Shown piece by piece: positions 1-28,814 of a DNA stretch of 28,814 bases; position 1 is the first letter of the stretch; the number at the start of each line of letters is the position of its first letter. The notes below the pieces were generated by a model. That model did not search any database. It had not been told where the DNA came from and saw nothing but the letters and a program-made list of their open reading frames with translations. The position numbers and the translations under genes are program-made. The stretch covers positions 1 to 28,814 of IMG/VR virus record IMGVR_UViG_3300047319_000981. The stretch is one strand, 5' to 3'. The DNA comes from a virus.

Positions 1-42
1 AGGAATAACCAGCAGGAAAACCACATGCATTCCGCGCACATA

Positions 43-68
43 TAACGGGAGTACCAGTACTCCCGTTA
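43..68. repeat. Perfect 11-bp inverted repeat (hairpin)
   Basis: The arms TAACGGGAGTA (43-53) and TACTCCCGTTA (58-68) are perfectly complementary around the loop CCAG. It lies downstream of the two minus-strand genes that end at 155 and could stop or stabilise their transcript. No T-run follows on either strand, so it is not a textbook intrinsic terminator. A protein-binding dyad is the other possibility. The rest of 1-154 holds no gene that I can support. Confidence 0.6.
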
Positions 69-154
69 ATCGGCACATGGGGTGGTGCTTAATGGGGGGG
101 CCATTGGTTTTCGGACGCGTCCGGGACGGCGCGGGACGGCGGTCGTCACACGTC

Positions 155-337
155 TCAGACCTCGTCCCACGGCACCTCCTCGACCTCCCCCCAGTCGAAT
201 CGCAGGCGCGGCGGCGGAATCCCGATGCGGGCCAGGCGGCAGTCCGTGCAGCGGCAGTGCTTCGTGGGGTGCTCGTGGTCGTGGACATCGCGCGCGCCGT
301 ACATCTCCTGTACGGCGAGGTCAGTCGCGGCGCACAT
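155..337 (-). CDS. Small His/Cys-rich protein, unknown function
   Basis: This is a 60-aa frame starting at the ATG at 337-335 and ending at the TGA at 155. The middle carries a cluster of possible metal ligands (HDHEH, then HCRCTDC) followed by an acidic, Trp-containing tail (DWGEVEEVPWDEV). It overlaps the end of the upstream helix-turn-helix gene by 17 bases, as expected for a coupled two-gene unit. I do not recognise the family. The metal-binding idea is inferred from residue spacing only. A much longer upstream extension of the same frame exists, but it runs antisense through the helix-turn-helix gene and the operator region, so the short form is preferred. Confidence 0.5.
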   Translation of the reverse strand: MCAATDLAVQEMYGARDVHDHEHPTKHCRCTDCRLARIGIPPPRLRFDWGEVEEVPWDEV

Positions 338-506
338 AGCCCCCCATCCCCAGGGCTCGCAGCGCGCGCTCGATGGCGCGCCGCTTCCGCGGCTTGGTGT
401 TGCCACCATCGAGATACTTGCCGACCGTTCGAGGGTCGACGCCGCCCGCATAGCCCGCGACGACGACGAGCTCAGACGGATCCAGTTCGGGGGGGTCCTG
501 CGACAT
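321..506 (-). CDS. Small helix-turn-helix regulator
   Basis: This 61-aa protein consists almost entirely of a compact DNA-binding fold. The stretch ELVVVAGYAGGVDPRTVGKY resembles the AGVDPRTVxKYL helix-turn-helix seen in LacI/Cro-like phage regulators, and it is followed by a basic helix (PRKRRAIERALRALG). There is no dimerisation or effector domain, so it would be a minimal repressor or Cro-type protein. It is transcribed away from the late block, and two dyads lie just upstream of its ATG (513-547), suggesting autoregulation. No Shine-Dalgarno is visible. The hexamer TACACT preceded by TGC lies 5 nt before the ATG, so its mRNA may be leaderless. Function is inferred from the fold; its targets are unknown. 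Confidence 0.7.
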   Translation of the reverse strand: MSQDPPELDPSELVVVAGYAGGVDPRTVGKYLDGGNTKPRKRRAIERALRALGMGGYVRRD

Positions 507-511
507 GACTT

Positions 512-547
512 AGTGTAGCATGTACACTTGCTGCATATGGTACATAT
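512..547. promoter_or_regulatory. Operator-like dyads and extended -10 upstream of the small HTH gene
   Basis: Two short inverted repeats are packed together: GTGTA-gcatg-TACAC (513-527) and ATATG-gta-CATAT (535-547). On the minus strand, TGC followed by TACACT (517-512) reads as an extended -10 element 5 nt before the ATG of the helix-turn-helix gene. The first dyad overlaps that -10, which suits autorepression. On the plus strand, TAGAAA (572-577) sits 6 nt before the GTG of the 584 gene, but no matching -35 is visible. The dyads are seen directly; their role is inferred. Confidence 0.45.
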
Positions 548-583
548 CGGGCACCTGTAAGCGACACATCGTAGAAATATCGC

Positions 584-883
584 GTGGGCCTTAAGGTCGA
601 CGCGGAGGCATTCGAGGCCGTATCGGCAACGATGCGGGCATCCGGCATTCGTGCTGTCGAGTACGAACGCGATGGATCCATCCGCCGTGTGGAATGGTTC
701 AGAGCGGGCGACTCGGAGCCGCCTGAGACCGAGCGGACGCCGCCCTCCAGCGAAGTCGTTCGCGCACACGCCCCAACGGAGCCCGCGCGCTTCGATGACT
801 CGGACCTATGCGACATCGTCGAGGAGACGCCCAGCGACCGCGTTGCGCGCGAGGTCCTCGAGCTGTCACGGCGGGCCGGATGA
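584..883 (+). CDS. Small hypothetical phage protein upstream of portal
   Basis: This is a 99-aa acidic protein with an N-terminal helix (VDAEAFEAVSATMRASGIRAVEYERDG) and a charged, disordered-looking middle. The GTG at 584 is used because the downstream ATG at 632 would discard a plausible helix, but neither start has a clear ribosome-binding site. Its TGA overlaps the next ATG by 4 bases, and that gene leads directly into portal. Small genes in this position are often packaging or virion-assembly accessories. I do not recognise this one and cannot call it a small terminase. Confidence 0.6.
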   Translation: MGLKVDAEAFEAVSATMRASGIRAVEYERDGSIRRVEWFRAGDSEPPETERTPPSSEVVRAHAPTEPARFDDSDLCDIVEETPSDRVAREVLELSRRAG

Positions 884-1161
884 GCGTCCCTGTGGCTGAC
901 ATCGAGAAGCTCATGGAGCTCATGTCTCGTCACGAAATCGACGAGCTCTCGTGGAGCGGAATGGTGGCGGTCAGCAACTCCGTCGGCAGCATGAATGTCG
1001 ACCCGGTAACCGTCACCCTCCGGAAGTCTCGCCACCGCCCGCCCGCCGCTCAACTCGCAGAGCCCGACCTGGCGAAGCACCTGGAGCCGCTGCCAAACGA
1101 GCCGTGGAACGCCATCCCGCAGGAAGACGTCGACAACTGGGCCGAGAAGGCGGGGGTATAA
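880..1161 (+). CDS. Small hypothetical phage protein, adjacent to portal
   Basis: This 93-aa protein begins at an ATG that overlaps the upstream stop (ATGA) and ends one base before the portal ATG. The N-terminal half (VADIEKLMELMSRHEIDELSWSG) is helical and leucine-rich. The C-terminal half is polar and proline-containing. The arrangement indicates co-translation with portal. The family was not recognised, and no domain or catalytic motif can be seen. Confidence 0.65.
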   Translation: MSVPVADIEKLMELMSRHEIDELSWSGMVAVSNSVGSMNVDPVTVTLRKSRHRPPAAQLAEPDLAKHLEPLPNEPWNAIPQEDVDNWAEKAGV

Positions 1162-3081
1162 ATGCCCATCCAAGGCGACCAGACGCGCAAGAAGGTCCTC
1201 GTCCAGAACCCGACGAAGGACACGGCGCGCAAGTACCACCGCTGGTGGCTGGAGAAGCCCGACGACGCGTTCAAGGGCGTCTTTTCCGTCTGCGAGGACA
1301 TCCTGACGAACCTCGCGGTGCGCCGGCGCATGAACTACTTCTTCGCCGCCATCTACAACGACACCGGCGCGGGCTTCATGGCCAGCCGGCACACGAATCT
1401 CTACTACAACCGCACCGCGCTCGACGGCAACGCGATGTTGAATAGCAACATCTCGCTCAACGCGCTGCAGAACTGCATCGACACGGCCACGGCGCTCATC
1501 GCCAAGAACAAGCCCAAGCCGCAGTTCATCACGGACGGCTCGACGGACTACGCGGAGAAGGTCCGGGGCCAGCGGCTCACAAAATACGTGGGTGGCGTCT
1601 TCGACGAAACGAAGCTCTACGAGAAGGCGCAAACGGTCTTCCGTGACGCGTGTGTCTACGGCACCGGCGCGCTCAAGATTATCAAGGACGAGGACGAGGG
1701 GGAGCTTCGCATCGAAAATCTCTTCATCGAAGAGCTCCTAATTGACGACCTCGAGGGGATGCACGAGGATCCGCGGCAGATCCATCAGCGCAAATTTCGC
1801 CAGCGTGACGAGCTCATTGCGGAATTTCCGGAGCACGCGGAGTACATCCGTGGGGCGGAGCAGGTCGCCGGCGGGACGGCCACGGCCAGCACCGCGGACA
1901 TCATCCCCGTCGTCGAGTCTTGGCACCTCCGGAGCGGCAAGAAAGCCAAGGACGGCGCGCACGCGGTCTCCATCCAAAATCGCACGCTCTTTCACGAAAA
2001 GTACGACAAGGACTATTTCCCCATCATCTTCTTCCGCTGGGCCCGCCAAACACTGGGCTTCTGGGGGCGCGGCATCTGCCACGAGGCATGGAAGCTCCAG
2101 CGCGAGCTCGACATCGTGCTGCAGACCATCCAGCGCGCGCAGCGGCTCATCTCTGGACCCATCATCCTGGTGGAGAACGCCAGCCAGGTGGTGGAGGACA
2201 CCATCACGTCCAACAAGCTGGCCAAGATTGTCCAGTACTCGAACGTCAAGCCGGACATCCTGACGCCGCCGTGCGTGCAGCCGGAGCTGTACCAGCACGT
2301 CGAGTTCCTAGAGCAGCGCATCTACAACGTGACCGGCGTGCCGCAGTCGACGGCGCAGGGCGTGAAGGACCCGACGCTGAAGAGCGCCGTGGCGCAGCGC
2401 GAAGCGATGGACGAGAAGCAGGGTCGGTTCCAGCTCGTCTCCCAGCAATGGGAAGACATGTTCTTGGCCGTGTCGAAAATCGTGGTCGACATGAGCGCCG
2501 ACCTATCGAAGAAACACCCGGAGTTGTTCGTGCTGGCCAAGGGCTCGGACGGCGCGGAGCGCATCGACTTCAAGAAGGCGCAAATCGACATGGACCGCTG
2601 CCGGCTCCAGTGCTTCCCCATCTCGGGCCTGCCATCGACGCCCGCCGGTCGGCTCGACCAGCTCATGGATTACGCGCAGGCCGGATACGTCTCGCGTGAG
2701 CAGGTCATGGACATCGTCGATTGGCCGGACCTGCGCGGCACGGTGGACGTCGCGCTGGCCCCCTACCGCACGATCCAGCGGGTGCTTTCCGACATCAAGG
2801 AGGAGGGCAAATACAAGGAGCCGGACATCTACATGAAGCTGGGCCTTGCCTATCAGATGGCATGCCAGGAGGTCGGCGTAGCTGAGAACGAGCACGTCGA
2901 CCCCGAGCACGTGGACATGATCCGCAAGTTCGCCGACGCGGTGAAGGACCTCATCGACTCCGAGGCCGCGAAGCAATCCGCGGCGCAGCAACAGCAAGGC
3001 GGCCAGATCCAGATGGGAACTGCCGCGCAGGCCGGACAACAGCAACTGCCCCCAGCCGCGGCCATGCCGCAAGCAGCGTAA
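1162..3081 (+). CDS. Portal protein (podovirus type)
   Basis: This is a 639-aa portal candidate, which would form the ring at the capsid vertex through which DNA enters and leaves. The N-terminal part (WWLEKPDDAFKGVFSVCEDI) and the segment YGTGALKIIKDEDEGELRIE match the general pattern of portals of short-tailed phages. In that pattern a conserved YGTG/A-type strand precedes residues that build the wing domain. A long helical region follows (about 310-420), including VTGVPQSTAQGVKDPTLKSA, typical of the portal stem/crown helices. The C-terminus is Gln/Ala-rich and disordered. Length and position before a scaffold and a capsid gene agree with this call. It was identified by pattern recognition, not by a search. 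Confidence 0.85.
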   Translation: MPIQGDQTRKKVLVQNPTKDTARKYHRWWLEKPDDAFKGVFSVCEDILTNLAVRRRMNYFFAAIYNDTGAGFMASRHTNLYYNRTALDGNAMLNSNISLNALQNCIDTATALIAKNKPKPQFITDGSTDYAEKVRGQRLTKYVGGVFDETKLYEKAQTVFRDACVYGTGALKIIKDEDEGELRIENLFIEELLIDDLEGMHEDPRQIHQRKFRQRDELIAEFPEHAEYIRGAEQVAGGTATASTADIIPVVESWHLRSGKKAKDGAHAVSIQNRTLFHEKYDKDYFPIIFFRWARQTLGFWGRGICHEAWKLQRELDIVLQTIQRAQRLISGPIILVENASQVVEDTITSNKLAKIVQYSNVKPDILTPPCVQPELYQHVEFLEQRIYNVTGVPQSTAQGVKDPTLKSAVAQREAMDEKQGRFQLVSQQWEDMFLAVSKIVVDMSADLSKKHPELFVLAKGSDGAERIDFKKAQIDMDRCRLQCFPISGLPSTPAGRLDQLMDYAQAGYVSREQVMDIVDWPDLRGTVDVALAPYRTIQRVLSDIKEEGKYKEPDIYMKLGLAYQMACQEVGVAENEHVDPEHVDMIRKFADAVKDLIDSEAAKQSAAQQQQGGQIQMGTAAQAGQQQLPPAAAMPQAA

Positions 3082-3084
3082 TGA

Positions 3085-4089
3085 ATGCCAATTAGCGTAG
3101 ACGCGTCTCGACCGGTGCGCACCGTCGACACCTCAGGCAACACCATCAGCACGAGCACCAACGGCGCGGCCCCCGTGCGGTCCGTCGACACGGTGGGTCG
3201 TGCGGTACAGGAAGACGCCGCCAAGGTGGCCGAGCAGGCTGCCGGCGGCAAGTTCCCGAACGGCGAGGCCCCCAAGGAAGGCGAAGCCGCGACGCCAGAT
3301 GCCGAAGAGAAGCCGCCGACTGGCGACGCCACGCGACGCGTCTGGCTCGAAGCGCAGAAGTCCAGGCGCCGCGCCCAGGAGATGGAGAAGAAGGCCTCGG
3401 AGAACCTGAAGCGCTCCGAGGCATTCGCGAAGGTCCGAGAACTCGCGGCGTCCGGTGAGGATCCGGTCGCCATCCTGCGAGAGGCGGGCCTCGACGAGGC
3501 GGACTACTACCAGAAGCTCACGCAGTTCGCGCTGTCGGACAAGGCGAAGAAGCCAGAGGACCCGGTCCAGAAGGAACTTCGAGAGCATAAGGAGCGCCTC
3601 GACAAGTACGCCAAGGACCTAGAGGTACAGACAAAGACGCTCGAGGACGAGAAGTCGCTTGCCCAACACAATCGCGCCATCTCCGAGCACGTCATCCCGC
3701 TCTTGCAGGCCAACCCGGACCGCTTCGAGGCGCTCTTTGCCGAATATGGGCAGAATGCCGCCGTCGAGGTCTACCGGACTGTTTGGGAGATCTACCAACG
3801 GACCGGCAAGGCGAGGAAGTTCGATGAAGTCGCCGACGAGATGGAAGCATATTGGAGCGAGACAATTGACAAAGGCATCCAGGCAGCTAGTAAACTAAAG
3901 AAGTTCCAGAACCGCTTTGCTCAAAGTGGGGACGGACCAGGACAACACCTCGACCGCATTGAAAATCGCCGGTCGGTGACTCTGAGCAACAAACCATCCG
4001 CGGCCCCGTCGCCACAGGTGCAGCCTGCGCCATCGCGCAAGCTGACTTGGGACGAGCGGACCGCGGAGATCCTCAAGCGGTTCGCCTAG
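3085..4089 (+). CDS. Capsid scaffolding protein
   Basis: This 334-aa protein is strongly charged and mostly helical. It has a disordered Pro/Glu/Thr N-terminus, a coiled-coil centre (roughly residues 80-215, rich in KxxExL patterns) and a basic C-terminal helix (LTWDERTAEILKRFA). Short basic C-terminal helices that bind coat protein are typical of podovirus scaffolds. It sits between portal and major capsid, the standard place for this gene. The ATG at 3085 is three bases after the portal stop. An overlapping ATG at 3081 opens only a four-codon frame. It is expected to be absent from, or lost from, the mature head. Confidence 0.8.
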   Translation: MPISVDASRPVRTVDTSGNTISTSTNGAAPVRSVDTVGRAVQEDAAKVAEQAAGGKFPNGEAPKEGEAATPDAEEKPPTGDATRRVWLEAQKSRRRAQEMEKKASENLKRSEAFAKVRELAASGEDPVAILREAGLDEADYYQKLTQFALSDKAKKPEDPVQKELREHKERLDKYAKDLEVQTKTLEDEKSLAQHNRAISEHVIPLLQANPDRFEALFAEYGQNAAVEVYRTVWEIYQRTGKARKFDEVADEMEAYWSETIDKGIQAASKLKKFQNRFAQSGDGPGQHLDRIENRRSVTLSNKPSAAPSPQVQPAPSRKLTWDERTAEILKRFA

Positions 4090-4139
4090 GCACTTAGGCC
4101 AGGTGCGGGCTGCGTGAGGAAGCTCACGGAGTTATCGCC

Positions 4140-5444
4140 ATGGCCTTCGGCAATGACGCGGTCGTCAATTCCATTGCGCTCACGCAGGGCGCAGCGGACG
4201 CAATCCTCAAAGAGATTTACTCCGACGACGGAGTAACCGATCAGTTTTTCCGGGAGAACCCGTTCTTCGGTTTGATGCCGAAGAAAGAGGACGTCACCGG
4301 TAGGTTCTTCGAGCAGCCCGTATGGGCGAGCGCCGGGCAGGCGCAGAGCCGCACGTTCGGGTCTTCGACCTCTGGTCCAGGCCTTCAGAGCATGTCGGGC
4401 ATCTCCGGCGAAGCGCCGTTCACGTTCCTCGTCCCCAAGGTCGAGAACATGGCGGTCGCGAACGTCAGCACGAAGCTGATTGCCGAGTCGTCCAGCACCA
4501 AGGGCGCGTTCGTCGACATGGTTCGGGCCATCGCCGACAACCAGATGCAGCAGCTCATCAACGACACGTCCATCGGCTTGTTCCGCGGCGCGGACATCAA
4601 CCGTGGGCAGGTCGGCGGGAGCGTCGCAGGTACCACGCTGACGTTCGCCAACCCATCGGACGCCGTCTTTTACGAGCTCGGGATGTTCCTTGAGTTCGCG
4701 GCGAACCCGACCGGTACAACCGTCCGCGCGCTCGCGTCGAACAACACTGACGCCCACATCACGGCCCTCGATTATGTCGGTGGCCAGGCAACGATTGCGT
4801 GGACCGGCTCCGGTACACAGACGCTCACCGCGAACAACGTCGCGCTTGGCGACTACATCTACCGCGCGGGCGACAAGTCGCTCGGCTTCAACGGCTTCCT
4901 CGACTGGATCCCGTATGGTGGCGTCGGCTCGGGCGACAGCTACCTTGGCGTCAACCGCTCGAAGCAGGCCGTGCGCCTCGCCGGCTCGTACCTCGACGGA
5001 ACGCAGGGAAACCTGGAAGAGGTCCTGGAGAAGGCCATCAACCGCGTGGCGCTGTTCGGCGGCAAGCTGACGCACTTCATCATGCCCTATGGGCAGTTCA
5101 CGGCTCTGGCGAATGCGCAGGGCGCGAAGGTGCAACTCGTCAACGTCAAGAGCGCAGAGGCTGACATCGGCTTCGAGGGCATCGAAATCACCGGCGCGAA
5201 CGGCAAGGTGGTCTGTCTTCCGGACCGCTACTGCCCGTCGAACACCATCGCCGGCGTGAACATCAACACCTGGAAGCTCATCTCCGTCGGCAAGGCGGTC
5301 CGCACCTGGCAGGAGGACGGCAAAGTCTGGCTCCGCTCCTACAACCAGAACGGGATGGAGATCCGGTTCTACTCGCTTGCGAACCTCGTGTGTCGCGAGC
5401 CGCGCGCAAACATCAACGTTCGCGTCAACCCGATCACCATCTAA
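4140..5444 (+). CDS. Major capsid protein
   Basis: This 434-aa protein is placed directly after the scaffold gene, and its composition is typical of a coat protein. An N-terminal arm (QGAADAILKEIYSDDGVTDQ) leads to a core with many small residues. Towards the C-terminus come the strand-rich segments FGGKLTHFIMPYGQFTALAN and VWLRSYNQNGMEIRF. The order N-arm, helix (VDMVRAIADNQMQQLIND), insertion of beta-rich sequence, then a P-domain-like end fits an HK97 fold. An ACGGAG sequence stands upstream of the ATG. A stable hairpin follows the gene, consistent with a separately maintained, abundant message. The exact capsid family was not identified. Confidence 0.85.
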   Translation: MAFGNDAVVNSIALTQGAADAILKEIYSDDGVTDQFFRENPFFGLMPKKEDVTGRFFEQPVWASAGQAQSRTFGSSTSGPGLQSMSGISGEAPFTFLVPKVENMAVANVSTKLIAESSSTKGAFVDMVRAIADNQMQQLINDTSIGLFRGADINRGQVGGSVAGTTLTFANPSDAVFYELGMFLEFAANPTGTTVRALASNNTDAHITALDYVGGQATIAWTGSGTQTLTANNVALGDYIYRAGDKSLGFNGFLDWIPYGGVGSGDSYLGVNRSKQAVRLAGSYLDGTQGNLEEVLEKAINRVALFGGKLTHFIMPYGQFTALANAQGAKVQLVNVKSAEADIGFEGIEITGANGKVVCLPDRYCPSNTIAGVNINTWKLISVGKAVRTWQEDGKVWLRSYNQNGMEIRFYSLANLVCREPRANINVRVNPITI

Positions 5445-5454
5445 CGGGCCGGGA

Positions 5455-5481
5455 GGCAGCCGCCATAACTGGCGAGCTGCC
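5455..5481 (+). promoter_or_regulatory. Hairpin after the capsid gene
   Basis: GGCAGC-CGCC (5455-5464) pairs with GGCG-a-GCTGCC (5471-5481) around the loop ATAACT, giving a 10-bp GC-rich stem with one bulged A. Flanking GGGA/TCCC can extend it. It lacks a T-tract, so it is more likely an RNA-stabilising or attenuating element than a full terminator. It separates the capsid gene from the next gene, whose own ribosome-binding site (GGGAGA, 5492-5497) follows. Confidence 0.55.
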
Positions 5482-5501
5482 CCCTCCCTCAGGGAGACAC
5501 C

Positions 5502-6140
5502 ATGGCGAATCGTTATCAGTGGCAGTTCAACGGCTCACTCAAACCTAAGATGAGCCAAATCGAGGGATTCGTGTCCATTGGGACCGGGGGCCTCCTCAAC
5601 GCAATCCCCGCATATCCCCTCTTCCCGGTCGCGACCGGGGCAACCGGTGGCGTGGCCGGCTCCGTCCAGACAGGCGTCCCGCTCGCCCTACTGCCTGGGC
5701 AGGCGACCGCCGGCGTTCCGACAGGGTGGCAGGGCGTCGGGTTCTCCGGCGCTATCGGGCTTCTCGGCGCCGGGCTAGATGGGATTCAGCGTGTGGCCAC
5801 TGGGCTATACGCGCTGAAGCTGTCCGACGACTGGGTGCGTCTCGACTCGGTGCAGGTCAATTACCTCATCGGGGCTTCCGGCGTGTACACCGGCACCGTC
5901 GGGACCATCGGCTTCTCGGGCAGCCCGATGCAGTCGGTGGACTGGAACCTCGTCCAGCACACGGTGGGACTGGGCAACACCGTGATGACCGGAGGCATGA
6001 CGCTTCCGTTCTATCCAGGCATGAATCCGAAGAACACTATTTGGATCCAGTTCACCAAGCAGGGTCCTTACGAGCTCGCCAACGGTGACGGGTTCTTCAT
6101 CGACCTGCGCCTGCGCGACACCCAGTCAGGGGTGCCGTAA
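5502..6140 (+). CDS. Probable virion protein after the capsid gene
   Basis: This 212-aa protein is rich in Gly, Thr and Val with predicted beta structure and no charged helices. Examples are GTGGLLNAIPAYPLFPVATG and WVRLDSVQVNYLIGASGVYTG. The start is well defined by a strong GGGAGA ribosome-binding site. Its location immediately after the major capsid protein suits a head decoration or fibre protein, but no family is recognised. The stop overlaps the next ATG (TAATG). Confidence 0.65.
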   Translation: MANRYQWQFNGSLKPKMSQIEGFVSIGTGGLLNAIPAYPLFPVATGATGGVAGSVQTGVPLALLPGQATAGVPTGWQGVGFSGAIGLLGAGLDGIQRVATGLYALKLSDDWVRLDSVQVNYLIGASGVYTGTVGTIGFSGSPMQSVDWNLVQHTVGLGNTVMTGGMTLPFYPGMNPKNTIWIQFTKQGPYELANGDGFFIDLRLRDTQSGVP

Positions 6141-6421
6141 TGCCAGCGCCTGCAGACATGGCGCTTCTCATCGGGAAGCGCCTGGACAAGAAGGGCGGCG
6201 GCGAGAAACCGACCGACGAGCCGTATCCCATGGAGGATACGGAGGACGGGGACGGGGACGCAGAGAAGGACGCGGTGGAGGACTCCGCCATCGCCGACTT
6301 CATGGCCGCCAAGGACCCGCAGACGGCGAAGGCCGCGCTGAAGGACTTCTTGGCTGCGTGCTACCCGCAGCTCGCGGACGACGAACCGGAGGAAGAGCCC
6401 GCGCCAGAACCGGAGGCGTAG
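6140..6421 (+). CDS. Small very acidic phage protein
   Basis: This 93-aa protein has a short basic start (IGKRLDKKGGGEK), an Asp/Glu-rich centre (DTEDGDGDAEKDAVED), one helix (AIADFMAAKDPQTAKAALKDFLAACY) and an acidic tail. Small acidic genes between capsid and connector genes are common in phages of this kind and often concern head assembly, but this role is inferred. It is translationally coupled to its upstream neighbour through TAATG. Confidence 0.65.
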   Translation: MPAPADMALLIGKRLDKKGGGEKPTDEPYPMEDTEDGDGDAEKDAVEDSAIADFMAAKDPQTAKAALKDFLAACYPQLADDEPEEEPAPEPEA

Positions 6422-6424
6422 CGG

Positions 6425-7144
6425 ATGACTACGACCCTCGGCAACATCATCGCGGAGGTGCGGCAGCGGGCGGACATCAAGGTCAGCCAGCACACGACCG
6501 ATGCTGACCTGACGACGATGATCAACCAGTCGTTGTGCCAGCTCGACATGATTCTCGTGTCGAAGTTCAGCGACTACAAGCTGTCGAGCGACATCCTCAG
6601 CGCCTCCGCCACGGATGGATCCATCGCGCTGTCGGGGCTTTCAAAAACGTTTTTGAAGCTCCGCGGCGTCGATGTCCGTTACAACGCCAGTGACCCGGAC
6701 GGGTACCTCGAGATCCACGAGTACTCGTTCCAGCACCGCAACCGGAAGCCGTACCTTGCTGGGGCCTCCTACGGCGGGTTCGGACCCAGCAGCGTGAGCT
6801 ACCGGCTCCAGGGCTCGAACATCATCATTGCCCCGGTCGCCCTGGCCACGCAGTGGACCTACCGCATTTGGTACACGCCGGACTACGTGCCGATGTCCGC
6901 CACCACGGACCCCATGCCGACCTACATGGATGTCCAGGGCTGGTTCGAATACGCGGTGGTCGACTGCTGCATCAAGGTCCTCGCGAAACAGGACCTCGAC
7001 CCATCGACGTTCATGGCGCAGAAGGCCGAGGTCAAAGACCTCATCATGCAGCTCGCGGCACCGAACCGGAACGCGGGCGAGCCCAAGTCCGTGGTCGACT
7101 CGCGCTTCTGGGACAGTGGCTGGGGTTATGGGCACGACTGGTAA
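6425..7144 (+). CDS. Head-tail connector (adaptor) protein
   Basis: This is a 239-aa protein. The N-terminal helix (LGNIIAEVRQRADIKVSQHTTDADLTTMINQSL) followed by mixed beta strands is the usual start of portal-binding adaptor proteins. A C-terminal helical region (GWFEYAVVDCCIKVLAKQDL, then FMAQKAEVKDLIMQL) is also a familiar feature of this class in podoviruses. It would form a ring below the portal and receive the tail. The position after capsid genes and before nozzle and fibre genes agrees. The gene begins 3 bases after the upstream TAG. The family assignment rests on pattern memory. Confidence 0.7.
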   Translation: MTTTLGNIIAEVRQRADIKVSQHTTDADLTTMINQSLCQLDMILVSKFSDYKLSSDILSASATDGSIALSGLSKTFLKLRGVDVRYNASDPDGYLEIHEYSFQHRNRKPYLAGASYGGFGPSSVSYRLQGSNIIIAPVALATQWTYRIWYTPDYVPMSATTDPMPTYMDVQGWFEYAVVDCCIKVLAKQDLDPSTFMAQKAEVKDLIMQLAAPNRNAGEPKSVVDSRFWDSGWGYGHDW

Positions 7145-7479
7145 TGGCACTCCGGCCATTCGTCCGCATTCGCCTGGGTCCTAACGATGAGCCAACGAGC
7201 AAACACATCAACCTGGTGCAGGACAATGTCGCCGACGCGCTTGCGCAAATCCAAGGCCCCAACGTCCTGCAGAACGTCCGTCTCGTCCCCAGCGGCATCA
7301 ACTACATCAACCACGGCCTGGGTAGCCCGCTGCAGGGGTGGAGCGTGTGCCGCACCCACGGGACCGGGACCGCTGCGCAGGTCTGGGATGTCCAGGACGC
7401 CAACACGCCGCGCGGCTCTCGTCAGCAGCTCTACTTGATGACCAGCGCCACAGGGACGTTTGACCTGGAGATTTTCTAA
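7144..7479 (+). CDS. Small virion protein, possible tail component
   Basis: This 111-aa protein begins at a TAATG overlap. The sequence is beta-rich, with a central QDNVADALAQIQGPNVLQNV helix and a C-terminal half of short strands (GWSVCRTHGTG, QQLYLMTSATGTFDLEIF). The ending resembles the small baseplate or fibre-associated proteins often found before fibre genes in short-tailed phages. The function is not established. The next gene again starts at TAATG. Confidence 0.6.
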   Translation: MALRPFVRIRLGPNDEPTSKHINLVQDNVADALAQIQGPNVLQNVRLVPSGINYINHGLGSPLQGWSVCRTHGTGTAAQVWDVQDANTPRGSRQQLYLMTSATGTFDLEIF

Positions 7480-8348
7480 TGCCGACCACGTCCACAAACA
7501 TGGGGCTCATCGTTCCGGTGGCCAGCACGGGCGTCACCGGCACGGGCGACCCCGGCCCCGGCTATGCGACGAATATCAGCAACGACTTGCTGAACACCAT
7601 CGACGCGCACGACCACTCGTCGGGCAAGGGCGTGAAGGTCACCCCCGCTGGATTGAACATCAACGCGGACATGTCCGTCGCGAGCAACAACGTCACGGAC
7701 CTGCGCGCCGCGCGGTTCACCTCGCAGGCATCGGGGCTGGTCGGTGGAAGCGACGTGTCGGAGGTCTACGTCAAGTCTGGTGACCTGTGGTTCGTCAACA
7801 GCGCCGGCGTGCAGGTGCAGGTCACCGCGGGCAGCTCGCTCGCCACCGGTTCGCCGGGTGGCCAGGGGGTAGCCGGACCGGCAGGGGCGTTCTCCGGCAC
7901 GGTCAACGTCCCCACGGCGCTATGGCAGCCCACCGGCGCATTCTCCGGCACGTACAAGGTCACGTCCTGGCTCAACACGCTCTCCTTGGCATCCGGTGGC
8001 TTCACCGGCGTGCCGATGGCCTACGCCATCACGCCTGGCTACGGCACCGTCATCAGCGTCCTCGCGAATATCCTCGGCTACGACGGCGGCACGGTCGCGG
8101 GGGACGTGGATCTCAAGGGCACCTACATCGGCAGCTCCGGCACCGTGTCCTTCCCAGGAACGGCCACGTACGTGGGCACGTTCACGACTTGTTACACACA
8201 GCTGAGTCGCGTCGCGACCGGGTGGGGCTTCTCGCTCCAGCCGACCGGCTCGCAGGTGGCCTTGACTGTCTCCGTGCCTACGGGTGGCATGTCGGGCCCC
8301 GTCCGTTTCGTGATGACGGCGCAGGTCACGGAAAGGGGCTGTCCGTAA
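7479..8348 (+). CDS. Tail fibre / appendage-like protein
   Basis: This 289-aa protein has an N-terminal part (YATNISNDLLNTIDAHDHSSG, then GLNINADMS and TDLRAARF) matching the IDxHDHS...KG pattern seen at the start of many phage appendage proteins. It continues into a short collagen-like Gly-X-Y stretch (GSPGGQGVAGPAG) and a beta-rich C-terminal domain. In that domain AFSGT occurs twice before different strands. Such proteins usually form trimers and contact the cell surface. It may be a minor fibre or a link to one. No catalytic depolymerase motif is evident. Confidence 0.65.
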   Translation: MPTTSTNMGLIVPVASTGVTGTGDPGPGYATNISNDLLNTIDAHDHSSGKGVKVTPAGLNINADMSVASNNVTDLRAARFTSQASGLVGGSDVSEVYVKSGDLWFVNSAGVQVQVTAGSSLATGSPGGQGVAGPAGAFSGTVNVPTALWQPTGAFSGTYKVTSWLNTLSLASGGFTGVPMAYAITPGYGTVISVLANILGYDGGTVAGDVDLKGTYIGSSGTVSFPGTATYVGTFTTCYTQLSRVATGWGFSLQPTGSQVALTVSVPTGGMSGPVRFVMTAQVTERGCP

Positions 8349-9016
8349 TGGCCGCCGCCAGCACCGTGCGCATCATGCAGACGCCGGTCTACGCGGTGAC
8401 GCCCACTACGGACCTCCCCTATGGTTCGGACCTCGCGCGAGGTAGCCTACTCGTCCTCGTCTTCCTCGACAGCGGCGACAACGCCCCAGTGGTCACCGAC
8501 TCACTCGGCAACACCTGGAAGCAGCTCATCAAGTCCGCGGCGAGCTCCTACGCCGCGATCTTCTACGCCACGAACACGAAGCCAGGCCCCAATACCATCT
8601 CAGCGAGCGGCGGCGGCGGCCAGGAAATGTGGGCGTGGGAGATCAACGCCGGATTGGTGGTGCGTCCATCAATGCCTGGCGTCGTGATCGTGGACGCGAG
8701 CAGCGGGGCCTCGGGGCTAGGCACGACCGCCAACCCTGGCACGGTGACACCGTCGCATCCGAGCGTGTTCCTTGTGTCGGCTACCCGGGCGGCTGGCGGG
8801 CAGACCGTGACCGGCGGTGCACTCGGATGGAGCTTTGATCACAACTCCGCACGGACCGGCGTGCAGACGCTCATCCCGTCCAGCATCGCGGCACAGACCG
8901 GCTCGTTCTCGATTGGTCTCCCCGACAACTGGGACGCTGTCTGCGGATCGTTCGCATTCCCCAACCCAGACGCCGCCGCCATCGTGCAACCAAAACTAAA
9001 GCCATTCCTGGTGTAG
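8348..9016 (+). CDS. Beta-rich virion protein, unknown role
   Basis: This 222-aa protein starts at a TAATG overlap with the fibre-like gene and ends three bases before the nozzle ATG. It has alternating hydrophobic strands (GSLLVLVFLDSGDNAPVVTD, SLGNTWKQLIKS, AAIFYATNTKPGPNTISA) typical of an immunoglobulin-like or lectin-like beta sandwich. Glycine- and serine-rich loops separate the strands. A role in the tail or as a receptor-binding accessory is inferred from position. Confidence 0.6.
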   Translation: MAAASTVRIMQTPVYAVTPTTDLPYGSDLARGSLLVLVFLDSGDNAPVVTDSLGNTWKQLIKSAASSYAAIFYATNTKPGPNTISASGGGGQEMWAWEINAGLVVRPSMPGVVIVDASSGASGLGTTANPGTVTPSHPSVFLVSATRAAGGQTVTGGALGWSFDHNSARTGVQTLIPSSIAAQTGSFSIGLPDNWDAVCGSFAFPNPDAAAIVQPKLKPFLV

Positions 9017-9018
9017 CG

Positions 9019-12000
9019 ATGGCCTTTGTTCAAAAACAAATGGTCCCCGTGCAGTTCGGCGGCGGCATCGATACCAAGGTGGACCCCAAGCAACTGCAGG
9101 CGGGGCAGCTCCTGGAGCTCGAGAACGGCCAGTTCTCCAAGACCAGTCAAATCAACAAGCGCTTCGGATACGACCTCCTCGGAAAAAACATCGAGGGCGG
9201 CGGGTCTATCGCCAACGGTGTCGAGCTCGCGGTTCTGAAGGACGAACTCGTCCTGTTCGACGGCACCAGCGTTTACTCGTACCTCCCGGCAACTGGCAAC
9301 TGGAGCAACCGCGGCACGGCCATCTCCATCATCACCGAGGACAAGGAAGTAATCAGGCGACAGGACGCGCAGCAGCTCAATCCGGACATGGCCTACGTCA
9401 GGGGCATCGAAGTGTATGCCTGGGAAGACTCGCGCGGCGGCGTCTATTACAGCGTAGTCGACAATGTGAGCGGCGCGGTCGTGGTCGCGGGGGCCCAGCT
9501 CGCGGCATCGCCTGCGCAGCAGCCGAAATGCGTCGCCTTCAATGGCAACGTCTACATTTTCTATGCGTCGAACGCGAGCCTCTATTACCAGATTGTTGGG
9601 CCGAGTAACCCGTCCGTGGTTCAGGCCGCTGTGCCCGTGGCCACTGACGGTTACAGCGGGACGAATGGCTTCCCCTTCGACGTTTGCTCGTTCACCGCAA
9701 GCAATGGGTCGGCCCACATCGGGTGGCTCTATCTGTCGAACGCATCCACCGCGTCCATGGTCCTCGGCAGCCTGGACGTCAACAACACGACGTCCGCGCC
9801 ACTGACCATCAACGCCACGCTCGCGCAGGTGACGACCGGCGGCATCCACGGCGCGGCGAACCTGCTCGTGGACAGCCTCGGTACCGCGTGGGTCAATTGG
9901 TCGTCGGGCGCCGCGGTCTACACATGCCCCGTGGCGAACTTCGGCGCGGGCGGCGTGGCGCTCGGCACGCAAGCCACCGTGTTCGCGACGGGCAGATACG
10001 ACGTGCTGGCCTCGATTGAGGGGTACACCGCTGGGCAGCTGCTTCTCTTCTGCGAGAAGCACAACGCCACGAGCTACCTGGAGCAGACCGACTACGTCAC
10101 GGTCACGACCGCGGGCACCGTCAGCGCCACGCGCACGCTCTACAGCGTAGGCCTAGCCTCCAAGCCGTGGCGGTACGGTAGCAAAGTCTTCGTCAACACG
10201 TCCTACTCGTCGACGCTGCAGGCTACCGACTTCACCTGGTACGTGCCGTCGACGGGCAGCGCGACCATCGTGGCCAAGATGACCCCGAGCGTGGGCGGCG
10301 GACTGAACACGCTCGGCATGTGCGCCGAGACCGTGAACATCTCCACGGGGGTCTACAAGTTCGCGAACCTCGTGGCGGGGAAGATCTTGTCCGAGGCCAA
10401 TACCATCTTCACCATCCTCGGGGTCAACTCCACCAAGCTCACTCACTCGCCCACGGACAACTTCATCAATGCGGTCCAAGACAGCACGCTCCTTATTGTG
10501 GGAGGAATTCTGCAGGGGTATGACGGGGTCTCCGTCACGGAGGTCGGTTTCCACCTCTACCCGGAGAACATCGGGGTCGCTGCGTCGGGCTCGAATGGCA
10601 GCCTCTCGGCAGGCTCGTACCAGTATGTCGTCCAGTACGAGTGGACCGACAACCTGGGGCAAATCTACCGCTCCGCGCCCAGCGTACGCGCCACTGTCAG
10701 CGTGTCGGCCACCAACCACGTCACTGTCACCGGCTACTACCTGACCTTGACCAGCAAGCCCGCGGCCAGCGTCTCGATTGCCATCTACCGCACGCAGGCC
10801 AATGGGACGAACCTGTACCGCGTCACGTCGCTGCTGGCCCCGCTCGCCAACTCCGGCACCGCTGGGCAGTGGACGTTCACCGACCTCGCATCGGACGCGG
10901 CCATCGCGAGCAATGACCTGAACTACACGACCGGCGGAACACTCAGCAACATTGCTCCGCCCGCGAATGCGTTCCTCACGACCTACAACAACCGCGTGTT
11001 CCTGGGCGGGCTCTCCGACAAGAACCTTCTCTGGTACTCGCAGACGGTCGCGGACAACTCCAACGCCAACACCATCCCCCCGCAGTTCTGCGCCGAGCTG
11101 ACCGTGGGCTGCGACCCGCGGGGCGGCAACATCACCGCGCTCGGGCTCCTGAACCAGACGCTCATCATCTTCAAGAATTCGGAAATCTTCGCCATGTCCG
11201 GCAACGGTCCGGACGCCAACGGCAATAACAGCGACTACGGCGACCCCCAGCTCATCTCCAGTGACGCGGGCTGCATCAACCCGAACACCGTCGTAGTCAC
11301 CGCCGCCGGGCTATTCTTCCAGTCGCAGCGCGGCATATACCTCCTCGACCAGTCCCTCAACGCGACTTACATCGGCGCGCCCGTCGAGGACATCGTCAAC
11401 GGGATGACCCTCACGTCATCGGTGGAGAGCCCCAAGGACGGCCTAATCCTCTTCTGCTCCAGCGACGGCACCGCGGTGGTCTACGACTACTACCATCAGC
11501 AGTGGAGCACCTGGACGAACCATTACGCGTCCGACGTCGTCATGTACGAGGGGGACATCTGCTTCATCACGCCAGGTGGCCGGGTGTATCGGCAGAATCG
11601 CTCCAGCTTCACCGACGCGGGCTCACCCATCTTCATGTCATTCACGCTTCCGAACCTGAGCTTCGCGGGCCTGCAGGGCTACCAGCGCGTGTTCCGGTGC
11701 TTCATCCTGGGCACCTACAAGGGTCCACACTCGCTCGTGGTCGATGTGGCGTATGATTTCAGCGACTCATACACGCAGTCCGCCACCATCCAGCCGCAGG
11801 CCGGAACGCAGTGGGGCAGTGATCCGTCGTGGGGCTGGTCCTCGACATGGGGCGGCGGCTACCAGCTCTATGAGTACCGCGTGGATTTCAGCACGCAGAA
11901 GTGCACGTCCATTCGCCTGCGAGTCGCCGACGCGCAAAGCAGCAACTACAATGAGGGATACTCCATTTCGAGCATCGTGTTCGAGGTGGGCCAGCTGCCT

Positions 12001-12045
12001 GGCGGCAACCGTCTACCGGCTACCAGCACCTACGGAGCGCAGTAA
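9019..12045 (+). CDS. Large tail nozzle-like protein
   Basis: This 1008-aa protein is mostly beta. It opens with VPVQFGGGIDTKVDPKQLQAG and a FSKTSQINKRFGY segment. Long series of propeller-like strand repeats follow, and later RGIYLLDQSLNATYIGAPVE, then DYYHQQWSTWTNH and PGGRVYRQNRSSF. The pattern 'G.D.K.d...l..g....leN..f.' at the start and 'VYDyyhqqWstwtnh' near the end recurs in nozzle / tail-tube B-type proteins of podoviruses. These form the distal part of the short tail. Length is comparable to the larger members of that class. It lies after connector genes and before the ejection proteins, the canonical place. The gene is not visibly interrupted. Confidence 0.75.
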   Translation: MAFVQKQMVPVQFGGGIDTKVDPKQLQAGQLLELENGQFSKTSQINKRFGYDLLGKNIEGGGSIANGVELAVLKDELVLFDGTSVYSYLPATGNWSNRGTAISIITEDKEVIRRQDAQQLNPDMAYVRGIEVYAWEDSRGGVYYSVVDNVSGAVVVAGAQLAASPAQQPKCVAFNGNVYIFYASNASLYYQIVGPSNPSVVQAAVPVATDGYSGTNGFPFDVCSFTASNGSAHIGWLYLSNASTASMVLGSLDVNNTTSAPLTINATLAQVTTGGIHGAANLLVDSLGTAWVNWSSGAAVYTCPVANFGAGGVALGTQATVFATGRYDVLASIEGYTAGQLLLFCEKHNATSYLEQTDYVTVTTAGTVSATRTLYSVGLASKPWRYGSKVFVNTSYSSTLQATDFTWYVPSTGSATIVAKMTPSVGGGLNTLGMCAETVNISTGVYKFANLVAGKILSEANTIFTILGVNSTKLTHSPTDNFINAVQDSTLLIVGGILQGYDGVSVTEVGFHLYPENIGVAASGSNGSLSAGSYQYVVQYEWTDNLGQIYRSAPSVRATVSVSATNHVTVTGYYLTLTSKPAASVSIAIYRTQANGTNLYRVTSLLAPLANSGTAGQWTFTDLASDAAIASNDLNYTTGGTLSNIAPPANAFLTTYNNRVFLGGLSDKNLLWYSQTVADNSNANTIPPQFCAELTVGCDPRGGNITALGLLNQTLIIFKNSEIFAMSGNGPDANGNNSDYGDPQLISSDAGCINPNTVVVTAAGLFFQSQRGIYLLDQSLNATYIGAPVEDIVNGMTLTSSVESPKDGLILFCSSDGTAVVYDYYHQQWSTWTNHYASDVVMYEGDICFITPGGRVYRQNRSSFTDAGSPIFMSFTLPNLSFAGLQGYQRVFRCFILGTYKGPHSLVVDVAYDFSDSYTQSATIQPQAGTQWGSDPSWGWSSTWGGGYQLYEYRVDFSTQKCTSIRLRVADAQSSNYNEGYSISSIVFEVGQLPGGNRLPATSTYGAQ

Positions 12046-13148
12046 TGGGTTACGGCAATGGCGGCACAGATCCCCAGTACGATCTGATTAATCGCAACAG
12101 CGCGACCAACAACCCCAACTGGTACACCTCCAGCAACGCGGGTATCGGCGCCGACCTCGGCGGCCAGAGCCCGATGACCTACGGGCAGTACTGGGACACG
12201 ACCAGCAACGACCCCAACCAACAGGCCAACCAGTACGCCATCGAGGGCATGCGCGGGACGTACCTGGACGGCTATCAGAAGGGGGGCTCCTCGCTTGCCG
12301 GACTCACCACACTGGGCAACACCGCCAACGCGCAAGCCGCGAACATCGACACGGGGCAATCACAGAACCTCATGGGCGGCCAGGTCCAGAACATCAACGC
12401 ACTCAACCAGCAGGCGCAGGGCCTAGGCCCGTCCGTCGCTGCAGAGACCGCCAAGCAGCAAGGCGAGGCGAACACCAAGGCGCAAATGGCTGTCCTCGGC
12501 AGCCAGCGTGGCGCATCGAACAGCGCACTCGGGATGCGCTCCGCGCAGGACTCCGCCGCGCAGCAACAGCAAGGGGTCGCGCAGAACGCTGCGATGGGCC
12601 GCGCGGCAGAGGCTCAGTCCGCGCGCCAGCAGCTGACCGGCGCGCTTGGCGGCGCGACGCAGCAAGCACAGCAAGGCGCGCAGGCACAGGCGCAGCTCAC
12701 ACAGCAAGCCGGCATGCAGAACGCCCAGGCGCAGAACCAGGCGACGATGCAGCAGGGCCAGATGGACGTCCAGACCAAGCTCGCAAATCTGCAGGCGCAG
12801 CTCCAGGCCGGGCAACTCAACGAAAACGAATACAACGCCTACGTTCAGGCGACGCTCGCGCAGAACAACAACGATTGGGCCGCACGGACGAACGCCGCTA
12901 ATAACCTGATGAACGAAAATACGCAGCTGCTGGGCATCAAGGCAGGCGTAGGAATCAACGCGGCGAACAATAATATGGGGCTAATGGGCGCGGGCATTTC
13001 CGCCGGTGCAGCGGGCGGGGCCGCGCTTCTCGGCGCCGCATCCGATGAGCGGCTCAAGACCAGCATCAAGTCCGCCACCAGGGGCATCAAGGACTTTCTC
13101 TCGCAACTCGGCGCCGGCGCGACCTCCGGGTTCGCGCTCATGGAGTAA
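12045..13148 (+). CDS. Internal virion (ejection) protein with SD-x3-K module
   Basis: This 367-aa protein has a glycine/asparagine-rich start and a long Gln/Ala-rich helical centre, probably a coiled coil (about residues 125-270). A Gly/Ala membrane-like stretch follows (GLMGAGISAGAAGGAALLGA, about 308-330). The tail then contains SDERLKTSIKSATRGIKDFL (residues 333-352). The Ser-Asp-x-x-x-Lys opening is the hallmark of S74-type intramolecular chaperone domains, but here only the first helix-length segment is present. Low-complexity, Gln-rich, membrane-compatible proteins encoded after the nozzle are typical of ejected pilot proteins that cross the cell envelope with the DNA. TAATG coupling to the nozzle gene supports the start. 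Confidence 0.65.
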   Translation: MGYGNGGTDPQYDLINRNSATNNPNWYTSSNAGIGADLGGQSPMTYGQYWDTTSNDPNQQANQYAIEGMRGTYLDGYQKGGSSLAGLTTLGNTANAQAANIDTGQSQNLMGGQVQNINALNQQAQGLGPSVAAETAKQQGEANTKAQMAVLGSQRGASNSALGMRSAQDSAAQQQQGVAQNAAMGRAAEAQSARQQLTGALGGATQQAQQGAQAQAQLTQQAGMQNAQAQNQATMQQGQMDVQTKLANLQAQLQAGQLNENEYNAYVQATLAQNNNDWAARTNAANNLMNENTQLLGIKAGVGINAANNNMGLMGAGISAGAAGGAALLGAASDERLKTSIKSATRGIKDFLSQLGAGATSGFALME

Positions 13149-13151
13149 CAC

Positions 13152-14135
13152 ATGGCCCTTGGACTCAAAGACGCAATCTTCGGCGCCTTGCAGGCCGGCG
13201 CGGGTGTCGGGGCCATCGCGGCTACGGGCGGGGCTGCTGCGCCGCTGGTGCTCGCGGGCGGTGCGAAAACCATCTCCGATGACGTCAAGAAGGCGGACGC
13301 TCCGCCCCCCGTGACGGGCGCGCCACCTCCGCCGCCCCCGCCGATGCCGCCCCCGCAGATGACGTCCCCTGGGATCGCCGGTGGCGCTGCACCGGGAGCA
13401 GCCGGAATGATGTCGCCCGGGATTGCCGGGCCTGCCGCTGGCCCCGGGCCCATGCCCCCAATGGGGGGTCCGCTGCGGCCACCGATCGCCATGTCCGACG
13501 AACGGCGAAAAACGGCCGTCCAGTCGGGCACGGAGGACATCAAGCGTTTTCTTTCCCACTTCAGCGACAATGCACTCACGCCACCAGCTCCGGTTAGGTC
13601 CGACGCGCGCGCCAAGGACGAGGCCTACGCCATGGGCCAGCGCCATGGCGAGATGGCCGCAACGGCGCGCTGGGCGCGGTTCGCCCCGGATGTGCCGCAC
13701 AGCGCCATCGGCCCCAGCAAAATCACCAACAAGGCCGGCCTGGTGGTCCCAAGCAATGAACTTAGTGAGGCCAGGCATGGGCTAGCGTTTCAGGGTGGCG
13801 CACCGATGCATATCCAGGCCCCCCAGGGGGCCGGCGCGCCACTGCCTGCGCCAGCTGTCGCCACGTATCCAGGCCACGGCGCGGAGGCCCAGACCAGGGC
13901 ATCAGGCATGCCCGCCGACTGGGCCCCATGGCTTGATGCCGGCCCGCCCATGCAGGACCCCAACATCCCCGCGCAGGTGATGCCGCCGGTGCTGCCCGAC
14001 GACGAGCTGCGGCGACAGGCTGCCCTGCAGGGGCAGCCCGTCGCCTCCGACCGCCAACTCAAGGCCTACGTGAAGCCCGCCGACCGCTCCATCAAAGACT
14101 TCCTCACGCAGGTGTATGCCCATGCCCGTGTATAA
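13152..14135 (+). CDS. Pro/Gly-rich internal virion protein with two SD-x3-K modules
   Basis: This 327-aa protein starts with a hydrophobic Gly/Ala helix (IFGALQAGAGVGAIAATGGA) and runs into a proline-rich segment (residues 51-110). It carries two copies of the module: SDERRKTAVQSGTEDIKRFL at 115-134 and SDRQLKAYVKPADRSIKDFL at 299-318, the latter near the C-terminus. A related SDDVKK lies at 42-47. The middle (about 140-290) is proline/alanine-rich with few strong features. It follows the previous ejection-protein gene by three bases and overlaps the next. No enzyme motif is seen. A role in DNA ejection or in assembly of the internal core is inferred. Confidence 0.6.
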   Translation: MALGLKDAIFGALQAGAGVGAIAATGGAAAPLVLAGGAKTISDDVKKADAPPPVTGAPPPPPPPMPPPQMTSPGIAGGAAPGAAGMMSPGIAGPAAGPGPMPPMGGPLRPPIAMSDERRKTAVQSGTEDIKRFLSHFSDNALTPPAPVRSDARAKDEAYAMGQRHGEMAATARWARFAPDVPHSAIGPSKITNKAGLVVPSNELSEARHGLAFQGGAPMHIQAPQGAGAPLPAPAVATYPGHGAEAQTRASGMPADWAPWLDAGPPMQDPNIPAQVMPPVLPDDELRRQAALQGQPVASDRQLKAYVKPADRSIKDFLTQVYAHARV

Positions 14136-15390
14136 TTCTCTGCACTCCATGCAGCAGCTCACGCAACCGCGTCCGGCCCCAGTGCCTACGCGCGGGGCGA
14201 TGAACTTCGGGCGCGCCATGCCGGCCCCCATGCCCGCACGAGCGCCCGCGCCGATGCCGGCGGCCCATGCCCTGCCCCAGGTCGCGCCCCCGCCGCCCGG
14301 CGTGAACCAGCGCGTCGTCCCGGCCCCAACCACCGCGATGGGGGACACCCATATGGGCAGCCCCGCCGGTGCGAGCATCGGCGCCGCCCCGCCCCCAGCC
14401 GCGGGCGGCAACATGTCAGCCCCGAAGCCCGCGTTCAACCCGACCGCATCGCCACCGCCGGCACAGCAGCCGTTCAATCCCACTGCAACCCCTCCGCCAT
14501 CATTCAACCCCACGGCGTCACCGCCTCCGCCCCAGCAGCCGTTCGGCCCCGCCGCCTACCCCCCTCGCGGCCAGCACTTCGATATGGGCCCTCCGCCACA
14601 GCCCCCGCAGAACCTCGAACAGCAGGCGCTCAACGGCGGCGGCGTCGACAACAAGCAGCAGATTTCAAACTTCATGAACGCCCTCCACCAGGCCAACTCC
14701 GGCACGAACAACAGCTTCGCGCAGGGCGCCCAGCCGCAGGGCCCGGGGCAGCCCGGCAACATGGTGGATCTGGTGAGCCCGCAGTGGGCGCAGCAGCAGC
14801 CGCAGCAGCAGTTCTACGGGCGACCCGACACCCCGCAGGGCAACACCGACTGGTCCGCGTCCGGCTGGCAGCCCGCGTACACGGGGCCCGCTGCGAATAA
14901 CCCGTACAAGAACAACGCGGGCGGGTTCGTGGGCTTTGGTGGTCAGCCGGTTGGCGGGTCGGCTGGCGGGAACGTCGTCCAGGACGAGTCGCAGAAGATC
15001 GGCATGGCCAATCAGCTCGGGGTCAAGCCTGTCGTCCAGGACGAAGCGCAGAAGATGGCCCTCATGAGCGACGAGACGCAGAAGGAGCAGGTCACCGATG
15101 CGTCCGGCAAGCTGACCGACTTCATGAGCAAGATCGGCGCGCACTCGTACAAGTACAAGAACCCCGAGGTCGACGGTCAGGGCATCTACACCACGCCGAT
15201 GGCCCAGGAGCTCCAGAAGACAGAACTCGGCAAGCAGGCGGTCATCGAGACGCCGCGGGGCCTCATGGTCGACTACGCGCGGCTGGGCGGCGTAAACCTC
15301 GCCGCGGTGAGCGTCGTGCATCGCGAGCAGCAGAAGCTGGCCGCACAGGTTGAGCGGCTACGCGGTGAGCTGAAGAAGCGGAGGGGCTAG
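14116..15390 (+). CDS. Pro-rich virion protein ending in an S74-like chaperone domain
   Basis: This 424-aa protein starts at the ATG at 14116 (a second ATG at 14122 is equally possible) and overlaps the end of the previous gene. Residues 20-170 are Pro/Ala-rich and contain a repeat of FNPTAxPPP-type units. A Gln-rich and glycine-rich linker follows. The C-terminal third carries VVQDESQK and VVQDEAQK, then SDETQKEQVTDASGKLTDFM (318-337), and continues as HSYKYKNPE, MAQELQKTELGK, VDYARLGGVNLAAVSVVHRE. It ends in a coiled coil (LAAQVERLRGELKK). That whole order, SD...K, YxYK, AQEL, Y-x-R/L, then a terminal helix, matches an intramolecular chaperone of the Peptidase S74 type. In those proteins the Ser/Lys pair drives autocleavage after trimerisation. 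Cleavage here is not proven. Confidence 0.65.
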   Translation: MPMPVYNSLHSMQQLTQPRPAPVPTRGAMNFGRAMPAPMPARAPAPMPAAHALPQVAPPPPGVNQRVVPAPTTAMGDTHMGSPAGASIGAAPPPAAGGNMSAPKPAFNPTASPPPAQQPFNPTATPPPSFNPTASPPPPQQPFGPAAYPPRGQHFDMGPPPQPPQNLEQQALNGGGVDNKQQISNFMNALHQANSGTNNSFAQGAQPQGPGQPGNMVDLVSPQWAQQQPQQQFYGRPDTPQGNTDWSASGWQPAYTGPAANNPYKNNAGGFVGFGGQPVGGSAGGNVVQDESQKIGMANQLGVKPVVQDEAQKMALMSDETQKEQVTDASGKLTDFMSKIGAHSYKYKNPEVDGQGIYTTPMAQELQKTELGKQAVIETPRGLMVDYARLGGVNLAAVSVVHREQQKLAAQVERLRGELKKRRG

Positions 15391-17162
15391 TGGTGATTCC
15401 GACGTTCGCGGACCTGGCCGCCGCGCAGGTCAACAACCCAAATAATCCGTGGATGCCGCAAACCGCTGTGCCGGACGCGGTTGGGGACTACGCCGCCTCT
15501 CTTGGGAGGGAGCAGGCCGCCCAGACCCCTGGTGGCGTCATGACCATCCCGGAACAGGTTATCGGCGACAACTCGCACCACCCTAAGGCTGCGCCGGTAG
15601 GCCCATCGGCGGGTCTGTCGGCCTATGTCCGCAGCTTGCAGCACACGCCAAACACGCCGAAACCAGAAGGGGCTCCGGCTGGCGGAGTCCTGCAAATGCC
15701 GGAGTACGATCTCACCAACGTGGATGAGCCGGCGCAGGACAGGCCCGCAGAAAAGCATGTGGCGAAGACTGGAGGCGCTGGCGCGCCAGGCTACTCGGAA
15801 CGCCAGGCCCTGAAAGAGCGCGGCGATATTCGCGGCGAAGAGGCGGACACCCTCGAGGGCAGGGCAAAGACCGTAGACCGTGAGCAGGCGATCCTTCAGG
15901 CGGGCGTCAATGCGCGCGCCGATGCTCAGGCGAAGGCGGACGCCGAACTCAACACGATGAAGGTCCACGACAGCGTCCTAAACAGCATCGCAGAGGGCGA
16001 GGTTCAGACGAGGGATGCTGCGCACGCGAAGCATCTGGAAGAGGTCCGTGCGATGCACAAGGACCCAAAGAAGTGGTTCAAGGACCGCGGCACGCTCGGC
16101 AGCATCCTGGCGGCCCTGGCCAGCGGATTTGGCGCGTTCGGCGCGAACATGCCCCACAGCGGCGGTAAGAACATCGCTCAGGACATCCTCAACAAGTCTC
16201 AGGACAACGAACTGGAGGCGCAGCAGTCTGACATCGACAAGAAGTGGAAAGAGGTCGAGGGCGAGGTATCCGATAACGACAAGGCATTTGCTCGCGACAT
16301 GTTCCAGCGCCACGAACGACGCAACGCGCGGCTGGACTTCATCGACCACACCACGAAGCTCATCGACCGACAGGCGCTACTCACCCAGGACCAGGCGAGA
16401 ATCGCCGGCATGGCCGACCTCAAGGCTGACCTCATCGATAAGGCATCCGGTCTCAAAAAGGAAGAGGTCGGCGACCGCGTGGACGTCATGCGCCGAGAGA
16501 ACGCCGCTGCGGCGCAGGCCCGCGCACATGCGAAGGCAGACGAGAAGGAGCAGTGGTCGCGCACTCTCGAGATGGTGAAGCTAGGCCAGCATCAGCAGGA
16601 GATCGACCAGTCGGGCGAGAAGGTACGCAAGGAGGGCAAGGGCGACCTGGAATCCCGCGTCCAAGGCTACGGCAAAGCTCGACAGGACAAGGACATCATG
16701 AGCCGTGAGAGCGCCGTGGGTAGGCTCCGTGAGGCGGCTGCGGCATCCGGCGGCAATGGGATTCCAGGGGTCGGCAAGGTGGCCAATCTACGCCACGATG
16801 TCACCACGCAGAACCCGGTCATCAAGGCGGCGCTCGGCGTCAACGCTCTTGGTCCAATCAACTCGGCGCTCTCCCTGAAGCCGGACGAGCGCGTCAACCG
16901 CAACGACTGGAACCAAATCAAGCTCTCCTACGTCCATGAAATCACCGGCGCGGGCGGCCCACCGGAAGAGAAGAAAATGATCATGGACGCCTTCGAGGGT
17001 GACTTGACGCCGGCGGAGCAGTTGGCTGCGGTCGACAAATCGGACGCGTACCTGAAAAAGTACGAGGAGACGAACCAGGGCACCTACGGGCCAGATGCTG
17101 CGGCAGAGTTCAAGCGCCGCGCTAAGCCGGCCCCGCCCCCCGGATTCGTGCCGCGCAAATGA
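15390..17162 (+). CDS. Long coiled-coil internal virion protein
   Basis: This 590-aa protein begins at a GTG overlapping the upstream TAG (TAGTG), with a GGAGGGG ribosome-binding site. A second GTG follows at once. After a polar N-terminus it is almost entirely charged helix (about residues 130-420). It is broken by one small hydrophobic segment (LGSILAALASGFGAFGAN, about 234-251) that could insert in a membrane. Helical, charged internal proteins with one hydrophobic patch are typical ejection proteins of podoviruses. It ends with PPPGFVPRK and its stop overlaps the next ATG. No enzymatic motif was found. Confidence 0.6.
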   Translation: MVIPTFADLAAAQVNNPNNPWMPQTAVPDAVGDYAASLGREQAAQTPGGVMTIPEQVIGDNSHHPKAAPVGPSAGLSAYVRSLQHTPNTPKPEGAPAGGVLQMPEYDLTNVDEPAQDRPAEKHVAKTGGAGAPGYSERQALKERGDIRGEEADTLEGRAKTVDREQAILQAGVNARADAQAKADAELNTMKVHDSVLNSIAEGEVQTRDAAHAKHLEEVRAMHKDPKKWFKDRGTLGSILAALASGFGAFGANMPHSGGKNIAQDILNKSQDNELEAQQSDIDKKWKEVEGEVSDNDKAFARDMFQRHERRNARLDFIDHTTKLIDRQALLTQDQARIAGMADLKADLIDKASGLKKEEVGDRVDVMRRENAAAAQARAHAKADEKEQWSRTLEMVKLGQHQQEIDQSGEKVRKEGKGDLESRVQGYGKARQDKDIMSRESAVGRLREAAAASGGNGIPGVGKVANLRHDVTTQNPVIKAALGVNALGPINSALSLKPDERVNRNDWNQIKLSYVHEITGAGGPPEEKKMIMDAFEGDLTPAEQLAAVDKSDAYLKKYEETNQGTYGPDAAAEFKRRAKPAPPPGFVPRK

Positions 17163-19678
17163 CCCAACCCGTACCCATCACACTACTGGACGGCACCCGC
17201 GGCACCGTCCCCGCCGACCAGCTTGAGGCCGCCCTCTCGTCTGGTGCCACCGTGGACGACGGTGCGCCGACCGCTGCCGCGGAGCCAGTCGCCGCACCTC
17301 CCCCGCCCGCGACCGGACCGCAGAAGCTCATCGGCCCCGATGGGCTGCCGTACACCGTTCCGCTTGAAAGCGTGCCTACGGCGCTCCAGAACGGCTGGAA
17401 GCAGCCCGCCGCCATCGAGCAAGAGAAGACCGACTACCTGAAGCAGCGCGTGGAGGACCGCGTTGCCACCAAGGAGGGCGAGCGCGGCTGGGGCGCGTGG
17501 CACCGATTCGGCAACGAGGCACTGGGGGGCATCCCGGACCTGGTCGACACCTACGAAAACAACAAGTCCCTGGCGGGCCAGGAAGAGAACGCGGTTGAGG
17601 GCGCCGCGGAGGAACGGTTCAAAGGCGACCACAAGGCCGAGGTCTACACCGAAAGGGCTGCGGGCTTTGCCGCATCGCTGGCGCTCACCAAGGGCATCGG
17701 CACCGCTGGCAGACTCGCAGAGTCGGCGGTTCTTCGTGGTGCAGAAGAGACGCTGGCCCGCAAGATTGCCGCCAGCGCCGTCAAGGTTGCCGCGGAGGGA
17801 CTTCTCTACTCCACGCCCCAGGCCGCGGTGGAAGCGGCCTATGGCGACCACGAGCGCGCGGCAGAAACCGCGCTGTGGGGCATGGGTCTCGGTGGCGCGC
17901 TGGGTGCCGCCGGCGCGGTTGCTGGTGTCGGGGCAAAGGCGGCATCGCGGGCCGCTGGGGAAGCGCTGGCCGCTGGCGGTGAGGCGGTCGAGTCAGGCAG
18001 GGCAAAGCTGGCGGACGTCCTGGCGCACCGGCAAGCCGACGGCGTAACCATTTTAGACAACGTCTCCAGGAATGTCCTGGGTATCACCGACAAGCAGGCG
18101 CAGAGACTCGGCCCCGAGCGCCTTGCTCGCATCGTGGAGCATGCCAACGAGGAGGGGATTCTTTCCGCAAATCCACAGAAGCGCGCGGCAATGGTGGAGG
18201 CCATCCTCAAAGACTCCGGCGCTAAGATTGGCGACCACCTGGAGCAGCTCGACGGCTTGCTTGAAAAAGAGAAGTTCCACGGCATGGGCCCCATGGCGTC
18301 CGATGTGGCCGCTGACTTTCGAAATGCAACGTCCGGCAAGTTCCCGGAGCTCGGTACGGAAATCCATGCGCCGAACATGGCGTACATGGAGATGCTGGAC
18401 CGCACGATTCGTGGCGCTGGCGAGAAACCATCTTTCGAGGCGCTCCATGGCGTGCGCAAGGCTATCCGGGATGAGGGCAAGGCGTACATCTCGAAGAGCG
18501 TCAAGGCGGAGCTGGCCAAGCTCGCTGACGTTACCATCAAGAAGCACCTGGAGGACGCCGCACAGCGCATCTACGAGAACGGCGGCCTGAGGGAACAATT
18601 TGCCGACTACCTAGCGCAGAAAGAGCGCTACGAGATGGCCAGCCAGCTCGCGCAGAATATCAACCCATTCAAAGGAACCGGCCGCATCTCGCCAGGCATT
18701 GGCTCATTGGGTCTCGGGACCATGGGCAATATCGGCCTGGCGCTCGCCGGGCACCCCGTGGTCGCTGGGCTCAACATTGCCCGCGAGCACGCCATGAAGG
18801 CGTTTCTGTCTAACAAGTGGGGCCTGTTCGGCAAGTCAGTCTCCTTCCTTCGCGGCGTAGCCAAGGACCCAGCCACCGCGCCATTTATCGGTGGATTCAT
18901 GGCCAAGGAGGGCGCTGCCGCACTGACGTCGCACATCGACGCGCTGCCTAGCGTTCTGTCTGGCGCAACCAAGGTTGCAGGCCATACCGCCAGCGACGTC
19001 GTCTCGGACATCATTGGCGACACGACGGGGCTCAGTAAGGCGCAGCAGTACGACAGGCTGGTAGCTGTCATAACTCACGCCCAGGCGGATGCCGGCGCGA
19101 CTGCCAGCCGCGTTGGGCACGTAGCTGGCGCGTTCACCGGCACCAATGTGCAGCTGGCGGGCCTGGTGGCGGAGAAGAAGCTCAACGCCATCGCTTACCT
19201 GCAGTCACAGATTCCCAAAGACCCCACCACGCCGCGCGCATTCCAGCATGCGGAGTGGAAGGCCTCGCAGCAGCAGCAGCGAGAGTACCTGGCCAAGGCG
19301 ACGATCGTCGCTAACCCCATGACGGTGTGGAAGCACTATCAGGAGGGCAAGCTGACCAGGATTGACAAGGACACGCTTACGGCCGTCTACCCCGTCATCT
19401 ACCAGGAGATGGTCGCGAAAATCGTGGCCACCGCCTACAGCCCCAAGGCCCCGAAGCTCACCCGGGACCAGCGCATGCAGCTGTCCACCTTCACCGGCAT
19501 GCCGATGGACGGGAGTCTCAAAAACATCACCGAAATCCAGCAGGCCCTCCAGCAGCCGGCCGGGGGGCAGCAACCGCAGGGTGGGGGTGGCCCGCAGCCG
19601 TCCTCGCGCCCCCGGCTAAAGGCCCCGGGCCTGGGAACCGACACGCAACGACGCACAAGTGGAGGCGCCGTACAGTAG
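17159..19678 (+). CDS. Very large internal virion (ejection) protein
   Basis: This 839-aa protein is coupled by an ATGA overlap. Two similar N-terminal segments (residues 7-32 and 57-81; shared pattern LxxPDG/DG..xTVPxxxxxxALxxG) are spaced 50 residues apart. A helical body follows, with two Gly/Ala-rich hydrophobic stretches (about 240-275 and 512-540) that could be membrane segments. Its C-terminus is Gln/Pro-rich. The size, position at the end of the late block and amphipathic helices suit the largest internal/ejection protein of a podovirus. No lytic transglycosylase motif is evident, although these proteins often carry one. The gene is intact. Confidence 0.6.
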   Translation: MTQPVPITLLDGTRGTVPADQLEAALSSGATVDDGAPTAAAEPVAAPPPPATGPQKLIGPDGLPYTVPLESVPTALQNGWKQPAAIEQEKTDYLKQRVEDRVATKEGERGWGAWHRFGNEALGGIPDLVDTYENNKSLAGQEENAVEGAAEERFKGDHKAEVYTERAAGFAASLALTKGIGTAGRLAESAVLRGAEETLARKIAASAVKVAAEGLLYSTPQAAVEAAYGDHERAAETALWGMGLGGALGAAGAVAGVGAKAASRAAGEALAAGGEAVESGRAKLADVLAHRQADGVTILDNVSRNVLGITDKQAQRLGPERLARIVEHANEEGILSANPQKRAAMVEAILKDSGAKIGDHLEQLDGLLEKEKFHGMGPMASDVAADFRNATSGKFPELGTEIHAPNMAYMEMLDRTIRGAGEKPSFEALHGVRKAIRDEGKAYISKSVKAELAKLADVTIKKHLEDAAQRIYENGGLREQFADYLAQKERYEMASQLAQNINPFKGTGRISPGIGSLGLGTMGNIGLALAGHPVVAGLNIAREHAMKAFLSNKWGLFGKSVSFLRGVAKDPATAPFIGGFMAKEGAAALTSHIDALPSVLSGATKVAGHTASDVVSDIIGDTTGLSKAQQYDRLVAVITHAQADAGATASRVGHVAGAFTGTNVQLAGLVAEKKLNAIAYLQSQIPKDPTTPRAFQHAEWKASQQQQREYLAKATIVANPMTVWKHYQEGKLTRIDKDTLTAVYPVIYQEMVAKIVATAYSPKAPKLTRDQRMQLSTFTGMPMDGSLKNITEIQQALQQPAGGQQPQGGGGPQPSSRPRLKAPGLGTDTQRRTSGGAVQ

Positions 19679-19780
19679 TGCTACGCTCATAACGTCGCGC
19701 GCAATTGAGATCTGGCGCCGTCGAAAAACCGAGAATCCTGCCCGCAAATCGCGGGGAGGTAGAAGACCCGGGAGTTCGCC

Positions 19781-20284
19781 ATGTCCAGATCCACGATTCG
19801 CAACAGGCTCACACTCGACAGCAATGAACAGCCCGTCCAGACGGGCTCCTGGTTCAGCGCACCCATCAACATCGATGAGCACCGCCGCCTAAGTATCTCG
19901 GGCGGCATCACCTCCGCCACCGGGACCCAAACCGGGACGGCCTATCCAGACTGCGGATCGTACACGGGCACCCTTGTCGTCCAGGGAACTGATGAGCTGG
20001 CGCAGTACAGCATCCCCTCGGGGGCGCCGTTCGCCGGTACCCGTTCGCCGGGGACCGCAAACGCGTCGGGTGCCATGTTCTGGCAGACCATCCCCAGCGG
20101 GACGTATGCCGTAACGAAGGCCACGCAGGTCTTCGCGCTGAATTTCACCGACGTGGGGTTCGCCTATGTCCGGGTGGGGTTCAACGTGACGGGCGGCATT
20201 ACCGGAGCATGGGCCCCGAGCGCCACTGGCTGCCTCGGCGGCTCGGGGACTTGGAACGTCTTCCTGACGGCGAAGAACACGTGA
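19781..20284 (+). CDS. Beta-rich virion-type protein before the lysis genes
   Basis: This 167-aa protein is made of short beta strands with Gly/Ser/Thr-rich loops (RRLSISGGITSATGTQTGTA, YSIPSGAPFAGTRSPG, ALNFTDVGFAYVRVGFNVTG). A GGGGAGG-type sequence stands about 20 bases before the ATG. It looks like a small capsid or tail surface protein. No catalytic motif or family is recognised. The 100-base gap before it contains a short GC hairpin (CCCGC-aaatc-GCGGG, 19741-19755) and no other gene. The first lysis-cassette gene starts four bases after its stop. Confidence 0.6.
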   Translation: MSRSTIRNRLTLDSNEQPVQTGSWFSAPINIDEHRRLSISGGITSATGTQTGTAYPDCGSYTGTLVVQGTDELAQYSIPSGAPFAGTRSPGTANASGAMFWQTIPSGTYAVTKATQVFALNFTDVGFAYVRVGFNVTGGITGAWAPSATGCLGGSGTWNVFLTAKNT

Positions 20285-20287
20285 GCC

Positions 20288-20674
20288 ATGCCCGTCGCGG
20301 AAGTCATCGCGCTGGTGTCGCTCTCCGTCACGCTGCTCTGCAGCGTCGTGGCGATGCTCGCGTACATGTACCGGGTGGGCTCACTCGTCGCGACGCTCAC
20401 CGCGAGCATTGCCGAGGTCCGCAAGTGGGGTGACCGCGTGGAGCTCGTGCCCATCTTGGTGAAGGGGCAAGAGAACCTCGAAGCCGCCGTCGCGGACATG
20501 TCGCGCAAACTGAGTGAGTTCCCGCGAATGCGGGAGCGCCTCGACAGCATCTCCGAGGATGTGCGCGACGCGGAGCTACCGAAGATGCAGGCGCGCCTCG
20601 CCGTCATTGAAAAGGTCCACAGCACGCGCAGCATGCCTGCCGTGCGTCTGCCGCGGGAGGAGCCTGGCAAATGA
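20288..20674 (+). CDS. Single-TM coiled-coil protein of the lysis cassette
   Basis: This is a 128-aa protein. Residues 5-28 form one transmembrane helix (EVIALVSLSVTLLCSVVAML), followed by a charged helix predicted to be a coiled coil (VRKWGDRVELVPILVKGQEN, then MRERLDSISEDVRDAELPKM) and a short Pro/Arg tail. This is the layout expected of an inner-membrane spanin or of a phage membrane protein with a periplasmic coiled coil. It lies immediately before holin and endolysin, and its stop overlaps the holin ATG. The spanin assignment is an inference from topology and neighbours. Confidence 0.55.
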   Translation: MPVAEVIALVSLSVTLLCSVVAMLAYMYRVGSLVATLTASIAEVRKWGDRVELVPILVKGQENLEAAVADMSRKLSEFPRMRERLDSISEDVRDAELPKMQARLAVIEKVHSTRSMPAVRLPREEPGK

Positions 20675-20856
20675 GATTCCAGTGGCCCTGGGTCGCTTTG
20701 GTGGCCGTCCTGACCGGCGCGGCCGTCCTCGTTGTGGTGATGCCGCAGCCACCGCCGGAGATGCGGGCCGCCGCGGTGGGGCTGTTCGTGGCCATCGCCG
20801 GCATGGCGCCGGCCTGGGTCAAGAAACTTGAGGAGAAGGAGAAGCCTGATGCGTGA
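20671..20856 (+). CDS. Holin (two transmembrane segments)
   Basis: This 61-aa protein has two hydrophobic segments (WPWVALVAVLTGAAVLVVVM and AAAVGLFVAIAGMAPAWV) linked by a short Pro-rich loop (PQPPPEMR). It ends with a charged tail (KKLEEKEKPDA). This is the classic class II holin plan: small, two TM helices and a basic/charged C-terminus. It would form inner-membrane lesions that release the endolysin. It starts at an ATGA overlap, and its end overlaps the next gene by eight bases. Confidence 0.75.
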   Translation: MRFQWPWVALVAVLTGAAVLVVVMPQPPPEMRAAAVGLFVAIAGMAPAWVKKLEEKEKPDA

Positions 20857-21076
20857 ATTCATCCTCTGGACGTTCTTCGCAGCGTTCGCACTGGGGGGCG
20901 CCCTCATGAGCCTGACCGACTGCGCCGCGGCAAAGAGCGACGTGGCGGAAGCTGGCTACCTCGGTGCCCAGCTGTCATGCGTCGACCGCTACACGACAGC
21001 CGCGACCATCGACGCGTGCCGCGCCGAAGTGCGCCGAGCCTGGGGCCGGCTGGACGGGGGAAGCGATGCCGAGTGA
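20849..21076 (+). CDS. Small exported Cys-containing lysis-cassette protein
   Basis: This 75-aa protein starts at 20849 inside the end of the holin gene. It has a hydrophobic signal-like N-terminus (ILWTFFAAFALGGALMSLTDC), then a polar region with two more Cys (AQLSCVDRYTTAATIDACRA) and a WGRLDGG tail. A cysteine after LTD is not a standard lipobox, because Asp stands at -1. An outer-membrane spanin is therefore possible but weak; a secreted disulfide-bonded protein is the alternative. The holin-endolysin context suggests a lysis role. Confidence 0.55.
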   Translation: MREFILWTFFAAFALGGALMSLTDCAAAKSDVAEAGYLGAQLSCVDRYTTAATIDACRAEVRRAWGRLDGGSDAE

Positions 21077-21290
21077 CATGGTGAGCGAGATGATCGAGGT
21101 GGCCGCCGCTCTCGAAGCGATTCGGGAGCGCGCCGCCGCGAAGGACTACGACGGGGCCGCCAAGCGCGCCATCGAGCTCGGGCTGGACCTGCTGCCCGCT
21201 GGCGAGCTCCGGGCCTACCTCGATGAGGCAGCGGCGGCGCGCGCGGACGCCATCGCCGATGCTGCCGAGCGAATCAAGGTCGCCCCGTGA
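21066..21290 (+). CDS. Small helical protein before the endolysin
   Basis: This 74-aa protein is almost all Ala/Glu/Arg-rich helix (IEVAAALEAIRERAAAKDYD, then AAKRAIELGLDLLP). The ATG at 21066 overlaps the upstream stop by 11 bases; a second in-frame ATG at 21078 is also possible. It has no TM segment or signal. Its place between an exported protein and the endolysin implies a lysis-cassette accessory, but the function is unknown. Confidence 0.55.
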   Translation: MPSDMVSEMIEVAAALEAIRERAAAKDYDGAAKRAIELGLDLLPAGELRAYLDEAAAARADAIADAAERIKVAP

Positions 21291-21916
21291 CCGCGTGGCA
21301 GCACTCCGCCGACTGGCTGGACGGCGACGTCCAGGCCTACGTGGACGGCTGCGTCCGCAACGCGATGCAGCCGCTCCATGGGCTCGCCTGCATGTTCAAC
21401 GAGTCGGGGGCGAGTTCCGATGCGCGTAACCCGCGCGACTTGTCCAAGCCTGCGGTAGCCGTGGGGCTCATCCAGTTCACCCATGCCTGGCTAGGCAAAG
21501 GCGTAAACCTGGACGACTTCCGCGCGAATGACACGGCGCATCAATTGCCGTTCGTCGAGCGCTTCTTTGCGTCGCACAAGGGCAAGCTCACAAGCGTGGA
21601 GCTCGTGTACCTCTCGATGTTCTTGCCCGCCTGGCTCGACAAGGCGCCCACGCTCGTCCAGCCGCTTTGCGCGCCGCAGGGGCCATACGCATGGGCGTAC
21701 CGGCCGAATGGCAGCCTCGACATGGGCGGCAAGGGGTGGATCTGCCTCCTGGACCTGCGCATGAAGGCGAACGCAGCGGCACGCGGGGCACGCTGGGACG
21801 AGCTCTCCGGGCGCGTCATCGCCGCCATGCAGGACCGGACCACCGAGCCGGAGCTGCCGACCTACGAGGAGTTTCCCGCGAACGACGATGGCGACGAGCC
21901 TCCGGAGGCCGCGTGA
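21287..21916 (+). CDS. Endolysin, lysozyme / transglycosylase-like
   Basis: This 209-aa protein starts at a GTG that overlaps the upstream TGA (GTGA). Residues 35-68 read CMFNESGASSDARNP...AVGLIQFTHAWLG. The acidic residue Glu39 in NESG, followed by GLIQF, matches the catalytic Glu and the downstream GLMQ/GLIQ motif of lysozyme-like glycan hydrolases and lytic transglycosylases. The C-terminal part (YLSMFLPAWLD, YRPNGSLDMGGKGWICLLDL) resembles the second half of many phage muralytic enzymes. It lacks a signal peptide, so release by the holin is expected. Assignment rests on motifs. Confidence 0.75.
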   Translation: MTAWQHSADWLDGDVQAYVDGCVRNAMQPLHGLACMFNESGASSDARNPRDLSKPAVAVGLIQFTHAWLGKGVNLDDFRANDTAHQLPFVERFFASHKGKLTSVELVYLSMFLPAWLDKAPTLVQPLCAPQGPYAWAYRPNGSLDMGGKGWICLLDLRMKANAAARGARWDELSGRVIAAMQDRTTEPELPTYEEFPANDDGDEPPEAA

Positions 21917-22026
21917 TTCCCGACGACGACCAGATCTACCGCTGGAGCCGCGCCGTCGAGGTCGGCGCCGTGTTCGTGCTGGGCTGGGTCTTCGGCGTCA
22001 TCGGCATGTGGCTCGTCACGCATTAG
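21913..22026 (+). CDS. Tiny single-TM membrane protein at the end of the lysis cassette
   Basis: This 37-aa frame begins with a GTG overlapping the endolysin stop and ends at a TAG (22024-22026). A polar start (VIPDDDQIYRWSRAVE) is followed by one transmembrane helix (VGAVFVLGWVFGVIGMWLV). Small TM peptides at this place can be antiholins, spanin-like or membrane-regulating factors. The coding evidence is the GTGA overlap and clear membrane composition. Its stop overlaps the stop of the convergent minus-strand gene. Confidence 0.5.
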   Translation: MIPDDDQIYRWSRAVEVGAVFVLGWVFGVIGMWLVTH

Positions 22027-22253
22027 CGACCAATCCTCGTTCTGCGAAGCGCCATCATGCAGGGCCGTGAGCACGACTCCTGCCGCCGGTCACGCGACCG
22101 GAACGATACGCCGCACTGCGGGCACTCCTTCTCATGCATGAACCTGGCGCGTCGAAAGGTGCGTGGCGCACTGCGGAAGCGAGGCTGAATCGGCATCGCA
22201 TCGCGCGCCACGTACTCGCCTCGGTAGCCCATGAGCGCAAGCGCCATGTTCAC
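22023..22253 (-). CDS. Small zinc-ribbon protein ending the leftward operon
   Basis: This 76-aa frame ends at the TAA at 22023. The C-terminal half has KECPQCGVSFRSRDRRQESCSRPC-type spacing, that is CxxC followed 13 residues later by CxxxC, a four-cysteine zinc ribbon, with a basic tail (MALRRTRIGR). The GTG at 22253 overlaps the exonuclease stop (GTGA); an ATG at 22247 is the alternative. Its role is unknown; nucleic-acid binding is plausible from its zinc ribbon and basic residues. It is convergent with the lysis cassette. Confidence 0.6.
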   Translation of the reverse strand: MNMALALMGYRGEYVARDAMPIQPRFRSAPRTFRRARFMHEKECPQCGVSFRSRDRRQESCSRPCMMALRRTRIGR

Positions 22254-23020
22254 GCGGCCACCTCTTCCCCGTCGATAAGTAGCGCGCCGGCGTCCTCCAC
22301 GACATCGAGGTCGACGGGGGACTGAACGTATCCGGGCCACTCGTTCACGGCCTCGCACTGGGCCACGCGCTCCATCCACAGCCGGATGAGCTTCCGGCCC
22401 TCCTCCAGTGCACGCGGCTTCACGTGGTGAACCACGATGTCGTACGGGGGTGCGGTTTCGACCGCGACGATCCACGCCTCGTTGACGAGGTGCCCGAGCG
22501 ACCTCGCCCCATCGAGGTACCAGGCAAGCTGCGCGTGGTAGCCCATGCTGAGCGCCTTGCGCCCGAAGAACGCCGGCTCGGCGTAGTTCGTGGTTTTCAG
22601 GTCCACGATGAACCCATCCCCGATGACGTCGATGGTCCCGCCGCACTTGCGGCCCATGGTGGTCCAGGAGCACCTTTTCTCGTGCAGGCCCCTGAGCAGC
22701 GGGGCCGCGTTCGGGTCGGCGTGCAGCTGGTGCGCGATGACGAGCGCCTCCGCGTGCTCATCCTCCGTCACAATCATCTTGCCGGCGTTGTCCTCCTTGA
22801 ACTTCTTCCACGCGTTCCCGGTGCGGCCACCCTCGTAGACCACGAACGGGTCGCCATTCTCGAGGGTCACGCTGTGCGTGAGCGAGCCAAAGAGCATGTC
22901 CGAGGACTGCTTCTTGGGGTGCTCGTACGCGGAGCGGAAATGCTTGGGGCTCTTACGAACCTCCTTGAGCTCGGACCAATGCAGCTCGGGGGGCGGGAAT
23001 GTGCGGTCGCGCTCGTTCAT
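22250..23020 (-). CDS. PD-(D/E)XK exonuclease (RecE/YqaJ-like phage recombination nuclease)
   Basis: This 256-aa protein shows the core of the PD-(D/E)XK nuclease fold. LFGSLTH (residues 43-49) matches the LGTxxH motif I. GTIDVIGDGFIVDLKTT follows, with Asp131, Asp140 and Lys142 as metal/catalytic residues, then YHAQLAWYL with Gln164. This order is the signature of phage-type 5'-3' double-strand exonucleases that make ssDNA for annealing. It follows a gene for a probable single-strand partner by an ATGA overlap. It is in the repressor-controlled leftward operon, typical for a phage recombination system. Confidence 0.8.
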   Translation of the reverse strand: MNERDRTFPPPELHWSELKEVRKSPKHFRSAYEHPKKQSSDMLFGSLTHSVTLENGDPFVVYEGGRTGNAWKKFKEDNAGKMIVTEDEHAEALVIAHQLHADPNAAPLLRGLHEKRCSWTTMGRKCGGTIDVIGDGFIVDLKTTNYAEPAFFGRKALSMGYHAQLAWYLDGARSLGHLVNEAWIVAVETAPPYDIVVHHVKPRALEEGRKLIRLWMERVAQCEAVNEWPGYVQSPVDLDVVEDAGALLIDGEEVAA

Positions 23021-23466
23021 TGGGTGGGCTCCTCGGGGTGGTTTCCATTTGCCTGGACGAGCGCACTTGCCTCGCCTGCGCTCTGCTTTGCGCGCATCTC
23101 GTGGTCGACGGGTTGGCTCTTGAGCGACTGCCCCCGGCCCTTGGGGACGGTTGGCCGCACGCGGATGGCCTCGACCATCTCAGCTCCGAACGTTGTTTGG
23201 GTCGGGTAGATGGTGATCCGCTCGCCGACCCACTTCTCCGTGTCGTTCCCATAGAGCGACGCGATTGTCTTGGCGTTCGTCTTGTTGAGCGCGAAGCCCT
23301 TCTCGGTCTGCTCGAAATACACGACGGGCTTCTTCGAGTGACGCCCACCCGGCGCGGTGAGCGTGGCCGCTACGACGCGCGAGATGCGCACGGTGACGTC
23401 CTTACCAACGAGGTCCCACGCCCCGATGTAGAGGCGGTCGAACATGCTGCGATAGTCGGTTGCCAT
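23017..23466 (-). CDS. Conserved phage protein coupled to the exonuclease, possible ssDNA partner
   Basis: This 149-aa protein has a conserved-looking N-terminal domain with a mixed alpha/beta pattern (RLYIGAWDLVGKDVTVRISR, KPVVYFEQTEKGFALNKTNA, ITIYPTQTTFGAEMVEAIRV) and a disordered acidic C-terminus. The pattern (GKDVTVxIsrV...KPVvYFe.TxKGfaLNKTNAkTI) is familiar from phage gene clusters beside recombination nucleases. Its function is not established by what I can see. Candidates are an ssDNA-binding or annealing accessory. It overlaps the exonuclease ATG by four bases. Confidence 0.65.
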   Translation of the reverse strand: MATDYRSMFDRLYIGAWDLVGKDVTVRISRVVAATLTAPGGRHSKKPVVYFEQTEKGFALNKTNAKTIASLYGNDTEKWVGERITIYPTQTTFGAEMVEAIRVRPTVPKGRGQSLKSQPVDHEMRAKQSAGEASALVQANGNHPEEPTQ

Positions 23467-23468
23467 GG

Positions 23469-23798
23469 CTAGTCCTCCTCCGACATGTGCAAGAGCGCCC
23501 CGAGACCGGCCGCCTTCTGCGCCTCGACAGGCCCCAGGAGGCCGCCACGCTCATGCCAGCGCAGTAGCGCCGCATCGTCGCCACGGCACGGCGAGGGGGC
23601 GTCGTTGTAGAGAAACAGCGCCCATGAGCGCATCGCGGCCGAGTTGTCCGCGTCTGCCGCAGCGAACGCGCCGAGCAGGTCATTCTTCAGCACGGCGCGC
23701 AGGAACGAACCGAGGAGCGCCGGATGTGGCAAGCCGCGCTCGATCCAAAGCCGCATTGCATCGCGCATGTGCGCCGGCAGCCGCTCTAGGCCCCGCAT
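23469..23798 (-). CDS. Conserved phage hypothetical (leftward operon)
   Basis: This 109-aa protein starts at a TGATG overlap with the upstream stop and ends two bases before the next ATG. The pattern RxGLPHPALLGSFLRAVLKNDLLGAFAAADxDNSAAMRSWALFLYNDAPSP is a widely recurring phage/prophage motif of unknown function (xPxGxFLxAVLxNDLxxAxxxADxxN...FLYNxAP). It is nearly all helical and has no enzymatic residues that I can assign. Its position in the early operon suggests a role in replication/recombination or host takeover. Confidence 0.7.
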   Translation of the reverse strand: MRGLERLPAHMRDAMRLWIERGLPHPALLGSFLRAVLKNDLLGAFAAADADNSAAMRSWALFLYNDAPSPCRGDDAALLRWHERGGLLGPVEAQKAAGLGALLHMSEED

Positions 23799-24094
23799 CA
23801 CGCGGCCCCTTTCTGGTCGAGCAAAGCGCCAAGCGTCGGGGCGCCCCAGATCGCGCCGCGCACGTACCCGTCGGTGCGCCAGAACATGACAGCGTGCTCC
23901 CGGCCATCGACGACGCACACGATCCGCTCGTGACCATCACCGAGACCACAGACCTGCACGACCCGCAGTGCGCGACCATCGCCGGTCGGGTCCGGGACGA
24001 TGTCGCCGATGGTGATGACGCGACCCGCCCAGCTGCATCGGGGGCATGGCGCGGGACGCAACGCCCCGCACGTGGCGCAGCGGACGGCGCTCAT
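23798..24094 (-). CDS. Small zinc-ribbon protein (leftward operon)
   Basis: This 98-aa protein carries Cys6-x2-Cys9 and Cys17-x2-Cys20 at the N-terminus, a compact four-cysteine zinc ribbon. A beta-rich domain follows (RVITIGDIVPDPTGDGRALRV, HAVMFWRTDGYVRGAIWG). It is coupled at both ends (ATGA upstream, TGATG downstream). Function is unknown; regulation or nucleic-acid binding is a guess from the ribbon. Confidence 0.6.
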   Translation of the reverse strand: MSAVRCATCGALRPAPCPRCSWAGRVITIGDIVPDPTGDGRALRVVQVCGLGDGHERIVCVVDGREHAVMFWRTDGYVRGAIWGAPTLGALLDQKGAA

Positions 24095-24198
24095 CGATTC
24101 GGCCTCCGGCTCGCGTAGCGGTGCGAGCGGTCACGGCCGTTGCTGTTGGCGGGCCGGATGGCCGCGACGGGGACCAGGAGCAGCGTCGTTGCGTTCAT
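24091..24198 (-). CDS. Tiny first gene of the leftward early operon
   Basis: This 35-aa frame (begins MNATTLLLVPVAAIRPANSN, then a basic tail GRDRSHRYASRRPNR) ends in an ATGA overlap with the zinc-ribbon gene. Its ATG is placed exactly 6 nt after the -10 hexamer of the early promoter and no Shine-Dalgarno is present, so it is a candidate leaderless leader peptide or small protein. The hydrophobic start with a basic end might make it membrane-active, but it may only couple translation of the operon. Function unknown. Confidence 0.5.
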   Translation of the reverse strand: MNATTLLLVPVAAIRPANSNGRDRSHRYASRRPNR

Positions 24199-24204
24199 GA
24201 GATA

Positions 24205-24233
24205 GTGATAGCGATCGCAATCACAGTCGTCAA
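24205..24233 (-). promoter_or_regulatory. Leftward early promoter with repressor operator
   Basis: Read on the minus strand: TTGACG (24233-24228), a 17-base spacer, TATCAC (24210-24205), 6 bases, then the ATG at 24198. The -35 matches 5 of 6 consensus bases and the -10 4 of 6. The 20-bp operator GTGATTGCGATCGCTATCAC (24224-24205) covers the last 14 spacer bases and the entire -10. It is a near-perfect palindrome with one mismatched base pair. The same motif (17 of 20) lies in the rightward promoter, so one repressor probably controls both. Confidence 0.75.
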
Positions 24234-24274
24234 GAAGAAATCGATAGGCACCCCAATCGGTGGCTACGGGCCTT

Positions 24275-24562
24275 TCACTTGCACCGAATAAGCATGTGGC
24301 CGTTGTACGTGGGCGTAACGACCGTGGTGCTCGCCCAACGGTTGGAATTGGTGGAGACGGACGTGCCCGAGTGCCCGCCCTGGTCCGCGACCTCGTAGCC
24401 GTGGGGGCACCTGTCTGCGGCCTCCTCGTAGCAGTTCGATTGGCTGCGTCGACACTCGACGGAGTACCAGTGCATGGTGCCGTCCGGGCCTCGGATCTGC
24501 TCCGAAGAGGCCGGCTCGCATGCGGCGGTCACCATGACGAACAGGGCGGCAATTCGTCTCAT
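24275..24562 (-). CDS. Lysogenic lipoprotein, candidate superinfection-exclusion factor
   Basis: This 95-aa protein has a basic start, a short hydrophobic segment and a VTAAC lipobox-like cleavage site at residues 11-15. The mature part has four further Cys (VEC, SNC, DRC, IRC), so two disulfides are possible, and a glycine-rich loop (GGHSGTSVSTNSN). It begins at an ATGA overlap with the repressor stop and so is co-expressed with the repressor in a lysogen. That arrangement is characteristic of lysogenic conversion genes. Exclusion of related phages is inferred from context. Lipoproteins of bacterial origin with similar CxxxxxNCYEEA patterns exist, so a host-derived gene is also possible. Confidence 0.7.
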   Translation of the reverse strand: MRRIAALFVMVTAACEPASSEQIRGPDGTMHWYSVECRRSQSNCYEEAADRCPHGYEVADQGGHSGTSVSTNSNRWASTTVVTPTYNGHMLIRCK

Positions 24563-25005
24563 TTGCGAATCTTTCTGACCGTGCTGCGTGCATGGCCTGA
24601 ACCTTCTTTTATCGCTAAAATCTCGCGGTGAAGCTCGGTGATGCCCCGCTCCACGTTTGCCATGCGGTCCAGCGACGCCGCGACAGGGTTCGCCGTTTCG
24701 AGGCCCAAGAGCTGGTCTATCGATTCCCCGGTGTAGAGCCGCAGTGCAAGGAGCGCCTCCAGGCCAACCCCCACGCCGGGGCGCCGGTTCACGATTGCGG
24801 AAATGTGGGCCTGGGAAATCCCCAGCCCTTCCCGCGCGGCGCGGCGCTGGTTGCCCTTCGGATGGCGCTCATCGGCGAAGTCGCGCTTCAGGACCTCGGC
24901 AAGCTTCTCCGCCAGGTGCTCCAGACAGTCTCGCTGGAGTCTCTCCACAGTCGCCCTTGCCATGCTCGTGAGGCTATCGGGAGAATTGAACAGGGTTGCG
25001 TTCAT
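24559..25005 (-). CDS. XRE-family phage repressor (CI-like, without peptidase domain)
   Basis: This 148-aa protein has an N-terminal helix (residues 15-45) and a lambda-repressor-like HTH in residues 52-101: NQRRAAREGLGISQAHISAI and LEALLALRLYTGESIDQLLG. A C-terminal helix (SLDRMANVERGITELHREIL) could dimerise. There is no S24/LexA-type cleavage domain, so induction would not follow the RecA self-cleavage route. It is divergent from a Cro-like gene, and its likely operators overlie the -10 of both early promoters. The ATG at 25005 is used; the ATG at 24963 is a shorter alternative. Confidence 0.75.
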   Translation of the reverse strand: MNATLFNSPDSLTSMARATVERLQRDCLEHLAEKLAEVLKRDFADERHPKGNQRRAAREGLGISQAHISAIVNRRPGVGVGLEALLALRLYTGESIDQLLGLETANPVAASLDRMANVERGITELHREILAIKEGSGHARSTVRKIRK

Positions 25006-25011
25006 GGGTAC

Positions 25012-25046
25012 TTGACCCAGGCGCCCATGATTGCTATCGCTTTCAC
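25012..25046 (+). promoter_or_regulatory. Rightward early promoter with repressor operator
   Basis: TTGACC (25012-25017), 17 bases, TATCGC (25035-25040), 6 bases, then the ATG at 25047. The operator ATGATTGCTATCGCTTTCAC (25027-25046) overlaps the -10 and matches 17 of 20 bases of the leftward operator. The repressor would block cro-xis-int transcription here, and the lack of a Shine-Dalgarno with +1 expected at the ATG suggests a leaderless mRNA. The repressor promoter itself was not identified. Confidence 0.7.
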
Positions 25047-25322
25047 ATGGCAGCAGCAGAAAAGATACGTGCCTGGCGGGAGGCCTCGGGGCTTTCCCAG
25101 CGGGCAGCGGCGGAGCAGGCGTCGATGTCGCAGGCCGCGTGGTGCGAGTACGAGACCGGGGCCATGACCAACCCCGCCGCCGACATCGTCCAGGCCTTCG
25201 ACAGGCTCACGGCGGGGACGGTGCACCACATCACTCTCGGCGACTGGCAGGCCAGGCCAGGGCCGCGTCGCGCGAAGCGGCCGAGCGGCAAGCAACGACG
25301 GGCCCATGGGGATGGACGATGA
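25047..25322 (+). CDS. Cro-like XRE regulator
   Basis: This 91-aa protein has a compact HTH in residues 4-58 (AEKIRAWREASGLSQRAAAE, then MSQAAWCEYETGAMTNPAAD) and a basic C-terminal tail (PRRAKRPSGKQRR). It lies divergently to the CI-like repressor and is the first gene of the rightward operon. Its position and size suit a Cro-like lytic-switch protein, with the tail possibly strengthening DNA contacts. The ATG at 25047 is chosen because the promoter -10 lies just upstream; the longer upstream frame would cross the promoter. It ends in an ATGA overlap. Confidence 0.7.
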   Translation: MAAAEKIRAWREASGLSQRAAAEQASMSQAAWCEYETGAMTNPAADIVQAFDRLTAGTVHHITLGDWQARPGPRRAKRPSGKQRRAHGDGR

Positions 25323-25426
25323 CCCAACCGGCCTCAGCAGCAATACTGCGCAACCCCGATGCCGCTCACCTGCAAGAGCGTGCAGGTTACACACAGCCTG
25401 AACACCCGACACTGGGCGCCCCGTGA
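25319..25426 (+). CDS. Tiny protein of the rightward operon
   Basis: This 35-aa frame (starts MTQPASAAILRNPDAAHLQE) sits between two 4-base overlaps: ATGA with the Cro-like gene and GTGA with the next. It is moderately hydrophilic with a helix in the middle. Only the coupling and the lack of any larger frame on this strand support it as coding. Function is unknown. Confidence 0.45.
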   Translation: MTQPASAAILRNPDAAHLQERAGYTQPEHPTLGAP

Positions 25427-25509
25427 ACAACATCGACGAAGCGGCCATCATCGTGGCCATCGCGATCCTGGCGTTCGTGGCGGCGCACTGGCTTCAGGAG
25501 CGGCTGTGA
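25423..25509 (+). CDS. Tiny single-TM protein upstream of the excisionase
   Basis: This 28-aa frame begins with a GTG coupled to the previous stop and ends in a GTGA overlap with the excisionase. It is mostly one transmembrane helix (AAIIVAIAILAFVAAHWLQE). The 4-base overlaps at both ends are the main coding evidence. It may be a small membrane protein or only a spacer peptide between cro and xis. No role can be assigned. Confidence 0.45.
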   Translation: MNNIDEAAIIVAIAILAFVAAHWLQERL

Positions 25510-25880
25510 GCGAGCTCGAACGCACGATGACCGCGGCCGACGTGATGCAGGTCCTGCAGTGCTCGCGCACCCACGCCTACGAGCTGCTGTCGCAAATCCC
25601 CGCGACGAAGAAGATTGGCGGCCTGCTCCGCATCCGTCTCCGCGACTTCTGGGCCTGGTACGAAAAAGGATCCTCCCCATGCGCCTCTACCAACGAAAGA
25701 AAGCCAACGGCGAGCGCGTCTGGTGGGCGTCCTGGACCGACCGCGGGCGGACGCTCCGCCGCTCTACGCGCTGCTCGACGCGGGCAGCCGCAGACCTCAT
25801 CGTCGGGCGCTGGGAGCGAGAGCGAATCGATCCCGTATACGCAGCCGCGAACGAAGCGACGCTCGGTGGCGAATGGTTGA
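25506..25880 (+). CDS. xis: Excisionase-like HTH protein overlapping int
   Basis: This is a 124-aa frame starting at a GTG that overlaps the previous stop. Residues 9-53 are a winged HTH of the excisionase/MerR-like type (MTAADVMQVLQCSRTHAYEL, then LRIRLRDFWAWYEKG), the usual size for Xis. The rest (from about residue 59) lies over the start of int in another frame and has the composition of an out-of-frame extension, so the functional protein may be only the first ~60 residues. It would bend att DNA with integrase to favour excision. A 202-base overlap with int is large for phage xis/int pairs. Confidence 0.7.
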   Translation: MSELERTMTAADVMQVLQCSRTHAYELLSQIPATKKIGGLLRIRLRDFWAWYEKGSSPCASTNERKPTASASGGRPGPTAGGRSAALRAARRGQPQTSSSGAGSESESIPYTQPRTKRRSVANG

Positions 25881-26689
25881 CATTCATTGCGGAGTGCAAG
25901 GCGGACAAGCTCGCGGAAGGCACGCTCACCATGTACCGGCAAAAGGCCGGCAACCTGATGCGCATCCTCGGCGACGAGACCCGGCTGGCGGCACTCGACG
26001 CCGCGCAGGTGGGCCACTTCGTTTCGGTACGCCGCGAGGAAGGCGCGGCCGACTCGACCATTTACAAGGAATGGATCACGCTCCGCGGCATCCTGTCGAG
26101 CGCGCGCCATCGCCGCAGGTTCGCGCTCGATCCGGCCATCCTGAAGCCGCCGCGCCTTGTCCCGAACTACATCCCCCGCGAGCGCTGGCTGTCACGGGAG
26201 GAGGCGGCGGCATTGCTCGGCAAGCTCTCCCCTTCCCGTCGCGAGGTCGTGGCGTTCGTCATCGGGACAGGGGCACGTCGGCGCGAATGGAACCGAGCTA
26301 TCCCCGGCGACATCGACCGCAAGGCCTGGACGGTGCACCTGCATGGCACCAAGACCGATGCGAGCGACCGGATCATTCCGGTGCCCAGCCACTTTCGGCG
26401 CTACCTCGCCAAGCTCGAGCCCCCCTTCCGGCCATGGGGCAACGCCCGGCGAGACCTGGCCCTCGCCTGCAAGGACCTGGGCATCAAGCCGGTGACCTGG
26501 AACGACTTGCGGCGGACGTTCGCCAGCCAGCTCGTGGAGGACGGGGTCGCCCCCCACATCGTGGCGAAGCTGCTTGGCCACAAGAGCACCGCGATGGTCG
26601 ACCGCGTCTACAACAAGGCCCGAATGCTCAAGCTCGGAGAGCAGCTGGAAGCGCAGATCAAGGTTCGGAAGCCGAAGAAAAAACGATGA
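25679..26689 (+). CDS. int: Tyrosine-recombinase integrase
   Basis: This 336-aa protein starts at 25679 after an AAGGATCC-type ribosome-binding site. The N-terminal arm-binding part (MRLYQRKKANGERVWWASW) is followed by a core-binding helical domain (about 55-150) and the catalytic domain. Visible catalytic residues are Arg200 (GTGAR), Lys225 (HGTKT), Arg278 (NDLRRTFAS), His301 (LLGHKS) and Tyr311 (VDRVYNKA). The usual His of the HxxR box is Asn275, a common variant. It would recombine attP with a tRNA-Lys gene. The gene ends at an ATGA overlap; attP lies about 0.9 kb downstream. Confidence 0.9.
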   Translation: MRLYQRKKANGERVWWASWTDRGRTLRRSTRCSTRAAADLIVGRWERERIDPVYAAANEATLGGEWLTFIAECKADKLAEGTLTMYRQKAGNLMRILGDETRLAALDAAQVGHFVSVRREEGAADSTIYKEWITLRGILSSARHRRRFALDPAILKPPRLVPNYIPRERWLSREEAAALLGKLSPSRREVVAFVIGTGARRREWNRAIPGDIDRKAWTVHLHGTKTDASDRIIPVPSHFRRYLAKLEPPFRPWGNARRDLALACKDLGIKPVTWNDLRRTFASQLVEDGVAPHIVAKLLGHKSTAMVDRVYNKARMLKLGEQLEAQIKVRKPKKKR

Positions 26690-26856
26690 ATGCGCCCACA
26701 TGCCCGCACTGCCGCAAGCCTCTTACTGACCTGTGGGACCACGACTGGCGTGGCGACGATGAGGACGAGTTCATCAGCACCGATTGCGGGAAATGCGAGC
26801 GGCCCATCATCATCAAGCGGAGCGTGCGTGTCTCATACAGCGTGGAGCTCCCATGA
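26686..26856 (+). CDS. Small zinc-ribbon protein 1 after int
   Basis: This 56-aa protein coupled to int has Cys6-x2-Cys9 (CPHC) and Cys34-x2-Cys37 (CGKC), a classic four-cysteine zinc ribbon with an acidic linker (WRGDDEDEF) between the knuckles. The protein is short with no other domain. It is first of four consecutive genes with CxxC pairs. A role in DNA binding or in modulating recombination or a host factor is possible; none is demonstrated. Confidence 0.6.
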   Translation: MNAPTCPHCRKPLTDLWDHDWRGDDEDEFISTDCGKCERPIIIKRSVRVSYSVELP

Positions 26857-27059
26857 GTCATCCCGCCAGTTTCGTTCCGTACGCGGACTGCCGCGGATGC
26901 GGCAAGCCGCTGGACCACGAGAATTACCGCGTCGCGGATTGCTGTCCGTGCAACGCGCGGCGCGGCGTCAATCATGGCCTTGTTCCGCGCGCCACATGCA
27001 CGTGCGCCGAATGCGACCCACAACAGACTGGGTCCACCCGCCAGGGGCTAAATCCATGA
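26853..27059 (+). CDS. Cys-rich zinc-binding protein 2 after int
   Basis: This 68-aa protein is coupled by ATGA at both ends. It has CRGC (residues 13-16), CCPC (30-33) and CTCAEC (49-54), three clusters that could bind two zinc ions. No catalytic motif is present. The closest class that I can suggest is a small zinc-knuckle phage protein; the function is unknown. Confidence 0.6.
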   Translation: MSHPASFVPYADCRGCGKPLDHENYRVADCCPCNARRGVNHGLVPRATCTCAECDPQQTGSTRQGLNP

Positions 27060-27301
27060 CCCCTCCTACCTGCCTGCGCGCTTCCGCTTGCGTGAAGCGC
27101 TGGCAAAAACGCTATGCCAAGAACCTCCGCGCCCGCGTCCTCTCTGTGTCGTGTCCAGCGTGTGGTGCCCGCAAGGGCCTCGGTTGCATCGGGCGAAATG
27201 GCCGCCTGCAAGCAGGTACACACATCGACCGCCACGACGCGGCCAGGCGCGCTGGGGTCGTATGCGGACGTCGTGCGTGGATGAAGGGGGCGTCAAAATG
27301 A
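27056..27301 (+). CDS. Zinc-finger protein 3 after int
   Basis: This 81-aa protein has a basic helical start (RWQKRYAKNLRARVL) and the motif CPACGARKGLGC followed by GTHIDRH: Cys33-x2-Cys36-x7-Cys44-x11-His56. This CxxCGAxxGxxC...HxxR arrangement is recurrent in phage zinc-binding domains, often attached to nucleic-acid enzymes, here free-standing. It starts and ends at ATGA overlaps. Binding of nucleic acid is plausible from its basic start; no target is known. Confidence 0.6.
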   Translation: MTPPTCLRASACVKRWQKRYAKNLRARVLSVSCPACGARKGLGCIGRNGRLQAGTHIDRHDAARRAGVVCGRRAWMKGASK

Positions 27302-27510
27302 CTTTGGCGCACTCCTTTCGTCACCGCAGTGGGTGCATCGATTGCGCAATGGAGGCCACTCGCTCCAGATTCGATGAGGTTATTGAGGCTGCGCGGGACC
27401 TGCTCGAGATGTCTGCGCCTGGCATGCCGACCCTGCGAGACCTTGCCGAAGACAGGCTCCGCGCCGCCCTTTCCGATCTGAAGAAGCTCTACCCGGAAGT
27501 CAATCCGTGA
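27298..27510 (+). CDS. Small protein 4 after int, His/Cys N-terminus
   Basis: This 70-aa protein coupled to its predecessor starts with HSFRHRSGCIDC (possible His-x3-His-x3-Cys-x2-Cys zinc site), followed by a helical tail (RFDEVIEAARDLLEM, LRDLAEDRLRAALSDLKKLY). Its stop codon lies inside the left arm repeat of the attachment site. It is the last gene before attP; function unknown. Confidence 0.55.
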   Translation: MTLAHSFRHRSGCIDCAMEATRSRFDEVIEAARDLLEMSAPGMPTLRDLAEDRLRAALSDLKKLYPEVNP

Positions 27511-27525
27511 CCCACGGGTGAACCA
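27505..27525 (+). repeat. attP left arm: paired direct repeat
   Basis: This copy reads GTGACCCA-cgg-GTGAACCA with CC before it; the same 21-base block, one base different, stands at 27714-27734. Each block contains two 8-bp units spaced 11 bp, about one helical turn, as expected for paired arm-type integrase sites. It overlaps the end of the upstream gene. Confidence 0.65.
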
Positions 27526-27582
27526 ACGGCGGCGTACGCGCAAGGATTCTAAGGGACGCAACGGACAGAAAACATGCACATT

Positions 27583-27691
27583 CATCGGGAAAACATCGAA
27601 AACGCCGTGGGCCCAGCGGGACTTGAACCCGCGACCTACGGATTAAAAGGCCCCGCATCGGAGAGGCATTTCGCAGCGTGTTTTCCCGATG
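27583..27691. repeat. 13-bp inverted repeat flanking the att core
   Basis: CATCGGGAAAACA (27583-27595) and its exact complement TGTTTTCCCGATG (27679-27691) flank the tRNA-like core almost symmetrically. Outside the core they may bind integrase, a bending factor or Xis. A random perfect 13-bp pair at this spacing is unlikely, but its function is not known. Confidence 0.55.
27608..27649 (-). other. attP core: 3' half of a tRNA-Lys(UUU) gene
   Basis: Read on the minus strand this 42-base segment equals tRNA positions 32 to 73. It comprises an anticodon loop with TTT, the stem TCCGT, variable AGGTC, T-arm GCGGG-ttcaagt-CCCGC, acceptor TGGGCCC and discriminator A. The 5' half (D-arm, other acceptor strand) is absent upstream, and no CCA follows, so it is not a functional tRNA gene. 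Phages that integrate in tRNA genes carry such 3' halves so the target tRNA is restored. Together with flanking arm repeats this is very likely attP. The amino-acid identity depends on the partial anticodon loop. Confidence 0.85.
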
Positions 27692-27713
27692 CGCCGTGCT
27701 TTGCAAAAACAGG

Positions 27714-27734
27714 CCGTGAACCACGGGTGAACCA
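27714..27734 (+). repeat. attP right arm: paired direct repeat
   Basis: GTGAACCA-cgg-GTGAACCA with CC before it; two identical 8-bp units are spaced 11 bp. It matches the left arm copy (27505-27525) in 20 of 21 bases. The two arms are on opposite sides of the tRNA-like core, giving the P-core-P' layout of a tyrosine-recombinase attP. Confidence 0.65.
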
Positions 27735-27760
27735 CACCCCCATATTTACGGCAAATGTGG

Positions 27761-27781
27761 GTGTGATTTCCGGAATCACAC
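27761..27781. promoter_or_regulatory. Perfect 8-bp palindromic arms before the 27810 gene
   Basis: GTGTGATT (27761-27768) and AATCACAC (27774-27781) surround TCCGG. The dyad lies between the attP right arm and the GTG of the next gene. It could be an operator or a stabilising RNA hairpin. It differs from the repressor operators. No promoter hexamers of good fit were found beside it. Confidence 0.45.
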
Positions 27782-27809
27782 GTCAGGGCCCAAGCCGGCG
27801 AGGTGCGCC

Positions 27810-28277
27810 GTGAGCGTCGAGCCTTGCGAGACCTGCGGATGGGTGCCGCCCGGGCCCTTGGAGAAGCAACCAATGGTTACGGGCGATGCCCCGCCGACGC
27901 TCGCGCGTCGGGTCTCCGAACTTAGCGCCCAGTTCGCCGCCGCAAACGTCGCGCTGGACCTCGTGAGCGGCGCGCTCTGCGATGCCGGCAGCGTCGTTGT
28001 CGAGCCGTACCACGAGGGCATCCGGGCGCTGATCAAGGAGCGCGACGAAGCGCGGGCGGAGCTAGCAGCGCTTCGAGCCGATCCGGTCTGGGCGAAGATG
28101 GCCGCCATCGCCGCCGGACTCGGAGACGTGCACGACAAGCTGCAAGCCGACCGCATCTCGCGGCTGCGCGCCGTGGCGGTGGCGGCCTTGGAGGATGGCC
28201 GGAAGGCGATGCTTTTGGCGCGCGAGGAGCTGCAGCCGGGCGATTTGGATTCAGAAACCGAAGGAGAACCGAAATGA
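27810..28277 (+). CDS. Coiled-coil hypothetical protein right of attP
   Basis: This 155-aa protein has a CETC pair at its start (residues 6-9), then a long charged helix with coiled-coil character (ALIKERDEARAELAALRADP and nearby). Its GTG is preceded by a GCGAGGTG ribosome-binding-like sequence. Its last codons overlap the next ATG. The gene family was not recognised. It lies on the far side of attP, so in a lysogen this gene and int would be at opposite prophage ends. Confidence 0.65.
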   Translation: MSVEPCETCGWVPPGPLEKQPMVTGDAPPTLARRVSELSAQFAAANVALDLVSGALCDAGSVVVEPYHEGIRALIKERDEARAELAALRADPVWAKMAAIAAGLGDVHDKLQADRISRLRAVAVAALEDGRKAMLLAREELQPGDLDSETEGEPK

Positions 28278-28627
28278 CGACAATCAACATGGAAGATTTG
28301 ACGGTGAAGCAGGTGCGCGAGCTGGCGAAGTTGACCTGCTTCGAGAAGCCAGCGGCGGCCCCCTTCCCGTACAAGGTGGGCGAACAGGTGCTTATCCGCA
28401 CCGTGACGATGATTCAGACGGGCCGCATCGTGTCGATTGGCCGCGACTGGATTGAGCTCTGCGATGCCGCATGGATCGCCGACACGAAGCGCTTCGCAGA
28501 CACACTGGCCAAGGGCGAGTTGAACGAGGTGGAGCCGGTGCCTGGCGCTGGCAAGTGCGTCGTAGGCCGAGGCGCCATCATTGATATGTTCGATTGGCCG
28601 CACGCTCTGCCCCGAAAGCAGCAGTGA
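28274..28627 (+). CDS. Conserved phage hypothetical
   Basis: This 117-aa protein is coupled to its upstream neighbour by ATGA and has a strong AAGGAGA ribosome-binding site. The pattern PYKVGEQVLIRTVTMIQTGRIV...DAAWIADTKRFADTLAKGELNEVEPVP...VVGRGAIID is a familiar phage/prophage motif of unknown function. It is beta-rich with a short N-terminal helix. It may be a structural or regulatory factor; no catalytic residues are apparent. Its stop overlaps the next GTG. Confidence 0.7.
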   Translation: MTTINMEDLTVKQVRELAKLTCFEKPAAAPFPYKVGEQVLIRTVTMIQTGRIVSIGRDWIELCDAAWIADTKRFADTLAKGELNEVEPVPGAGKCVVGRGAIIDMFDWPHALPRKQQ

Positions 28628-28814
28628 ACGCAGCGCAAATGCTCGCCGGCTGGGAGCGGTCGTGGTCGCGGTCGGGGTCGTGGTCGGGGTCGTGGTCGCG
28701 GTCGTGGTCGCGGTCGTGGTCGCAGTCGCGGTCGGGGTCGTGGTCGCGGTCGCGGTCGGGGTCGTGGTCGCAGTCGCGGTCGGGGTCGTGGTCGCGGTCG
28801 CGGTCGGGGTCGTG
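28624..28814 (+). CDS. Partial protein with Ser-X dipeptide repeat, cut by window end
   Basis: This frame begins with a GTG that overlaps the previous TGA and reads VNAAQMLAGWER, then alternating Ser with Trp, Arg, Gly or Gln (SWSRSGSWSGSWSRSW...) up to the last base, with no stop. The 4-base coupling is the same as in its neighbours, supporting this reading frame. Because the DNA is a simple TCG-NGG/CAG repeat, other frames are also open (Arg-Gly-type forward, Asp-X-type reverse), so the coding frame is not proven within the repeat. No known function. Confidence 0.45.
   Translation, partial: MNAAQMLAGWERSWSRSGSWSGSWSRSWSRSWSQSRSGSWSRSRSGSWSQSRSGSWSRSRSGS
28660..28814 (+). repeat. Hexanucleotide-derived tandem repeat with 48-bp higher-order unit
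   Basis: From 28660 the sequence alternates TCG with TGG, CGG, GGG or CAG. Two identical 48-bp blocks follow each other, 28714-28761 and 28762-28809, each encoding SWSQSRSGSWSRSRSG in the coupled frame; a third block begins at 28810. The window ends inside it. This may be the point where an assembly stopped. Confidence 0.85.

Follow-up and report, generated by a model that had tools for sequence, protein, structure and literature searches.

S74/ICA intramolecular chaperones are known chiefly from trimeric fibres, as chaperones that remove themselves. S74 domains have also been seen before on ejection-type proteins: an S74-bearing structural protein adjoins the injection proteins upstream in phiGT1 (phiGT1_17), EBPR podovirus 2 (gp27), Rhizobium N2 (RHph_N2), Pseudomonas AH02 (gp11), and Ochrobactrum OH, and PHROG 4287, which shares this position, is annotated "DNA ejection protein". 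In these podovirus-type proteins the body is rich in Gln, the SD-x3-K motif usually follows a hydrophobic Gly/Ala stretch, and there is one complete S74 domain of ~60–120 residues. In MyRF, cleavage requires both Ser587 and Lys592 (PMC3742440) and depends on trimer formation. The C-terminal helix does most of the holding in this trimer, and between subunits alpha-1 packs around the alpha-4 coiled coil (PMC8326128). Separately encoded ICA-like chaperones have been reported to pair with tail fibres in Alteromonas phages, where an ICA-like fold (A5 gp9, V22 gp27) is proposed to act on another protein; the clients are tail fibres, and a client bearing a detached S74 head is not described in the portion of that account drawn on here (PMC10579305).

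The window analysed here, a virus record taken at its full length of 28.8 kb, resembles the podovirus-type systems in the position of its S74-related sequence, which lies on proteins of the ejection-gene region rather than on the usual homotrimeric fibres. It differs in having truncated S74 heads on two proteins (gpA and gpB), with a third, separate protein (gpC; Table 1) carrying the complete domain. In the open-licence literature, we found no description of S74 heads that are detached and multiplied next to one whole domain.

Table 1. Genes and S74-related features of the window, in genome order.
Feature	Coordinates	Strand	Description
gp9019	9019..12045	+	1008-aa virion structural protein; position of tubular tail B / packaged-DNA stabilization protein
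gpA	12045..13148	+	Gln/Ala-rich helical protein; C-terminal end is a truncated S74 head (copy 1)
Gly/Ala-rich hydrophobic stretch	12981..13040	+	GRAVY 1.45; adjoins copy 1 upstream, as in most gpA-type S74 proteins
Copy 1, SDERLKTSIKSATRGIKDFL	13041..13100	+	in gpA; 35 residues from SD to gpA stop
gpB	13152..14135	+	short, Pro/Ala-rich; copy 2 internal, copy 3 C-terminal; not in five relatives
Copy 2, SDERRKTAVQSGTEDIKRFL	13494..13553	+	internal in gpB; no counterpart in relative L001
Copy 3, SDRQLKAYVKPADRSIKDFL	14046..14105	+	C-terminal in gpB; kept in L001
gpC	14116..15390	+	Pro/Gln-rich; complete C-terminal S74/ICA-like domain
QDESQK repeat unit	14980..14997	+	DExQK in common with copy 4; dyad Ser missing
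QDEAQK repeat unit	15037..15054	+	DExQK in common with copy 4; Gln where Ser would be
Copy 4, SDETQKEQVTDASGKLTDFM	15067..15126	+	opens the complete gpC domain
Complete S74/ICA-like domain of gpC	15067..15387	+	modelled: alpha-1, strands, MAQE segment, 37-residue C-terminal helix
gpD	15390..17162	+	590 aa; occupies injection-protein position
gpE	17159..19678	+	839 aa; occupies injection-protein position

An earlier note on this DNA, made from the letters alone, had pointed to four 20-residue SD-x3-K segments in three consecutive genes, and all four are present, in frame, where it placed them. Its fixed positions hold as well, with S1, D2, K6, and F19 identical in every copy and position 20 occupied by L or M. 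Ungapped BLOSUM62 scores were 58 for copy 1 against copy 2, 58 against copy 3 (12/20 residues identical), and 34 against copy 4, the remaining pairs scoring 32, 29, and 26. When copy 1 was used as the query against 40,760 six-frame 20-mers, the top three were copies 3, 2, and 4 (58, 58, and 34), with noise beginning at 24, and residue shuffles reached any copy-pair score at most 9 times in 20,000; a chance match is ruled out by this ranking and these shuffles. At the DNA level only 23–40 of 60 bases are common to the copies, so they are not recent duplicates. The four segments are thus a real, non-random feature, and their origin in the S74 domain is clear. Two further SD-x3-K strings occur in gpB, at 13275 and 13599, and neither matches the module profile.

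On profile evidence, the segments are recognisable as two elements of the S74/ICA intramolecular chaperone (PF13884; K1F endosialidase chaperone 3GW6, MyRF ICA 7DC3), namely the cut-site strand with its Ser-Lys dyad and helix alpha-1, a likeness held by all four copies. In a PF13884 (Peptidase_S74) search, copy 1 matched at profile positions 1–23 and gpC at 1–51, from the SD onwards; copies 1 and 4 alone gave a signal, and copies 2 and 3 had no match to this profile. Against a cut-off of 22, gpC scored 23.5 bits in the genome search and 19.3 bits in an hmmscan of the protein. As a guard against circularity, an independent profile was built only from the S74 heads of other viral contigs. Run against 693 ORFs from the window and its relative L001, it ranked copies 1, 2, and 4 first (E 1.7e-5, 0.0026, and 0.077), followed by copies 4 and 1 of L001 (0.2 and 0.21) and then the next ORF at 9.2. 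Copy 3 and its L001 counterpart were not recovered by this profile among the same ORFs, and copy 3 is therefore joined to the S74 heads through copy 1. With the PF13884 and outside-only matches, the S74-type SD...K dyad proposed in the earlier note is borne out.

The same holds for its proposal that only the third protein carries the full domain. The C-terminal model of gpC has a mean pLDDT of 88.5 (~97 across most of the domain), with a helix at model residues 42–51 spanning the second half of copy 4, then strands, the MAQE segment, and a predicted long C-terminal coiled-coil-type helix at 99–135. Using Foldseek, the nearest solved structure was MyRF ICA 7dc3 (E 1.8e-4), followed by the endosialidase chaperone 3gw6, and a profile search of structures returned 8jov, 6f45, 7dc3, and 3gud; the gpC domain fold is S74/ICA. 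In copy 4 itself, S1 and K6 align with the dyad of 33 outside S74 domains plus that of L001. Copies 1–3, in contrast to the S74/ICA family, stop after the head. They have the dyad and alpha-1 (from the profiles, and from a helix at 343–354 in the low-confidence gpA model), and lack the strands, the GVIAQ-type segment, and the C-terminal helix. Counted from the SD, gpA ends at 35 residues and gpB at 29, and the sequence after copy 2 is not S74-like. Copies 1–3 are truncated, and the rest of the S74 domain follows only copy 4. The description of these copies as detached first helices agrees with the modelled elements, an extended SD-x3-K stretch and then helix alpha-1.

Upstream of copy 4 lie the two QDExQK units that had been taken as degenerate further copies. 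Both exist; however, they have only DExQK in common with copy 4 and lack the dyad Ser, and given that L001 gpC has three DExQK units around QKIGM to the two in the window, they seem to form a small repeat of their own, distinct from the S74 heads.

In the gene order around the segments, gpA comes after the tail-B-like protein and before the injection proteins, the location of the S74-bearing structural/ejection protein in related podovirus-type genomes, and it is from gene order only that we infer a virion or ejected status for gpA, gpB, and gpC. A Gly/Ala hydrophobic stretch before the SD, as in gpA, was present in most of 30 gpA-type S74 proteins (median GRAVY 0.72 vs 0.08 in 58 others), a sorting by tail length that is rough and takes in a few contig-end fragments. 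Window gpA had no match in a PHROG search, whereas its counterparts in L142 and L106 did match the ejection-type family, and the structural model of window gpA is poor (pLDDT 56.6) and taken only as a hint. The gpB and gpC genes overlap by 20 bases (14116–14135), so that the tail end of copy 3 and the start of gpC lie on common DNA, and the overlap is seen in L001 too.

Using gp9019 as the anchor gene for synteny, we identified five further genomes with gp9019 and the order gp9019-gpA-gpD-gpE, from which gpB and gpC are missing. The body of window gpA had no significant match to the gpA of these five distant relatives, its scores falling within composition controls, and its placement in the family therefore rests on gene order. 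The C-terminal ends of these five proteins vary widely: two carry a whole S74 domain, one carries nothing, and two carry other motifs. In the gp9019 tree, L002 pairs with L144 and L142 with L146 (support 1.0), and within both pairs the ends disagree. The C-terminus of L144 gpA (3752–4903) is a whole S74 domain (21.7 bits, just below the cut-off) and L002 gpA (5029–6594), which is homologous to it (~260 bits), ends in two GEAGPE motifs matching tape-measure PHROGs. In the other pair, a whole S74 domain (32.6 bits) closes L142 gpA, and L146 gpA (3779–4384) stops where the S74 SD would begin. The fifth, the protein at the gpA position of L009 (13481–14563, on a MAG contig), has the PGE motif NDTVPALLSPGEIVLPR near its C-terminus. 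The L002 gpA body also matched L030, on the contig of L142, at 56 bits, compared to shuffled controls of at most 20. Given that relatives carry a whole S74 domain, nothing, or a GEAGPE or PGE motif there, the gpA C-terminal end appears from these comparisons as an exchangeable module. In the open-licence literature, neither a search on a GEAGPE tape-measure motif nor one on S74 in ejection proteins turned up a description of the arrangement reported here.

Such swapping between sister phages (L002 vs L144) for short tape-measure-type motifs is what would be expected of exchangeable address tags, and the head helix could accordingly be a packaging or targeting tag, recognised by a scaffold, portal, or tail hub, that brings gpA, gpB, and gpC into the virion without depending on the S74 fold of gpC. 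Its occurrence in three consecutive genes, C-terminally in two of them, fits this reading. However, L142 and L144 carry a whole S74 domain in this place, which exceeds the needs of a tag, and the invariant Ser-Lys pair is left unexplained, so we regard it as doubtful.

Closer to the window stands L001, which is 85% identical in gp9019 and carries gpA, gpB, and gpC too. Its gpA and gpB end in truncated heads and its gpC has the complete domain; as the L001 heads end short likewise, truncation by sequencing error is ruled out. The idea of a shared module, tested in relatives, stands for the three copies kept in L001 and not for copy 2, which is absent from L001 gpB and specific to the window among these two genomes; in the distant relatives, with unrelated modules or none at the gpA end, it does not carry over, and is limited to one lineage. 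The window and L001 are that one lineage, and the association of truncated heads with gpC counts in effect as one event.

The dispensability of the gpA C-terminus is clear in the relatives, with L146 ending at the start of the SD and L002 and L009 carrying other motifs, and copy 2 is found in one of the two genomes. Both points suit a reading of the truncated heads as relics, leftovers of whole S74 domains that have lost their function, in slow decay as a harmless C-terminal tail. Against decay, S1, D2, K6, and F19 are unchanged in 7/7 copies of the window and L001, and positions 9, 16, and 20 are hydrophobic in all seven, though both regularities are partly inherent in the module definition. 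The gpB proteins are ~32% identical overall and 18/29 over the last 29 residues, making the C-terminal head the best-conserved part of the protein between the two genomes. The pN/pS ratios were 0.39 for the gpA head and 0.54 for the gpB head (0.15 for the remainder of the gpC domain), and a multiplication to four copies would be odd for a relic. We consider loss of function not very likely.

Wider searches for comparable heads recovered little. With tblastn (gpA, gpC, and their C-termini against 50,697 phage records), nothing convincing was found for the heads, for which short queries are too weak, and a DNA pattern for SD-x3-K-x9-IKDFL in IMG/VR returned L001 as the only relative. A search of viral contigs for SDERLKT, one fixed motif with chosen codons, gave at least 120 matches; among the matches listed, nearly all run on for at least 60 residues, the continuations being whole S74 domains, or fused or longer ORFs, and a few others reach contig ends, with L061 and L097 not S74-like. 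One candidate for a natural truncated head, L077 (stop at 26 residues), was taken as broken, since its near-copy L104 continues. In a metagenomic phage record (L138, 8449–12006), we also noted an "internal virion protein D" of 1185 aa in which an S74 head lies internally, at residue 277.

Two contigs, L106 (212–5230, minus strand) and L109 (10324–14601, plus strand), carry a long ORF in which two whole S74 domains separate gpA-like, gpB-like, lysozyme-like, and coiled-coil units; this is possibly a self-cleaving virion polyprotein. In L106 the single 1673-aa ORF fuses gpA-like, gpB-like, and later units and holds two whole S74 domains, where cutting would separate units. This, the retention of the dyad in every copy, and the need for both Ser and Lys in MyRF (PMC3742440) are consistent with the heads being active cut sites, where the dyad would cut before Ser and free short tails, in cis or with the help of the gpC domain. 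However, the known ICA reaction geometry arises from the whole fold, and cleavage needs a trimer, for which the C-terminal helix is the main building element (PMC8326128); since gpA and gpB lack this trimerising helix, autocleavage of the truncated copies in cis is unlikely, and the reading as a whole is very improbable.

The sequences themselves establish what the heads are, that they are truncated, that this truncation is kept in two genomes, and that the gpA end is exchangeable. The explanation we prefer, and consider fairly probable taken whole, is that the heads derive from an S74/ICA chaperone, that the gpA domain was cut back, and, less probably when taken by itself, that the heads dock on a gpC hub. 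An ancestral gpA, between the tail-B-like and injection genes, would have ended in a whole S74 domain, as in L142 and L144; in the lineage of the window and L001, this domain would have been reduced to its head, and two genes added, gpB with heads only and gpC with the head inside a complete S74-like domain. It is plausible that the cut site and first helix, all that gpA and gpB keep, serve as a tag for docking or assembly. The truncated heads would then dock on the gpC S74 trimer via the retained hydrophobic face of alpha-1 (positions 9, 16, 19, and 20), and gpC would serve both gpA and gpB as a common chaperone or assembly hub during virion building. Docking during assembly is put forward tentatively, by analogy: bare heads may dock on a gpC trimer because alpha-1 packs against the trimer in MyRF and ICA-like chaperones can be encoded separately. 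The relic and address-tag readings come close behind it. A split S74 system, in which a trimeric gpC hub binds, and perhaps cuts, the detached heads of gpA and gpB, is unlikely; if true, a chaperone of the intramolecular kind would have become a signal for assembly or maturation that several ejection proteins share.

In this group of phages, sister genomes differ in having lost, exchanged, or shortened the S74 domain on ejection-region proteins, and in one lineage it has multiplied as bare heads. The swap for tape-measure motifs offers a lead on those motifs, whose role we did not find described in the literature. If the heads work, they would form a modular, exchangeable signal for gathering ejection proteins into the virion.

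Follow-up and report, generated by a model that had tools for sequence, protein, structure and literature searches.

Genes at the switch locus

The window is the whole stretch of DNA analysed here, a viral record of 28,814 bases with a G+C content of 65%. Two divergent HTH genes define the locus. The presumed prophage repressor is encoded at 24559–25005 on the minus strand and shows a weak HTH_26 match. The Cro-like HTH protein (Pfam HTH_31, E 1e-9) is encoded at 25047–25322 on the plus strand, from a predicted leaderless start. The two genes are only 41 bp apart, a short intergenic region. A tyrosine integrase is encoded at 25559–26689 on the plus strand, and the same region contains an excisionase-like HTH_17 ORF. 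To the left, a 35-codon leader ORF (24091–24198, minus strand) also has a predicted leaderless start; its ATG, after correction of the position, begins at 24198. Its stop overlaps the ATG (24094) of the next gene in an ATGA arrangement. This second left gene (23798–24094, minus strand) encodes a CxxC-rich protein of 98 aa and carries a Shine-Dalgarno sequence of −9.5 kcal/mol. The locus thus combines what marks a CI/Cro-type switch, that is, a divergent HTH pair, early promoters overlaid on either side by a repeated operator, and a linked integrase. Judged from its sequence, it is the HTH repressor/Cro lysis–lysogeny switch of a temperate phage beside the integrase, with DNA binding and opposite action of the two proteins predicted.

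A small lipoprotein-like ORF (24275–24562, minus strand) overlaps the repressor stop, again as ATGA. ORFs of this kind also lie beside the repressor at L030 3433–3771, L033 2938–3162, L051 4715–5080 and L057 489–893, and among these only that of L030 is a detectable homologue of the window ORF (E 1.6e-11). The ORF may have a role in lysogenic conversion or superinfection exclusion. Downstream of the integrase, at 27606–27652, lies an apparent 3′ half of a tRNA-Lys gene (anticodon UUU as read), which the window has in common with L030, L033 and L034 at 78–91%. This segment is likely the attP core. It was rejected as a pointer to the host; it matches phages and plasmids of many phyla and therefore names no host. 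Genome scans for a host found none; a Methylococcaceae MAG gave a single weak match to the integrase.

Promoters abutting the early start codons

The left early promoter reads TTGACG-N17-TATCAC-N6-ATG, with the −35 hexamer at 24228–24233 and the −10-like hexamer at 24205–24210 on the minus strand. The right early promoter reads TTGACC-N17-TATCGC-N6-ATG, with the hexamers at 25012–25017 and 25035–25040 on the plus strand. Both strings are present as the preliminary description had given them, and the N17 and N6 distances are identical. The pattern TTGACN-N17-TATCNC occurs in the window only at these two places, 24205–24233 (−) and 25012–25040 (+), and not once in 100 dinucleotide shuffles. The first T of each −10 lies 12 nt 5′ of the ATG. 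When every ATG on both strands is scored for a −35/−10 pair with a spacer of 16–18 and a gap of 4–9, the two highest of the 883 scores fall on the left start (rank 1) and the Cro start (rank 2). The repressor start comes 168th and has no promoter of the leaderless type. The promoter weights were the analyst's choice; a further scan relied on a strict pattern and on simple counts of matches. Among 11,999 starts in 10 records, the strict pattern gave 40 matches; 18 of these score at least 8, and 10 of the 18 are switch starts.

Also as described before, a Shine-Dalgarno sequence is missing at both starts, where the anti-SD duplex energies are +0.3 and +0.6 kcal/mol. The random background has a mean of −3.1 and the 19 listed, uncurated gene starts of the window a mean of −5.65, with 11 of the 19 at −5 or stronger. 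Since such sequences are strong at many window genes, the second left gene included, the phage does use Shine-Dalgarno initiation, but not at these two starts.

Start codons were also compared in a control with no fixed gap, in which gaps of 0–70 were allowed and the best promoter was taken for each start. The best promoter has a gap of 5–9 in 11 of 13 left and Cro starts, against 180 of 2436 ATGs generally; the figure for repressor starts is 1 of 6. The right-hand gene of G002 is part of the ATG ranking, with a poor score, and was left out of this control. The two misses are the cro start of G010 and that of the window, whose gap-6 promoter comes second-best (7.7) to TTGCCA-N18-GAGAAT at gap 60 (8.1). 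The latter is the sole promoter listed by a generic sigma-70 scan, which missed the two gap-6 promoters because both −10 hexamers end in C and lack the conserved last T. These points would suit an arrangement in which the promoters exist and are repressed, yet each message has a short or long leader, starting farther upstream (for Cro, at the gap-60 promoter), with the ATGs read independently of Shine-Dalgarno sequences. We consider this unlikely. The gap-60 match lies inside the repressor gene and away from the operator, it is the gap-6 promoters that carry the operator pair, and the 11 of 13 starts at short gaps argue in the same direction.

Two further observations concern the codons that follow the starts. 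The first 11 nt, ATGAACGCAAC, are identical in the left leader ORF (24188–24199) and the repressor gene (24995–25006), and the repressor opens with them although its start ranks so low. In a post hoc count, the second codon is AAC in 6 of 15 switch starts from seven phages, versus 6 of 176 long ORFs; at this early position it may assist leaderless initiation.

Relatives were reached through the integrase as query, which led to L029 and L030, L032–L034 and L050–L054; L045–L049 duplicate the contigs L029, L030, L032, L033 and L034. With the repressor, Cro and portal as queries, no useful switch relatives were found, the portal giving only an 11-kb fragment (L004) that lacks the operator. The exonuclease relatives L005–L025 have no switch protein in common with the window. 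Apart from the repressor homologue encoded by L029 (3365–3793, E 1.4e-11) and the lipoprotein homologue of L030, phmmer at E 0.1 found no match of the window's switch proteins in the relatives; they are too diverged. HTH domains are nevertheless present at the corresponding places.

In 10 records, window included, promoters at the leaderless position are found on both sides in five (the window, G003, G005, G006 and G008) and on one side in two (G009 and, weakly, G002). One record (G010) is negative, and two (G007 and G011, seen in part only) show no divergent HTH pair in the parts covered. G004 was left unscored as a near-duplicate of G005 with the same integrase match. G003 has TTGACG-N17-TATGCG-N6-ATG at cro and TTGCGC-N16-TAATAT-N8-ATG on the left (ranks 1 and 4 of 770). 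In G005, the left start (TTGACA-N17-CATAGT-N9-ATG), cro (TTGACA-N17-CAAGCT-N7-ATG) and the repressor (TTGTCG-N16-TACCGT-N8-ATG) rank 1, 2 and 4 of 834. The left and cro starts of G006, TTGCCA-N17-TATGCT-N7-ATG and TTGACA-N17-CACTCT-N8-ATG, rank 1 and 2 of 402. Because the promoter was already known when the left start was chosen in G003, G005 and G006, more weight falls on G008 and G009, which were ranked blind. The left start (TTGACA-N16-AATAAT-N6-ATG) and cro start (TTGACA-N18-TACTAG-N5-ATG) of G008 are the two best of 428 locus starts and also of 797 starts in 20 kb. The cro start of G009, TTGACA-N16-AATACT-N6-GTG, is first of 751; a second early side was sought in this record and none was found. 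G002 fits poorly, with TTGCGG-N17-TAATGT-N6-ATG on the left and TTGCAG-N17-TAGCTT-N6-ATG at the repressor reaching only 39 of 1139, and the gene for 246 aa that it reads rightward showing no fit (429 of 1139). The divergent HTH pair of G010 has a cro gene with the Shine-Dalgarno sequence GAGGAGG (−11.8) and no leaderless promoter. The earlier proposal of leaderless starts is thus supported in its geometry, by the two top ranks in the window and the recurrence in six other records, and the 5′ end at the ATG stays a prediction.

Outside its switch, G008 has a strong promoter of the leaderless type, TTGACA-N18-CATACT-N6-GTG, at a 68-aa ORF (16234, minus strand). The 246-aa protein that G002 carries where Cro is expected (L029 3932–4672) has weak P63C and pRha matches.

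A putative shared operator at both promoters

Each early promoter carries a 20-bp operator. The left one, GTGATTGCGATCGCTATCAC, lies at 24205–24224 (read on the minus strand), and the right one, ATGATTGCTATCGCTTTCAC, at 25027–25046, ending directly before the ATG (25047). The two agree at 17 of 20 positions and differ at 3, as had been noted. Within 3 mismatches, no further copy was found in the whole window except the reverse complement of the first site itself (2 mismatches). The left operator is self-complementary at 18 of 20 positions, the right one at 12 of 20. The difference in register that had been pointed out is real, for the −10 occupies operator positions 15–20 on the left and 9–14 on the right, and the operators span −26 to −7 and −20 to −1 relative to the ATG, respectively. 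A search of viral contigs with the operator pattern gave three loci, all of which lack the switch proteins.

For five phages, the 60 nt preceding the left start were compared with the 60 nt preceding the right start, and the best ungapped match was scored; G002 and G009 were left out because only one side of each could be placed. Within a phage, left and right match at 14.0 in the window and at 18.0, 18.5, 17.5 and 14.0 in the other four, whereas across phages the match is 5–10 in all 20 comparisons, suggesting an operator peculiar to each of the five phages and present at both of its promoters. The position of the operator relative to the ATG varies among the phages. In G005, G006 and G008 the distance from operator to ATG is the same on the left and the right within 2 nt, so the register difference is no general feature and looks like a peculiarity of the window phage. 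A meaning for the register shift was dropped, most relatives being without it, and so was operator looping at a fixed phase, the operator spacing varying between phages. In G003 a third operator copy lies beside the lipoprotein gene (L030 3377–3399, 3418–3440 and 4451–4473).

The window −10s are embedded in the operator, and in G005, G006 and G008 the −35 falls within the shared sequence. The geometry might then have arisen secondarily as the operator evolved, a 20-bp palindrome close to a start codon holding TTGAC- and TAT-like words by chance, with no leaderless design. This is very improbable; the operators differ among the five phages in sequence and in position, but the distances between −35, −10 and ATG vary by a few nucleotides only (spacer 16–18, gap 5–9).

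The identity of the binder is a separate matter. The shared site might be the target of a host factor, or of the Cro-like protein alone, and the 24559–25005 protein would then not be the repressor of these promoters. The Pfam HTH match of this protein is below the cut-off (E 0.0088), and its AlphaFold model, with a mean pLDDT of 45, is unusable. We nevertheless regard such a binder as somewhat unlikely, since the homologue at the same place in G002 passes the HTH_3 cut-off, and phage-specific operators are expected of a phage-encoded binder. One control for both promoters, as first proposed, gains support from operator pairs that match within phages and not across them; repression, and the 24559–25005 protein as binder, are carried forward as predictions.

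Proposed working and relation to known systems

We consider it quite probable that the locus is a two-operator repressor switch in which both lytic operons open with leaderless messages, the 5′ ends, the binder and repression itself being predicted from the arrangement of sites. The repressor (24559–25005), the Cro-like protein (25047–25322) or both would bind one 20-bp operator at each early promoter, and with the operator over the −10, binding would shut both lytic operons together. As the promoters abut the first start codon, transcription would begin at the A of the ATG, and the leader-free messages would be translated without a Shine-Dalgarno sequence. On the left, the leaderless 35-codon ORF would hand ribosomes to the second gene, which has one. 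A further-reaching and quite doubtful reading is that in this phage group leaderless translation forms part of the lytic side on both early operons, so that the decision depends on ribosome state, the 35-codon ORF serving as a bacterial uORF that controls the gene behind it. Conditions favouring 70S or leaderless initiation would then boost the early lytic genes after derepression.

If the two-operator leaderless switch is confirmed, leaderless translation would be a design element of the switch, and selection would maintain promoters directly against the start codon in both early operons even as phages swap operator specificity. Matched leaderless and Shine-Dalgarno-led (G010) switches would be available for asking why. 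The leaderless geometry may also serve as a simple sequence signature for switches in unannotated phages, because the blind ranking picked both starts of G008 and the Cro start of G009. A prior report of leaderless messages on both early lytic operons was not found in the open-licence library searched.

Lambda-like switches have three operators per side. The window differs in having one site per promoter within 3 mismatches. In bacteria, leaderless genes are recognisable by a −10-like signal some 12 nt ahead of the start (PMC3160421), and −10-adjacent leaderless genes are described as common in Deinococcus-Thermus (PMC12340547). The two window starts resemble the leaderless genes of Actinobacteria and Deinococcus-Thermus in this signal and in the missing Shine-Dalgarno sequence. 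The surveys concern cellular genes with −10s of the form TANNNT (PMC3160421, PMC12340547), whereas TATCAC and TATCGC do not have this form and lie inside operators; several of the relatives' hexamers do end in T. According to a review, a small leaderless ORF can control the gene that follows it, and translation is enhanced by CA repeats placed after the start codon (PMC9031893).

Among phages, the prophage regulator PaaR2 is reported to be translated leaderless, like lambda cI (PMC8630535). The window shares with lambda cI/PRM and PaaR2 a divergent HTH pair and phage-type HTH regulators on leaderless messages, which are predicted in our case. For lambda cI and PaaR2, the leaderless message is that of the repressor, on the lysogenic side (PMC8630535), and in the window it would be that of the early lytic genes. 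The closest comparison is PY54, an N15-like telomere phage with divergent repressor and cro genes, for which RACE showed that cI and cro each have one leaderless message, starting at the AUG (PMC4488713). According to that work, PY54 Cro has a single site (OR3) and no self-repression (PMC4488713), whereas the window has one operator at each of two lytic promoters. Unlike the leaderless cI of PY54 (PMC4488713), the window repressor start lacks a promoter of this kind. With leaderless cI and cro already mapped in PY54, the window represents a variant with predicted leaderless starts on both lytic operons.
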